From positions 3,208-53,316 of the forward strand of contig LBPR01000003.1 in the NCBI GenBank assembly GCA_000990305.1: a stretch of DNA of 50,109 nt. Direction: 5' to 3'. The notes under the pieces are model-generated. The model had not been told where the DNA came from and did no database searches. It was given only the letters and a program-made list of their open reading frames with translations. This document shows positions 1 through 50,109 of this stretch, piece by piece. Origin of the DNA: Candidatus Roizmanbacteria bacterium GW2011_GWC2_34_23 (GTDB taxonomy: Bacteria > Patescibacteriota > Microgenomatia > UBA1406 > GWC2-37-13). The position numbers and the translations under genes are program-made. Position 1 is the first letter of the stretch. Every line of letters starts with the position of its first letter.

Positions 1-1303
1 ACAACATTATTTGTTGTATCCTTTGTTGCGATTACTGGATTTACTGCTGCTTGTAAATGTAATAAATATTCTGGTCCCGTCGTGCCGATGCCGACGTTGC
101 CGCTGCTATTAATTCTCATCCGTTCACTTCCATCGGTAGATAGCGTAATCAATCCCCCTGTGTATGACACACTCCCAGAGCTTATATTAAATTGTTTCGC
201 ACCACCGCCAGCTAAGCTACCAAAATTATATCCACCTCTTCCTTCGTTAGACCAATAAACTTCAGACCCATTCATAACTTGGTTACCACCAACTACGATA
301 TAACTTCCAATACTTGCTTCAGAGGTAATCCTAGCATTACCACTTACATCGAGTTTATATCCTGGCCCCGTCGTCCCAATGCCGACGTTGCCCGTACTTG
401 TGATTCTCATCATCTCGTCAGTATTAGAAGTATCCGCAGCACTTCTTAGCATAAATACGAAATCACCCGAACCGTCTGCTGTTCCATTATTTAATAGACC
501 TATTCTTCCCACAGACGCACCACTAGGTCTATCCAAAAACCTTATTGATGTAAGGGCTGCAGATGCATTAGCATTGTAAAGATTGAGGGCGTCATTCGCG
601 TTTACACCGATAGCGTAGGCTGTGGCTGAATATGCTGTGCTACTATCAATATCAACTTCAAGCTTCGCCCCCGGTCCCGTCGTCCCGATGCCGACGTTGG
701 CGTTAGAGAAATAGAAAGCGTCGTTGGTGTTGAAGCCGAACTCGCCGGCGTCAGCGTCGGTGGCCTCAAAGTTTAGAGTTGGATTAGCGCTGTTGTCATA
801 GCCAAAGTAGAAGTTGCCGGCCGACTCGTCGATCCCGAACATAGAGGCGGCCAGGGTAGTACCACCGATGGCGAGATCATTTGTTACTGTGGTTGGATAG
901 ATCACTCCTGACGTCAAAGACCACATAGAAGATCCACCCCCGGTCGTGATCGCCGCATCCAGATCATCAAGGACATCTTGAACTGTGGTGCTGGCAGAAT
1001 TATCAAACTCATCAAACACTCCAACCAAAGATGCTCCTGAGGTGATATTGGTTGTCCCAACATCATTTAAACCAATTGCGCCGATCGTTAAGTCACCACC
1101 AGTATTGATAGTTAAGTTCACCACATCGCTGACAGTTCCTGATGAAATATCAATTCCATTAATAGTTTCATCGGTAGCAGCAGTCATGGTTCCAGAAGTA
1201 AGGACATTACCTGTAGCCCCAGCCACCTGAAAAAGATCACCATCGCCAACTGTTAGCGTCGCAAGCGGAGTAGTGTCTCCGATTCCAACCAACCCGCAGT
1301 CGC
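1..1303 (-). CDS. C-terminal repeat region of giant surface protein (partial, out of frame with its N-terminal part)
   Basis: The reverse strand is open without a stop from about 1303 to the window edge, so the 3' end lies outside. The translation is rich in Gly, Thr, Asn and Ser. The phrase NVGIGTTGP occurs three times (around 680-710, 365-390 and 80-105), each followed by a KLxV- or LLHL-like stretch. This pattern is typical of tail-fibre or endosialidase-chaperone-type beta-helical surface proteins. The frame is offset by one base from the 1253-2341 reading frame; near 1296-1303 the phrase GIGDTTPLATLTVG continues the repeat logic of the upstream protein. I therefore read the two as one gene broken by a single-base indel in a G/T-rich run (real decay or a sequence error). 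A role in adhesion or surface coating is inferred. Confidence 0.7.
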
Positions 1304-2341
1304 CCCTCCAGTTCGAAATATTAAAGATCCGCTTTCAGTCGCTTGTAAAACTATGTCTCCAGTACCGGCTGATTGAATAGTTGTGGCTTGAGCACTGGAT
1401 ATTGTAAAAGTTGAAGAAGCGTATGTTGAGTGAAGTCCAGGATTTGTAGCGGCAATTAGCAGATTACCCTGGGAATTGATATAAGGGATGTTGGATACAT
1501 TTGAACCTGGTGGAAGCCCCTGTAGGGTTTCGGAATTAATCGCATATCCCACGTTCGCAATTTGTTGGCGAGGAGTCATTTCCGCATCGGCTCCAACAGT
1601 GACTCCGAGGTAAATATTAGCATTTTCTGTAAAAACAGAAGCATCAATTCCACTTCCACACGTCGATCCGATTAAAGAGGAAAAAATTCCATCTTGATCT
1701 GGTGTCACAGAACAAGTGCCGGTGGTATAAAGGGCTACGCCGCCGGATGAGACGCTATAAAGTTGGAAAACAACATTGGTGGCCGTCGTAATTGGATTAC
1801 TCAAAGTATCTGTTAGTCGTCCTTGAAAGGAGAGTATTCTCACTGTACCAGCGGTGACCCCAGGAAAAGTAGGAGTAATAGGATAGGCAAGCGACTGACG
1901 ATTTTTAACAAAAAATTGATTATAAACGCCGGCCCCCATGACAGCCATGAAAATGAGAATGATAAGAAAGGCGATGTATTGTTGAAAACCCTGTAGGGGC
2001 GGACCCCCGTGTCCGCCTTCTTTATCATTCCCTCGAACGTATTTTGTAAAGACGTGATTAATCACGTCTCTACTTTTGGACTTCCACCTTTGTAGGAATG
2101 ACATTTGTTCAGGGCTTACTAAGGCCTTAATAGGAACGACACGGGGGTCGTTCCCTACAACAGATATATTTGATATTTGTTTTGCCGGGTTTTCCTTCAT
2201 CCATCCTTGGGAAATACAGAAAGAACAGAATTTTCGTAATGTTGACAAGCGACGATTGACGGTCTTGTGAGGAATATTATTTGATTCCAAATATGATTTG
2301 TATCCAGAAGACCCCTGTGTCCGCCCTTTGACATTACCCAC
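1253..2341 (-). CDS. Middle part of surface protein: integrase SAM-like domain, TM helix, tail-fibre-like ectodomain
   Basis: This frame (GTG at 2341) begins inside a tyrosine-recombinase N-terminal SAM-like domain, with SYLESNNIPHKTVNRRLSTL and a following FCxxQGWMKENPA stretch. A spacer follows, then one transmembrane helix (about residues 120-140, AFLIILIFMAVMGAGVYNQF), then an extracellular region with ILSFQGRLTD and a CSVTPDQDGIF segment common in Patescibacteria surface proteins. No catalytic recombinase domain (R..HxxR..Y) follows, so it is not an integrase. The frame runs out at RLRR, where the next segment continues in another frame. Short palindromes at 1991-2018, 2046-2073 and 2131-2158 lie in the linker between the SAM-like domain and the membrane helix and are read through in frame. 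Confidence 0.6.
   Translation of the reverse strand: MGNVKGRTQGSSGYKSYLESNNIPHKTVNRRLSTLRKFCSFCISQGWMKENPAKQISNISVVGNDPRVVPIKALVSPEQMSFLQRWKSKSRDVINHVFTKYVRGNDKEGGHGGPPLQGFQQYIAFLIILIFMAVMGAGVYNQFFVKNRQSLAYPITPTFPGVTAGTVRILSFQGRLTDTLSNPITTATNVVFQLYSVSSGGVALYTTGTCSVTPDQDGIFSSLIGSTCGSGIDASVFTENANIYLGVTVGADAEMTPRQQIANVGYAINSETLQGLPPGSNVSNIPYINSQGNLLIAATNPGLHSTYASSTFTISSAQATTIQSAGTGDIVLQATESGSLIFRTGGATAGWLESETLLRLRR
1991..2158. repeat. Cluster of three short palindromes in a coding linker
   Basis: There are three hairpins: 1991-2018 (GGGGCGGAC...GTCCGCC), 2046-2073 (AGACGTGATTAATCACGTCT) and 2131-2158 (GGAACGAC...GTCGTTCC). Each ends in a GTAG-like or CTAC-like edge, the same edge seen in copies at 11961, 12811, 34876 and 39361. 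They encode the low-complexity linker of the surface protein. Confidence 0.7.
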
Positions 2342-2460
2342 CCGGCAAAATGTCTGAAGTCAGAGAGATAATTTTTTATAGAAACGTCTTTTTGGTTTCC
2401 CGCAACGAGGTATTCCTTGAATGGGGCTTCCAGATTATAAAGATTATACGTTTTCGTCAT
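2293..2460 (-). pseudogene. N-terminal fragment of the SAM-like domain surface protein
   Basis: From ATG 2460 the frame reads MTKTYNLYNLEAPFKEYL and then NYLSDFRHFAGWV, the first helices of a tyrosine-recombinase core-binding (SAM-like) domain. The matching second half (YLESNNIPHKTVNRRL) lies in a different frame just downstream. The junction at about 2305-2335 is a GC-rich piece resembling one arm of the dispersed GGGCGGACAC palindrome. I infer that insertion of this element, with loss of some 20-25 codons, split the domain. If so, the gene as it stands cannot make the full-length protein. Confidence 0.55.
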
Positions 2461-3010
2461 ACATTTTTATCATATAGTAATCTCAATACGCTTGTCAAGA
2501 GGTATTTTGTATATTATATGATATAGAGATTGCCACAGATAAGAAGCGGATTTACGCGGATCATATTGATATTTAATCGCATTTAATACAATTACCGCAG
2601 AAAATATTATAGAACGTTAGTATATCAGTAGACATCAGAGAGCCTATAATATTAATAACTATTACAACAGATTTAAATAAATCCTAAAATATAAATCTCA
2701 AATCACAAATAAATCATAAATATTAAATAATAAATTCTAAACAGTTTAGTATTTAGTGCTTATTATTTAAAATTTACCTGCCTGCCGGCAGGCAGGTTTG
2801 GAACTTGGAATTTAGTATTTAGAATTTTTCTTAGTAACTAGGCCAATTTATCACTTAATATTTTTCTCTGCTAATTTTTGATTCTTTTAATATGGCTTAT
2901 TTTACCGCCCCCCATCCATATATTGTGTCTGGTTAGTTTGATAAACCCTACCTATAGTCATTTAAGTCGCAATTTGACATTAGATTAAAGTAGGGTTATC
3001 ATTAAAACTA
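2461..3010. other. Long AT-rich intergenic region
   Basis: There is no convincing gene in these 550 bases. They hold long imperfect inverted-repeat tracts built from TAAATCCTAAAATATAAAT-like and GGAATTTAGTATTTAGAATT-like arms (about 2680-2830). The palindrome CCTGCCTGCCGGCAGGCAGG sits in the loop at 2777-2796. The region separates divergent genes and probably carries the promoters of both; the last 40 bases lead to the ATG at 3011. Confidence 0.6.
2776..2797. repeat. CCTGCCTGCCGGCAGGCAGG palindrome, copy 1 (intergenic)
   Basis: This is a perfect GC-rich palindrome at the centre of a larger AT-rich inverted repeat. Further copies lie at 17004-17026 (inside rplA), 43613-43634 (inside the NAD/CoA fusion gene) and 47155-47176 (intergenic). 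Confidence 0.9.
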
Positions 3011-3424
3011 ATGAAAAGATCAATTTTGTTTTTTATTATTTTATTCATAATTATAGTCAGTTTTGTTGGTGCTTTTGGGCTATATGAAGTCAAATTCTTT
3101 ACCAGCCGGGCTGACATAAGTCAGGCTAGTTTCTCCGTAGATAACTCCTACATCTTTAGTACACCTTCTCAGGCAAGAGCTAACGGACAAGAAAAAGTTC
3201 GATTAACGGTTTTTATTTTAAACAATCAAGGTTTAGGTGTTTTAGGCAAAAAAATATTTATCGGAACCAACCCTTCACTAAATATCGAAGCGATCCAGGG
3301 TCTGACAGATAGTTATGGAAAAGCATACTTCGATATCTCCGCGGTAAAGGCAGGGGAGTACTTTTTAGAGATAAAAGCCGATGACACAGCCCTAAATCAG
3401 AAAGCACATTTGGTATTTAATTAA
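3011..3424 (+). CDS. Membrane-anchored protein with one Ig-like (Big-1-type) domain
   Basis: 137 residues. An N-terminal hydrophobic helix (about residues 5-25, a signal anchor) is followed by a single domain of about 95 residues. That domain has the Big-1/invasin-like pattern: a strand ending in RANGQEKVRLTVFI, then NNQGLGVLGKKI, then LTDSYGKAYFDISA, then GEYFLEIKADD. Such domains are extracellular structural modules. The stop overlaps by four bases the end of the convergent gene at 3421-4008. The neighbours are also surface proteins, so a role in the cell envelope is likely. The exact partner is unknown. Confidence 0.75.
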   Translation: MKRSILFFIILFIIIVSFVGAFGLYEVKFFTSRADISQASFSVDNSYIFSTPSQARANGQEKVRLTVFILNNQGLGVLGKKIFIGTNPSLNIEAIQGLTDSYGKAYFDISAVKAGEYFLEIKADDTALNQKAHLVFN

Positions 3425-4008
3425 TGGTTTTTACGATACTCAATTCGTTTTTTATATAATTCTTCAGTCAGTCCGCCTTCTTTCATGTGTTTTTCCTTAA
3501 GAGAGAAGATAAGCTTGTCAATTAAGTAGTTAGCTTGGTGGATAAGGGTGATAAGGAGATTAACGGCCAGATCAGGGCGGTTGGGGAGATAAGGGAAATC
3601 TGGGGAATCGGGGAGAGTCGGATTTTTTCTAATGATCTCCCATATTACCCCTATCTCCCTTATTTCCCTTATTGTTCTTTCTTTTTCCCATATCTGTATT
3701 TTGTGTTGTCTTGCGTAGGCCATATAATCCTTTAATAACTCTTCCAGGCTTCCGCGAGCTACACCGCTGAGCTTGATATACCCTTTCAAACCCTCTTGTT
3801 TATATCCTTCGCTGATATTTTGCATACCACTTCTTGCCGCTTGCTCCATCTGATCGCATGTGCGCGAAAACTTATTGACATATTTACTGATAAACTCAAC
3901 GGTGTAGTCATAGATTGGCACGGTGATTTTATAAGCCAATAGGTACTCGTAGCCGGCACGATATGGTTGATTTGTTGTATTATTCATTGTTTGGTGTGGA
4001 CAGGACAA
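3421..4008 (-). CDS. Four-helix-bundle protein of the S23 / 23S-rRNA intervening-sequence family
   Basis: The sequence has the hallmarks of this family: an N-terminal helix YEYLLAYKITVPIYDYTVEF, then RTCDQMEQAARSGMQNISEG, then LSGVARGSLEELLKDYMAYA, and a closing helix with LITLIHQANYLIDKL. The family forms small pentameric four-helix bundles; its biochemical role is not settled. Between helices three and four lies an inserted stretch, REIREIGVIWEI...LPDSPDFPYLPN, encoded by an inverted repeat (about 3583-3682). It lengthens the protein to 195 residues, against roughly 120 for most members. The start may be the ATG at 3987 (MNNTTNQPYRAG) rather than 4008. Confidence 0.75.
   Translation of the reverse strand: MSCPHQTMNNTTNQPYRAGYEYLLAYKITVPIYDYTVEFISKYVNKFSRTCDQMEQAARSGMQNISEGYKQEGLKGYIKLSGVARGSLEELLKDYMAYARQHKIQIWEKERTIREIREIGVIWEIIRKNPTLPDSPDFPYLPNRPDLAVNLLITLIHQANYLIDKLIFSLKEKHMKEGGLTEELYKKRIEYRKNH
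3583..3682. repeat. In-frame inverted repeat inside the S23-family gene
   Basis: The plus strand shows ATAAGGGAAATCTGGGGAAT on the left and CCCTATCTCCCTTATTTCCC on the right, which are near complements. The repeat adds about 33 codons without a stop. It resembles the other palindromic families in the window but has its own sequence. Confidence 0.7.
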
Positions 4009-4009
4009 T

Positions 4010-4981
4010 CTATGTGAATCTGCTTTCTATCAGCGGAAATCTTTCTTTAAGAATGATAGCCTTGCCTTGAATATGGCCTTTGATGACATAAATAATATAT
4101 ATTATCTCGGCAATGATAAGGATCTCCAGTAATCGCGGCTTGATTAGAGAAAATAAAAACAGAAAAAATTTGACAATAATCATCCAAACAGGCAGGATGT
4201 CGAGACTTAACTTAACGCTGTTTGGCGAAATAGATTTTTTAAAGTCGGTCTGGGCAAACAAGCGGAATTTCTCCGGATTTGAAGAGGGGAGATTGACAGA
4301 AAAATTGCCTTTATCATCACTTTTGGCTGTAAGTTCTGGAAAAGTGAAGGCCTCAACAGGCTTAATAAAGGCAAAGCTCGAAATCCGAAATCCGAAATCC
4401 GAAATAATTTTCAAAATTCGAATTTTAAAATTTGAATTTGTTTCGATTTTCGTGCTTCGTGCTTCGAATTTATTTTTATTATCTCCAAATACCGAAAGTT
4501 TAACTTCGGTATTCGGAACAGCCTGACCACTCAACATGACCTGATCACCCATAAAATAATCTTTCTTATCTAAAGAAACGGTCGGAGGCATAATCACCGG
4601 ACCAATTGATACATTATAGTCAACTGGAAAAGGGGGAAGACAAACAGGGGAGCTTAGCCGGCCAAATTGATCTTTGGAGCTCAAACAAGCCTCGCGTTTA
4701 GAAAAAGGGGAGAATCGATTATTGAATTGGAAATAACCTTCACCATCAGCCGTTGTCTGATCAAAGATACCCATCCCCTCGAACGTTACCAAGGCAAACG
4801 GCGAAGTATAACCAAAAAGACTGAATTTAAATTCACCGATGGAGACGGAGTTTTCAATATTAGTTGATTGACTTTTGATACCGGCAACGATTCCAGACAT
4901 CTCAGGAGGATTTTTTAGATAAAGGAAACCAAGCTGGAGAGGGATGAGAATGAGCAAAACAGTGAGTAATAAATGTTTCAT
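4010..4981 (-). CDS. Secreted, C-terminally membrane-anchored Ig-like protein
   Basis: I chose ATG 4981 (MKHLLLTVLLILIPLQLGFL), which gives a normal signal peptide; a longer frame to 5017 would add twelve codons read from an ACCAATACTACC-type repeat. The ectodomain has two beta-rich modules (FGYTSPFALVTFEGMGIFDQ and PPTVSLDKKDYFMGDQVMLS) that look like carboxypeptidase-regulatory-like or Ig-like folds. Two hydrophobic helices lie near the C terminus (about residues 265-305). An internal stretch, NSNFKIRILKIISDFGFRIS, is encoded by an inverted repeat around 4380-4470. It follows the DUF916-like gene at 5076-6110 on the same strand and may belong to the same surface operon. Function unknown. 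Confidence 0.65.
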   Translation of the reverse strand: MKHLLLTVLLILIPLQLGFLYLKNPPEMSGIVAGIKSQSTNIENSVSIGEFKFSLFGYTSPFALVTFEGMGIFDQTTADGEGYFQFNNRFSPFSKREACLSSKDQFGRLSSPVCLPPFPVDYNVSIGPVIMPPTVSLDKKDYFMGDQVMLSGQAVPNTEVKLSVFGDNKNKFEARSTKIETNSNFKIRILKIISDFGFRISSFAFIKPVEAFTFPELTAKSDDKGNFSVNLPSSNPEKFRLFAQTDFKKSISPNSVKLSLDILPVWMIIVKFFLFLFSLIKPRLLEILIIAEIIYIIYVIKGHIQGKAIILKERFPLIESRFT

Positions 4982-5075
4982 TAATTTATGAATACTACCA
5001 ACGTTTAATACTACCAATAAACCAATACTACAAATACTACCAATGAATGATTAAATAAACAAATAAAAAAAATAA

Positions 5076-6110
5076 TTAAATCATTGGATTATTGATAAAT
5101 TTATTGGTCGGATTGGTGACATTGGTAGTATTGGTCGGATTAATTACGTTTCCGCAGTTGAATTCATCTTCAAGGTTAGTTTCTTTAACAACGATATTTT
5201 TATAAAGTTTGTTGGCGATAAAAATCATAATAATAATGGTTAAAATAACTGCTAAAGCCACTCGCCAAGGAAAGACCCAGACATAGCTGACAGCGGTCAG
5301 TGCTTGGCCCGCTTCTCCATAAGATCCGCTAAGATTAACTTTATATTTTCCGATCATCCATTTTGCGCCCAACTCGGTTACATAGTTCCTTGAAGCTTCA
5401 GGAAAAATATTTTGTTCTTTAAGTAATTTTTGATCGACCAGACCGCCAAACGTATTAGCGAGCGTCAAAGAAACCCGGGGAGTTATATGATAATCACCTC
5501 GATTTAATATATCAGTTGTCACCTTAATTGGTCCGTATTCAAAGAAAGACGGAGTAAAAAAGCGTGAAATCAAAGCTTTTTCAGTGATCGCTCCTTTAAC
5601 TTTAATATAGATGAGTGAAGCGATTCGCAAATTAGTACCAGAACCAGCTTCGTTACTAGCAGTCTGCTTTGTCAAAGTATTTCCCTGTTGGAAAAAAACA
5701 GCCACATATCTTCCGCCGGCATGAGCATCTAAAGGCACTAAAATATCAGTTTGAATCATAACTTTATCATGGGCGGGGAGAGTCGCCCGATCATACGGAA
5801 GAGTCAACCAACGGGAAGCAGAATATTTGATTGGGGCATCTTCCACATTTTCAATAAATCGTGGAGTTCCCAGACTATCTTCAACAATAAAATCAGCTGT
5901 TTTAAAAAATCCGGAAACAGGATCGTCGGACTGATTATAAAAACTGATTGTTACAGCTGTTTTTTCACCCGGCGTCACTTCAATCTGATTTCTGGCCGGC
6001 ATGACAACGAGAGGGATGGAGGATTGAGCAAGAGAGGGATTAGGGATTAGGGAATAGGGAATAGTTAGAAAAAGCAAGATTAAAATGGTTTTTTTTATTT
6101 TATTTTTCAT
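5076..6110 (-). CDS. DUF916/WxLIP-like surface protein with C-terminal TM helix
   Basis: The signal peptide ends in IPYSLIPNPSLAQ. The mature protein begins PLVVMPARNQIEVTPGEKTA, followed by VTISFYNQSDDPVSGFF. That arrangement resembles the N-terminal domain of WxL-interacting proteins (DUF916), which bind WxL surface proteins and peptidoglycan in Gram-positives. A second beta domain and a TM helix (AVILTIIIMIFIANKLY, about 286-306) follow. The tail, NPTNTTNVTNPTNKF, is encoded by an ACCAATACTACC-type inverted repeat. The gene lies 42 bp downstream of the WxL-like gene at 6153-7667, the arrangement repeated at 12628-14389. Homology to DUF916 is by pattern only. Confidence 0.65.
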   Translation of the reverse strand: MKNKIKKTILILLFLTIPYSLIPNPSLAQSSIPLVVMPARNQIEVTPGEKTAVTISFYNQSDDPVSGFFKTADFIVEDSLGTPRFIENVEDAPIKYSASRWLTLPYDRATLPAHDKVMIQTDILVPLDAHAGGRYVAVFFQQGNTLTKQTASNEAGSGTNLRIASLIYIKVKGAITEKALISRFFTPSFFEYGPIKVTTDILNRGDYHITPRVSLTLANTFGGLVDQKLLKEQNIFPEASRNYVTELGAKWMIGKYKVNLSGSYGEAGQALTAVSYVWVFPWRVALAVILTIIIMIFIANKLYKNIVVKETNLEDEFNCGNVINPTNTTNVTNPTNKFINNPMI

Positions 6111-6151
6111 ATTTATTTCTAATCCCTAACTGTCTAATCCCTAGTCCCTAA
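6035..6151. repeat. Palindromic element supplying a signal peptide, copy 1
   Basis: The left arm at 6035-6064 (GGGATTAGGGATTAGGGAAT...) encodes on the minus strand the signal-peptide segment IPYSLIPNPS. The right arm at 6119-6151 (CTAATCCCTAACTGTCTAAT...) lies in the 5' untranslated region. The ATG sits in the loop between the arms. The same arrangement occurs at 13545-13663 and 14325-14440. Confidence 0.85.
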
Positions 6152-6152
6152 G

Positions 6153-7667
6153 TTAAAAGGTGGCGGTTGCCGTCAACTGGACTTTATTAAAATAATAACC
6201 AGCTGGTTGGGTGGCTGAAACATTTAGTCGATAACATAAAGATACTTGCGATGAAGCAACTGGTCCGGCATTAGACATAATCGTTTGTTTGGTTTCCGGT
6301 GTTTCTTGGTCTGCAAATTGGCGGGCACAAAAATTTGTTGAGGTTCCGCCCCCGGTTGTAGTACAAGGTTCTGAGGTGGAATCATATAAAAAAGAAGCAT
6401 CCGTGCCGCTGGCATTTGCTAAAGTAAAACCCAGTCCATACTTTGCCGTGCTTGTCCAATAATATCCGGCCGATTCGCTACAGGAAACAGTCCCACATAG
6501 CGTATCCTGGATACAGTTAACCGATTCACCAGCCGTGGCGCCGGTACAAGCAATTCCATCTTTTCCCATTTGGTCGTTTTCTTCGGCTTTAACAGAATAA
6601 CCGGCATCGGCATTCGTCGAAACAGTTACGGTTTGAGCCGCTTCCTTAAAAGCTCCAAAACTTGAAATAGTTCCCCAGGGTACCGAAGTAGCCGTTGTTG
6701 TCACGTCAGTCGTTGCGCCGCAAGCCGAGGTGGTGCTGGCTACCCCCGCAATTGTAACCGCCAATGTTTCCTCAACTGTTGCCGAAACCAAAACCCCTTC
6801 GATCACAGCTACTTTAATATTACTTTGATCAAGAGTATTATCCGACCCATCTCTGGTTTTAACATTTAAAGTATAGACGTCGGCGGCTCCTTGCGTATGT
6901 CCAGTAGAAATAGGGGCAGGATTAATTAATTTATTGCTGGCGTCTCCAACGGTGACGGTAATTGTTGATGAAGCCGCACAGCTATTTGTTGATCGGTTTA
7001 TTTGTATTAAATGGTCAGCTGACGCTGTACCGGCAGTGACCGATGCGACCGTCCAGTTATTATCACATCCACTTGAGGCAACTGAGATATCACCGGTTCC
7101 AACTCCTCCTAGATCAAAACCATTGGTGGCAATGCTGGAATTGGTGTCTGGAAAATAGTCGTTTGTTTTTCCGGTTGTATCAAGAGCCGGTATAGTAATA
7201 TATATGTCTCCAGCGGTTGGAACGGCACTGGCTAAAGTGAAGGCAATTGTATGGGTGGCCGATTGAGAGGCAATTACATAGTCGTTAGCGCTTAAAGCGG
7301 TGGCATCAAGAGGGGGTGTGAAATTAAAATTAGTGGTATCAACAATATTAGCCACAGTATAGAGCGCCTGGCTGTGACATCCGTCCAATAATGAGCCGGA
7401 AAAACAAACAACATCTTTTGGAAACAGATGATTGGTATCATTATCAGCATTTCCAGATCCGTCGATTGTGACAAGTGATGAGCTGGCCGCTCCAGTTGTC
7501 ACTCCAGCTCGGTATGACAGTCTACCGTTACTTAGAGTATCTGAAGCATTGGTAAATCCAGCCGTATCAAGACCAGGAGTTAATTGAGGAACTGTGTATA
7601 GGTATATTATGGTAACCTGGGAAAAAATAAACAAAAAAAGAATTATGCGGTATAAAAACTTCTTCAT
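6153..7667 (-). CDS. Cys-rich WxL-like surface protein
   Basis: The N-terminal signal helix is FLYRIILFLFIFSQVTIIYLY. The ectodomain is long, rich in Thr/Ser/Ala, with about a dozen cysteines, mostly in the second half. The C-terminal domain of about 200 residues closes with SATQPAGYYFNKVQLTATAT, a terminal beta-strand pattern shared with the 13661-14389 protein (SIQPAGSYQTVINFVATPSY). This resembles the WxL fold found at the C terminus of non-covalently attached wall proteins. The downstream partner at 5076-6110 looks like the matching DUF916-type binding protein. The family assignment is an inference from end motif and gene pairing. Confidence 0.6.
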   Translation of the reverse strand: MKKFLYRIILFLFIFSQVTIIYLYTVPQLTPGLDTAGFTNASDTLSNGRLSYRAGVTTGAASSSLVTIDGSGNADNDTNHLFPKDVVCFSGSLLDGCHSQALYTVANIVDTTNFNFTPPLDATALSANDYVIASQSATHTIAFTLASAVPTAGDIYITIPALDTTGKTNDYFPDTNSSIATNGFDLGGVGTGDISVASSGCDNNWTVASVTAGTASADHLIQINRSTNSCAASSTITVTVGDASNKLINPAPISTGHTQGAADVYTLNVKTRDGSDNTLDQSNIKVAVIEGVLVSATVEETLAVTIAGVASTTSACGATTDVTTTATSVPWGTISSFGAFKEAAQTVTVSTNADAGYSVKAEENDQMGKDGIACTGATAGESVNCIQDTLCGTVSCSESAGYYWTSTAKYGLGFTLANASGTDASFLYDSTSEPCTTTGGGTSTNFCARQFADQETPETKQTIMSNAGPVASSQVSLCYRLNVSATQPAGYYFNKVQLTATATF

Positions 7668-7724
7668 TATTTATAAATATACAAACAATATAAAGACTTT
7701 GTCAAGGGTAAAATGCAGAAGAAG

Positions 7725-7755
7725 TAAAGACAGTCTTATTTAAGACCGTCTTTAT
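7725..7755. terminator. Hairpin between the surface gene and the IS
   Basis: AAAGACAGTCTT and AAGACCGTCTTT form an imperfect hairpin. It lies upstream of the surface operon and just outside the IS. It could stop transposase transcription or be another dispersed palindrome. Confidence 0.35.
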
Positions 7756-7763
7756 AAAGAGTG

Positions 7764-7779
7764 TCCCAAAAAATTCGCT
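7764..7779. repeat. Left 16-bp direct repeat flanking the IS (target duplication)
   Basis: TCCCAAAAAATTCGCT occurs here and identically at 9207-9222, immediately outside the two inverted ends of the insertion sequence. Confidence 0.85.
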
Positions 7780-9206
7780 GTCAGACAACATTAGAAATGT
7801 CCGCTTTTAGTCGTCTATCCTCATTTGCCACTCGACGTGCTCGTCTCCATGGATGATTGAACGGCGGAACATAATTTAAAGGGTGGTTTGTCAAAAGTGT
7901 TGGATTTCTTTTCACTTTTTCAAGCCTTTCTTTAATTAGAAAATAGTTTAACTCAAAATCTTTTAAAATGATATGTAAAGTTTTATCCAACCAAATTTCA
8001 ATCGTTACAGTTTCTTTTGGTCTGACGGTTGTTGGTTGAATTTCTTCAAGTTGATAAAAGTTATTGTCAAATTGAATTGTAAAATCATTTTTAATCTTTC
8101 GATTTTCATGAACTGAAAAGATTGAATTTAATTTATTGACTTCGTTTGGAGATAGCGTCCGGTGAACATCTCCAATACTTCTTGGGACAACTGAAAATTT
8201 CTTATTAAATTTAGGAATGAATATTTCTTTTAAGAACTTGTTTCCGTCGTTAGGATTACTTACCCCTTCCAATCTCATTTCTTTAATCAATCTATCTTGT
8301 AAAGTTCCAAACAATCGTTCAACCCTGCCTTTAGCTTGAGCAGAGTGAGCATGGATAAGGAGAATATCTAAACTTTTAAGAGCCCGCTCAAATTGAGTTA
8401 TTAGATTTTTATTGTCAACTGCTGATTTATGATTAATTTTGTAAGTGGAAAATGCATCAAGATAAATAGTTAAGGGCTTTCCCAAAGCTAAAATATATGT
8501 TTTCCAAAAGTTGAATACAGCGATTATTCCTTCATTTTCTTCAAAAGAAGCGTAGGTAATTTTGCCTGTTGCGTCATCAATTGAGGCGAGTAAGCATACC
8601 TCAATTGGTTCATTGTTATGGTCAACGTATCGCCTCTCAAACCACAGGTGATATGATCCATCAAATTGCTGGAATTCTCCGTAGTGATCTTTACGAGGGC
8701 GCCATGCATGATATTCAACTTGTTTTTGTTTGTGTGACCTCCACAGTCCTACCTCAGTCATCCACCTTCTGACAGTTTGGGAGGAAGGAACAGGTATTTG
8801 GTTTTCCTGTAATTTTTCAGTTGCAAATGTTGGTTTAAAATCAGAACATTTTTCTTTAATTGTTTCTATTACTTTGTTTTTTATCATGTCATCTATTTTA
8901 TGATTACCAACTTTTCCTCTAAGACCATGGACAACTGCACGAGGTCCATTCACTTCAAAATTATTTTTAAGTCTTCGTACTTGACGGGTTGAAAGGCATA
9001 AAATACAACTTGCCTGTTTGGTTTTAATTTTCTTTTGTAGGAGATCTTCAAGAACTTTTAACTTCAAACTTTCCGCATCCATAAATCTTGTAGTCATATT
9101 GGATAATTTAGAAAAATATTGATAACCCTAAATTATCCCAACCGGTTTATTCAAAAGCGGACATTTCTAATGTTGCGGAGGCGGACATTTCTATTGTTGT
9201 GTAAGA
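7779..9206 (-). mobile_element. IS1202/ISNCY-like insertion sequence
   Basis: The element is about 1.43 kb with imperfect inverted ends of some 26 bp. The left end reads TGTCAGACAACATTAGAAAT and the right end, read inward, TCTTACACAACAATAGAAAT, both continuing GTCCGC. The right end contains the GCGGACATTTCTAATGTTG unit twice (about 9160 and 9181). It carries a single DDE transposase. The flanking 16-bp direct repeats are long for an IS; long target duplications are known for IS1202-type elements. The intact gene and matched ends suggest recent insertion. Confidence 0.85.
7781..9097 (-). CDS. DDE transposase, IS1202/ISNCY-like
   Basis: 438 residues. The N terminus holds helix-turn-helix domains (TKQASCILCLSTRQVRRLKN; KLQENQIPVPSSQTVRRWMT). 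The integrase-core catalytic acids are visible in order: D in FQQFDGSYHLWFE, D in LTIYLDAFSTYK, and E in AKGRVERLFGTLQDRL. The last codons (ISNVV) are encoded by the left inverted repeat, so the gene fills the element. The enzyme cuts and joins the IS ends. I see no frameshift; the element looks functional. Confidence 0.9.
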   Translation of the reverse strand: MTTRFMDAESLKLKVLEDLLQKKIKTKQASCILCLSTRQVRRLKNNFEVNGPRAVVHGLRGKVGNHKIDDMIKNKVIETIKEKCSDFKPTFATEKLQENQIPVPSSQTVRRWMTEVGLWRSHKQKQVEYHAWRPRKDHYGEFQQFDGSYHLWFERRYVDHNNEPIEVCLLASIDDATGKITYASFEENEGIIAVFNFWKTYILALGKPLTIYLDAFSTYKINHKSAVDNKNLITQFERALKSLDILLIHAHSAQAKGRVERLFGTLQDRLIKEMRLEGVSNPNDGNKFLKEIFIPKFNKKFSVVPRSIGDVHRTLSPNEVNKLNSIFSVHENRKIKNDFTIQFDNNFYQLEEIQPTTVRPKETVTIEIWLDKTLHIILKDFELNYFLIKERLEKVKRNPTLLTNHPLNYVPPFNHPWRRARRVANEDRRLKADISNVV

Positions 9207-9222
9207 TCCCAAAAAATTCGCT
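9207..9222. repeat. Right 16-bp direct repeat flanking the IS
   Basis: Identical to 7764-7779. It abuts the -35 element of the PaaX-like gene promoter. Confidence 0.85.
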
Positions 9223-9250
9223 TGACTTGAAATATCTCGTCTGTTACATT
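9222..9250 (+). promoter_or_regulatory. Promoter of the PaaX-like gene
   Basis: TTGACT (9222-9227), a 17-nt spacer and TACATT (9245-9250). The ATG follows 9 nt later, so transcription would begin at or very near the start codon. Confidence 0.6.
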
Positions 9251-9259
9251 GTTATTTAT

Positions 9260-10045
9260 ATGGCAATAAAAGAAAGACGGACGAAGATTTTACTTGCACT
9301 TTATTTACTTTCGGGTTTACCCGCCGAAGCTTCAGCGAAGGCGGGCGTTGAATTATCAGCTGTTAGCTTAGACGAAAAAACCCAAAAAATTTTCGATCTT
9401 TTTTTAAATCAAAAAACCAGGGGAACATTGTCAGGGATGCTCAAGGAAGGAGTGGTTGAGAAAGCCATAGGGTCTGACCCTCCGGGAGGGTCAGACCCTT
9501 ATCGTCTCACCGAGAAAGGATTTGCAGAGCTATGTTTGGAATTTCCATTTTTCCGATTCCTCAAGGAAAAATGGGATGGTAAATGGAGGATTATTTCCTA
9601 TGAAATCCCGGAAAAAAAACGGGAAATTCGCGACCGTTTGAGACGTGAGATGCAAGGATGGGGATTGGGTCCTTGGCACAGATCTTTCTGGCTCACTCCA
9701 CATCCGATTTTACCTACTTTGAAATTATTAACTTCTCAAAAAGAAGAAGAGAAATATATCCAAGCTTTTGAGGCTGATCATACTTTTGGCGACCGTGAAA
9801 TTCTTATTGAAAAAGTCTGGGGAAAATCGAGCCTTGATAAATCCTATCGTGAACTTTTCAAAAAATGGCACGAGATTTTATCTTCAGGAGATGAAAAAGT
9901 TGATAAATTAAGAAAAGTTATTAGTGAATATGTCAATCTACTTCGTCAAGATCCAGGTCTACCAACAGAATTGGTAGGTGAGAGCTGGATCGGGTTTGAA
10001 GGATGGAATATTTTTAAAGAGATAAAGAGCATACTACTTTCGTAA
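9260..10045 (+). CDS. PaaX-like transcriptional regulator
   Basis: 261 residues. I take ATG 9260 (MAIKERRTKILLALYLLSG); the longer frame from 9119 runs through the IS end and the promoter. An N-terminal winged-helix part with TLSGMLKEGVVEK...YRLTEKG is followed by a Cas2-like ferredoxin domain with WDGKWRIISYEIPEKKREIR and LGPWHRSFWLTPHP, as in PaaX-family repressors. A C-terminal helical domain ends the protein. Two palindromes are inserted in frame: 9320-9346 encodes PAEASAKAG and 9470-9498 encodes GSDPPGGSDP. The target genes are unknown. Confidence 0.75.
   Translation: MAIKERRTKILLALYLLSGLPAEASAKAGVELSAVSLDEKTQKIFDLFLNQKTRGTLSGMLKEGVVEKAIGSDPPGGSDPYRLTEKGFAELCLEFPFFRFLKEKWDGKWRIISYEIPEKKREIRDRLRREMQGWGLGPWHRSFWLTPHPILPTLKLLTSQKEEEKYIQAFEADHTFGDREILIEKVWGKSSLDKSYRELFKKWHEILSSGDEKVDKLRKVISEYVNLLRQDPGLPTELVGESWIGFEGWNIFKEIKSILLS
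9320..9498. repeat. Two in-frame palindromes in the PaaX-like gene
   Basis: 9320-9346 is CCCGCC...GGCGGG. 9470-9498 is GGGTCTGACCCTC and its complement. Both sit in loops of the predicted winged-helix region and keep the frame open. Confidence 0.75.
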
Positions 10046-10147
10046 ATAACAAACATCAAATAACAAATATTAATTGAATAACAAATCACAAATAATAAAA
10101 CCGTTTTGTTATTAATTATTTATTATTTAAAATTCAATTGTTATTTA
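10046..10147. repeat. Large AT-rich intergenic palindrome between convergent genes
   Basis: Arms made of AAATAACAAACATCAAATAA-like and complementary TTATCATTTGTTATTTT-like units, about 120 nt in all, are centred near 10104. The element lies between two convergent genes and could act as a bidirectional terminator. Confidence 0.6.
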
Positions 10148-11005
10148 TCATTTATCATTTGTTATTTTAAAGATGATGTCTCCATTAATGTCCGTCCGTT
10201 TAACTTTTACATTCTTGGCCTTCAACATATCTAAAATAACTTTACTCGGGTGACCATAAGAATTATTTTTCCCAACACTTATCACTGCGACCGCCGGGTC
10301 TGCTAAGTCAAGAAACTTTTTAGTCAGTCCGTTTTTTGAGCCATGATGAGGGATTTTTAAAACATCAACTTTTCCAATAGCGCCATGTGACAATCTACCT
10401 AGTACAAACGGTGATGAATCACCTGTAAACAGTACTTTAAAAGTATTTTCTTGAAAAATAAAAACAGATGAGTAGTCATTATCATTTGGCGAACTAAAAT
10501 CCTTAGGAGGCCAGACAATATTAAATTTAGCCTCATCCAACCTACGCGGTTGTACGGCCTGGATTATTTTTCCGGCAAAAGCTTCTTCAATTTTAATTTT
10601 TTCCCCTGATATTTTTTGGAGAAGTTTTTTGTAGGTTTTGCTGACGATCAAACCTGAAGTATTAACGGTGATAAATTTGTCTATTTGATAGCGGTCGGCT
10701 ATGAAAAAATAACCATTATAATGATCATTGTTTGGATGACTCAGAAAAGCCAATTCAATTTTTCTATCCCAAAACGGCATATATTTGCCCAAGCAGGAAA
10801 GAACCCTCTTATCCGGGCCGGCGTCTATCAAAACATCAATCTTGTTTTTAATTCTAATATAGGCGGCATCGCCTTGTCCAACGTTACAAAAGACGATTTT
10901 TGTCCGTTCGTCAAAAAACGAAGATAAAAAAACAGCCAACAAAACAATTAATGAAAAAAAAGAAAATAAAATCAGATCACGTTTTTTTACAGGCGATTCA
11001 AACAT
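10148..11005 (-). CDS. comEC: ComEC-type metallo-beta-lactamase domain protein (split comEC, C-terminal part)
   Basis: One N-terminal TM helix (FSFFSLIVLLAVFLSSFF) is followed by an MBL-fold domain with the ComEC signatures FCNVGQGDAAYI, DAGPD, SHPNNDHYNG (the metal-binding H..DH), FTGDSSPF, PHHGSKNG and NSYGHPS. In most bacteria this domain is fused to the competence membrane domain; here that part is a separate gene two bases upstream (11008-11784). Together they would form the DNA-uptake channel and its nuclease-like domain. Translational coupling with the upstream gene is likely. Confidence 0.85.
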   Translation of the reverse strand: MFESPVKKRDLILFSFFSLIVLLAVFLSSFFDERTKIVFCNVGQGDAAYIRIKNKIDVLIDAGPDKRVLSCLGKYMPFWDRKIELAFLSHPNNDHYNGYFFIADRYQIDKFITVNTSGLIVSKTYKKLLQKISGEKIKIEEAFAGKIIQAVQPRRLDEAKFNIVWPPKDFSSPNDNDYSSVFIFQENTFKVLFTGDSSPFVLGRLSHGAIGKVDVLKIPHHGSKNGLTKKFLDLADPAVAVISVGKNNSYGHPSKVILDMLKAKNVKVKRTDINGDIIFKITNDK

Positions 11006-11007
11006 AT

Positions 11008-11784
11008 TTAAAATTGTAAAAATATATAAGGAATTTTTGCCAACGTCTCAATGATCCAGACAAGATAACTCAAAATGCCATAAGAAATTAGACTGGGAAT
11101 ATAGCCCAGAAAAAAATTAATTTTTCCTAAAATCGCCGTTAAAAACCCAAAAACCATCAGAGGAGGAATTGTTTCGGCCACTAACAGATTGGCCAAAGGA
11201 GAGATTAAAGATACCTGTTTGAAATAAAAAAAAATAATTGGCACGGTAAAAACTTGAGCGGCAAAAGTCAGACGAAGATTATTGACGATGTTATTTTTAG
11301 AATTACTTTGACCAAAAAGAATAATCCCGAGAGTTGCTCCATATGAAAGTTGTAAAGAAACTGTTTTTAACCATAAAGGCCAAAAGATCAAGATAAAAAT
11401 TAAAGAAAGAAAAAGGGCATATAAAGTATAGTTTTTTCTTCCAGTTATAATTGCTACGTGCGTGAGTAAACCCATAAAGGCAGCTCGGATAATTGGGGCT
11501 TTTGGTCCTACAAAAATAACAAACAAAATTATCGTTAGTATCGTTATCATAGTTGATATAACTTTGCTAAAATATTTTGTAACGGAGCTAACCATCGCAG
11601 CTAGTAAAGTAATATTGATACCCGAAAGAACGACTAAATGCAAAAGACCAACAATCTTCAGTTGCTGATAAAATTCTTTAGTTGTCTTTAAATTTACTCC
11701 AAAAATTATTCCATTTAGTAATGAGGCTTCAGGTTCGGGTAAATATGAGTTTATTACGTTGGTAAAAATTGCGGGTGAAATCAT
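11008..11784 (-). CDS. comEC: ComEC competence (membrane channel) domain protein
   Basis: 258 residues, mostly hydrophobic with about seven TM helices. The competence-domain signature LLHLVVLSGINITLLAAMV and RAAFMGLLTHVAIITGRKNY are present. It overlaps the 3' end of comEA by 4 bp and is followed at 2 bp by the MBL-domain gene. It lacks the N-terminal OB-fold domain (DUF4131) seen in long ComEC proteins. The set comEA-comEC(membrane)-comEC(MBL) is a compact DNA-uptake operon, well known in Patescibacteria. Confidence 0.85.
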   Translation of the reverse strand: MISPAIFTNVINSYLPEPEASLLNGIIFGVNLKTTKEFYQQLKIVGLLHLVVLSGINITLLAAMVSSVTKYFSKVISTMITILTIILFVIFVGPKAPIIRAAFMGLLTHVAIITGRKNYTLYALFLSLIFILIFWPLWLKTVSLQLSYGATLGIILFGQSNSKNNIVNNLRLTFAAQVFTVPIIFFYFKQVSLISPLANLLVAETIPPLMVFGFLTAILGKINFFLGYIPSLISYGILSYLVWIIETLAKIPYIFLQF

Positions 11785-12449
11785 AAACTAATTAGATTTT
11801 TTATCTTCTCAAACACTCCTTTATTAACCACTTTTTTCGTCACCAATTCTTCTATCGTTGTATATGGTCGATTGGAAATAATTTTATTGGCCGTCACCTG
11901 TCCAATTCCCGGTAGTTGGTCAAGTTCTTCAATGGTGGCGGAATTGAGGTTAATATTGTCTGTAGGGGCATTGTTCGCAATGCCCGTACTTGTTATTGGC
12001 GTTGTATAATCCAGTGTTAATTGATTTTGAACAAAAATTCCATTATTAATTTCTGAAATTGAAGGGACGTAAATTTTTTCTTGATCTGATAGAATTCGAG
12101 CCAGATTAAAATTACGATTAAAGAATATTACATCTGCGTCATCAGATAGGCCGCCGGCCCTGTCAATAATTTCCTTTATCCGAGCCCCAAAGTCTACTTG
12201 ATAGAGATTCGGTTTTTTGACGGCGCCGGAAACGTCAACGAAGATTTTTCCTTGCCCGCCGAAGTCTTGACGAAGGCTGGGCGGATTAATTTCAATTTCC
12301 TCCTTTACTTTTTGATTATTCTTCGCATAAATTACTAAAGCCGCAACCGTTATTATCAAAGCCGTGGTCACAAGGAAAATTTCCAACAGATATTTTTTTA
12401 GTTTTAATCTCTTGAATAAAGGTGAAAAAGACTTTATAAAGTTTTTCAT
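11781..12449 (-). CDS. comEA: ComEA-like DNA receptor
   Basis: 222 residues. A TM anchor (about 24-42) is followed by an SLBB domain (IFVDVSGAVKKPNLYQVDFG, then IKEIIDRAGGLSDDADV) and a C-terminal helix-hairpin-helix DNA-binding domain (INLNSATIEELDQLPGIGQV, then ANKIISNRPYTTIEELV). The first of three dna-uptake genes in order. Two palindromes are read in frame: 12254-12290 (SLRQDFGGQG) after the TM helix and 11961-11987 (TSTGIANNAP) in the linker between SLBB and HhH. Both are in flexible segments, so function is probably kept. Confidence 0.88.
   Translation of the reverse strand: MKNFIKSFSPLFKRLKLKKYLLEIFLVTTALIITVAALVIYAKNNQKVKEEIEINPPSLRQDFGGQGKIFVDVSGAVKKPNLYQVDFGARIKEIIDRAGGLSDDADVIFFNRNFNLARILSDQEKIYVPSISEINNGIFVQNQLTLDYTTPITSTGIANNAPTDNINLNSATIEELDQLPGIGQVTANKIISNRPYTTIEELVTKKVVNKGVFEKIKNLISL
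11961..12290. repeat. Two in-frame palindromes in comEA
   Basis: 11961-11987 (GGGGCATTGTTCGCAATGCC) and 12254-12290 (CCCGCCGAAG...GGCTGGGCGG) are read in frame in linkers. Confidence 0.75.
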
Positions 12450-12522
12450 ATTATTTATTTAGCGAATTAAAACAAACTCGCTAAACTTTCTAAACTCGTA
12501 ATAATTAAATAAATAATGAATA

Positions 12523-12560
12523 TATTAGTCAATCGCTTATAACCTACAAAAGTAGTCCAA
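12523..12560. repeat. CGCTTATAACCTACAAAAGTA repeat, copy 1
   Basis: The intergenic sequence TCAATCGCTTATAACCTACA, continuing AAAGTAGTCCAA, recurs at 18080-18112 and 25591-25622. All three copies are in the same orientation and all lie just upstream of minus-strand genes. Confidence 0.8.
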
Positions 12561-12605
12561 TGGGTTGTTGAGAAGGGAAAAAAATGACGAATGGCACATG
12601 AATAT

Positions 12606-12632
12606 TTAGGCGTGATAAATCACGCCACTACT
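12606..12632. terminator. Hairpin at the 3' end of the second DUF916-like gene
   Basis: GGCGTGATAAATCACGCC forms a strong hairpin at the stop of the gene at 12628-13614. It may terminate transcription, or may be another short dispersed palindrome with a CTAC edge. Confidence 0.4.
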
Positions 12633-13614
12633 CATTTTTTCGCTTAATTATGAATATAATAATTACGGTTGCCAATAAGATACCCCCGGCAATTTTAAAC
12701 GGAAAAGCGTAAAATATCGTAGAGGCAAAAATCGTTGGCGAATTTTCTCCAAACCTAATTTCGGTTGAAAGATTATATTTTCCAATAAAAAATCCAGATA
12801 AAATCAATGTTGTAGAGAACAAACATTTTTGTTCCCTACCTTGATCACAATTAATTGTTGCCGATGGCGTTGCCTCGAGCAACCGTTCTGATTCCGCCAA
12901 AATATTTTTTGAAATAATATCGTACTTTATTGTTTCACCAAAATTACCTTTCAAACTGATTTGACCTTCCGGTTTCATCATGTTTTTTCCTTTATTAACA
13001 ACGGTTAAAACGACCGGAATTTTATCTGAGCTATCAAAGACTTTGATATTTTGGCCTAAAGTTAGTCCGCCGCGAGTCGAGAAAAGAGCGATTTTTGGCT
13101 TAATATCAATATTCCCGGAATTAGAAATGGTCACTAAGATATTTGAACCAATTGTGGCTTTAGCTCGTGCAGAACCAATTCCTTCACTGGCGGTTGGGGG
13201 AGTTGTTTCGGCCAAAAGACTGTAATAATAATCTCCGTCAGTAATATTTTCAGGTATTCTTATTCGCAGTAAAATCTGTTGAGAATAATTGGTTTTTAAA
13301 AAAAACGGTTGATCAAGTGTTAAATCGGTATTATCCAAACTAAATCTAACCGGCCCTTCAAATTCCGGTTTAATCCTGATATTGCCGAGATTATCTTTGG
13401 CCTCAAAAGGTAATATTTTTAAATTTAAAAAAGTCGGATCTCCAAGGTTATCCAGTTTGTAGGCAACCATAATCGCTTTACCAGGCTTGATGAATAACTC
13501 AAGGAGAGGGGGAGAGAGGGAAAGAGAGACCTGTTGAGCAAAAGAGGGATTAGGGATTAGGGAATAGGGAATAGTAAGAAACAGAATCGTTAATAAAATA
13601 TTTTTAAATTTCAT
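12628..13614 (-). CDS. DUF916/WxLIP-like surface protein, second copy
   Basis: 328 residues. A signal peptide ending IPYSLIPNPSFAQQ is followed by a domain beginning SLSPPLLELFIKPGKAIMVA (compare the MPARNQIEVTPGEKTAV start of the 5076-6110 protein), further beta-rich sequence, and a C-terminal TM helix (IAGGILLATVIIIFIIKRK). It is paired with the upstream WxL-like gene at 13661-14389, the same order as at 5076-7667. A palindrome at 12811-12839 adds GREQKCLFST in frame. It probably tethers the neighbouring secreted protein at the surface (inferred). Confidence 0.65.
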   Translation of the reverse strand: MKFKNILLTILFLTIPYSLIPNPSFAQQVSLSLSPPLLELFIKPGKAIMVAYKLDNLGDPTFLNLKILPFEAKDNLGNIRIKPEFEGPVRFSLDNTDLTLDQPFFLKTNYSQQILLRIRIPENITDGDYYYSLLAETTPPTASEGIGSARAKATIGSNILVTISNSGNIDIKPKIALFSTRGGLTLGQNIKVFDSSDKIPVVLTVVNKGKNMMKPEGQISLKGNFGETIKYDIISKNILAESERLLEATPSATINCDQGREQKCLFSTTLILSGFFIGKYNLSTEIRFGENSPTIFASTIFYAFPFKIAGGILLATVIIIFIIKRKNE

Positions 13615-13663
13615 ATTTGTTTTTTGAATTTCTAATCCCTAACTGTCTAATCCCTAGTCCCTA
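13545..13663. repeat. Palindromic element supplying a signal peptide, copy 2
   Basis: The arm 13545-13574 is identical to 6035-6064 over 30 nt and encodes IPYSLIPNPS. The opposing arm 13632-13663 lies in the 5' untranslated region and overlaps the stop of the upstream gene. Confidence 0.85.
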
Positions 13664-14389
13664 GTAACTAGGTGTGGCCACAAAATTAATAACTGTTTGA
13701 TAACTTCCGGCAGGTTGAATTGATGAAATATTGGTTTTAAAAGTGACGGTTGAAGAGCGGTTTTTCCCAACGTTGATACTTGTCATAACGGTGGCCGGGG
13801 ATTCTGCTGCTGTCCGGTCGGGGAAAGGTCGAAAGTAAGTGCCATCAATAAAGTCAGTCGGAATATCATTGCCGGACATGCCGTAGCCAAAACCATAAGC
13901 TGACGACGATGACCAAACTTTTGCTAATGATTCACTACAGGTATTGGCTCCACCATCACAACTTGTGTCAGGAATAACATTTAAGGACTGAGTTTTGAGT
14001 GGTCCCTCTTCAATCGCCGTTACCTGATACTGTCCGGCTCCGCCGAAATAAACGGTTAGATTAGTGGTTGCCGTTGATGGAGTGCTGGGGACTAAAGTTC
14101 CAAAAGCAATATTGATATCAGAGATGGAAAAACGAAAAGGAATGATTGAATGAAGGTACTGAAAGCCGGCTTTAACAACATATCCGGTTGAAGAGTATTG
14201 ACCGGCCGCCAATTGCCCAACCGTATCAGCTAATTTATAACTGGTTGAACTTTTATTGCCACCGGCAATTTCGACATTAGCCGATTCTATTTTAAAACGA
14301 GAGGAGTCCATAGGGACAGCATGAGAGGGATTAGGGATTAGGGAATAGGGAATAGCTAGAAACAACAATATTAAAATTTTTTTTTTCAT
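13661..14389 (-). CDS. Small WxL-like secreted surface protein
   Basis: 242 residues with a signal peptide ending IPYSLIPNPSHA. The mature start, SSRFKIESANVEIAGGNKSS, then SYKLADTVGQLAAGQYSSTG, is a pattern common in Patescibacteria exported proteins. The C-terminal domain of about 150 residues ends SSIQPAGSYQTVINFVATPS, matching the end of the 6153-7667 protein. There is one likely disulphide pair (DTSCDGGANTCSE). It lies upstream of a DUF916-like partner. No enzyme motif is visible; a structural wall or pilus-like role is inferred. Confidence 0.6.
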   Translation of the reverse strand: MKKKILILLFLAIPYSLIPNPSHAVPMDSSRFKIESANVEIAGGNKSSTSYKLADTVGQLAAGQYSSTGYVVKAGFQYLHSIIPFRFSISDINIAFGTLVPSTPSTATTNLTVYFGGAGQYQVTAIEEGPLKTQSLNVIPDTSCDGGANTCSESLAKVWSSSSAYGFGYGMSGNDIPTDFIDGTYFRPFPDRTAAESPATVMTSINVGKNRSSTVTFKTNISSIQPAGSYQTVINFVATPSY

Positions 14390-14440
14390 TTGATATCTTT
14401 TTGTATTTCTAATCCCTAACTGTCTAACCCCTAGTCCCTA
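14325..14440. repeat. Palindromic element supplying a signal peptide, copy 3
   Basis: The arm 14325-14354 encodes IPYSLIPNPS, and the arm 14409-14440 lies upstream of the ATG. It differs from copies 1 and 2 by one base in the second arm (CTAACCCCT). Confidence 0.85.
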
Positions 14441-15072
14441 CTTTCCTCAAACTTCTCAATCAACTTCTCCATTCTAGTCGTCGATTTTTTAATTATTTCA
14501 AGCTGGTGGTCGCCAACAAAGTTTTGAGCTGCTTCCCGAATATTTTTTAAATGATTTTTTATGAGTAATGACAGAAACAAAAATGTTTCCTCTTTAGTTT
14601 TCTCACTTTTCACTTTTAACTTTTCATTTTTAATTTTTTCGCTTCCCATAAACATGGCAAATGGCGTAATAAAAGCTAAAGAAATAATGGGCATTAAAGT
14701 TCTGAAGTCCTGACTGGCCGGTAAACTTAAAAGAAAGAAAATGATTAAAGTAATCGTTGTGGTTATCGAAATGATTGGTTCAAGAATTAAAGTCAAGGAA
14801 AAAAGGAGGAAGTAAATAAGAAAGAAAAAAGGTGAAGTCAATCCGCCGGTTGAATTAACAATTCCCATGATTATCAAAGTAAAGATGACTGATTCTATCA
14901 GTCGTGAATAAATATTTTTAGAGATAATAAATTTTTTTGCCAAATAAAGCAGAATAAAAAGGCCGGCGCTAATCTGCAGGTCATATTGAGCCAAATTAGT
15001 CTTAGGAAGAATAAAAGTTAAAACTATTGTAAAAATCAGAATTAATGCGTGGGCGATTTCTTTAGATAACAT
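14431..15072 (-). CDS. Six-TM membrane protein, sensor-like, no output domain
   Basis: 213 residues. About six hydrophobic helices fill residues 1-150, with GIVNSTGGLTSPFFFLIYFL resembling the 6TM sensor part of some histidine kinases and phosphatases. A cytoplasmic coiled tail follows, including KIKNEKLKVKSEKTKEE, which is encoded by a repeat-like TTTTCACTTTTAACTTTTC tract at about 14605-14640. There is no kinase, PP2C or GGDEF domain in this frame or the next. It may be a truncated sensor. Divergent from secE with a short shared promoter region. Confidence 0.55.
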   Translation of the reverse strand: MLSKEIAHALILIFTIVLTFILPKTNLAQYDLQISAGLFILLYLAKKFIISKNIYSRLIESVIFTLIIMGIVNSTGGLTSPFFFLIYFLLFSLTLILEPIISITTTITLIIFFLLSLPASQDFRTLMPIISLAFITPFAMFMGSEKIKNEKLKVKSEKTKEETFLFLSLLIKNHLKNIREAAQNFVGDHQLEIIKKSTTRMEKLIEKFEESRD

Positions 15073-15121
15073 ATGATATAATCTTTATAACTTTTATAAA
15101 CATTATAACAGTTATAAACAA

Positions 15122-15310
15122 ATGCAAAAACCACCCAATTTTGCGACCGATGTTGTAAATGAGCTTAAAAAAGTCAGTTGGCCTTCCCGCGCTGAGACGA
15201 TCAGGCTGACAACCATCGTCATAATTGTTTCCTTGATAATTGGACTTTATGTGGGTATAATAGATGTCTTGTTGGCGAAAGGATTGGAAGTAATTACGAA
15301 GTTCAGGTAA
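15122..15310 (+). CDS. secE: Preprotein translocase subunit SecE
   Basis: 62 residues, the short single-TM form. QKPPNFATDVVNELKKVSWP is the conserved amphipathic helix, followed by SRAETIRLT and one TM helix (IVIIVSLIIGLYVGIIDVLL). It stabilises SecY in the membrane. First gene of the conserved secE-nusG-rplK-rplA order. Confidence 0.95.
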   Translation: MQKPPNFATDVVNELKKVSWPSRAETIRLTTIVIIVSLIIGLYVGIIDVLLAKGLEVITKFR

Positions 15311-15417
15311 AGAAATCCTAAATTTTAAGCACCAAATCACAAATAAGCTCTAAACGTTTAAAATTTTAAATTTTAAATTTATTTGGAACTTGAAATTTAG
15401 AATTTATTATTTAAATA
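15311..15417. repeat. AT-rich intergenic inverted repeat between secE and nusG
   Basis: AAATCCTAAATTTTAAGC-like and CTTGAAATTTAGAATTTATT-like arms surround AAACGTTTAAAATTTTAAAT. This resembles the 2680-2830 element. Confidence 0.6.
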
Positions 15418-15969
15418 ATGGTTGATCAAACTCAAATTGCCGGTCCTGTGCCAAAATGGTATGTCATCCATATTCAAACCAGTTATGAAGGACGGGTTAA
15501 ACAGGCACTTGAACAGAGAGTCAAAAGCTTAGGAGTTGAAGATAAAATTTTTGAAATCGTTATTCCAACCAGAGAAATAATTGTTGTCAAAAAAGGCAAA
15601 AAAACAAAAGCTACGGAAAAAGTTTTCCCAGGTTATATTTTGGTTAAGATGATTTTGAATGACGATTCTTGGTTAGTGGTAAGGACGACCGAAGGAGTGA
15701 CCGGATTTGTCGGTGCCGGACTAAAGCCCACCTCAATTTCTGACAAAGAAGTCGAGGCGATCATGAAGTTCGTCAAACAAGAACAGCCAAAGTTTAAGTC
15801 TAAATTTTCTATTGGGGAAGCTGTTAAAATCACAGACGGACCTTTTTCTGATTTTCTTGGGAGTATTCAAGAGATTGATGAAGAAAAAGGAAAGATTAAA
15901 GTGCTGGTTTCAATATTTGATCGAGAGACACCGGTAGAATTAGACTTCCTACAGGTGACTAAATTATAA
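15418..15969 (+). CDS. nusG: Transcription termination/antitermination factor NusG
   Basis: 183 residues. The NGN domain has PKWYVIHIQTSYEGRVKQAL and KVFPGYILVKMILNDDSW, then VRTTEGVTGFVGAG. The KOW domain has FSIGEAVKITDGPFSDFLGS. NusG binds RNA polymerase and couples transcription with translation, which is relevant to the attenuator at 32868-33021. The start fits the family length. Confidence 0.95.
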   Translation: MVDQTQIAGPVPKWYVIHIQTSYEGRVKQALEQRVKSLGVEDKIFEIVIPTREIIVVKKGKKTKATEKVFPGYILVKMILNDDSWLVVRTTEGVTGFVGAGLKPTSISDKEVEAIMKFVKQEQPKFKSKFSIGEAVKITDGPFSDFLGSIQEIDEEKGKIKVLVSIFDRETPVELDFLQVTKL

Positions 15970-16093
15970 ATTAACCTAATTAATCTAATTATTCTAATTG
16001 ATCTAAAAAATAACCAATAACCAATTGAAATCTGGGATTTGGAGTTTTTTTAGGTTAATTAGGTCAATTAGAAATTAGAAATTTTTTAAAGAA
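15970..16093. repeat. AT-rich intergenic inverted repeat before rplK
   Basis: TTAACCTAATTAATCTAATT and TTAGGTTAATTAGGTCAATT form an imperfect long stem around AACCAATAACCAATT. No gene. An L1-binding or leader role cannot be shown from the sequence. Confidence 0.5.
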
Positions 16094-16519
16094 ATGGCTA
16101 AGAAAATAAAAATTATTCTCAAATTAAACCTAGCGGCCGGCGAGGCAACTCCGGCCCCACCAGTTGGTCCTGCTTTAGGTCAGCACGGTGTACCGATCAT
16201 GGAGTTTATAAAAGAATATAACGCCAAAACGGCCAAAATGAAAGGTCAAATTATTCCGGCCGTTATTACTGTTTTTGAAGATAGAAGTTTTACTTTTATT
16301 ACTAAGTTGCCACCCGTTGCTGCAATGATAAAAAAGAGGTTAAACCTCCAAAAAGGCTCCGGAAAACCAAATACAGAAAAAGTGGGAAAATTAACAAAAG
16401 TTCAACTGGAAGAAATTGCTAAAGAAAAAATGGGAGATCTAAATGCAAATGATGTTCCGGCTGCTATGAAAATTGTTGCGGGGACTGCAAGATCAATGGG
16501 AATTGATGTTGAGTTATAA
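16094..16519 (+). CDS. rplK: 50S ribosomal protein L11
   Basis: 141 residues, the usual length. [40 protein letters not shown] and [20 protein letters not shown] are diagnostic. The C-terminal rRNA-binding domain ends [12 protein letters not shown]. Part of the GTPase-associated centre. Confidence 0.97.
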
Positions 16520-16552
16520 CAATTATAACCATTATAAAAATTATATTTTCTT

Positions 16553-17371
16553 ATGGGTAAAGTCAAACCACGATTACTGGGAAATGAAGAGGTTGAAGAA
16601 AAACAGAAGAAAGAACAAAAAGCCAAGTCAATGGAAAAGAAAATGATGAAAAATAAGGAACAGGCAAATGCCGAACCCGCCTCCGTTCCGCCTGCGGCGG
16701 AACTACGGCGAGGCAAGGAAAAAAAATCAGCGAGTCGAACCGCCTCCGCTAAAGCTATGGCAGTCAGGGGTAAACATTATCAAGAAGCGAGAAAAAGGAT
16801 TGACAGAAATAAATATTATTCATTGGAGGAAGCTATTTTATTATTAAAAAAAATCAAACCACCTAAATTTGATCAATCAGTCGAGCTTCATTTTGTTATG
16901 GACGAAACGGGTCTAAAAGGGGAGATTGAACTACCATTTTCGACAGGAAAAACTGTTCGGGTAAAAGTCGTCGACGATAAATTTATTGAGGAATTTGAAA
17001 AAAGCCTGCCTGCCGGCAGGCAGGGCAAAATTGAGTTTGATGTTTTAGTCACTCATCCTTCTTTCATGCCAAAATTAGCTAAATTTGCTAAGGTTTTGGG
17101 TCCAAAAGGTCTTATGCCCAATCCTAAGGCGGGGACCGTTTCAACTAAACCGGAAGAAGTCGTCAAAAAATTTGAAAAGGGAATGTTACGCTGGAAGACT
17201 GAGGCAAAATTTCCTTTGATTCATCAAATGATTGGCAAGATTTCCTTTGAGGAAAAAAAATTAATTGCCAATGCGGAAAAATTTATTGAAGCCGTCGGCA
17301 AGACCCATATCAAAAACGCTTTCATTAAGACGACCATGAGCCCCTCAATTAAGTTAGAAATGTTAAAATAA
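16553..17371 (+). CDS. rplA: 50S ribosomal protein L1 with basic N-terminal extension
   Basis: 272 residues. The canonical L1 body begins near residue 69 (MAVRGKHYQEARKRIDRNKY) and contains the signature KFAKVLGPKGLMPNPKAGTV. The first 68 residues are Lys/Glu-rich and disordered; they include a palindrome-derived piece (16679-16720, SVPPAAELRRG). A second palindrome, CCTGCCTGCCGGCAGGCAGG at 17004-17026, adds LPAGRQG inside the body, next to EEFEKS and before KIEFDVLV, an outer loop of domain II. The L1 body could alternatively start at the internal ATG at 16757. No rplJ/rplL follows, unlike the usual order. Confidence 0.92.
   Translation: MGKVKPRLLGNEEVEEKQKKEQKAKSMEKKMMKNKEQANAEPASVPPAAELRRGKEKKSASRTASAKAMAVRGKHYQEARKRIDRNKYYSLEEAILLLKKIKPPKFDQSVELHFVMDETGLKGEIELPFSTGKTVRVKVVDDKFIEEFEKSLPAGRQGKIEFDVLVTHPSFMPKLAKFAKVLGPKGLMPNPKAGTVSTKPEEVVKKFEKGMLRWKTEAKFPLIHQMIGKISFEEKKLIANAEKFIEAVGKTHIKNAFIKTTMSPSIKLEMLK
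17004..17026. repeat. CCTGCCTGCCGGCAGGCAGG palindrome, copy 2 (inside rplA)
   Basis: Read in frame as LPAGRQG within an essential ribosomal protein. This shows the element is tolerated at the peptide level. Confidence 0.9.
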
Positions 17372-17378
17372 TTTAATA

Positions 17379-17412
17379 AGCCAATACAACTGCGTCAGTT
17401 GGATGAGGCTAA
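17379..17412. repeat. REP palindrome at the 3' end of the RAYT gene
   Basis: GCCAATACAACTGCGTCAGT, then TGGATGAGGC: a GCC/GGC-closed hairpin with an ACAACT/AGTTG stem. It contains the TAG stop of the transposase gene. The second copy is at 18145-18180 in the same orientation. Confidence 0.8.
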
Positions 17413-18047
17413 TCGATCATTAATTTTTTTATATGTTTTAGTTTTTTTTGGTAATCCTTGTTATCTTCAACAAATTTTTTATAGTCTAAGCAAGAATCTA
17501 TAGATATCTCCTTAATATATTCTTTTAAATATTTTTCATTACTTATTAAATCTTTGTATGATGATAAATTCCAATCCTCAGGATTATCAACTAAATAATT
17601 AGTGGTTGGATTTAAGTGGATATAACGTGAAACGTGTAATAGATGTTCGTTGCTTTCTATTATTACTGATTTAAATCTAGATTGCCACAAAGGTCCTTTT
17701 CGATTATTTTTTATATTAAAATATCGGGTAAAACTACTTTCAACATTATTAATATATTTTGAAAATTTATTAGCATGAATAATTTTTACCAATAGATGAT
17801 AGTGGTCTGGCATAATACAATAAGAAATTATTTTAGCTATAGAATTATCTTTTGGAATCAATAAATTAGTGTGTAATGAATTTTTTCTTAAATAGACAGA
17901 AAGACTTATTTTTGTTTTTAAATCATTATAATAATCTAAAGTATCAATAAATTTTAAACTATTCTTGGACTTAGCAAAAATCCCAAAATTAGCAATGCTT
18001 TTATTAAAAACGTGATAAAAACAGTCATCATAAAATTTATTTCTCAT
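17409..18047 (-). CDS. REP-associated tyrosine transposase (RAYT, Y1/IS200-like)
   Basis: 212 residues. The fold signature is present in order: YHVFNKSIANFGIF at the N terminus, SYCIMPDHYHLLVKI (the HxH metal motif HYH), SSFTRYFN with the likely catalytic Tyr, GPLWQSRFKSVIIE and HVSRYIHLNPT. RAYTs are single-strand DNA transposases that act on REP hairpins. Here the gene is bracketed by two REP palindromes (17379-17412 and 18145-18180), as expected. It is a plausible source of some of the dispersed palindromes in this genome. The gene looks intact. Confidence 0.9.
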   Translation of the reverse strand: MRNKFYDDCFYHVFNKSIANFGIFAKSKNSLKFIDTLDYYNDLKTKISLSVYLRKNSLHTNLLIPKDNSIAKIISYCIMPDHYHLLVKIIHANKFSKYINNVESSFTRYFNIKNNRKGPLWQSRFKSVIIESNEHLLHVSRYIHLNPTTNYLVDNPEDWNLSSYKDLISNEKYLKEYIKEISIDSCLDYKKFVEDNKDYQKKLKHIKKLMID

Positions 18048-18079
18048 ATAAATTAATTTTTAAACATATAAAAGAGTTT

Positions 18080-18112
18080 GTCAACCGCTTATAACCTACA
18101 AAAGTAGTCCAA
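18080..18112. repeat. CGCTTATAACCTACAAAAGTA repeat, copy 2
   Basis: Nearly identical to 12523-12560 (one C/T difference in the CAATCGC/CAACCGC part). It lies upstream of the RAYT gene. Confidence 0.8.
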
Positions 18113-18144
18113 CGGATTATTAGAAAGCTATTAATTTAACGATA

Positions 18145-18180
18145 TGCCAATACAACCGCGTAGGTTGTATGAGGCTAAAT
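18145..18180. repeat. REP palindrome at the 3' end of the cytidylate-kinase-like gene
   Basis: GCCAATACAACCGCGTAGGT, then TGTATGAGGC. ACAACC and GGTTGT form a perfect stem closed by GCC/GGC. The TAG stop of the next gene lies inside it. Confidence 0.85.
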
Positions 18181-18834
18181 TTTGAATTTTCTCTTCGCTA
18201 GATCGATAATAATATTTGTGGCATCTTCTATCGTAATATCCGATCCAGTTCTGATGACTAAATCATAGTGGTAGGCTTTGCAGTGATTATGATTAAAAAG
18301 TGATTCAACAAAATCCCTTCTTTCTTTATCTGATTCCTCAATTCTTTTTATTGCTTCTGGTCTTGAAATGTGTTCATAGGTCATCTGCCAAATAATTCGT
18401 TGGTCCAATTGACAGATCATTCTGACATTTAACATATGAGGAAAAAGAAAGTTACCACCTCGTCCAAGAATGATTGAATAGCCTTTTAAACCGACCAAAG
18501 TCATAACCTTAATTAAATGTCGTTGATATCCGGAAAGGTGAGCAAATCTTTTCCCAAAAGTTTTAGTCGTAACAATATCAGCTAACGGCAGTCTTTTTGG
18601 GTCAATAGAGCTAATTAATTCTTCTTCTAAAACTTTATCTTTAGCAATTTTGTCAATCAGTTCATGATCATAGACCTTCCAAGGTTTCCCCAACTGTGAA
18701 GCAATTAAATTAGCGGTTGATTTTCCTCCGCTTCCCATTTCGCGGGAGATAGTAATAAGCGGCAGAGAACCTCTGTATTCACCCTTTCTATGAGGAAAAA
18801 AATTCTTTTGAAAAATTTTGTAAAATTTTTCCAT
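18175..18834 (-). CDS. Cytidylate-kinase-like (Cytidylate_kin2) protein
   Basis: 219 residues. LPLITISREMGSGGKSTANL is a P-loop variant (GSGGKS) typical of the Cytidylate_kin2 family. KPWKVYDHELIDKIAKDK, then SIILGRGGNFLF, then EHISRPEAIKRIEESDKERR (the LID Arg region) and YDLVIRTGSDITIEDA follow the family order. It probably phosphorylates a nucleotide or a related small molecule; the exact substrate is not certain for this branch. The true cmk is usually elsewhere. The start at ATG 18834 is followed by MEKFYKIFQKNFFPHRKG. Confidence 0.8.
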   Translation of the reverse strand: MEKFYKIFQKNFFPHRKGEYRGSLPLITISREMGSGGKSTANLIASQLGKPWKVYDHELIDKIAKDKVLEEELISSIDPKRLPLADIVTTKTFGKRFAHLSGYQRHLIKVMTLVGLKGYSIILGRGGNFLFPHMLNVRMICQLDQRIIWQMTYEHISRPEAIKRIEESDKERRDFVESLFNHNHCKAYHYDLVIRTGSDITIEDATNIIIDLAKRKFKI

Positions 18835-18885
18835 GGATTATAAGTTTTATAACAATTATAATGATTATAACATTTATTAAATCAT

Positions 18886-19377
18886 ATGGACTATCTAGTC
18901 AACAAAGAAAGCCAATTTTGGTCTTATCTTTCCCAAGGTCAACGCGATCTTCTTGAGGAAGGTTTATATTTAATGGATGATGTTGTCCGAGATCAGGCCT
19001 ATCAGTTTAAAGACTATTCTTTTTTGGTTTTTCCGTTTGCCAAGGCCTATGAAGGATTTTTAAAGCAGATATTCAGAGACAAAAAACTAATCAGCCGCCT
19101 TGATTATATTTCTGATCATTTAAGGTTGGGAAAATTAATGTCACCAAATTTAATCGGAAAATTAGGGCCGGACTCTCTTTATTTAAAAATAGAAAACGGG
19201 TATTCTAAAGAGTTAGCTGAAAAAGTTTGGAATGTCTGGAAAAACGGACGCAACCAAATCTTTCACTATTTTCCCCATAATATTAAAGCAATAACTTTTA
19301 GCGAATCCAGAGGAATTTGTATGGATATTTTAAGGACGATGGAGGAAGTGTATGAAAAGTTAGAATTCAAAAGTTAG
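18886..19377 (+). CDS. HEPN-domain protein, RnlA/LsoA-like
   Basis: 163 residues, all helical by composition. YSFLVFPFAKAYEGFLKQIF resembles the HEPN-like domain of RnlA/LsoA RNase toxins. WNVWKNGRNQIFHYFPHN contains RNQIFH, fitting the Rx4-6H catalytic motif of HEPN ribonucleases. The full RnlA N-terminal repeats are absent, and no antitoxin gene is adjacent. It could be an orphan toxin, a defence RNase or a non-toxic HEPN protein. Upstream is an AT-rich stem (18838-18880). Confidence 0.6.
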   Translation: MDYLVNKESQFWSYLSQGQRDLLEEGLYLMDDVVRDQAYQFKDYSFLVFPFAKAYEGFLKQIFRDKKLISRLDYISDHLRLGKLMSPNLIGKLGPDSLYLKIENGYSKELAEKVWNVWKNGRNQIFHYFPHNIKAITFSESRGICMDILRTMEEVYEKLEFKS

Positions 19378-19471
19378 AATTCAAAAGTAAAAGTAAAAAG
19401 TCAAAAGTTTTATACTTTTTAATTTTGACTTTCATTTTTGACTTTTGCCTTTTGAATTTTTATTTAACACT
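19378..19471. repeat. AT-rich intergenic palindrome before the P-type ATPase
   Basis: CAAAAGTAAAAGTAAAAAGT and ACTTTCATTTTTGACTTTTG form an imperfect stem around TTTTATACTTTTT. It is a same-style hairpin to those at 10046 and 15311. Confidence 0.6.
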
Positions 19472-22078
19472 ATGAAAGGATTAACGTCTTCTCAGGTTTC
19501 TCAATTTCTAACTCAATACGGTTTTAATATCATTGCGGAGCAAAAGAAAAAATCAATCTTCATTAAATTCTTTGAACAGTTTAATAACTTTTTGACTATT
19601 TTACTGATAGGAGCTGCGATGCTTTCGTATATTTTAGGAGAAACCCTTGACGGAGGATTGATAATTGGAATAGTAATTCTTAATGGACTTTTCGGTCTTT
19701 ATCAAGAAGCAAAAGCTGAAGAATCTTTGGCGGTTTTAAAAAAAATGACGGTCACAAAAGTAAGAGTTATTCGTGATGGAAAAGAGATAGAAATTGACAG
19801 TAAATTTTTGGTTCCAGGTGATTTAGTCTATTTGGAAGAGGGAATAAAAGTTCCAGCAGATGGATATGTTACCAAATCAATTAATTTGGAAGTAAATGAA
19901 TCAGCGCTTACTGGTGAGTCTTTTCCTGTTATTAAGATCGAAAAAGAAGAGGTTTTTTCAGGAACGATCGTTGCTAAAGGTAGAGGATATATAGTAATAA
20001 CAAAAACTGGAGATAAAACAAAGTTTGGAGAAATTGCTCATAACCTGTCTTCGATTGAAGATGGAATAACCCCTTTACAAAAAAAATTAGCCGACCTAAC
20101 AAGAATTATTGGAATAGGCGGAATAGCTCTTTCGATAATTGTTTTTTTAGTTTCAATGCTTGAGGGAACCGGTTATTTCCCGGCATTTTTATTATCAGTT
20201 TCTTTGGCCGTTGCCGTAGTTCCGGAGGGTTTACCGGCCGTTATGACAATTACTTTGGCTATAGGGATGAAAAAAATGGCTGGAAAAAAGGCGATTATTC
20301 GAAAACTTTCAGCTATCGAAGCTTTGGGAAGTATCACTTTAATTGCAACTGATAAAACAGGAACGTTAACGACCAATAAAATGCAGGTGAAAGAAGTTTG
20401 GACAGATGGAATTAGATATAATCAGATACAATTAGATAAAACCAGTCAACATAAAACCGATTCCATCCAATTAAATCCGATTTCATCCGATTCTATCAAA
20501 GACCCGTTCTCTCTTTTGCTTTTAAACGGAATTCTCTGTTCCACCGCTTCACTTGTTTATATCCACGATCATGGTAGTTGGGATGTCTTAGGTGATCCAA
20601 CCGAGGGGGCATTATTGTTTATGGCCCAAAAACAAGGATTAAATATTGAAGAGATCCGGAAGGAATGGCAGTTGATTGATGAAAAACCTTTTGACAGCGT
20701 GACGAAGATGATGAGCGTTGTTGTTAGGAGAAGACTGTCTTCGTACGAAGACAGTCTTCAATATGTTTTTTCCAAAGGTGCCCCCGAATCAATTATTAAC
20801 ATCTGTAAATTAACAAATGATGAAAAAAAGAAGATAAAAAAACAGGTTGACCGATGGGCAGAGCAGGGGTTAAGAGTACTTGCATTCGGATACAAACAGA
20901 TAGAATCGGATAAAATCAGACAAAGTCAGATACAATCAAAAAAAACCGATTCCATCCGATTAAATCCAATTATATCTGATTTCATCTTTCTCGGGATGGT
21001 TGCCATCCATGACGCACCCCGTCCCGAAGTACGAGATGCAGTTCTCAAAGCAAAAAATGCCGGAATTAAGGTTGTAATGATAACTGGAGATAATGAAAAA
21101 ACAGCTGAGGCAATCGGGGTTTCAAGCGGTCTAATAAAATTTGGCGATGAGATATTAACCGGTTTTCAACTTGAAGAATATAATGATGATGAACTGTTAA
21201 AAATATTACCGAGAGTTAAAATATTTGCCCGGACCAATCCTTTTCAAAAGCATAGAATTGTTTCCCTATATCAAAGACTGGGTGAGATCGTAGCCGTTAC
21301 TGGAGATGGGGTAAATGATGCAATCGCCCTAAAACAGGCTGACGTGGGCGTGGCGATGGGGCTTGTTGGAACTGATGTTGCCCGCGAGACGGCAGATATG
21401 GTGGTCACAGATGACAACTTTGCCACAATTATCACGGCCATAGAAGAAGGAAGAAATATAATCAATAGTATAAAAAACGCTATTAAATACTTATTATCAT
21501 GTAATGTCTCGGAGGCAATTGCTTTAATAATTGGACTTATTTTAGGATTACCAACCTTATTTTATCCAATCCAACTTTTATATATTAATTTAGTGACAGA
21601 CGGTCTGCCGGCTTTAATATTAGCATTTGCTCCTCGGGACGCTGGTTTAATGTCAATCACCCCAGAAAAAGAAATGGTTTTGTTAAAGAATAAGGATCAA
21701 TCATACATTGGAGCGGTTGGGATAGTAGGGGCGATTCTTGTAATTACCTCTTATTTTATTTTTGCCGGTCAAAAATTAGGAGGAACAGCCGCCTTTTCAG
21801 TTTTAACGATCATTCAGTCTTTTGTCTTTATTGATCTCTGGCTAAGCCATCGTCATATTCATGAAAATGTAAGACATCTTTTTTCACCTTTATTTATATT
21901 AGCTTTTATCATACCTTTGATATTTCAGTTCATTATTTTAAGCCATCCATTTTCAGCCGGGATTTTTAAAATCTTACCAGTTTCAACTCTGATTTATTTT
22001 GAATTTGTTGGCCTTTCAATATTGGTTTTAACGGGGATATTTATTGTGAAGAAGATGATAAAAATTAGAAATTCTTGA
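19472..22078 (+). CDS. P-type cation ATPase, P2A Ca2+-type
   Basis: 868 residues from ATG 19472 (MKGLTSSQVSQFL, the cation-ATPase N-terminal domain). Visible motifs: actuator TGES (about 147-150), M4 VVPEGLPAVMT, phosphorylation site DKTGTLT (D about 294), GAPESI, MITGDN, GDGVNDAIALKQADVG and M6 NLVTDGLPALIL. PEGLPA plus N..TD indicates Ca2+-type transport. Two long in-frame inserts of one palindromic family (20411-20500 and 20886-20988) lie in the nucleotide-binding domain. A shorter palindrome at 20731-20759 adds LSSYEDSLQ. The stop overlaps the convergent transketolase by 14 bp. Confidence 0.92.
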   Translation: MKGLTSSQVSQFLTQYGFNIIAEQKKKSIFIKFFEQFNNFLTILLIGAAMLSYILGETLDGGLIIGIVILNGLFGLYQEAKAEESLAVLKKMTVTKVRVIRDGKEIEIDSKFLVPGDLVYLEEGIKVPADGYVTKSINLEVNESALTGESFPVIKIEKEEVFSGTIVAKGRGYIVITKTGDKTKFGEIAHNLSSIEDGITPLQKKLADLTRIIGIGGIALSIIVFLVSMLEGTGYFPAFLLSVSLAVAVVPEGLPAVMTITLAIGMKKMAGKKAIIRKLSAIEALGSITLIATDKTGTLTTNKMQVKEVWTDGIRYNQIQLDKTSQHKTDSIQLNPISSDSIKDPFSLLLLNGILCSTASLVYIHDHGSWDVLGDPTEGALLFMAQKQGLNIEEIRKEWQLIDEKPFDSVTKMMSVVVRRRLSSYEDSLQYVFSKGAPESIINICKLTNDEKKKIKKQVDRWAEQGLRVLAFGYKQIESDKIRQSQIQSKKTDSIRLNPIISDFIFLGMVAIHDAPRPEVRDAVLKAKNAGIKVVMITGDNEKTAEAIGVSSGLIKFGDEILTGFQLEEYNDDELLKILPRVKIFARTNPFQKHRIVSLYQRLGEIVAVTGDGVNDAIALKQADVGVAMGLVGTDVARETADMVVTDDNFATIITAIEEGRNIINSIKNAIKYLLSCNVSEAIALIIGLILGLPTLFYPIQLLYINLVTDGLPALILAFAPRDAGLMSITPEKEMVLLKNKDQSYIGAVGIVGAILVITSYFIFAGQKLGGTAAFSVLTIIQSFVFIDLWLSHRHIHENVRHLFSPLFILAFIIPLIFQFIILSHPFSAGIFKILPVSTLIYFEFVGLSILVLTGIFIVKKMIKIRNS
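20411..20500. repeat. GAT-rich intragenic palindrome (family B), copy 1
   Basis: Units such as AATCAGATACAATTAGAT and the complementary ATCCGATTTCATCCGATTC are read as NQIQLDKTSQ...TDSIQLNPISSDSI. It lies in a loop of the ATPase nucleotide-binding domain. Confidence 0.85.
20731..20759. repeat. Short in-frame palindrome in the P-type ATPase gene
   Basis: AGACTGTCTTCGTACGAAGA, continuing CAGTCT: a perfect hairpin encoding RRLSSYEDSL. Confidence 0.8.
20886..20988. repeat. GAT-rich intragenic palindrome (family B), copy 2
   Basis: Read as QIESDKIRQSQIQSKKTDSI then RLNPIISDFI. The two halves are near inverse complements built from roughly 10-nt GATxxAATC units. A second copy within the same gene. 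Confidence 0.88.
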
Positions 22079-24044
22079 CTGCCTTGATGATCGCTTCGGC
22101 ATCAATTTCTTCAAGGCGAAGTAGTTCTTCAGGTGATCCGGAACGAGGGAGTTTGCGGACGCAAAGGTGAGAATAATTTTCAATTTTCAATTTACAATTT
22201 ACAATGACGTCAGTCACAGCTTCTCCGATGCCGCCGGCTGGATAATGATCTTCGACGACTATTACGTTCTTTATCTCTTTTGTCAATCGATTAATCGATT
22301 GTACATCCAAGGGTTTGACAGAATAACAATCAAGGACGACCGTCTCAACCCCTTGTTTTGCCAATTCTTTTTGGGCTTTTAACGCCTCGTGTAATGTCAC
22401 GCCGGCGGCGATTATCAAGGCATTAAAATTATTAGATTTTTTAATTACGGATTTCGGATTACGAATTTTGGAGTAGTGTATTTTTGATCCTCCTATTTTA
22501 AATTTTTCTTTTTCCCCATAAATCACCGGCGTTTCTTTTCGGTTTGTTCGAAGGTAAAAAAGTCCGTCCATATTCGCCATTATTTGTGTCAACCTGAAGG
22601 CAGATGTTGCATCAGCGGGGTAAAATATTGTGCTATCTAAGATACTGCGGAACATGGAAATATCTTCTAGTCCCATCTGCGATGGGCCGTCGGGTCCTAT
22701 CGAAACTCCACAATGCGAACCGACGATTTTTAGGTTGGGAGCAGAGTATTGAGCCATCCTTAGCTGATCAAACCCGCGGGTTAAAAAAGCGGCAAAGGTT
22801 GATGCAAAAGGAATAAATCCCAATTTTGACATTCCAAGAGCCGTCGTCATCATATTTTGTTCGGCAATAAACATCTCAAAATATCTTTCTGGAAATTTTT
22901 TGGCAAATTTTTCCGAATAAGTAGAATTAGACATCTCAGCGTCCAAGGCGACGATTTTTTCGTTAACCCCCCCCAAGGCAAGCAACGCATCACCATAAGC
23001 TAATCGGGTAGCAACTAAATCACCAAGTTTGTAATTTTCAATTTTCAATTTACAATTTTCATTGAATTTTAAATTTTTAATTTTCAATTTTGAATTAGGA
23101 ACCTCGATCTTTCCCTTCACGTTCAAATCAACCTTTCCCAGTTCTTTCAGTGCCGACTGTAACAAATCCTTTGGTAGCGGTTTCCCATGCCAGCCCTCTT
23201 TGTTTTCCAAAAACGAAACTCCTTTGCCTTTTATTGTGCGAGCGAGTAGCATTGTAGGTTTGTCAGATGAAATCGGATTTAATCGGATATAATCGGTTTT
23301 GTCTGATTCCATCTGACTTTGTCTGATTCTATCTGATTCTATCTGACTAAACGCTTGAAAGACTTGTTTAATATCATGCCCGTCGTCAACCGCAATCACA
23401 TTCCACCCAAATGCCTCAAATCTTTTTTTGTAAGTTTCCAAATCCCAACCGAGCATCGTTTCCGTACTTTGGCCAAGACGATTAATGTCAGCAATAGCAA
23501 TCAGATTATTAAGTTTGTAATGCGAGGCAATCTGGATCGCCTCCCAAACCTGGCCTTCAGCCATTTCAGAATCACCTAGCAAAACCCAAATCCTCGGCTC
23601 TCTGTCAATTTTTAATTTTTCATTTTTAATTTTTAACTTTATTCCCAGCGCCATCCCGACCCCGGCTGACAACCCTTGTCCCAACGACCCAGTCGCCACA
23701 TCGGCATATTTAAATCTGAAAGTCGGATGACCTTCTAAATCAGAATTTATTTTTCGTAACTGCATTAATTCCGGATATGAGATAGCTCCAGCAGCGTGGT
23801 ATAATGAATAGATTAATGGAGAAGCGTGACCTTTGGAAAAAACAACCCGATCATTATTCAAACTCTGGACACCCTTGGGGTGGTTGAGGTCAGATTTTAA
23901 AAAACCGCCGAAAAAAAGCGTTGTCATCAGTTCAACGGCCGAAAGGGAAGTGGTCGGATGGCCGGATTTAGCTTCAGTCGTTGAAGTCAGAATATCATAT
24001 CGAATCAGTTGACAAAGTTTTTTTAATTTTTCAAAATCAGCCAT
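22065..24044 (-). CDS. tkt: Transketolase
   Basis: 659 residues, the fused N+C form. TPP- and metal-binding motifs: KSGHPTTSLSAVELM, GSLGQGLSAGVGMALG, the GDSEMAEGQVWEAI region, and in the pyrimidine domain LDAEMSNSTYSEKFA, MFIAEQNMMTTALGMSKLG and SIGPDGPSQMGLED. The C-terminal domain has VVEDHYPAGGIGEAV. It transfers two-carbon units in the non-oxidative pentose phosphate pathway and needs TPP, supplied by the 38922-42118 cassette. Several palindromic inserts are read in frame: 23262-23348 (family B), 23030-23090 (KLKIKNLKFNENCKLKIEN), 23600-23642 and 22170-22205. All lie in connecting loops. Confidence 0.95.
   Translation of the reverse strand: MADFEKLKKLCQLIRYDILTSTTEAKSGHPTTSLSAVELMTTLFFGGFLKSDLNHPKGVQSLNNDRVVFSKGHASPLIYSLYHAAGAISYPELMQLRKINSDLEGHPTFRFKYADVATGSLGQGLSAGVGMALGIKLKIKNEKLKIDREPRIWVLLGDSEMAEGQVWEAIQIASHYKLNNLIAIADINRLGQSTETMLGWDLETYKKRFEAFGWNVIAVDDGHDIKQVFQAFSQIESDRIRQSQMESDKTDYIRLNPISSDKPTMLLARTIKGKGVSFLENKEGWHGKPLPKDLLQSALKELGKVDLNVKGKIEVPNSKLKIKNLKFNENCKLKIENYKLGDLVATRLAYGDALLALGGVNEKIVALDAEMSNSTYSEKFAKKFPERYFEMFIAEQNMMTTALGMSKLGFIPFASTFAAFLTRGFDQLRMAQYSAPNLKIVGSHCGVSIGPDGPSQMGLEDISMFRSILDSTIFYPADATSAFRLTQIMANMDGLFYLRTNRKETPVIYGEKEKFKIGGSKIHYSKIRNPKSVIKKSNNFNALIIAAGVTLHEALKAQKELAKQGVETVVLDCYSVKPLDVQSINRLTKEIKNVIVVEDHYPAGGIGEAVTDVIVNCKLKIENYSHLCVRKLPRSGSPEELLRLEEIDAEAIIKAVKNF
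23030..23090. repeat. AT-rich in-frame inverted repeat in the transketolase gene
   Basis: GTAATTTTCAATTTTCAATT and its near complement encode SKLKIKNLKF...CKLKIENYKL between the N-terminal and pyrimidine domains. Shorter relatives at 22170-22205, 22437-22485 and 23600-23642 encode NCKLKIENY, RNPKSVIKKS and KLKIKNEKLKI. Confidence 0.75.
23262..23348. repeat. GAT-rich intragenic palindrome (family B), copy 3
   Basis: On the minus strand it reads QIESDRIRQSQMESDKTDYI then RLNPISSDKP, matching the ATPase and acetyl-CoA synthetase copies. Confidence 0.88.
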
Positions 24045-24074
24045 AGAGATAGTTTAACAAAAATTATTTTGAAT

Positions 24075-24929
24075 ATGATAGAAAGTAAAGAAGACATAGC
24101 TCATTACCAACAACGAAATTCAAAAGGAAGATTCACTAAACTAAACCTCGTGCATGTAAAACATAAGTCAGAAATTGAAACTTACATGAACAGAAAGAAA
24201 AATCCATTGCCCCCAAACTTAGCAGTATCAATGGTAGCAAAAGATGTACGATTTCAACATGAAAGAGAAAAAAAACACGAATTATCTAGGGAGGATAGTC
24301 TAACAGGATTAAATAATAGAAGATTTGTCTTTGGAGATGAAAGTAAGCCTAATCCATCAGGTGAATTAAGAAGATTATTTTTAGAAGCAAAACGAGAAGG
24401 AAAACCTTTATCGGTTTTAATGATGGACATTGATCTTTTCAAATATGTAAATGATACCTATGGTCATGAAGCTGGAGATTTTGTTTTAAAAGAATTAGCC
24501 AATCTTTTTAAAGACCAAATTAGAGAAACAGATGTTATAGCAAGAATTGGGGGAGAAGAATTCCTTTTAATTTTACAAAATACGGACTTAGACGGGGCAA
24601 AAAAACTAGCTGAAAAAATAAGAGCGGTTGTGGAGAATAAAAATTTAAACCCAGATGAAAAAGAAAACACGCCAAATAAAATAACAATAAGTGCCGGTGT
24701 CTCGACTTTTACAAAAGGATCAAAAAAAATAAATTTAGAAACAGATTTACTTATATCTGCCGATCAAGCAATGTATTATGCGAAAAAAGCCGGAAGAAAT
24801 CGGGTTTGGGTAACAGACGAAAGCATCCTTAATAACGGTAAAATTGGGTTTGATTTTCATGATGCTTTAATTGAAAGAAAAAAACTTTCTAAACTACAAG
24901 TTTTACTGAATAAACTTAGGCGAAAATAA
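24075..24929 (+). CDS. GGDEF diguanylate cyclase
   Basis: 284 residues from ATG 24075 (a TTG two codons earlier is less likely). After about 75 residues without clear TM or sensor motifs, a complete GGDEF domain follows: DSLTGLNNRRFVF, LMMDIDLFKYVNDTYGHEAG, and RIGGEEFLLIL (active site GGEEF). Five residues before the active site is RETD, the RxxD inhibitory site for c-di-GMP. DQAMYYAKKAGRNRV closes the domain. It should make c-di-GMP from GTP. No PilZ, EAL or HD-GYP receptor is visible in this window. Likely soluble. Confidence 0.92.
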   Translation: MIESKEDIAHYQQRNSKGRFTKLNLVHVKHKSEIETYMNRKKNPLPPNLAVSMVAKDVRFQHEREKKHELSREDSLTGLNNRRFVFGDESKPNPSGELRRLFLEAKREGKPLSVLMMDIDLFKYVNDTYGHEAGDFVLKELANLFKDQIRETDVIARIGGEEFLLILQNTDLDGAKKLAEKIRAVVENKNLNPDEKENTPNKITISAGVSTFTKGSKKINLETDLLISADQAMYYAKKAGRNRVWVTDESILNNGKIGFDFHDALIERKKLSKLQVLLNKLRRK

Positions 24930-24932
24930 TTT

Positions 24933-25022
24933 TCAACTCTCCAGTGTCGAAGTATCTCCAACAGGCAGTCCTAACTCTTGAGCTTTTAAGACCCTTCTCA
25001 TTATCTTCCCGCTTCTTATTTT
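24933..25022 (-). pseudogene. Detached copy of the 3' end of acetyl-CoA synthetase
   Basis: In frame this reads [20 protein letters not shown] then VGDTSTLES and a stop, the same as the end of the acs gene at 25770-27656 except KI for KT. The last 52 nt (24929-24980 against 25766-25817) are identical; the 40 nt before carry many silent differences. No start or rest of the gene is present. It marks a boundary about 0.84 kb downstream of acs, with the TrpR-like gene between. Confidence 0.85.
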
Positions 25023-25070
25023 AAACAAAATATTAATAATATAAATTCTACTTCATATTTAATCGCACCA

Positions 25071-25090
25071 ATTAATCGATTAATCGATAC
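25071..25090. promoter_or_regulatory. ATTAATCGATTAATCGATAC site, copy 1
   Basis: Palindromic ATTAATCGATTAAT followed by CGATAC. An identical 20-mer lies at 25709-25728 and a close relative at 25560-25579; all surround the TrpR-like gene. A candidate operator (inferred). Confidence 0.5.
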
Positions 25091-25094
25091 AGGG

Positions 25095-25538
25095 TTAGAG
25101 AGGAAGAGTTTTTCTTTCTTCCTTTCTTTTTTTGTGCTCCCAATTTAGTTTATGATGCCCAATATAAATTCCCGGATGAATTGTCAGATCAGCAAATAAA
25201 TCCTCCAGAAAATTTAAAACCTTTTCTTTTTTTAACATTTGTTCGATTAATCTAGTAGTTTGAACTTTCTTTTCCTTATAAACAACAGAATAAAAAAGCA
25301 CTGTAGATGTAGACACTTTAAGCGTATCTGCAATTGTTCGAAAGTCTACTCCTTTTATCAATAAATAAATCATTCCTAGTCTTTTAGCAATCATAATCTT
25401 TTCAGCAGGAGATAATATGTCATCAATTAGAGACAAAAAAGATCGTTGATTATCCGACCTTGAAAAAACTTCAAAAAACAACCGGTAAAGTTTTGTGATA
25501 ATTTCCTCTTTAATATATTTTTTTGATACCCTGGTCAT
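25095..25538 (-). CDS. TrpR/YerC-like DNA-binding protein
   Basis: 147 residues from MTRVSKKYIKEEII. The domain DDILSPAEKIMIAKRLGMIY, then LLIKGVDFRTIADTLKVSTS, then TVLFYS matches the Trp-repressor/YerC-YecD superfamily, with a recognition helix in ADTLKVSTSTVL. The C-terminal part is Lys/Arg-rich. The effector is unknown; tryptophan is possible but unproven. Three copies of an ATTAATCGATTAAT site flank the gene, so autoregulation is likely. The gene lies between acs and a stray copy of the acs 3' end, so it may be inserted cargo. Confidence 0.75.
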   Translation of the reverse strand: MTRVSKKYIKEEIITKLYRLFFEVFSRSDNQRSFLSLIDDILSPAEKIMIAKRLGMIYLLIKGVDFRTIADTLKVSTSTVLFYSVVYKEKKVQTTRLIEQMLKKEKVLNFLEDLFADLTIHPGIYIGHHKLNWEHKKRKEERKTLPL

Positions 25539-25559
25539 ATTTAAAGTCATTAACTTTTA

Positions 25560-25579
25560 ATTAATCGATTAATTAATAC
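25560..25579. promoter_or_regulatory. ATTAATCGATTAATTAATAC site, copy 2 (upstream of TrpR-like gene)
   Basis: 22 bp upstream of the TrpR-like start codon, well placed for repression. Confidence 0.55.
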
Positions 25580-25590
25580 AAATAAAAAAA

Positions 25591-25622
25591 TATTAGTCAA
25601 TCGCTTATAACCTACAAAAGTA
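25591..25622. repeat. CGCTTATAACCTACAAAAGTA repeat, copy 3
   Basis: Same as 12523-12560 up to AAAGTA, then diverges. Confidence 0.8.
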
Positions 25623-25708
25623 TGTTTTTAGATTGCCAAAATAACAAAATAATCACGATATACATCAGATATTATTGAGACTAATTATTTTATAAAAAGT
25701 AAATTCCA

Positions 25709-25728
25709 ATTAATCGATTAATCGATAC
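25709..25728. promoter_or_regulatory. ATTAATCGATTAATCGATAC site, copy 3
   Basis: Identical to 25071-25090; lies between acs and the TrpR-like gene. Confidence 0.5.
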
Positions 25729-25769
25729 AAAGTTATTGAAAAAGTAGATTAATCCTCCAAAGTTGATTT

Positions 25770-27656
25770 TCAACTCTCCAGTGTCGAAGTATCTCCAACA
25801 GGCAGTCCTAACTCTTGCGCTTTCAAAACACGTCTCATAATTTTTCCACTTCTAGTTTTTGGAAGTTTTTCAACGAAGTCAATCTCGTCGGGTGTGGCGA
25901 TTGGGCCGATTGATTTACGGACGGTTTGGACGAGTTCCGCTTTCAATTCATCGGATGGCACAACTCCTTGTTTTAGAATAACAAAAGCTTTGATTGATTC
26001 ACCTTTAACTTCGTGAGGTTTACCAATGACGGCGGCCTCAGCCACTTTGGTGTTTGAAACAAAAGCCGATTCAAGTTCTGCCGAACCAAGTCGGTGGCCG
26101 GAAACTTTAATAACGTCGTCGTTCCGTCCAACGATCCAATAAAATCCATCTTCGTCAATCTTGGCCGAATCTCCGGCAAAATAAACGTTAGGAATTTTTT
26201 CAAAATAGGTTTCTTTGTAACGGGTTGGGTTGTTGTAAACATCAAGTAACATGGCCGGCCAGGGTTTTCTGACGATTAAATATCCCTGAGTATTGGTGGG
26301 GACTTTATTACCTTTATCATCTACAACGTCAGCATCAATTCCAAAAAATGGCTTAAAGGCACTCCCGGGTTTTAGTTTAACTGAAGGAACAGGGGTAATC
26401 ATAAACATACCCGTTTCCGTCTGCCACCAAGTATCCATAATCGGTAATTTTTCACGTCCAACATGTTTATAAAACCAAAGCCAAGCTTCCGGATTAATCG
26501 GTTCGCCAACCGACCCTAAAATTTTTAAGGAAGAAAAGTCATATTTTTTCAAATGATCTTCACCAAATTTCATCAAAGCCCTGACGGCAGTTGGCGCGGT
26601 ATAAAACTTTGTCACTTTATATTTATCAATTAATCTCCACCAGATCTCAATATCAGGGAAATCAGGAGTTCCTTCATATACGAACATCGTAATTCCGTTG
26701 ATCAGTGGGGAATAGAGAATATAAGAGTGGCCGGTAATCCAACCAGCGTCAGCCGTTGACCAGAAAATATCGTCGGGTTTTATATCAAAAACATATTTTA
26801 AAGTTGCATAAATCCCGACCATATAGCCGCCGTGTCCGTGAATAATCCCCTTTGGCTTTCCAGTTGTTCCGGACGTGTAAAGAATGAAAGACGGGTCAGA
26901 CGATTCCATCATTTCGGTCGGACATTCTGTACTCTGTTTGGCCATCAGTTCGTGCCACCAAATATAGATAAAATCGGATGGAATCGGATTTAATTGGATA
27001 GAATCAGAGTTTTTTTCACTGGTTTTATCTGATTGTATCTGACTCTGTCTGATTTCATCTGATTTCATCCTTTCAACAACAATCACATGCTCGACTGTTT
27101 TATTTTCTTTCAGCGCTTCATCAACATTTTTCTTTGATTCAACAACTTTTTTTCCATAAGGATAAGAATTAGAGCAGATAACGATTTTGGCTTGGGCGTC
27201 CTCAACTCTGTTTTTCAAAGCGTCAGCAGAAAAACCGGAGTAAACGACCGAGTGGACAGCTCCGATTTTTAAGCAGGCAAGCATGGCAATAAACTGTTCT
27301 GGAATTCGGGGTAAATAAATCGTGATCTTATCACCTTTTTTGACGCCGAGCGACTTTAATCCATTGGCAAATTTTGAAACTTCTTCATTAAGTTGTCCAT
27401 AAGTGAAGCGCCTTTCAGTTTGTTCTTGTGAAACCCAAATCAAAGCAGTTTTATTTTTTATATCAGTATTTTGCCAACGGTCAAGGGCGTTATAAACAAT
27501 ATTTGTCTGCCCGCCCACAAACCATCTGGCATAAGGATACTTCCAATCAAGAACTTTGTCCCAGGGTTTATACCAACTTAATTCTTTAGCAATATTTTCC
27601 CAAAAAATTTCCGGATTTTTTATGGATTCAACATAAGTCTTTTCGTAATCAAGCAT
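25770..27656 (-). CDS. acs: Acetyl-CoA synthetase (AMP-forming)
   Basis: 628 residues from ATG 27656 (MLDYEKTYVES); the -10 box TATAAT lies 6 nt upstream. The ANL-superfamily motifs are clear: SFILYTSGTTGKPKGIIHGH, WWQTETGMFM, YFAGDSAKIDEDGFYWIVGR and the catalytic Lys region [25 protein letters not shown] and GSVGEPINPEAW mark acetyl-CoA synthetases. It makes acetyl-CoA from acetate, ATP and CoA. A family B palindrome (26967-27071) adds about 34 residues in frame after VVERMKSDE. The 3' end has a second copy at 24933-25022. Confidence 0.95.
   Translation of the reverse strand: MLDYEKTYVESIKNPEIFWENIAKELSWYKPWDKVLDWKYPYARWFVGGQTNIVYNALDRWQNTDIKNKTALIWVSQEQTERRFTYGQLNEEVSKFANGLKSLGVKKGDKITIYLPRIPEQFIAMLACLKIGAVHSVVYSGFSADALKNRVEDAQAKIVICSNSYPYGKKVVESKKNVDEALKENKTVEHVIVVERMKSDEIRQSQIQSDKTSEKNSDSIQLNPIPSDFIYIWWHELMAKQSTECPTEMMESSDPSFILYTSGTTGKPKGIIHGHGGYMVGIYATLKYVFDIKPDDIFWSTADAGWITGHSYILYSPLINGITMFVYEGTPDFPDIEIWWRLIDKYKVTKFYTAPTAVRALMKFGEDHLKKYDFSSLKILGSVGEPINPEAWLWFYKHVGREKLPIMDTWWQTETGMFMITPVPSVKLKPGSAFKPFFGIDADVVDDKGNKVPTNTQGYLIVRKPWPAMLLDVYNNPTRYKETYFEKIPNVYFAGDSAKIDEDGFYWIVGRNDDVIKVSGHRLGSAELESAFVSNTKVAEAAVIGKPHEVKGESIKAFVILKQGVVPSDELKAELVQTVRKSIGPIATPDEIDFVEKLPKTRSGKIMRRVLKAQELGLPVGDTSTLES
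26967..27071. repeat. GAT-rich intragenic palindrome (family B), copy 4
   Basis: Minus-strand reading KSDEIRQSQIQSDKTSEKNS then DSIQLNPIPSDFI, inserted in the N-terminal domain of acetyl-CoA synthetase. Confidence 0.88.
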
Positions 27657-27722
27657 AAATTTATTATACACTTTTTTTCTCCCTTGAATTTTTTCTTTGA
27701 TAAGCTATGATATTAATCATCA

Positions 27723-28358
27723 ATGAGTAATAACAAAATTTTATTTAAAAAAACCCAATTCTTAAAAGAAACATGGTCATACATTGCGCCGACCTGGGAA
27801 GAAATGGGGTTAATCTGTCTTGATCTTGGAGTTGAGATTAATGAAAGTAAAAAAAAATTTGATACTTTGATTACCTTAGCTAAAGGTGGATGGACTTGGG
27901 CCCGCACAATGGCTGATATTTTACAAGTTTATGAACTTTCCAGCTTCAAACTGTCTTTTTACGATTCGTCTTCTCCGGGAATAAGATTAAAAAAACCTTT
28001 GTTGGAAATCCCCTTAACTATTCCTTTAGCCAAAAAAAAAGTAATTTTATTTGACGATGTTAATGATTCTGGACACAGTTTAAAATACGCGATAAAATAT
28101 TTAGAACATTTCGGTCCTTCTTCAATTACAACGGCGACGCTTTTTCACAAACCAAAATTTGCAATAATCAAACCGGATTTTGTAGGGAGCGAGACTGATG
28201 CTTGGATAGTCTTTCCTCACGAAAGACGGGAAGTGATAGATGGACTGGCTTTGAAATGGAAAAAGAACGGTCTAAAAATCAAGGAAATTAGAGAAAGACT
28301 GATAAAAATCGGTTTGCCGGAAAAAGAAGTTAATATATTTCTAAGGGTCCGTTCGTAA
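27723..28358 (+). CDS. Phosphoribosyltransferase (purine salvage type)
   Basis: 211 residues with a type I PRTase core: FDTLITLAKGGWTWARTMAD (the PPi loop region), and KKVILFDDVNDSGHSLKYAI, the PRPP-binding motif with acidic pair DD. DAWIVFPHERRE is a typical C-terminal hood of bacterial xanthine/hypoxanthine-type PRTases. It would join PRPP with a purine base to give a nucleotide. It lies directly upstream of guaA in the same direction, which supports guanine/xanthine salvage. A -35 TTGAAT (27684) and -10 TATGAT (27706-27711) precede it. Confidence 0.85.
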   Translation: MSNNKILFKKTQFLKETWSYIAPTWEEMGLICLDLGVEINESKKKFDTLITLAKGGWTWARTMADILQVYELSSFKLSFYDSSSPGIRLKKPLLEIPLTIPLAKKKVILFDDVNDSGHSLKYAIKYLEHFGPSSITTATLFHKPKFAIIKPDFVGSETDAWIVFPHERREVIDGLALKWKKNGLKIKEIRERLIKIGLPEKEVNIFLRVRS

Positions 28359-28391
28359 ATAACAATCATGTTATTTACGATTACGACCCTT
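28342..28391. terminator. Hairpin between the PRTase and guaA
   Basis: CGTAAATAACA and TGTTATTTACG form a perfect 11-bp stem, extended outward by AGGGTC and GACCCT. It overlaps the PRTase stop. No clear U-run, so it may be a dispersed palindrome rather than a terminator. Confidence 0.5.
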
Positions 28392-28446
28392 TGTGCCGCA
28401 CCGATTTTTTCAAATTAATATCGGATGCGGCTTAAAATATTTATTT

Positions 28447-29979
28447 ATGATTGTTATTGTTGATTTTGGTTCTCAAACAACCCATTTGATCGGACGCAGA
28501 ATCAGGGATTTGGGAGTAAAGTCAGAAATTGTCCTGCCTCAAGATGCGTTTAAATCAATTAAAAAATTAGCTCCTCGGGGAATTATTTTATCTGGCGGAC
28601 CCGCTTCTGTCTTTGGGAAAGAAGCCTTGCTTGTTGATAAAGCTATTTTTGAATTAGGAATTCCGACCTTAGGAATTTGTTACGGCTTGGAAGTATTAGG
28701 ACAGATGCTGGGGGGAAAAGTGGCCCCGGGTAAAAAGAAAGAATATGGCCCCGCCTACGTCCGATTAAATCGAACTTCGGCGGGTAAACCCGCCTTGTTA
28801 TTCAAAGATATACCGGACAAACTTCGTGTTTGGATGAGTCACTTCGATCAAGTGGTTAAACTACCTAAAGGAATGATTGGGCTTGGGTCAACCAATGCTG
28901 TTAAATACGCTGCCTTTGCTGATGAAAAAAAGAAAATTTATGGAATCATGTTTCACCCGGAAGTTCATCATACGGAGTTTGGACAGGAAATTTTAAATAA
29001 TTTTGTTATAAAAATCTGCGGAGAAAATCCACTTTTAGGAACAAAAAAAATAGAAGAAATAAAAGATTATTTAAAGAAAGAAATAGGGGAAGATAAAGCA
29101 GTTTGCGCTTTATCCGGAGGGATTGATTCTTCAGTCGCCGCCTTTTTAACTTATCAAGTTATTGGAAAAAAACTTACCTGTTTTTATGTTGATACCGGAA
29201 TGATGAGAATAGGGGAGACTGATGAGGTAATTAATACTTTCAAAAATAAATTAAAACTTCCGTTAGTCGTCATCGATGGTAAGAAAGATTTTTTAACCGC
29301 TTTAAAAGGAGTGATTGACCCGGAAGAAAAACGGGCCGTTATTGGCGAGACGTTTATCCGAATTTTTGAACGCGAAGCGAAAAAAATTGGAGCGAAAATT
29401 TTGGTTCAAGGGACAATTTATCCGGACGTGATTGAAAGTCAGGGAACGAAGCACTCTCACAAAATTAAAACCCATCATAATGTTGGCGGGATCCCTGAAA
29501 AACATGGTTTTAAGCTGGTTGAGCCTTTAAGAATGTTCTATAAAGATGAAGTGAGAAAGATTGCCGTTGAATCAAAATTTCCACCAGAAATGGTAACACG
29601 GCACGTCTTTCCCGGCCCGGGACTAGCCGTCCGCTTAATCGGAGAAGTGACGGAAAAAAAATTAGATATTCTGAAAAGAGCCGATGCGATTGTTATTGAA
29701 GAAATTAAAAGAGCCGGTTTATATGACCAAATTTGGATGGCGTTTGCCGTTTTTACCGGAGTAAAAACTACGGGCGTGACCGGTGATGAACGAAAATATG
29801 GAGAATTAATCGCCGTTCGTGCTATCGAGTCAAAAGATACGATGACTTCAGATTGGGTAAGATTGCCTTACGATGTTTTGGCTAAAATTTCCGAAAGAAT
29901 TGTCACTGAAGTCTTCGAGGTCGTCCGCGTCGTCTACGATATAACTACTAAACCCCCAGCGACGATGGAGTGGGAATAA
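28447..29979 (+). CDS. guaA: GMP synthase (glutamine-hydrolysing)
   Basis: 510 residues from ATG 28447 (MIVIVDFGSQTTHLIGRRIR). Class I glutaminase: LGICYGLEVLGQM with the catalytic Cys, and the His/Glu pair in MFHPEVHHTEFG. The ATP-pyrophosphatase PP-loop is CALSGGIDSSVAAF. The dimerisation domain ends RVVYDITTKPPATMEWE, the family's conserved end. It makes GMP from XMP. A small palindrome at about 28779-28797 adds TSAGKPA in the glutaminase domain. The final 34 nt are repeated downstream (30684 and 32016), marking an integration-like boundary. Confidence 0.97.
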   Translation: MIVIVDFGSQTTHLIGRRIRDLGVKSEIVLPQDAFKSIKKLAPRGIILSGGPASVFGKEALLVDKAIFELGIPTLGICYGLEVLGQMLGGKVAPGKKKEYGPAYVRLNRTSAGKPALLFKDIPDKLRVWMSHFDQVVKLPKGMIGLGSTNAVKYAAFADEKKKIYGIMFHPEVHHTEFGQEILNNFVIKICGENPLLGTKKIEEIKDYLKKEIGEDKAVCALSGGIDSSVAAFLTYQVIGKKLTCFYVDTGMMRIGETDEVINTFKNKLKLPLVVIDGKKDFLTALKGVIDPEEKRAVIGETFIRIFEREAKKIGAKILVQGTIYPDVIESQGTKHSHKIKTHHNVGGIPEKHGFKLVEPLRMFYKDEVRKIAVESKFPPEMVTRHVFPGPGLAVRLIGEVTEKKLDILKRADAIVIEEIKRAGLYDQIWMAFAVFTGVKTTGVTGDERKYGELIAVRAIESKDTMTSDWVRLPYDVLAKISERIVTEVFEVVRVVYDITTKPPATMEWE

Positions 29980-29982
29980 AAA
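29949..29982 (+). repeat. guaA 3'-end direct repeat, copy 1 (in the gene)
   Basis: TAAACCCCCAGCGACGATGG, then AGTGGGAATAAAAA. This is the functional 3' end of guaA. Confidence 0.85.
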
Positions 29983-29990
29983 CGTACATA

Positions 29991-30018
29991 TTGACAAAAT
30001 GATATTTTGTGCTAATAT
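29991..30018 (+). promoter_or_regulatory. Promoter of the Phd/PIN pair
   Basis: TTGACA (29991-29996), a 16-nt spacer, TAATAT (30013-30018). The ATG is 8 nt downstream. Confidence 0.75.
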
Positions 30019-30026
30019 GGTTATAT

Positions 30027-30305
30027 ATGAACAACATTGTTAATATTTCTGATTTCAGAAACAATATTTCCGACTATATTAATAGAGTAATTTATAATAA
30101 AGACTCTTTTTTATTGAAAAAAGGCAAGTCAATTGTGGCTAAGGTTGTTGTTTATAAAGAACAGAAAGAACTCTTAATTGAAGATAAAATAAAAAAATAT
30201 GCTGGAATTTGGTCAGATAAAGAAGCGAATTTGATAAGAAAATATGCCAGAAAACTTAGAAAGGAAGTAAAGTTAATTCCAAGAAAATATGATCTATCTG
30301 GTTGA
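30027..30305 (+). CDS. Phd/YefM-type antitoxin
   Basis: 92 residues from ATG 30027 (MNNIVNISDFRNNISDYINR). The N-terminal DNA-binding fold fits Phd/YefM: VNISDFRNNISDYINRVIYN then SFLLKKGKSIVAKVV. The C-terminal 35 residues, basic and flexible, would neutralise the toxin. It overlaps the toxin gene by 17 bp, the usual TA arrangement. It has its own TTGACA/TAATAT promoter and would be leaderless. Confidence 0.85.
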   Translation: MNNIVNISDFRNNISDYINRVIYNKDSFLLKKGKSIVAKVVVYKEQKELLIEDKIKKYAGIWSDKEANLIRKYARKLRKEVKLIPRKYDLSG

Positions 30306-30681
30306 TACAGATGTCATTATCGATTTTTTAAAGAATCAAAAACCTGCTATTGACTTATTTAATAAAATAAACAGCGAACTAATTAAAATAAGTGTCATTA
30401 CTTTCCTGGAAATAGAATATGGAATAAAAAAATCTTATCATCCTGAAAAAAAGAAAGAGGAATTTATAAATTTTATGAGTGAATTCTCGATAGAAATAAT
30501 CGCTATCAGCCCTACAATTGCTGAAGAATTTGTCAAATTAAAAATTAATTTGGAAAAGCAAAGACAACCTTTAGCTGATTTTGATCTATTCATTGCCGCA
30601 ACGGCAATAGCAAACAACCTATCTTTAGTGACCAGAAATATTAAGCATTTTAAGAGAATTAAAGATTTAAAACTTCATTAA
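30289..30681 (+). CDS. PIN-domain (VapC-like) toxin
   Basis: 130 residues. The acidic PIN residues are visible: D6 in YLVDTDVIIDFL, E about 42 in TFLEIEYGI, D about 97 in LADFDLFIAATAI; LVTRNIKHFKRI completes the fold. It should be an RNase cutting tRNA or rRNA, held by the upstream antitoxin. The pair lies between two copies of the guaA end. Confidence 0.88.
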   Translation: MIYLVDTDVIIDFLKNQKPAIDLFNKINSELIKISVITFLEIEYGIKKSYHPEKKKEEFINFMSEFSIEIIAISPTIAEEFVKLKINLEKQRQPLADFDLFIAATAIANNLSLVTRNIKHFKRIKDLKLH

Positions 30682-30683
30682 TT

Positions 30684-30704
30684 GCGACGATGGAATGGGA
30701 ATGA
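30684..30704 (+). repeat. guaA 3'-end direct repeat, copy 2 (partial)
   Basis: GCGACGATGGAATGGGAATG, one substitution relative to guaA over the first 20 nt, sitting three bases after the toxin stop. Confidence 0.8.
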
Positions 30705-30714
30705 TTTTTTGCTC

Positions 30715-30743
30715 TTGACAAACACAATGTCATACTTTATCCT
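30715..30743 (+). promoter_or_regulatory. Promoter of the AbiE pair
   Basis: TTGACA (30715-30720), a 17-nt spacer, TATCCT (30738-30743). The ATG is 8 nt downstream. Confidence 0.65.
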
Positions 30744-30760
30744 GTACATATATGTACAGG
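30741..30760. promoter_or_regulatory. Perfect 20-bp palindrome over the AbiEi start (candidate operator)
   Basis: CCTGTACATATATGTACAGG covers part of the -10 box and the ATG. AbiEi antitoxins are known to bind inverted repeats in their own promoter. Confidence 0.6.
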
Positions 30761-31285
30761 ATAGATACCCTATTAAAGCTAAAAGAGAAGTTATTTCATA
30801 CCAATGATCTGGCTTTGTTGTGGGGGATAACCAACAAAAATACTCTTTATACAACAATAAAAAGATATGTTCAAAAAGGAATTTTAATTCCTATTCACAA
30901 AGGATTTTATTCAACTATCCCAATTGATCAAGTGGATCCTTTCAAACTGGCCATCGGCTATCTTCATCGTTTTGCTTATATCAGTTGCGAGACGATCCTT
31001 ATCAGAAAGGGGATTATTTTCCAAAAAGAAAATTACCTAACTCTAATTTCCAGTGTTTCAAAAAAATTTTCCGTTGTCAATCATTCTTATTTGGTCCGTC
31101 GCCTAAAAGATACTTATCTATACAACGATCGTGGGATAGATATAATTAATGGTGTAATGATGGCTGGTGTTGAGCGGGCTGTAGCCGATCTGTTATATTT
31201 TAATCCCGAATTTTACTTTGATAACGAGAAGAAAATTGATTGGAAAAAAGTAAAACAAATCCAAAAGGAGGTAGGGTATCTATGA
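30752..31285 (+). CDS. AbiEi-like antitoxin / transcriptional regulator
   Basis: 177 residues. The N-terminal winged helix (LFHTNDLALLWGITNKNTLY, then TTIKRYVQKGILIPIHKGFY) is followed by an AbiEi-type C-terminal domain (YISCETILIRKGII and GVERAVADLLYFNPEFYFD). It is the partner of the nucleotidyltransferase downstream; the two overlap by ATGA. In known AbiE systems this protein represses the operon and counteracts the toxin. It has a perfect palindrome over its start codon. Confidence 0.82.
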   Translation: MYRIDTLLKLKEKLFHTNDLALLWGITNKNTLYTTIKRYVQKGILIPIHKGFYSTIPIDQVDPFKLAIGYLHRFAYISCETILIRKGIIFQKENYLTLISSVSKKFSVVNHSYLVRRLKDTYLYNDRGIDIINGVMMAGVERAVADLLYFNPEFYFDNEKKIDWKKVKQIQKEVGYL

Positions 31286-32013
31286 TATTATCAAAAAAAG
31301 AAGATGTTCTTCATAAAGCTCAATTATTACGATTATTGATTGAGATTTTGGATAACTCAATAGCAAAAAACATTTATTTTAAAGGTGGCAGCGCCGCTGC
31401 TATGTTGGGATTTTTAGACCGGTTTTCTGTTGACCTAGATTTTGATTTAAGACCGAAAGCTGATAAAAAAGTAATTGACAAAAATTTAATAAAAATTTTT
31501 CGAAAGCTTGATTTAAAAATCAGTCAAAAAAGCAATAAATCATTATTTTATCTTCTCAAATATTCGGCTAAACCTGGCTCAAGAAATACAATAAAACTAA
31601 GTCTGATCGATACGGCATTAAAATCAAACCTTTATTCCTCTTTTTATCTTACGGAGATTGATCGTTTTGCATTTTGTCAGACTTCAGATACGATGTTTGC
31701 CAATAAATTGGTCGCTGTGACAGACCGTTATAAAAAACATAAAATGATTGCCGGACGTGATATTTATGATATTCACCACTTTTTTTTATCGGGTTTTTAT
31801 TATAATAAAGAGGTTATTAAAGAAAGAACGGGAAAACGACCAACCGATTATTTTAAAGATTTGATAAAGTTTATTGATACCAAAATTACCGATAAAATAA
31901 TAAACGAGGACCTGAGTTTTTTATTGGCTTATGAAAAATTTAAGTTAATAAAAAAAGTTTTAAAAAGAGAAACATTGATGTTTTTGAAAGATGAAGTTAA
32001 AAGATTAAAATAG
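31282..32013 (+). CDS. AbiEii-type nucleotidyltransferase toxin
   Basis: 243 residues from ATG 31282, which overlaps the previous stop. A strong Shine-Dalgarno AAGGAGGT lies 9 nt upstream, a contrast to the leaderless first gene. The core is YFKGGSAAAMLGFLDRFSVD then LDFDLRP (GGS...DxD catalytic motif), then TMFANKLVAVTDRYKKHKMI and GRDIYDIHHFFLSG, matching the AbiEii/DUF1814 family. Known members block growth or phage by nucleotidylating tRNA or similar. The pair forms a defence-type TA unit between guaA-end repeats. Confidence 0.87.
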   Translation: MILSKKEDVLHKAQLLRLLIEILDNSIAKNIYFKGGSAAAMLGFLDRFSVDLDFDLRPKADKKVIDKNLIKIFRKLDLKISQKSNKSLFYLLKYSAKPGSRNTIKLSLIDTALKSNLYSSFYLTEIDRFAFCQTSDTMFANKLVAVTDRYKKHKMIAGRDIYDIHHFFLSGFYYNKEVIKERTGKRPTDYFKDLIKFIDTKITDKIINEDLSFLLAYEKFKLIKKVLKRETLMFLKDEVKRLK

Positions 32014-32015
32014 AC

Positions 32016-32050
32016 TTAAACCCCTATCGACGATGGAGTGGGAGTAAAAA
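32016..32050 (+). repeat. guaA 3'-end direct repeat, copy 3
   Basis: TTAAACCCCTATCGACGATG, then GAGTGGGAGTAAAAA. Nearly the full guaA tail of about 34 nt with a few substitutions. The next gene begins 2 nt later. Confidence 0.85.
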
Positions 32051-32051
32051 T

Positions 32052-32876
32052 ATGGACTTTAAATACTTTTCACAAAACGGAAAAATATTACCGATCGAAC
32101 AGGCCGTCATTCCAATAAGTAATATCGAATATTCTTATGGTTTTGGAGTTTACGAAAATATTAGGATTTCAAATGGTACAGTTTATTTTTTAAAAGATCA
32201 CACGGATAGACTTCTTGAGTCAGCAAAAATAATTGGATTAACCCATTCGTTTGACGAAGAAATTATAAAGAATAGCATTTTAGATCTTATTAAGGATTAT
32301 AAATCAGAGACTTTTAATATTAAAATTCTTTTAATTGGTGCTTCAACGAAAGAAAAAGCTATTTTAAATATTTTCTGTCTCAATCCGCTATTTCCTGACA
32401 AAAAATTATATCGAGATGGAGCAGAATTTATTACTTACAACTATGAAAGGCCGTTTCCTCATGCAAAAACGCTCAATATGTTGCAAAGTTATCTTGCTTA
32501 CAGTAAAGCAAAAAAATCGGGAGCGTATGATGCTCTTTTGATAAATCAGAATGGTTTTATTACCGAAGGAACAAGAACAAACTTTTTTTGTATAAAAGGG
32601 AAAATAATTTACACGCCTTTTGAGAAAGATATTTTACTGGGAGTGATGAGAAAGGTAGTCTTAAAAATTGCCTCGGAAAATAATTATAAAATTGTCGAAA
32701 CAAATATAAAATTTGATGACATTAAATCTTATGATGGGGCCTTTGTGACGAGTACTTCCTCAAAAATTATGCCAATAAAATCAATTGATGGGATTTTGGT
32801 TGGCTACCCAGACGAATTAAAAGAATTAATGAAACTACTTAATAATTTTTTGGAAAAAAATTTCCTGTTGCATTGA
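32052..32876 (+). CDS. Class IV (branched-chain type) PLP aminotransferase
   Basis: 274 residues. The fold-type IV pattern is present: NIEYSYGFGVYENIRI at the N terminus, HTDRLLESAKIIGL, the catalytic Lys in HAKTLNMLQSYLAY, then YDALLINQNGFITEGTRTNF and the C-terminal VTSTSSKIMPIKSIDG. It could be a branched-chain aminotransferase or an aminodeoxychorismate-lyase-like enzyme; the sequence alone favours the former slightly. The gene starts right after the third guaA-end repeat and is followed by the attenuator promoter. It was probably adjacent to guaA before the island arrived. Confidence 0.8.
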   Translation: MDFKYFSQNGKILPIEQAVIPISNIEYSYGFGVYENIRISNGTVYFLKDHTDRLLESAKIIGLTHSFDEEIIKNSILDLIKDYKSETFNIKILLIGASTKEKAILNIFCLNPLFPDKKLYRDGAEFITYNYERPFPHAKTLNMLQSYLAYSKAKKSGAYDALLINQNGFITEGTRTNFFCIKGKIIYTPFEKDILLGVMRKVVLKIASENNYKIVETNIKFDDIKSYDGAFVTSTSSKIMPIKSIDGILVGYPDELKELMKLLNNFLEKNFLLH

Positions 32877-32895
32877 AAAAAAATATCTGTATAAT
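32868..32895 (+). promoter_or_regulatory. Promoter of the tyrosine leader operon
   Basis: TTGCAT (32868-32873), a 16-nt spacer, TATAAT (32890-32895). It overlaps the 3' end of the aminotransferase gene. The leader ATG lies 9 nt downstream, so the leader message has almost no 5' UTR. Confidence 0.7.
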
Positions 32896-32904
32896 TTAAT
32901 AATC

Positions 32905-32973
32905 ATGAAAATTATAGCAACTCAAAATTTTTATTTTTACTTTGACCCACCTTGCGGTGGCGGTTGTAGCTGA
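32905..32973 (+). CDS. Leader peptide with Phe-Tyr-Phe-Tyr-Phe (attenuation peptide)
   Basis: 22 codons starting MKIIATQNFYFYFDPP and ending GGGCS, stop TGA. Codons 9-13 alternate Phe and Tyr (TTT TAT TTT TAC TTT at 32929-32943). Like the pheST or pheA leader peptides of enterobacteria, such a run is a sensor of charged tRNA. The downstream genes include tRNA-Tyr and tyrosyl-tRNA synthetase, the obvious targets of Tyr sensing. The peptide itself is not expected to have another function. It is below the size most gene callers report. No Shine-Dalgarno is seen, consistent with leaderless initiation. Confidence 0.75.
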   Translation: MKIIATQNFYFYFDPPCGGGCS

Positions 32974-33021
32974 ACAAAGCAAAAATAAAAACCGACCCCC
33001 GCACACGCGGGGTTTTTTTTT
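32928..33021 (+). promoter_or_regulatory. Transcription attenuator (mutually exclusive hairpins)
   Basis: Region 1 CCACC (32947-32951) pairs with GGTGG (32956-32960). Region 2, GCGGTGGCGGTT (32954-32965), can instead pair with region 3, AACCGACCCCCGC (32990-33002), giving 11 pairs with one bulge and one mismatch. Region 3 otherwise forms the terminator stem with region 4. A further stem pairs the Phe/Tyr codons (32928-32944) with 32975-32991, 16 of 17 bases. A ribosome stalled on the Tyr codons would mask region 1, letting 2:3 form and preventing termination. A ribosome at the TGA would mask region 2, allowing termination. Confidence 0.75.
32997..33021 (+). terminator. Rho-independent terminator of the attenuator
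   Basis: CCCCGC (32997-33002), loop ACAC, GCGGGG (33007-33012), then a run of nine T. It lies between the leader peptide and the tRNA gene. Confidence 0.9.
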
Positions 33022-33032
33022 GGGTTAATTTT

Positions 33033-33104
33033 CCGTGGGTGGCAGATCGGCGATGCAACGCTCTGTAAAAGCGTATCAAGTAGGTTCAACTCCTACCCCA
33101 CGGA
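33033..33104 (+). tRNA. tRNA-Tyr (anticodon GUA), archaeal/eukaryal type
   Basis: 72 nt. Acceptor CCGTGGG/CCCACGG (perfect), D stem GCA/TGC, anticodon stem ACGCT/AGCGT with loop CTGTAAA (GUA at 33065-33067), a 5-nt variable loop ATCAA, T stem GTAGG/CCTAC with loop TTCAACT, discriminator A, no encoded CCA. Ordinary bacterial tRNA-Tyr has a long variable arm and a G1-C72 pair. This one has a short variable loop and C1-G72, the archaeal/eukaryal identity elements. It agrees with the synthetase type encoded 1.1 kb downstream. The following ATG is only 2 nt away. Confidence 0.93.
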
Positions 33105-33106
33105 CT

Positions 33107-34189
33107 ATGAAAAATAATATAGGTAATTACACACATCAAGTAGAAAACCATGATAAATTTATCCGTTTTGATTTAACGGAGGGTAATTGTTGGTTTCGAG
33201 ATAAAATATCTGAGTGGAATAAAGCAATAAATATTTCCGATGTTATTCATTACCCTGATGAAAAAATAATCAGCGTCAAAAAATTATTATCCCGTTGGTT
33301 ACATGTTAAACAAAATAATATCACGATAGGTAGTGGTAGCGATGAATTAATCGAGATGATTCCAAAGATTTTTATCAAGCAGAAAGATAAAGTTTTAACG
33401 GTTGCTCCATCATTTTTTCGTTTTATTGAATCATCGGAGCGAGCAGGGGCAAAAATCACTACAGTTAAACTAGACAAAGATAGTTATTTTGAATGGGATA
33501 ATTTAACAATCAAAGGATTTTTGAAAAAGGCAAAAGATAAGAAAGTAAAATTGATTTGGTTAGCTAGTCCCAATAATCCAACTGGGACAGAAGTCCCAAA
33601 ACAAATTTTGCTGGAAATAATTAGACTGGGGAAAATAGTTGTTATCGATAAAGTCTTGAATGGCTTTACTAAAGAGTTACGGGAAATATCTCAGTTAATT
33701 TGGGATAATCCAAATTTAATCGTTCTGTCAAGTTTTTCCAAAACGTTTGGTCTACCAGGTTTAAGATTTGGATTTGCTATTTCCGCTCAGGATAAAATCG
33801 AAGTAATGGAAAAAAGAAGATTGCCTTTTAATGTCAGCGGACCCAGTTTATTTATTGTTGAAAAATTACTTCAGTCGTTATTATCAGGTGAGGTAAAGAT
33901 GGGAGGAGCCTTTAATTTTTTTCAGGAACGGATATTTTTTGAAGAGCAGATTAAGAAATTAAAGAATATTAGATTGGCCAGTAATTCTAAAATTAATTTT
34001 GTTTTATTACAAACAGTTGGCCGATTGAATTTGTTTAAAAAATTAGTAGAAAAAGGTGTTTTAGTGACAGATTTAAATCAAACGATCGGAATTAAAAACA
34101 AAAATTTTGTTAGAGTTACGTTACGCGATAGACAGAATAATCAAATTTTATTAAAAGCTTTAAAAAAGATTGATAATCATTTTCATTAA
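33107..34189 (+). CDS. PLP aminotransferase, HisC/aromatic-type
   Basis: 360 residues from ATG 33107; an upstream reading frame from 33035 runs through the tRNA and is not real. Class I/II pattern: NNITIGSGSDELIEMIPKIF, WLASPNNPTGTEVPK, the PLP Lys in VLSSFSKTFGLPGLRFGFAI, and FVRVTLRDRQNNQ at the end (Arg binding the carboxylate). It resembles histidinol-phosphate/aromatic aminotransferases. The usual DEAY motif is altered to DKVLNG, which is odd. Its place between tRNA-Tyr and TyrRS suggests an aromatic amino acid substrate (inferred). The mRNA would begin 2 nt before the ATG after tRNA 3' processing. Confidence 0.8.
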   Translation: MKNNIGNYTHQVENHDKFIRFDLTEGNCWFRDKISEWNKAINISDVIHYPDEKIISVKKLLSRWLHVKQNNITIGSGSDELIEMIPKIFIKQKDKVLTVAPSFFRFIESSERAGAKITTVKLDKDSYFEWDNLTIKGFLKKAKDKKVKLIWLASPNNPTGTEVPKQILLEIIRLGKIVVIDKVLNGFTKELREISQLIWDNPNLIVLSSFSKTFGLPGLRFGFAISAQDKIEVMEKRRLPFNVSGPSLFIVEKLLQSLLSGEVKMGGAFNFFQERIFFEEQIKKLKNIRLASNSKINFVLLQTVGRLNLFKKLVEKGVLVTDLNQTIGIKNKNFVRVTLRDRQNNQILLKALKKIDNHFH

Positions 34190-34215
34190 TTAAAAGTTTT
34201 ATTTATAATAAAGAT

Positions 34216-35334
34216 ATGTCTACTAAAGACCGTTTGGATTTAATTAAACAAGTTGGTGAAGAAATTATTCAGGAGGAAGAGTTAAAGAAACTTTTAGAAA
34301 GCGGAGAAGAGTTAATCGCCTATGACGGATTTGAACCTTCTGGACAGATCCATATTGCCCAGGGTATTCTTCGCGCCATAAATGTCAATAAAATAATCAA
34401 AGCCGGTGTTAAGTTTAGGATGTGGGTGGCCGACTGGCATGCGATGGCGAATAACAAGATGGGCGGCGATCTTGAAAAAATAAAAATTGTGGGAAAATAT
34501 TTTATTGAAGTTTGGAGGGCCTCCGGAATGGATCTTTCTAAAGTTGAATTTATGTGGGCTTCGGATATGGCCAAAGACCCTGACTATTGGAAACTAGTGG
34601 TACAGGTTGGAAAATCAAATGCACTGAAAAGATTTATCAGAACTGCTGAAATGATGGGTCGCGAGGAGTCACTTGATAAACTGACCGGCGCTCATATCAT
34701 ATATTCTTGTATGCAAGTAGCCGATATTTTCAAACTTGGTGCAAAAATTACGCAACTGGGGATGGATCAAAGAAAGGTAAATATGTTGGCTCGCGAAGTT
34801 GGACCAATGCTTGGGTATTGGAAACCGGTGGTCGTCTCACATCATATGTTGATAGGCTTGGGAAAACCAATGCCCGTAGAGACGCAAAATCTTGCGTCTC
34901 TACAAAACGACAAATTACAACGTACAATTGCTATAAAGATGTCAAAATCTAATCCTGACTCAGCAATTTTTATGACTGATACAACTGAAGATATTGAAAG
35001 AAAAATCAATAAAGCTTACTGTCTTGAAGGGGACATTAAAGAAAATCCAATTTTAGAATATTTTAAATATATAATTTTCGAATCCTTTGAGAAATTACGG
35101 ATTAACGAATTACGGATAGAGAGACCGGAAAAATTTGGCGGGAATATTTCTTTCAAAACATATACTGAATTGGAAAAAACTTTTGCCGAAAAAAAAGTCC
35201 ACCCGATGGACTTGAAAGCGGTTTTGATCAAATACTTAGATCAGCTCATCGAGCCGGTCCGGCGCCATTTTGAAGAAGATCCAAATGCGAGAAAACTTTT
35301 AGAGCAAGTCAGGAGTTTTCAGGTAACGAGATAA
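34216..35334 (+). CDS. tyrS: Tyrosyl-tRNA synthetase, archaeal/eukaryal type
   Basis: 372 residues, the length of archaeal/eukaryal cores and without the bacterial S4-like C-terminal domain. AYDGFEPSGQIHIAQGILRA (HIGH-like), VADWHAMANNKMGGDLEKIK, YSCMQVADIFKLGAKITQLG, MDQRKVNMLAREVGP and IKMSKSNPDSAIF (KMSKS) follow the plant/archaeal type. This class recognises C1-G72, which the tRNA at 33033 carries. A 28-bp palindrome (34876-34903) is read in frame as ETQNLASLQN just before the KMSKS loop. -10 TATAAT lies 6 nt before the ATG. Confidence 0.93.
   Translation: MSTKDRLDLIKQVGEEIIQEEELKKLLESGEELIAYDGFEPSGQIHIAQGILRAINVNKIIKAGVKFRMWVADWHAMANNKMGGDLEKIKIVGKYFIEVWRASGMDLSKVEFMWASDMAKDPDYWKLVVQVGKSNALKRFIRTAEMMGREESLDKLTGAHIIYSCMQVADIFKLGAKITQLGMDQRKVNMLAREVGPMLGYWKPVVVSHHMLIGLGKPMPVETQNLASLQNDKLQRTIAIKMSKSNPDSAIFMTDTTEDIERKINKAYCLEGDIKENPILEYFKYIIFESFEKLRINELRIERPEKFGGNISFKTYTELEKTFAEKKVHPMDLKAVLIKYLDQLIEPVRRHFEEDPNARKLLEQVRSFQVTR
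34876..34903. repeat. In-frame palindrome in the tyrS gene
   Basis: GTAGAGACGCAAAATCTTGC, continuing GTCTCTAC. Adds about nine residues near the KMSKS motif. Confidence 0.85.
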
Positions 35335-35377
35335 AAATCTCTTGAACATTTAAATTAAATATGATAATTTATCTACA

Positions 35378-36868
35378 ATGAATTTATCATCATTGATAAA
35401 ATCCTTTAAAGAAGAAAAAAAGTTAAAAATATCTCCTCGTCCCTACATTAATCATTCAGTTGAGTTTAAAAAAAGCTATTCTTCAGTTGAACGGGTCAAA
35501 ATACTGGAAAAAGTCGGCTTAAATGTTTTCTTTTTTCCGGCCGAGATGATCACTGGTTGTGATTTTTTATCAGACTCTGGGACAACCACAATGACAAATA
35601 AGCAATGGGCGGCGCTTCATCTAGGAGACGAATCGTATGGTTCAAATCGCGGTTATTTTCAGCTGATTGAAATAATCAGAAAAACTTTTGGAGAAGAATT
35701 TTTTAATAGTCCGGAAAAAGGTTTGCCGAATGCTTTTCTCTTTCATCAAGGCCGTCCCTGTGAAGATGCCTTGTTTACTGCGCTTGGAAGATTGGGAACT
35801 GGTCAAATTATCCCCAGTAATGGTCATTTTGATACAACGGCCGCTAATATTGAGATCAACAAAATAAAAGCAGTTAACCTTTTTTCTAAAGAATTAACCG
35901 ACGAAAAAAGTACTTCACATTTCAAAGGAAACATGGACACGGTAAAACTTAAAAAATTATTAAAAACAAATAATCAAAAAATTCCATTGGTTTATATGAC
36001 AATTACCAATAATACCGGTGGCGGCCAACCGGCATCTCTTGCTAATATTTGCGAGGTGGCAGAGATCGTTCATAGTTATAATCTGCCGTTTTTTATTGAT
36101 GCCTGCCGCTTTGCTGAAAACGCCTGGTTTATAAAAACTTATGAAAAAGAATTTAAAAATAAAACTATTTTGGAAATAGTCCAAAGAATATTTAGTTACT
36201 GTGATGGGATAACAATAAGTTTTAAAAAAGATGGCTTGGTTAATATGGGCGGGGGATTATTCATCAAAAATAATGGTTTTTTTATGAAAAAATATCCTCA
36301 TCTTCCTGAGGCGATTTTGGATTATCAAATTGTGAAAGAGGGTCATCCAACCTACGGTGGAATGTCAGGGCGGGATATCATGGCCTTGGTCGAAGGATTA
36401 AAAACAGTCGTTAACGAAGATTATTTGAAATATCGTATCAGTCAGGTTGCGCGGTTTGGCCAGGTAATGCTTGATAATAATATTCCGGTGATTAACCCAA
36501 TCGGAGGTCATGCAGTATATCTGGATATTAATAAATTTTTTAAGGGGACAAAGATGAAGCCGGAAGATTTTGGGGGAATTTCTTTAACTGCATTATTACT
36601 ATCCTTATATGGTCATCGGGCTTGTGAATTAGGTTACTTTGCCTTCGGGTCATATAACAAAAAAACTGGAGTTGAAACTCATCCGGACGTTAATTTTGTC
36701 CGGTTTGCCGTTCCCCGCTTGCGTTACGAAGACCAGGATTTAATGGCCAGTGTTGAAGCAGTCAAAGCCCTTCATGATAATCGTGATTTAATCCCTAAAG
36801 TTAAAGTAGTCTACGGAAGAGAATTAACTCTCCGCCATTTTAAATCCCGATTTACATTTGAAAAATAA
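35378..36868 (+). CDS. tnaA: Tryptophanase (beta-eliminating lyase)
   Basis: 496 residues. The fold-type I beta-eliminating family pattern is clear: FLSDSGTTTMTNKQWAALHL, GDESYGSNRGYF, FLFHQGRPCEDAL, and the PLP Lys in TISFKKDGLVNMGGGLF. Residues that separate tryptophanase from tyrosine phenol-lyase favour tryptophanase: FDTTAANIEI has Asp where lyase has Thr, RACELG has Leu where lyase has Arg, and LRHFKSRF has the His of E. coli TnaA. It would split tryptophan into indole, pyruvate and ammonia. It is the last gene of the Tyr-attenuated group, 43 bp after tyrS. Confidence 0.82.
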   Translation: MNLSSLIKSFKEEKKLKISPRPYINHSVEFKKSYSSVERVKILEKVGLNVFFFPAEMITGCDFLSDSGTTTMTNKQWAALHLGDESYGSNRGYFQLIEIIRKTFGEEFFNSPEKGLPNAFLFHQGRPCEDALFTALGRLGTGQIIPSNGHFDTTAANIEINKIKAVNLFSKELTDEKSTSHFKGNMDTVKLKKLLKTNNQKIPLVYMTITNNTGGGQPASLANICEVAEIVHSYNLPFFIDACRFAENAWFIKTYEKEFKNKTILEIVQRIFSYCDGITISFKKDGLVNMGGGLFIKNNGFFMKKYPHLPEAILDYQIVKEGHPTYGGMSGRDIMALVEGLKTVVNEDYLKYRISQVARFGQVMLDNNIPVINPIGGHAVYLDINKFFKGTKMKPEDFGGISLTALLLSLYGHRACELGYFAFGSYNKKTGVETHPDVNFVRFAVPRLRYEDQDLMASVEAVKALHDNRDLIPKVKVVYGRELTLRHFKSRFTFEK

Positions 36869-36877
36869 AATATAAAT

Positions 36878-37123
36878 ATGAACAAAAAACTTTTTGTTGG
36901 GAATTTAGATTTTGATGTCAAAGATATTGAGCTAGAGGAACTTTTTAAGACTAAGGGGATAGTTATCTACGCTGAAATTGTTCGTTTTTTTGACAAAAAA
37001 TCAAAAGGATTTGGGTTTGTGGAAATGGGAACGCTTGATGAGGCTCAAAAAGCTATAAAAGAACTTAACGGAAGCGATTTTAGGGGAAGAAAAATCATTA
37101 TTTCGGAAGCCAGGCCATCTTAA
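36878..37123 (+). CDS. RRM-domain RNA-binding protein
   Basis: 81 residues, one RNA-recognition motif: RNP2 KLFVGNLDFDVKDIELEEL and RNP1 SKGFGFVEMGTLDEAQKAI, ending GRKIIISEARP. Bacterial one-domain RRM proteins are common in cyanobacteria and Patescibacteria and bind single-stranded RNA. It is 9 bp after tnaA. Target unknown. Confidence 0.92.
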   Translation: MNKKLFVGNLDFDVKDIELEELFKTKGIVIYAEIVRFFDKKSKGFGFVEMGTLDEAQKAIKELNGSDFRGRKIIISEARPS

Positions 37124-37143
37124 AATCTGTTATATTTTAGTTA

Positions 37144-37575
37144 ATGATACTATTTAGGGTTTTATTATATTTCTCCTCATTTTTTGTTATTTGGTATTGC
37201 TCAGGGATTATCATTAGATCAGTCGAAAATTTGGCCCAAAGATTAAAAATCTCTCCTTTTGCAATGTCATTTTTCGTCTTGGGGATACTTACGTCAATTC
37301 CGGAATTTAGCATCGGAATAAATTCGATAATCAACAACACGCCGGACATTTTTGTCGGAAATTTATTAGGGGCTTCCTTAATTATTTTTATATTCATTAT
37401 TCCATTGCTCGCTGTTTTTGGGGAGGGGTAAAATTAGTTCACCAACTTAGCGAAAATAATCTGATCTTCTCACTTTTGGTCGTAGCCGCTCCGGTTTTTT
37501 TGATCGCTGACAATGTTTTAACGCGCACAGAGGGAGTGTTTTTGATCCTTATTTATTTTATCCTTTTTTACTTTA
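37144..37575 (+). pseudogene. Na+/Ca2+-exchanger-like protein, 5' part (frameshifted)
   Basis: The first frame (37144-37431) encodes several TM helices and the alpha-1 repeat with LGILTSIPEFSIGINSIINN then VGNLLGASLIIFIF. It ends at GEG after a GGGGAGGGG run. The next 140 bases continue the protein in another frame (KLVHQLSENNLIFSLLVVAA then PVFLIADNVLTRTEGV). One base too many in the G run would explain the break. TATATT lies 7 nt before the ATG. Confidence 0.75.
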
Positions 37576-38067
37576 TTGAAAAAAGAACAGAAAGAAGAAA
37601 AAAAAATATTCAGCAAACATTTTTTTGAGGATGCTGTCGAACTATTGCTTGCCTCAACGATAATATTCCTGGCGAGCAGACATATAGTCACCGAAACTGA
37701 ATATTTTTCTTCAATGCTTAAAGTATCTCAATTTTTAATTAGTATCATAATTTTGTCAATTGGTACCAATCTACCGGAAATTTCCCTGACATTCAAGGCG
37801 ATAGTCAGTAAAAAAAATGAGGTAGCCTTGGGGGATTATTTAGGAAGCGCTTCGGCAAACACACTATTATTTGGTTTATTTACATTATTAAATGGTAAGC
37901 GGGTCAATGTCAGTGTCTATTCTTTCCGAATTTTACTTTTGACTCTTTTGGGTTTGGGAGTTTTTTATCTCTTTTCCCGTTCCAAAAATGAAATTTCCAA
38001 AAAAGAAGGGAAAATTCTGCTTTTGATCTATTTATTATTTGTCGTTTCTCAGGTTTTATTTCCTTAA
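37576..38067 (+). pseudogene. Na+/Ca2+-exchanger-like protein, 3' part
   Basis: A second break in an A-rich run (about 37575-37605) shifts the frame again. This part holds the alpha-2 repeat ILSIGTNLPEISLTFKAIVS then VALGDYLGSASANTLLFGLF and four TM helices. The three pieces (5', middle, 3') make a normal-length CaCA antiporter of about 305 residues. Either the gene is decaying or homopolymer sequencing errors split it. Confidence 0.75.
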
Positions 38068-38147
38068 AGGAATCTTTATTATCCCAAGCGGTGTTTTTTT
38101 AGAAAGAGGGGGAAAGATTGTGGTGAGTGAGGGGCGAGAAGACTAAC

Positions 38148-38441
38148 TCAGAAATGAGATGCTTGAATTGCAATGTTTAATGCCTGAGTAATTTCAGGTG
38201 GAACGATTACTCCTTCAGCTGCTAGGACATCTATTTTGGCTTTCAAATTACTCGGAACAACTAGTACTGGAATTAGTCTCCCTTTTTTATCTCGAGAGCC
38301 TGAAGGAATTATCCTTCCTAAAATTTCACCAGGCACCAATCCAATCATTTTAACTGGAGCAGGTTGACCTTCAAGAGTAATACCTTTGAATCCTTCTTCA
38401 ATTCTTGAACCAATCCTTGTTTTTATTTCGAAACTTGACAT
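38148..38441 (-). CDS. Hypothetical protein, 97 aa
   Basis: I do not recognise it. It is soluble, with GFKGITLEGQPAPVKMIGLV then PGEILGRIIPSGSRDKKGRL, possibly a small beta-rich fold, followed by a helix. It has a good promoter (TTGACA 38473-38478, TAATAT 38450-38455, 17-nt spacer) and the ATG 8 nt after the -10, so it is probably expressed. Confidence 0.6.
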   Translation of the reverse strand: MSSFEIKTRIGSRIEEGFKGITLEGQPAPVKMIGLVPGEILGRIIPSGSRDKKGRLIPVLVVPSNLKAKIDVLAAEGVIVPPEITQALNIAIQASHF

Positions 38442-38449
38442 AAGAAGAA

Positions 38450-38478
38450 ATATTACTATATGTATTAATTTTTGTCAA
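38450..38478 (-). promoter_or_regulatory. Promoter of the 97-aa hypothetical gene
   Basis: On the minus strand: TTGACA, 17 nt, TAATAT, then 8 nt to the ATG. Confidence 0.75.
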
Positions 38479-38504
38479 CCGAATTTAGACTGTCAGAAGG
38501 TTGT

Positions 38505-38637
38505 TTATAATGAATTATGTTCGACTAAGGCAACTCCTTTAGAGATAGTTATTTTTGCCGAAGTTTTATTCATAACGTTACTAACTCCTCTTGTTGAACC
38601 GAAGGAAAGTGTCTCATCGATTAATCGGTAATACACT
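38505..38637 (-). pseudogene. Detached copy of the 3' end of thiamine pyrophosphokinase
   Basis: The minus strand reads VYYRLIDETLSFGSTRGVSN then VMNKTSAKITISKGVALVEH and a stop. The real gene (38922-39587) ends LYYRLIDDTLTFGSTRGVSN and NKTLVKIFATAGTALVEHNKA. About 42 codons are homologous but diverged at the protein level. There is no start codon or rest of the gene. The copy lies about 285 bp beyond the real end, with a small membrane-protein gene between. Confidence 0.85.
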
Positions 38638-38645
38638 TTTTTGAG

Positions 38646-38891
38646 CTAAGCTTTGTAAGTCTTCATGTGATAAGCTCCTAATCTAATGAATTTCATTATT
38701 CCTATTCTTAATTTGATTTCACTTTTTTTTAGAAGATTTTTTGTTTTTATTTCCTGCCTGGCCTTGAGGTTGTTTGTTAGATCAATCATTGTAAGAGCAA
38801 TCCTGCGATGTTCTGTTGGTAAAAAAGACGTTAAATAACCAACACCCCAAACACCTAAAAGGACTGCTCCGGTTGTTTGTAAGATTTCCAT
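38646..38891 (-). CDS. Small membrane protein, 81 aa
   Basis: I take ATG 38891 (MEILQTTGAVLLGVWGVGYL). One N-terminal TM helix is followed by a basic cytoplasmic region (ALTMIDLTNNLKARQEIKTK). The upstream sequence TATACTATAGCTATG is shared with nadE (42995) and implies a leaderless transcript. It lies between thiamine pyrophosphokinase and the stray copy of its end. Function unknown. Confidence 0.5.
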   Translation of the reverse strand: MEILQTTGAVLLGVWGVGYLTSFLPTEHRRIALTMIDLTNNLKARQEIKTKNLLKKSEIKLRIGIMKFIRLGAYHMKTYKA

Positions 38892-38921
38892 AGCTATAGT
38901 ATACAATAAATAATGTAAATT

Positions 38922-39587
38922 TCAAGCCTTGTTATGCTCTACTAAAGCAGTTCCCGCTGTTGCAAAAATTTTAACTAAAGTTTTATTCATCACATTACTA
39001 ACTCCTCTCGTCGAGCCAAACGTAAGTGTATCATCGATTAATCGGTAATACAGTCCTTCTGTAGAGACACCTTCTAATTTCTCACTGACGGGAATAATTG
39101 ATACTTCATCACCAATATTACCCTTAATAGTTATTCCTTTATTTACAATATATATTTCTTTTTTTCCCTCAATAATTTTTATTTTTATCGATCGGTTTTC
39201 AGTTTGAGTTTTTGCAAGCAAAAAAATATTTACCAACATATGGTCAATCCGGTCGCCCAGGATTCCAAAGATAATTATTTCATTGAATTTTTTTTCCAGA
39301 CAATAATCAACCGCCAGCTCAAAATCAGTTTTATTTTTTGTTGTTGGATATTTTAATATTGTAGGGAACAAAAATCTTTGTTCCTTACATATCTGTTTTA
39401 ATTTTTTTTCCAATGATGGGGAAACGGAATCGAAGTCGCCAATGACAGCATGGGAGATTAATCCGAGTTTTAGAATATGTTTGACGCCACCGTCTACTCC
39501 AATTAAATAATCTTCTTTTGTAATAATTTTTTTTGCCTGACTTAAATCCGATAAATTTCCGTTGACGAAAATTATAGCTCTATTCAT
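38922..39587 (-). CDS. Thiamine pyrophosphokinase
   Basis: 221 residues. The TPK fold is visible: IIFVNGNLSDLSQAKKII, GVDGGVKHILKLGLISHAVI, GDFDSVSPSLEKKL, then PTTKNKTDFELAVDYCLEKK, FGILGDRIDHMLVNIFLL and GSTRGVSNV. It makes TPP from thiamine and ATP. It follows the TPP-riboswitch-controlled uptake genes at 39672-42024. A palindrome at 39361-39389 adds KEQRFLFPTI in frame. Its product is needed by the transketolase at 22065-24044. Confidence 0.92.
   Translation of the reverse strand: MNRAIIFVNGNLSDLSQAKKIITKEDYLIGVDGGVKHILKLGLISHAVIGDFDSVSPSLEKKLKQICKEQRFLFPTILKYPTTKNKTDFELAVDYCLEKKFNEIIIFGILGDRIDHMLVNIFLLAKTQTENRSIKIKIIEGKKEIYIVNKGITIKGNIGDEVSIIPVSEKLEGVSTEGLYYRLIDDTLTFGSTRGVSNVMNKTLVKIFATAGTALVEHNKA
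39361..39389. repeat. In-frame palindrome in the thiamine pyrophosphokinase gene
   Basis: GTAGGGAACAAAAATCTTTG, continuing TTCCTTAC. The same edges as 12811-12839 (TGTAGAGAACAAACATTTTT). Confidence 0.8.
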
Positions 39588-39671
39588 ATAAAATATAAAT
39601 AATTTTCAAAATGAAAAATTAGATTTGATTGAAAAATGAAAAATTAAAAATGATAAATACCATCTAGGGTC

Positions 39672-40403
39672 CTACGACCTGATAATACGTTTTTCAACGA
39701 TTGTAACCCCAAATAATATCAGAAAACTTAAGATAATTGTCAAAAATATACTGGCAAAAACCAAATCGATAGAATAAGAATTAGCCGCTTGTTGCATATA
39801 AACACCAAGACCTTGGTAGGCGCCAACAAATTCTCCAACAATTGCTCCAGCGACTGAATAAGTGGCAGCGATTTTTAATCCGGAAAAAAATGACGGCAGA
39901 CTGCTTGGTAGTCTTACAAGTAATAGACCCTGCCAATAAGAAGCATTCATGCTTTTTAGCAACTTCATAAACTGTTTTTTTGTTTGAAAAAGGCCATCCG
40001 CCCCGGCAATCGCAATTGGAAAAAAACAGTATAAAACAACAATAATAATTTTTGGCAAAATTCCGAAACCAAACCATAAAAGTAATAATGGAGCTAAGGC
40101 AATAATTGGCACAGTTTGAGAAATTATTAAAAGGGGGTAAATCGTTTTATTAATTTTTGGAGAAATATCCAAAAGTACCGCTAAAGCAAATCCAAGGATT
40201 ACGGCGATTAAAAAACCCATCATTGCTTCGAGCAAAGTTTGAAAAACATGAGGGAATAGACTGTTCCAATGGGAATAAAGTGCTTCAAAAATATGACTGG
40301 GCGGAGGAAGTATTCTCATATTTATAAATTCGGCACGGACGTAGATTTCCCAGAATAATAGCAAAATAATTATTAAGATGAAACTTGATTGATATTTTTT
40401 CAT
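39672..40403 (-). CDS. ABC transporter permease (thiamine/pyrimidine precursor type)
   Basis: 243 residues, six TM helices. The EAA-like loop is present (GADGLFQTKKQFMKLLKSMN, ASYWQGLLLVRLPSSLPSFF). It overlaps the ATPase gene by 4 bp. The set of binding protein, ATPase and permease resembles ThiXYZ/SsuABC-type importers. Under a TPP riboswitch the substrate is likely thiamine or a pyrimidine moiety. Thiamine is favoured because a kinase, and no biosynthesis gene, follows. Confidence 0.88.
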   Translation of the reverse strand: MKKYQSSFILIIILLLFWEIYVRAEFINMRILPPPSHIFEALYSHWNSLFPHVFQTLLEAMMGFLIAVILGFALAVLLDISPKINKTIYPLLIISQTVPIIALAPLLLLWFGFGILPKIIIVVLYCFFPIAIAGADGLFQTKKQFMKLLKSMNASYWQGLLLVRLPSSLPSFFSGLKIAATYSVAGAIVGEFVGAYQGLGVYMQQAANSYSIDLVFASIFLTIILSFLILFGVTIVEKRIIRS

Positions 40404-41035
40404 AGTTTAATAATCCTGTCAGAAAGTAATTTTGCTTCACGAATATCATGGGTGATAAATAAAGTAGTTGTCATAAATTTTTTCAGAACCTGCTTTAGCC
40501 AAAGTTGAAGACTCTGCCTGGTTATTTGATCCAAAGCTCCAAACGGTTCATCAAGCAGTAGAAACGAATCGTTAAAAAGCAGAGTTCGAAGGAGGGAAAC
40601 TTTCTGTTTCATTCCTCCTGATAAAACTGAAGGATATTGATCTTCATATTTTTCTAAATTAAACTCTTTTAATAGCGAAAAAGCTTTTTTAAAGGCAATT
40701 TCTTTTGAAACTTTTTTAATATCAAGTCCAAGAATCAAGTTTTCTTTAATTGTTCTCCAAGGTAAAAGCAAAGGATTTTGAAACATATAACCGAACTTGC
40801 CCTGTCTTGAATTTTCAATATTTCCGTCAAGAGAGATCGTTCCAAAAGTTTGTTCTTCAACTCCGGCAATAATGTTAAATAGAGTGGTTTTTCCGCAACC
40901 GCTTGGACCAATTATTGAGACGAATTCTCCAGGAAAAACTTTTAAATTAAAATTTTTTAAAGCAGTAACTGTTTTTTTATTTGATAATAGATAGTTTTTT
41001 GAAAGATTTTTTATGATTAACTTTGGCGCAGACAT
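40400..41035 (-). CDS. ABC transporter ATP-binding protein (thiamine uptake)
   Basis: 211 residues. Walker A IIGPSGCGKTTLFNIIAG, signature LSGGMKQKVSLLRTLL, Walker B FLLLDEPFGALDQ and the switch His in LFITHDIREA. It energises the permease at 39672-40403. It shares a base overlap with the binding protein gene, implying one transcript. Confidence 0.92.
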   Translation of the reverse strand: MSAPKLIIKNLSKNYLLSNKKTVTALKNFNLKVFPGEFVSIIGPSGCGKTTLFNIIAGVEEQTFGTISLDGNIENSRQGKFGYMFQNPLLLPWRTIKENLILGLDIKKVSKEIAFKKAFSLLKEFNLEKYEDQYPSVLSGGMKQKVSLLRTLLFNDSFLLLDEPFGALDQITRQSLQLWLKQVLKKFMTTTLFITHDIREAKLLSDRIIKL

Positions 41036-42024
41036 TAAGGTAGAAATTTATTGGTAAATAAAGAGTTAAAATCAATAACAGTTTTTGAATTAAGGATAAA
41101 TTGAGGATATCCAGTCCAGGATTTAATGTCTTGAATTCCCCACTGTCTTTTTTTGTCAGCGTAATTTTTACTCATAAAATCTTGACTGGCAAAAACAAGT
41201 TTTGGATTGGGAAAAGTATCTTTGGGCGCCGTACTGATAAGAATTTGAGCCGATTCTTTTGGAAAAAGACGAGCATATTCATAACCCTGAGCCGTGGCTG
41301 TCATAAATTTTTTTAATAATTTAGGAGAGCTCTTTATTTTATTAGGCGTTACAACAAAAACCACAGTTGGAGAATCAGGAATTCCGTACTGAGTTAAAGG
41401 AAAAAAATTAAATTTTAGTCCATCAAAGCGCGCCTGAACGACTTCCCAACCGGAAAAAACCCAAACAAAATCAATCCGTTTACTTTCTAATGCCTGCATG
41501 GCCCCAATATCTAAAACAACATTTTTAAAATTACCGATACCACCGTCCTTTTTAATAATCTGTGAAATTATAGGATTTTCAAAAGGTGAACCATATCCCC
41601 CATAAATTTTTCCGTCAAGATCTCTTGGCCGGTTGATACCGGAATCTTTAAGAACAATCAGTCCGGAAGTATTATGCTGTAAAATAGCTCCGATTGAGAC
41701 GATGGGATTATTTTTCGCTGTTTCGCCGACGACGTCTTCAATAAAACTAATTCCGGCATCGGCTTTTTCACTTGTCACCAAAACGCTTGAAGAAACGTTA
41801 GGGGAGTAGGGAAGAATTTTTAAATCAAGTCCCTGTTCTCTATACCAATTTTTGGCCAAGGCAACGTAAACACCCGTGTGATTTGTATTTGGAGTCCAAT
41901 CAAAAGCAAGCTTGAAAGGAGTTGATTTACTAGATTGAGTGACGACTTTATTACTAATAATTTTAATAGCAACAAAGGCAGTAAATGAAATAAGAAGAAT
42001 GGCAAGCAAGCGATTTTTTTTCAT
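41035..42024 (-). CDS. NMT1/ThiY-like substrate-binding protein (thiamine uptake)
   Basis: 329 residues. A signal or anchor helix (LAILLISFTAFVAIKIISNK) is followed by the NMT1/THI5-like domain: FKLAFDWTPNTNHTGVYVAL, GYGSPFENPIISQIIKKDGG, and WVFSGWEVVQARF. Such domains bind formylaminopyrimidine or thiamine. No lipobox Cys is evident, so it may be anchored by the N-terminal helix. Its message begins with a TPP riboswitch whose last bases carry the Shine-Dalgarno. Confidence 0.88.
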   Translation of the reverse strand: MKKNRLLAILLISFTAFVAIKIISNKVVTQSSKSTPFKLAFDWTPNTNHTGVYVALAKNWYREQGLDLKILPYSPNVSSSVLVTSEKADAGISFIEDVVGETAKNNPIVSIGAILQHNTSGLIVLKDSGINRPRDLDGKIYGGYGSPFENPIISQIIKKDGGIGNFKNVVLDIGAMQALESKRIDFVWVFSGWEVVQARFDGLKFNFFPLTQYGIPDSPTVVFVVTPNKIKSSPKLLKKFMTATAQGYEYARLFPKESAQILISTAPKDTFPNPKLVFASQDFMSKNYADKKRQWGIQDIKSWTGYPQFILNSKTVIDFNSLFTNKFLP

Positions 42025-42030
42025 AATCTT

Positions 42031-42118
42031 TTCCCTCCGCTGGCATTATCCAGATCAGGTTTTCAATGGGTCTCCCGTTTTTTCGGGTTTCTCAGCCTGT
42101 GTCACAAGCTCCCCCAAC
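42031..42118 (-). ncRNA. TPP riboswitch (THI box)
   Basis: On the minus strand the conserved aptamer elements occur in order: GGGGGAGCTT, GGCTGAGA, ACCC, then ACCTGATCTGGATAATGCCA and GCGGAGGGAA. The GGAGGG at the 3' edge is also the ribosome-binding site, about 10 nt before the ATG at 42024. TPP binding would thus hide the start region and shut off uptake. A -10 TATAAT lies at 42129-42134 (minus). Confidence 0.95.
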
Positions 42119-42128
42119 TTATGAAAAC

Positions 42129-42134
42129 ATTATA
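42129..42134 (-). promoter_or_regulatory. -10 box of the thiamine uptake operon
   Basis: TATAAT on the minus strand, about 10 nt before the first aptamer bases. No good -35 hexamer is evident. Confidence 0.55.
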
Positions 42135-42152
42135 ACAATAAATAAATTCTTT

Positions 42153-42995
42153 TTACAACGAATAAGGCGTTTCAGATTTAAATTTATTATCTTGAAATCG
42201 TTTAATTATTTTTCCAGCATTTGGAAATTTATTTTTTATTTTCATAATATCTCCTGAACGATCGTTCATAAGATAGAGAACTTGGTCGGCTTCTTTATAA
42301 GTAAATCCAAAATCATCTTCATCAGTCTGCCCGTCCCAAAGGCCGGCGGTAGGGGATTGGTTTATAATTTTTTTCGGAACTTTTAAATATTTTGCCAGTT
42401 GATAGATCTGAGTTTTGTAAAGATGACTGAGGGGTTCAATGTCTGAAGCAGAGTCACCAAAACGGGTAAAGTAGCCAAGTAATTTTTCAGATTTATTTTC
42501 CGTGCCACAAACTAAACCGTTTATCTGTTTTGCCAAATCAAAAAGGATAATCATGCGGACGCGGGCCATAATATTACCAAGCCGGATTTTTTTATTGGCC
42601 CCTCTCGAAAGTGAAAAAAATACGTTTGTTTCTTCTTTCCCAAAAGGCGAAGATACCAAATTTTTTGCGGTTTGTGGTTTTCCGTCAAAAAATTTCGGTA
42701 TCGAGCCGATTAAATTATTAAATTGATCAACGATCTTTTTGGTCGGAATATTGATAACATTAATTCCTTTTAAATCTATCTCCATTTTATTTCTCGGTTT
42801 ATAATCCATTTGAACAGCAAAAATATTTTTTGCCGGTAAAACTTCCCTTAAAAGATAAAGGGCTGTTGTTGAATCAATTCCACCGGAAAGTCCAAGGACA
42901 ACTTTGTTATTTTTTTGTTCTTTAAAAGTTTTTTTTAGAAAATTAATTATTTTCTCTTTTTCAATTTTTGGATCAATTATAAGATGATTATCCAT
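42153..42995 (-). CDS. nadE: NAD+ synthetase, ammonia-type
   Basis: 280 residues. The PP-loop KVVLGLSGGIDSTTALYLLR is followed by RLGNIMARVRMIILFDLAKQ, CGTENKSEKLLGYFTRFGDS and ASDIEPLSHLYKTQIYQLAK, then QSPTAGLWDGQTDEDDFGFT. There is no glutaminase domain, so it uses ammonia. It makes NAD from deamido-NAD. It lies divergent from the fusion gene whose first domain makes the precursor. TATACTATAGCTATG precedes the start, implying a leaderless message. Confidence 0.95.
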   Translation of the reverse strand: MDNHLIIDPKIEKEKIINFLKKTFKEQKNNKVVLGLSGGIDSTTALYLLREVLPAKNIFAVQMDYKPRNKMEIDLKGINVINIPTKKIVDQFNNLIGSIPKFFDGKPQTAKNLVSSPFGKEETNVFFSLSRGANKKIRLGNIMARVRMIILFDLAKQINGLVCGTENKSEKLLGYFTRFGDSASDIEPLSHLYKTQIYQLAKYLKVPKKIINQSPTAGLWDGQTDEDDFGFTYKEADQVLYLMNDRSGDIMKIKNKFPNAGKIIKRFQDNKFKSETPYSL

Positions 42996-43118
42996 AGCTA
43001 TAGTATACTATAATCGTTCAATTGCTTATTAATTTTGTTAACGAGCTTAACGAGTTAACGAGTTTAAAATTAACTCGCAAAACCCTCTAAACTCGCTAAA
43101 TATAAAATATTTAATTAA

Positions 43119-44678
43119 ATGAACTACAAAATTGCTTTGATAGTCGGCAGATTCCAACCCTTTCATAAAGGTCATCTTTTTTTGATTAAAAAAGCTTTAG
43201 AAAAAGCCAATAAAATAATTATAGGAATAGGCAGCGCTAATATTAGTGATGAAAATAATCCGATTGATTTTGAAACAAGAAAAAAAATCATAAAAGCAGT
43301 TGCTTACAAAGAAGGACTTGAAAATAAATTAATTAAGATCGTACCCCTATCAGACTATTTTGATGATAAAAAATGGCTAATAAATTTAAAAAAGCAAGTC
43401 GGGAAATTTGATTTGGCCCTAGGTAACAATAACTGGACAAATAATATTCTGAAGAAAGCCGGTTTTAAAGTTTTAGAGGTAGACTATTACAAAAGGGAAG
43501 AATATGAAGGTTGGAGGATTAGAAAGCTGATTAAAGAAGGGAAGAAATGGCAGGATCGTGTTCCGAAATATATTATTCAATGGTTCAATTGCTTCATTGT
43601 TAAAAAACAACAACCTGCCTGCCGGCAGGCAGGTCGAACAATGAAACAATTTAACAATGTTGTGTTGGGTGGTACATTCGATCATTTTCATAAAGGTCAC
43701 GAGGCATTATTAGCCAAAGCTTTTGAAGTTGGGAAAAAAGTCACTATCGGAATTGCCACAGAAGAGATTTATAAAGATAAATTTTTATCGGAAACGATTG
43801 AACCGTTCAATATAAGGCGAAAAAATATTACTGACTATATAAATTACCATCTTAACAACGATCGAGCAAAGATGGTAAAAATAATACATTTTTTCGAGTT
43901 CACAGGAGGTGCTGATAAAAATAAAAACATTGATGCGATCGTTGTTTCAAAAGAAACTTATCCGAATGCTTTAAAGATTAACGAATTAAGAGAAAAAAAT
44001 AAACTTTCTTTATTAAAAATAATAATTGTTAAAGATATTTTAGCGGAAGATAGAAAATTAATTAGTTCGGAAAGAATTAGAATTGGGGAAATTGACCGGA
44101 ACGGTCATTTGTATTTACTACCATCTACGAACTACCAACTACGAACTAATCAAAATGAATTAAAAATGCCTGAAAGTTTGAGAACAACATTGCAAAAACC
44201 TTTGGGGAAAATATTTAAAGATACAAAATCTTTACTTCATTATATTAATATAATGAAGTGGGCAATGATTGTGGCTGTTGGTGACATAATTGTTGACTCA
44301 TTACTAAAAGAAGGAATTGATCCGGACGTGAAGGTGATAGATAACAAATCGCGACGAGAAAGGTCGGACCTTTTTGCAAAACTTAAGCTTGTGAAAAAAG
44401 GTCCGACCTTAATTAACAACCCCGGCACGATCAATCTCAAAACCGCCGAGAAACTAAGGCAGATGATTAGGCAAAGGTCCGTCCTTAATAAGGACGGACC
44501 TTACGGTTCCTGGTTGGTGATCGACGGAGAGGAAGACCTTTTGGCATTACCGACAATATTATTTGCTCCGTTGAATTCTTTGGTTCTATATGGCCACTGG
44601 CAGCACGGGATTATAGCTGTCACAGTTGATGAAGAAATAAAAGAGAGGGTGAGAGAAATTTTTAAAAAATTTAACTAA
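43119..44678 (+). CDS. Triple fusion: archaeal-type NMN adenylyltransferase, PPAT, and GTP-dependent dephospho-CoA kinase
   Basis: 519 residues, three domains. Residues 1 to about 155 are NadM-like: IVGRFQPFHKGHLFLIKKAL, NNPIDFETRKKII and EYEGWRIRKLI. From about 175 an archaeal/eukaryal PPAT follows: VVLGGTFDHFHKGHEALLAK and VVSKETYPNALKINELR. From about 350 a DUF359 domain follows (GTP-dependent dephospho-CoA kinase): VAVGDIIVDSLLKEGIDPDV, KVIDNKSRR, LINNPGTINLKTAEKL and VIDGEEDLLALPTILFAP. It would perform a late step of NAD synthesis and the last two steps of CoA synthesis. Both linkers are palindromes; each downstream domain still begins with its own Met. Confidence 0.88.
   Translation: MNYKIALIVGRFQPFHKGHLFLIKKALEKANKIIIGIGSANISDENNPIDFETRKKIIKAVAYKEGLENKLIKIVPLSDYFDDKKWLINLKKQVGKFDLALGNNNWTNNILKKAGFKVLEVDYYKREEYEGWRIRKLIKEGKKWQDRVPKYIIQWFNCFIVKKQQPACRQAGRTMKQFNNVVLGGTFDHFHKGHEALLAKAFEVGKKVTIGIATEEIYKDKFLSETIEPFNIRRKNITDYINYHLNNDRAKMVKIIHFFEFTGGADKNKNIDAIVVSKETYPNALKINELREKNKLSLLKIIIVKDILAEDRKLISSERIRIGEIDRNGHLYLLPSTNYQLRTNQNELKMPESLRTTLQKPLGKIFKDTKSLLHYINIMKWAMIVAVGDIIVDSLLKEGIDPDVKVIDNKSRRERSDLFAKLKLVKKGPTLINNPGTINLKTAEKLRQMIRQRSVLNKDGPYGSWLVIDGEEDLLALPTILFAPLNSLVLYGHWQHGIIAVTVDEEIKERVREIFKKFN
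43579..43660. repeat. Nested palindrome forming the NMNAT-PPAT linker
   Basis: The outer arms 43579-43601 and 43638-43660 (CAATTGCTTCATTGTT and AACAATGAAACAATTT) surround CCTGCCTGCCGGCAGGCAGG (43613-43634). Translated in frame as FNCFIVKKQQPACRQAGRTM. Confidence 0.85.
44117..44150. repeat. Repeat-derived linker between PPAT and the dephospho-CoA kinase domain
   Basis: TACTACCATCTACGAACTAC, then CAACTACGAACTA, encodes YLLPSTNYQLRTNQ. It resembles one arm of an intergenic ACTAC-type repeat; the opposite arm is not obvious. Confidence 0.55.
44362..44503. repeat. Two palindromes in the dephospho-CoA kinase domain
   Basis: 44362-44408 has AGGTCGGACCTTTTT and AAAAAAGGTCCGACCTT arms (SDLFAKLKLVKKGPT). 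44473-44503 has AAGGTCCGTCCTTAATAAGG, then ACGGACCTT (RSVLNKDGPY). Both are in frame. Confidence 0.75.
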
Positions 44679-44701
44679 TATTTTTTGCTATAATTTTAGC
44701 T

Positions 44702-46990
44702 ATGGTGAATAGATATCAACCACAAGAATTTGAAAAAAAATGGGCCGAACAATGGAAAAAAGAAAAAATAAATATCTTTAACCCAGATTCAAATAAAGAA
44801 AAATACTATGTTTTGGTCGAATTGCCTTACACTTCGGGTGATCTTCATATTGGTCACTGGTTTACTTTTACCCATCCCGACGTTCTTTCCCGTTTCAAAA
44901 GAATGAACGGTTTTAACGTTTTTTTCCCGATGGGTTATGACGCTTTTGGACTTCCGGCAGAGAATGCCGCTATAAAAAGGAAAATCCACCCTAAGGACTG
45001 GACGATGAAAAACATTGAAACGATGACCAAGCAATTCCAACAGATGGGAACGATGATCGACTGGGATTGGATGACAATTACTTGTTTGCCAGAATATTAT
45101 CGTTGGAACCAATGGATATTTTTAAAGATGTATGAAAAAGGGTTGGCTTTCCGTGGAAAAACTTTGTCCAACTGGTGTCCGAGCTGCCAGACGGTGATTG
45201 CAAATGAAAATATCGAAAATGGTAAATGCTGGCGGTGTGGAGAAACAGTCGTTCAAAAAGACGTCGAGCAATGGTTTTTGAAGATCACGGATTATGCCGA
45301 GCAATTAATATGGGACGATAAACCAAAAGTTGATTGGCCAACATCAGTTCGTACTGGTCAGAATAACTGGATAGGTAAAAAATCAGGAATAAATATAGAC
45401 TATCCCGTAAAAAATACAGAAGAAACAATAACTTGCTTCACAACTGCTCCGGTAAATTTTGGGATGACCTTTATCGTTGTTGCCCCGGAACATGATTTAG
45501 TAAAAAAAATAATCTCAGGGGAAATTAAAGTAGATTCTAAATGTAAAAAAGAAATAGAAGAATATTATAAAAAAGCCCAGGAAAAAACCGAAATGGACAG
45601 ATTAATGGAGGGAAAAAAGAAGACAGGCGTATTTACGGGTTTGTATGCGACCAATAGGATAGCCGGATGGGATGTACCAGTTTGGGTGGCCGATTTTGCG
45701 ATTGGAAATGTAGGAACTGGTGCGGTTCAGGGATGTCCAGGACACGATTATAAAGATTTTGAGTTTGCGAAAAAGTTTAACTTGCCGATTATCCGTGTTG
45801 TAGTAGGAGAAGATGGGGATCAATCAGAAATTAAAGAAAGCCGCCAGATAATTGTCAAAGGCATGAAAGGAAAGATGGTGAATTCAAAGTTTTTGAATGG
45901 TCTAGAATTTTCTGAAGGGCTGGAAAAAACAATGGATTATGCTGAAGAAAAAGGTTGGGGAAAGCGAGTTTTTTCCTATCACATTCGTGATTGGTCGATC
46001 TCCCGTCAGCGATATTGGGGGACGCCAGTACCGGTGATTCATTGCATAGACTGCGGAATCGTTCCGGTTCCGGAAAATAATTTGCCAATTGAACTGCCTT
46101 ATGAAGTTGATTTTACTCCGCACGGAAAACCACCATTAGCTACTAATGAAAAATGGTTGAACGTTAAATGTCCAAAATGTGGGAAACCTGCCAAAAGAGA
46201 CGCTGAGACTTTGGATACTTTTTTTGATTCGGCCTGGTATTGGTTTAGATATTTAAGTCCTCAATATGAAAAAGGTCCCTTTGATGAGCTTAGAGCAAGC
46301 CGTTTAACTCCAGTTGACGTTTATTTTGGCGGCTCGGAACACACTTTAGGTCATACTTTATACGCCCGTTTTTTTACAAAATTTTTTCAGAGTTTAAAAA
46401 TGTTAAATTATGATGAATTTGCATTAAAAAGAATCCAACATGGGATTGTTTTAGGACCGGATGGAAGCAAAATGAGTAAATCAAAAGGTAACGTCATCAA
46501 TCCCGATGATGTTGTTATCGAATATGGCTCTGATACGGCCAGACTTTATCTTTGTTTTATGATGCCATATGAGGGGACGGGGGCGTGGTCAACCCAGACG
46601 ATTGCCGGTGTAAATAGGTTTTTGGGCAGAATTTGGAAGATTTATCAGGAACAATATCAAAGATTAAATATCAAAGATCAAAAAGAAGACGAACGATTAA
46701 TAATAAAACTTAAAAAGACGATAAAAAAGGTGACGGAAGAAATTAGCAATATAAAAATGAACACCTCGATTGCGGCGATGATGGAGTTCTTAAACGATTT
46801 TGAAAAATCCCTAGCCCCTAATCCCTATTCCCTAACCCCTGAACACGCCAAGCAATTCCTTCAAATCCTCGCCCCATTTGCTCCGTTTATGACCGAGGAA
46901 ATCTGGAGAAATGTTTTTGGGGAGAAAGAATCAATTCATCTATCAACTTGGCCAAAAGTAGAAGGAGAAATTAGCTTCGATCCACCCTAA
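44702..46990 (+). CDS. leuS: Leucyl-tRNA synthetase, C-terminally truncated
   Basis: 762 residues. LPYTSGDLHIGHWFTFTHPD (HIGH), the Zn ribbon CPSCQTVIANENIENGKCWRCG, an editing domain, SISRQRYWGTPVPVIHC, and GSKMSKSKGN (KMSKS) are present; a full-length LeuRS would continue by about 45-60 residues. The frame stops at FDPP, at a CACCCTAAGGGTG palindrome. The missing end lies in another frame at 47002-47124. A family C repeat at 46806-46840 adds SLAPNPYSLTPEH in the anticodon-binding domain. -10 TATAAT is 7 nt before ATG. The lost C-terminal domain helps bind tRNA-Leu. Confidence 0.93.
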   Translation: MVNRYQPQEFEKKWAEQWKKEKINIFNPDSNKEKYYVLVELPYTSGDLHIGHWFTFTHPDVLSRFKRMNGFNVFFPMGYDAFGLPAENAAIKRKIHPKDWTMKNIETMTKQFQQMGTMIDWDWMTITCLPEYYRWNQWIFLKMYEKGLAFRGKTLSNWCPSCQTVIANENIENGKCWRCGETVVQKDVEQWFLKITDYAEQLIWDDKPKVDWPTSVRTGQNNWIGKKSGINIDYPVKNTEETITCFTTAPVNFGMTFIVVAPEHDLVKKIISGEIKVDSKCKKEIEEYYKKAQEKTEMDRLMEGKKKTGVFTGLYATNRIAGWDVPVWVADFAIGNVGTGAVQGCPGHDYKDFEFAKKFNLPIIRVVVGEDGDQSEIKESRQIIVKGMKGKMVNSKFLNGLEFSEGLEKTMDYAEEKGWGKRVFSYHIRDWSISRQRYWGTPVPVIHCIDCGIVPVPENNLPIELPYEVDFTPHGKPPLATNEKWLNVKCPKCGKPAKRDAETLDTFFDSAWYWFRYLSPQYEKGPFDELRASRLTPVDVYFGGSEHTLGHTLYARFFTKFFQSLKMLNYDEFALKRIQHGIVLGPDGSKMSKSKGNVINPDDVVIEYGSDTARLYLCFMMPYEGTGAWSTQTIAGVNRFLGRIWKIYQEQYQRLNIKDQKEDERLIIKLKKTIKKVTEEISNIKMNTSIAAMMEFLNDFEKSLAPNPYSLTPEHAKQFLQILAPFAPFMTEEIWRNVFGEKESIHLSTWPKVEGEISFDPP
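46806..46840. repeat. TCCCTA-type repeat in leuS, family C-like
   Basis: AATCCCTAGCCCCTAATCCC, continuing TATTCCCTAACCCC. The same words as the signal-peptide elements at 6035, 13545 and 14325, here read as LAPNPYSLTP. Confidence 0.8.
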
Positions 46991-47001
46991 GGGTGTCCAG
47001 G

Positions 47002-47124
47002 CACGAAACAGAAGATATGATTAAAAAAAAAGCCCTTGAAGATGAAAAAATCAAAAAATATATTACCGAAAAACCAGAAAAAATTATTTATGTTCCAGGA
47101 AAAATTATTAATTTCATAATATAA
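47002..47124 (+). pseudogene. Out-of-frame remnant of the leuS 3' end
   Basis: Reads HETEDMIKKKALEDEKIKKY then ITEKPEKIIYVPGKIINFII and a stop. KKxALEDEKIKKYI...KIIYVPGKIINFI is the typical last segment of bacterial LeuRS. The VQVNGKVR-type strand that should precede it is missing, so both an indel and a deletion are implied. Confidence 0.8.
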
Positions 47125-47238
47125 CAATTAATTATTAATTTATTACGAGTTTAGACCTGCCTGCCGGCAGGCAGGGAGTTTAGCGAGTTTGTTTTTAACT
47201 CGCTAAATAAACAACTCGTTAAATAAAAAATAAATAAT
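47125..47238. repeat. Intergenic inverted repeat with CCTGCCTGCCGGCAGGCAGG (copy 4)
   Basis: TTACGAGTTTAG...AGTTTAGCGAGTTTG and AACTCGCTAAATAAACAACT, continuing CGTTAAATAA, form stems; the GC palindrome lies at 47155-47176. Related AACTCGCTAA words occur at 12455-12510 and 43035-43105. Confidence 0.7.
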
Positions 47239-47832
47239 ATGAACGATAGAAATAAATATGTTGATGCTTTGAAAAAACAGTTAGAGCCCAATATTTTTAA
47301 TCATTCTTTAGCTCTTGAAGCATGTATGGGGGGATTATATGATTATTTTACAACTAATAACCAACTGTCTAATGTCGAACCGTCTAAGGATGATTGGATG
47401 TTGGCGGGACTTTTACATGACATAGATTTTTCCGGAGAATTTAAGCCGACTCATCCGCAAAAAACTTTGGAAGCCTTAGCTAAATATGATTTGACGATCC
47501 CTGAGATCGTTCATAATATCATCAAAGCGCACGCGCCTGATCTGACTGGGAGAAAGCCACAGAATAAAGCTGAATGGTCAATATTTTGTGCAGACAGTTT
47601 AACCGGATTAATTATGGCGGTCGCTTTTGTTTACCCATCGCGAAAACTGGCAGACGTTAAATTATCATCAGTTATTAAAAGATTATTGAAGGAGCCGAAG
47701 TTTGCAGCTGGCACCCGCCGAGAAGAGATAAAGATGTGTGTCAATCCTGAAGGTTTAAATCTTCCAGTCGAAAAGTTTGTTGAGATTTGTCTGAACTCGA
47801 TGAAAGCAATTGCGGAAGAGATTGGATTATAA
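47239..47832 (+). CDS. HD-domain hydrolase
   Basis: 197 residues. Metal-ligand pattern: IFNHSLALEACMGGLYDYF (first His), AGLLHDIDFSGEF (HD), then THPQKTLEAL and IIKAHAPDLTGRKPQNKAEW then SIFCADSLTGLI (final Asp). Similar small HD proteins are phosphohydrolases of uncertain substrate. It stands alone. Confidence 0.88.
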   Translation: MNDRNKYVDALKKQLEPNIFNHSLALEACMGGLYDYFTTNNQLSNVEPSKDDWMLAGLLHDIDFSGEFKPTHPQKTLEALAKYDLTIPEIVHNIIKAHAPDLTGRKPQNKAEWSIFCADSLTGLIMAVAFVYPSRKLADVKLSSVIKRLLKEPKFAAGTRREEIKMCVNPEGLNLPVEKFVEICLNSMKAIAEEIGL

Positions 47833-47855
47833 AACTTAAAAACCAAACATAGCTC

Positions 47856-47885
47856 TTGACAAACATTACAGAAACGTTGTATAAT
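47856..47885 (+). promoter_or_regulatory. Promoter of the RelBE-like pair
   Basis: TTGACA (47856-47861), an 18-nt spacer, TATAAT (47880-47885), then 9 nt to the ATG. Confidence 0.8.
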
Positions 47886-47894
47886 TCTGTTACT

Positions 47895-48176
47895 ATGATC
47901 CAACAACTTATCAATGACGAAAAATTTACCAACATTCAAAAAGCTCAAGCGGGATTAACTCGTCTATTTATTGATGCCGAGAAAACAACTAGTTTTTATC
48001 GAGTATTAAAAAATGACCAATCCTTAGGTGTTCTTGTGCCAGATAAAATCTGGAAAAGTTTATTGGAAGATTTAGAAGCTCTTTCTTCACCAAACTATAG
48101 AAATAGAATCACTATAAGCAGAAAAGACAAAAAAATCTATACAAGCGCTCAAGTAAAAAAACAATTAGGACTGTAA
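47895..48176 (+). CDS. Antitoxin of a RelE-type pair
   Basis: 93 residues from ATG 47895 (MIQQLINDEKFTNIQKAQAG); the upstream in-frame codons overlap the promoter and are not used. A helical N-terminal part (KAQAGLTRLFIDAEKTTSFY) and a middle part with VLVPDKIWKSLLEDLEALSS are followed by a short beta/basic end. No known fold is certain; it is assigned by its position 4 bp before a RelE toxin. Leaderless. Confidence 0.75.
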   Translation: MIQQLINDEKFTNIQKAQAGLTRLFIDAEKTTSFYRVLKNDQSLGVLVPDKIWKSLLEDLEALSSPNYRNRITISRKDKKIYTSAQVKKQLGL

Positions 48177-48180
48177 AAAT

Positions 48181-48435
48181 ATGTTTTCTTATGTTTTTAA
48201 GAATCAAGCATTAAAAGACCTTCGTAAATTACCAAAGGATATACAAAGAAGAATCATTAATAAAATTGATTATTTTGTAGGTTCCGGAGTTCCATTATCA
48301 TTTACAGAAAATCTTGTTAATTTTGAGATCGGTCAGTATCGGTTTCGTGTTGGAGATTACAGGATAATTTTTGATTTAGAGGGTGAAAAATTAATTATTC
48401 TAACCTTAGGCCATCGCAGGGAAATCTACAAATAA
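48181..48435 (+). CDS. RelE/ParE-family toxin
   Basis: 84 residues. FSYVFKNQALKDLRKLPKDI, then QRRIINKIDYF and QYRFRVGDYRIIFDLEGEKL, then ILTLGHRREIYK: the RelE-type mRNA interferase pattern with the basic RxGDYR strand and GHRREIY end. It cuts mRNA in the ribosome when freed. Confidence 0.92.
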   Translation: MFSYVFKNQALKDLRKLPKDIQRRIINKIDYFVGSGVPLSFTENLVNFEIGQYRFRVGDYRIIFDLEGEKLIILTLGHRREIYK

Positions 48436-48438
48436 TAA

Positions 48439-49341
48439 TCACTTTCTCTCAATTGATACGTCTTCAAGAGAGCGGGGGTCTTCGACCGGTTCCAGATGAG
48501 TTGAAACAGTTACTTTTTCAATCGAATCACGGATTTCTTTTTCAATATCTTCCAAAAAATCGTGGCCTTTTTGTATGGTCCATTTCCCAGGAGTCAAAAC
48601 ATGAAAATCAACAAATCTTCTTTGAGCCGATTGGCGAGTACGCAAACCATGAAATTTTAAGCCTTTACGTTCGTATTTATTAAAAATAGACTTCAGAATA
48701 TCTAATTCTTCCGGAGAAATTGAAGTATCTAATAAACCTAAGACTGAATGTTTTATTATTTTAAATCCAGTAAAAATAATATTGAATGCGACTAAAAGAG
48801 CAATGACCGGATCCAATATCTGCCATCCTGTAATAACGACGAGAAAGACGGCGACGATAACTCCAATCGTAGTAATCACGTCCGTCATTAGATGATGCCC
48901 ATCGGCTTCAAGAGTAATTGAACGATGTTTTTTTCCAACTTTTAAAAGTTTTTTAGCAACTACATAATTAATTACGGAGGCAATTACTGAAATTCCCAAA
49001 CCTAAAAATACTTGTTCAATAATTTTTGGGTGAATAATTCTGCCAATTGCGCTTATTATAATGGCAATAGCAGCAATAAAAATAAATAACCCCTCCATAA
49101 TACTAGCAAAGTATTCTGCCTTCGAATGACCATATCGATGTTCTTCGTCCGGAGGCTGCTCAGCAATTTTCAGCATTACTAGGGCTATCACAGCGGCAGC
49201 CAAATTAACTAAAGATTCAATTGCATCAGAGAGAAGACCAACAGATCCCGTTAAAAAATACGCGATTGATTTTAAAGAAATAGTAGCAATAGCAGTAAAA
49301 ATTGAAAGCCAGGCAAATTTTGTTAATGAGGGACTTTTCAT
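48439..49341 (-). CDS. Cation diffusion facilitator (CDF) metal transporter
   Basis: 300 residues, six TM helices. GSVGLLSDAIESLVNLAAAV (TM2 metal site) and ADGHHLMTDVITTIGV (TM5 HxxxD site) fit Zn2+/Fe2+ exporters. ILDPVIALLVAFNIIFTGFK (TM6) is followed by a cytoplasmic CDF domain (FHGLRTRQSAQRRFVDFHVL, then STHLEPVED). A perfect inverted repeat lies just upstream at 49351-49380. Confidence 0.9.
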   Translation of the reverse strand: MKSPSLTKFAWLSIFTAIATISLKSIAYFLTGSVGLLSDAIESLVNLAAAVIALVMLKIAEQPPDEEHRYGHSKAEYFASIMEGLFIFIAAIAIIISAIGRIIHPKIIEQVFLGLGISVIASVINYVVAKKLLKVGKKHRSITLEADGHHLMTDVITTIGVIVAVFLVVITGWQILDPVIALLVAFNIIFTGFKIIKHSVLGLLDTSISPEELDILKSIFNKYERKGLKFHGLRTRQSAQRRFVDFHVLTPGKWTIQKGHDFLEDIEKEIRDSIEKVTVSTHLEPVEDPRSLEDVSIERK

Positions 49342-49350
49342 ATTTCATGA

Positions 49351-49380
49351 ATGTATCAATATATCAATAGATTGATACAT
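49351..49380. promoter_or_regulatory. Inverted repeat upstream of the CDF gene (possible operator)
   Basis: ATGTATCAAT and ATTGATACAT (10 bp perfect) are separated by 10 bp that hold two further ATCAAT words. It could bind a metal regulator or end the neighbouring HAD transcript. Confidence 0.45.
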
Positions 49381-49386
49381 ATATGT

Positions 49387-50109
49387 TTATAATCCAAAGT
49401 AATTAAAAATATCAAGAATGCCGTTTTCGTTGACAGATTTACCAATATAACCATTGTCTCCTTTTGATAAAACCAATTTTTTAAGATCCTCGGTAGCATT
49501 TCCCATGGCTCCGGCATAACCGCAAACTCCGATGAAATCCCAGTCGGTCAAACTATCACCAACACCTAGAATATTTTTAGTGTTAATTTTATACATACTA
49601 ACAATTTCTAAAATGGATTGTTTTTTTGAAATTCCGGAGGCTGTAATATTGCCAAAAAAATAACCTTTAATGGCCGGATGGGTGCTCCAACCGATTGCCA
49701 ATTTATCTTTATAATTTAAAAATATTTGCTCAACAATTTTTCGTTCTTCATCAGTTTTTGTTACCGGCAAAATCTTGATTATTTTGCTTTTTTTTATCTG
49801 ATTAATCAAATCATTAACCATAATCGGTTCGAAAGATAAAGTAAAGTTATGAAGTTTTGTAATCTCGTTTTTTTGACTTTTTTGGATAAAATATTTATCA
49901 GTCATGTAAATTTCAGTATAAATATTATTATCTAAAATTTTTTTTGTTAAACCAGTAGCGATGTTGTTTTCTATAACATGTTTTTTTACTACTGTTAGAT
50001 TTGAAGGGTCAATCAAAATTGCTCCGGCTAAAGCAGTTTGAATATTATTTAGCTGAGCGTCGTCAACAATTTTTTTAACTGAATAATAAGGTTTAGCACT
50101 GCACAAAAT
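49387..50109 (-). CDS. HAD-IIB (Cof-type) phosphatase, N terminus outside the window
   Basis: 240 or so residues visible; no ATG at the edge. The region begins at CSAKPYYSVKKIVDDAQLNN, the usual second motif region (a Thr/Ser and cap start), and includes IQTALAGAILIDP, a cap domain, GWSTHPAIKGYFFGNITASG, the Lys in KKQSILEIV and LGVGDSLTDWDFIGVCGYAG, then MGNATEDLKKL (motif IV, GDxxxD). The nucleophile DxD lies just beyond the right edge. It probably removes phosphate from a sugar phosphate. Confidence 0.85.
   Translation of the reverse strand: MLCSAKPYYSVKKIVDDAQLNNIQTALAGAILIDPSNLTVVKKHVIENNIATGLTKKILDNNIYTEIYMTDKYFIQKSQKNEITKLHNFTLSFEPIMVNDLINQIKKSKIIKILPVTKTDEERKIVEQIFLNYKDKLAIGWSTHPAIKGYFFGNITASGISKKQSILEIVSMYKINTKNILGVGDSLTDWDFIGVCGYAGAMGNATEDLKKLVLSKGDNGYIGKSVNENGILDIFNYFGL

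Follow-up and report, generated by a model that had tools for sequence, protein, structure and literature searches.

A tRNA-Tyr gene and the gene of its charging enzyme, tyrosyl-tRNA synthetase (TyrRS), appear to stand under a classic type of control in an uncultured ultrasmall bacterium. In a contig of Candidatus Roizmanbacteria bacterium GW2011_GWC2_34_23, their operon is preceded by what is very likely a classical ribosome-mediated transcription attenuator: its elements are present and conserved, its pairings are mutually exclusive and covary, and together they argue for a switch in which a stalled ribosome would bring about readthrough. More broadly, our comparisons make it probable that Patescibacteria, above all the Microgenomates-type class, have a repertoire of ribosome-mediated attenuators spread across the lineage, nearly leaderless and often in tandem, over much of amino-acid metabolism and several synthetases, with swaps against T-boxes at the tRNA-Tyr/TyrRS operon within one genus and with a tRNA gene controlled by shortage of its own charged product. 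The features of the locus are given below in coordinates of the window, that is, the whole 50,109-nt stretch of DNA that was analysed.

32052-32876, + strand: upstream class IV (IlvE/D-amino-acid type) aminotransferase gene, whose end overlaps the -35 element; the same neighbour is found in the homologous locus L006
32868-32895, + strand: promoter as a whole, from the sequence and homologous leaders
32868-32873, + strand: -35-like element TTGCAT, from the sequence
32890-32895, + strand: TATAAT of the extended -10 element TGTATAAT, after a 16-nt spacer from the -35, from the sequence and from homologous leaders, which have a -10 in this position
32905-32973, + strand: leader ORF of 22 codons, peptide MKIIATQNFYFYFDPPCGGGCS, with ATG at 32905 and stop codon at 32971-32973; similar peptides in L006, L007, L013, L014, L021 and L022
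32929-32943, + strand: control codons TTT TAT TTT TAC TTT (Phe-Tyr-Phe-Tyr-Phe), a run kept in homologous leaders
32947-32951, + strand: region 1, CCACC, partner of GGTGG (32956-32960) in the 1:2 hairpin
32954-32965, + strand: region 2, GCGGTGGCGGTT, inside the leader ORF, with region 1 and region 3 as alternative partners
32990-33002, + strand: region 3, AACCGACCCCCGC, 3′ arm of the antiterminator and 5′ arm of the terminator
32997-33021, + strand: intrinsic terminator (3:4), CCCCGC ACAC GCGGGG followed by nine T's, from a terminator call and covariation
33033-33105, + strand: tRNA-Tyr(GUA), anticodon GTA in the DNA, from a tRNA search
33107-34189, + strand: HisC-like class I/II aminotransferase (PF00155; TIGR01141 below its cut-off)
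34216-35334, + strand: TyrRS (NF006330, 369.6 bits, cut-off 220)
35378-36868, + strand: tryptophanase-family beta-eliminating lyase (PF01212; NF009709, 475 bits, cut-off 285)

The promoter, the 22-codon leader, the five-codon Phe/Tyr run, the three pairings and the nine T's, which an initial annotation had described from the letters alone, are thus all in place, and so is the operon that it named (tRNA-Tyr, aminotransferase, TyrRS, tryptophanase), the last gene being that of a tryptophanase-family lyase. The short leader ORF directly follows the promoter, its control codons fit the function of the downstream genes (FYFYF before tRNA-Tyr and TyrRS, kept in relatives before aromatic genes), and the terminator lies between the leader and the first gene. 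Only 9 nt separate the -10 element from the leader ATG, so that the expected 5′ UTR measures about 0-4 nt, and in 45 of 69 leaders a -10 is located 4-14 nt 5′ of the ATG, compared with 19% expected. Given this short distance in many leaders, the ORF is probably translated from a nearly leaderless transcript, which agrees with the earlier suggestion that the leader may start without a 5′ UTR. The window promoter is missing from the hits of a simple promoter scan.

We then compared these elements with chance expectation and with known RNA models. At the composition of the window, a five-codon F/Y run within 22 codons has an expected probability of about 1e-4, and no other five-residue F/Y run occurs among the 13,922 window residues of ORFs longer than 150 aa. 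The 2:3 duplex (32954-32965 with 32990-33002; 11 pairs, one mismatch and one bulge; -15.8 kcal/mol) is stronger than all of 200 dinucleotide shuffles, and the 1:2 hairpin (-7.4 kcal/mol by folding) is stronger than 98.5% of shuffles (z -2.6, p 0.015). The 3:4 stem (CCCCGC 32997-33002 with GCGGGG 33007-33012; -11.9 kcal/mol) runs directly into the T tract at 33013-33021. The Rfam model Phe_leader (RF01859), which derives from other bacteria, scores 41.3 bits on the window stretch (E 7.8e-6 for 261 bases), which does not reach its gathering score of 55; in relatives the same model scores 33-38 bits.

Based on this anatomy, we propose that RNA polymerase would start a few bases 5′ of the leader ATG and that a ribosome would load on the nearly leaderless ORF. 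A shortage of charged tRNA-Tyr or tRNA-Phe would stall the ribosome within FYFYF, where it would cover CCACC of region 1 and leave region 2 (GCGGTGGCGGTT) free to pair with region 3 (AACCGACCCCCGC) before region 4 is synthesized; the terminator would then not form, and tRNA-Tyr, aminotransferase, TyrRS and lyase would be transcribed. When both tRNAs are charged, the ribosome would reach the stop codon and cover region 2, and the CCCCGC/GCGGGG stem with its nine T's would end the transcript. We modelled these states in 66 leaders by folding the RNA outside the ribosome footprint at the point before region 4 is made. With the A site at the best run codon, the antiterminator forms with a mean probability of 0.92 and exceeds 0.5 in 66 of 66 leaders; with the ribosome at the stop codon, the mean is 0.06 and one leader of the 66 exceeds 0.5. 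This contrast is partly built in, since region 2 is hidden once the ribosome sits at the stop codon. The informative comparison is with shuffled segments, in which the run-stalled value falls from 0.89 to 0.49. For the window leader itself, the probabilities are 0.84 with the ribosome in the run and 0.05 with it at the stop codon.

The 1:2 hairpin (32947-32960) is overlapped by a ribosome stalled in the run, but is too weak alone to exclude 2:3: with no ribosome, 2:3 still forms in 45 of the 66 leaders, window included (0.80), indicating that 1:2 is not the main guard. Termination is probably caused instead, according to the footprint model, by a ribosome that translates the leader to its end, region 2 being made up of the leader's final codons. 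The mutually exclusive pairings of the initial annotation and their folding around a ribosome are supported; by folding, 1:2 does not outcompete 2:3 on its own. In full-length equilibrium folding of the window leader, the terminator is favoured in all states, even with a stalled ribosome, which implies that the switch must be kinetic, that is, co-transcriptional. The switch of classical attenuators is likewise assumed to be kinetic.

Homologues of the leader allowed the pairings to be examined by their changes. A DNA search of 57 relatives found homologues at 83-84% identity in two genomes of the same genus and weaker copies elsewhere, before other genes; aligned across genomes, they keep the Phe/Tyr run. 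In the 1:2 and 3:4 pairs, changes on both sides exceed those of shuffles (0 of 500), in an alignment that is model-fitted to these pairs. The mutually exclusive 2:3 pairing overlaps the 5′ arm of the terminator and is stronger than shuffles (p up to 0.05) in 82% of 66 leaders; it showed no covariation in fixed columns of the model-fitted alignment, because its register slips between leaders. In a register-free swap test, region 2 pairs with the terminator arm of its own leader at -14.4 kcal/mol, compared with -11.6 kcal/mol with the arms of other leaders, and none of 20,000 permutations was as good; GGAGGG, for example, is matched by CCCTCC terminators. The swap test was made before the fixed-column test, and we judge it the better measure for 2:3. 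Compensatory change, which had been proposed as a check on all three pairings, is thus seen for 1:2 and 3:4 and, by the swap test, for 2:3, but not for 2:3 in fixed columns.

The closest homologues also bear on what the leader senses. In L006, a leader of 84% identity (MKIIATQNFYFYFDPPCGGCNC) follows the same class IV aminotransferase gene and precedes DAHP synthase and 3-dehydroquinate synthase (aroB). The run holds three Phe and two Tyr codons, and the leader before tRNA-Tyr and TyrRS is an aromatic rather than a Tyr-specific one: Phe is read too, and DAHP synthase is the gene governed by the leaders most similar to it. To judge from these neighbours, its probable source is an aromatic-biosynthesis (aro) operon. 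It might even be a mere remnant of such a DAHP synthase operon, with its hairpin ending the transcript of the upstream aminotransferase and with tRNA-Tyr/TyrRS on another promoter, a reading with which the L006 arrangement agrees, as does the lack of a DAHP synthase match in the own genome, a weak point given that this genome is 80% complete. We consider it improbable, as the window has kept a complete promoter, run, T tract and set of three pairings, tRNA-Tyr starts 11 nt past the T tract with none of the listed promoter-like sites between terminator and tRNA, and Phe/Tyr leaders also precede the TyrRS operons of relatives. A DNA search with leader and tRNA together found the exact leader/tRNA-Tyr junction in none of the 57 relatives; seen on a single contig of an incomplete MAG, the junction could be an assembly join or a recent rearrangement.

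If the attenuator acts as proposed, too little charged tRNA-Tyr, whether the tRNA itself or tyrosine is lacking, would raise tRNA and synthetase together, provided that this is the sole tRNA-Tyr gene. One match to tRNA-Tyr(GUA) was found in the own genome (a MAG 80% complete, in 29 contigs); if it is indeed the sole gene, termination must be leaky. Further upstream, before the aminotransferase gene, window positions 30009-32013 hold antitoxin-like and PIN-like ORFs and then two ORFs resembling an AbiEi/AbiEii pair; in L006, this aminotransferase gene is likewise preceded by the antitoxin-like and PIN-like ORFs, but not by the AbiEi/AbiEii-like pair. The window also contains a TPP riboswitch (RF00059) at 42015-42125 on the - strand, with 62.1 bits, over the gathering score.

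To follow the leader type beyond close relatives, we used a covariance model built from ten aromatic leaders; most of the leaders come from this search, with a bias towards the GG.GG/CCCCG motif. Within the family, which comprises Candidatus Roizmanbacteria-type Patescibacteria, the model matches 63 of 72 genomes (E up to 0.01); it also matches 46 of 281 genomes of the class (E up to 1e-4) and 8 of 362 genomes of a phylum sample. The seven phylum matches besides the window all have ORFs with F/Y/W runs, and most a clear terminator. The leader also occurs in public records, which bear the names Candidatus Roizmanbacteria or Patescibacteria or are unnamed bacterium MAGs. The attenuator is not unique to this locus; its type is widespread in the family and present elsewhere in the phylum, which suggests, on the strength of these model matches, that it is common in Patescibacteria.

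The repertoire extends to other amino acids. FYFYF and its kin precede DAHP synthases, prephenate dehydratase (PheA), pheS and TyrRS operons, and an aromatic leader also stands before a DeoC-type aldolase whose sequence looks like that of a 2-amino-3,7-dideoxyheptulosonate synthase. His leaders (LHHHPHFGG and VHHHLPNGG) precede HisRS, LLL leaders LeuA-like synthases, IIVSIIL (Ile/Val) leaders a PLP aminotransferase, and a Ser-rich leader a SerB-like phosphatase. CTTTT (Thr) leaders stand before proteins for which Pfam gave no match in the single case tested (L057). Several runs match their downstream genes (HisRS, HisG, LeuA-like); for some others the link is not evident. Pfam was run on ten downstream products, and the remaining gene names are readings of translated sequences.

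Several observations were made alongside. The own genome (G000) holds two further candidate attenuators: MKQFNNKTISFFSHHTSPQAGSPIM, with an SHH leader, before hisG (L056; G000:C17:19308-19447, - strand), and MSKNNLNKVCTTTTRLVLGGG, before the gene without a Pfam match (L057; G000:C11:6935-7056, - strand). After the Thr (CTTTT) leaders of L049, L057, L070 and L075, the next proteins carry related motifs (LADTHGRFNGY, LADVHGRFNGY), and possibly form one threonine-related family. Tandem attenuators, in which an operon is preceded by a pair of run-codon leader ORFs and a pair of terminators one after the other, occur in L028, L029, L031, L034, L040, L053, L054, L059, L067, L070, L075, L149, L151 and L175, and are of aromatic, Thr, Ile/Val and Tyr types; in L029 and L059, a GGAGG sequence precedes the second leader. 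In L007 (650-740) and L014 (1600-1715), the first terminator is followed, still ahead of the next gene, by a long imperfect hairpin formed of CCACC..GGTGG or CCCTCC..GGAGGG around an inner AGTAGAAATCTACT-like stem.

The same comparisons speak to the possibility that the nascent peptide is an arrest peptide, either TnaC-like or stalling at the DPP polyproline, that senses a free aromatic ligand. TnaC is used by tnaA-type operons; here the leader ends in FYFYFDPPCGGG, the last gene of the operon is of the tryptophanase family, and in one relative (G385) a Trp/Tyr leader, SWYY, precedes a lyase-like gene on the same contig as a T-box/tRNA-Tyr operon. We give this possibility a very slim chance, because the residues past the run vary (DPPCGG, DPKPGG, DPPQGG, TRQRGG, YSALGG, TPLLAG) while the CC..GG RNA pairing is kept, because His, Thr, Leu and Ser leaders have the same layout, and because no conserved TnaC-type arrest sequence beyond the run was seen among the homologues. 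In addition, the pattern TTYGAYCCNCCNTGYGGNGG matched the window alone among 380 genomes of the phylum, so that the FDPPCGG peptide is not the conserved feature. Three matches of another pattern scan, in Nereida (L107), SAR86 (L111) and Patescibacteria (L108), were discarded as chance, with no leader layout in the stretch inspected.

For a less biased set than the one gathered by the covariance model, we fetched the DNA upstream of TyrRS by TyrRS position in 40 genomes. Phe/Tyr leaders stand upstream of the TyrRS operon in about nine of these relatives, and some are strikingly Tyr-specific, such as RQSSYYYYQLLYRGG, KYYYFLA and YYYY leaders before TyrRS operons. As exceptions, the second leader of L148 fails the shuffle test, and L157 is without a terminator by the criterion used. 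Leaders before the TyrRS operons of L144, L149, L150, L151, L157 and L175 share, beyond the Tyr run, a pattern like RQxSYYYYQLLYxG, suggesting that they form a distinct Tyr leader family.

In four relatives (G385, G395, G396 and G432), a T-box is followed by tRNA-Tyr, aminotransferase and TyrRS, in some with further genes in between; their T-boxes fall below the Rfam cut-off but carry the AGGUGGUACCG core or a sequence near it. T-box-like elements directly upstream of a tRNA-Tyr gene were noted in L010, L161, L166 and L177 (43-58 bits, gathering 93), and a sub-threshold T-box match is present in 36 of the 72 family genomes. The predicted leader of the window thus occupies the place that a T-box holds at the tRNA-Tyr operon of the four relatives, and the two sensors are exchanged at this operon. 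That the window hairpins themselves bind tRNA directly as a T-box does, or act on translation rather than by ribosome-mediated termination, is hardly credible despite these relatives: T-box RF00230 has no match in the own genome (E up to 0.001) or in 32850-33110 (E up to 10), the hairpin is followed by nine T's, and the first gene to follow encodes a tRNA, with no translation to control.

Taken together, these results favour ribosome-mediated attenuation at the tRNA-Tyr/TyrRS operon. If real, the repertoire would let these host-dependent cells of reduced metabolism sense amino-acid supply directly, would point to coupled transcription and translation in Patescibacteria, and would allow some of their amino-acid needs to be read off the leader codons. 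The presence of a T-box in one species and of a leader peptide in its sister, before the same tRNA/synthetase operon, would be a natural experiment. A leader peptide should be able to respond to a missing tRNA as well as to missing charging, and a T-box, which needs uncharged tRNA, should not. As the initial annotation had supposed, we found no prior description of attenuation, or of a T-box, in Patescibacteria in the open-access papers searched; a 2024 review mentions riboswitches as engineering tools alone (PMC11665869).

The attenuator resembles known systems in several respects. pheST is a synthetase operon under attenuation (PMC1262725), and the Phe leader of the proteobacterial pheA/pheST attenuators (RF01859) shares with the window a short Phe-rich leader ORF, alternative 2:3/3:4 hairpins and a T-rich terminator; the window differs in its Phe plus Tyr run, its nearly leaderless ORF, the placement of region 2 inside that ORF, a tRNA as first gene, and its phylum. 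Ribosome-mediated attenuation has also been proposed for the aminoacyl-tRNA synthetase genes trpS and leuS of Streptomyces (PMC1262725), candidates that concern other amino acids in another phylum, with no operon tRNA gene mentioned. Leader-peptide systems were previously known from Proteobacteria and Actinobacteria alone, to which Firmicutes were added (PMC2965389). In that phylum, hisS exchanges a T-box for a His leader peptide between species (PMC2965389), a likeness in that one synthetase family is under either sensor in different species. The T-box (RF00230) senses uncharged tRNA directly, and stands before the same operon in relatives but is absent at the window locus; in contrast with hisS, the exchange described here appears to have taken place at a tRNA-Tyr/TyrRS operon, within one genus.
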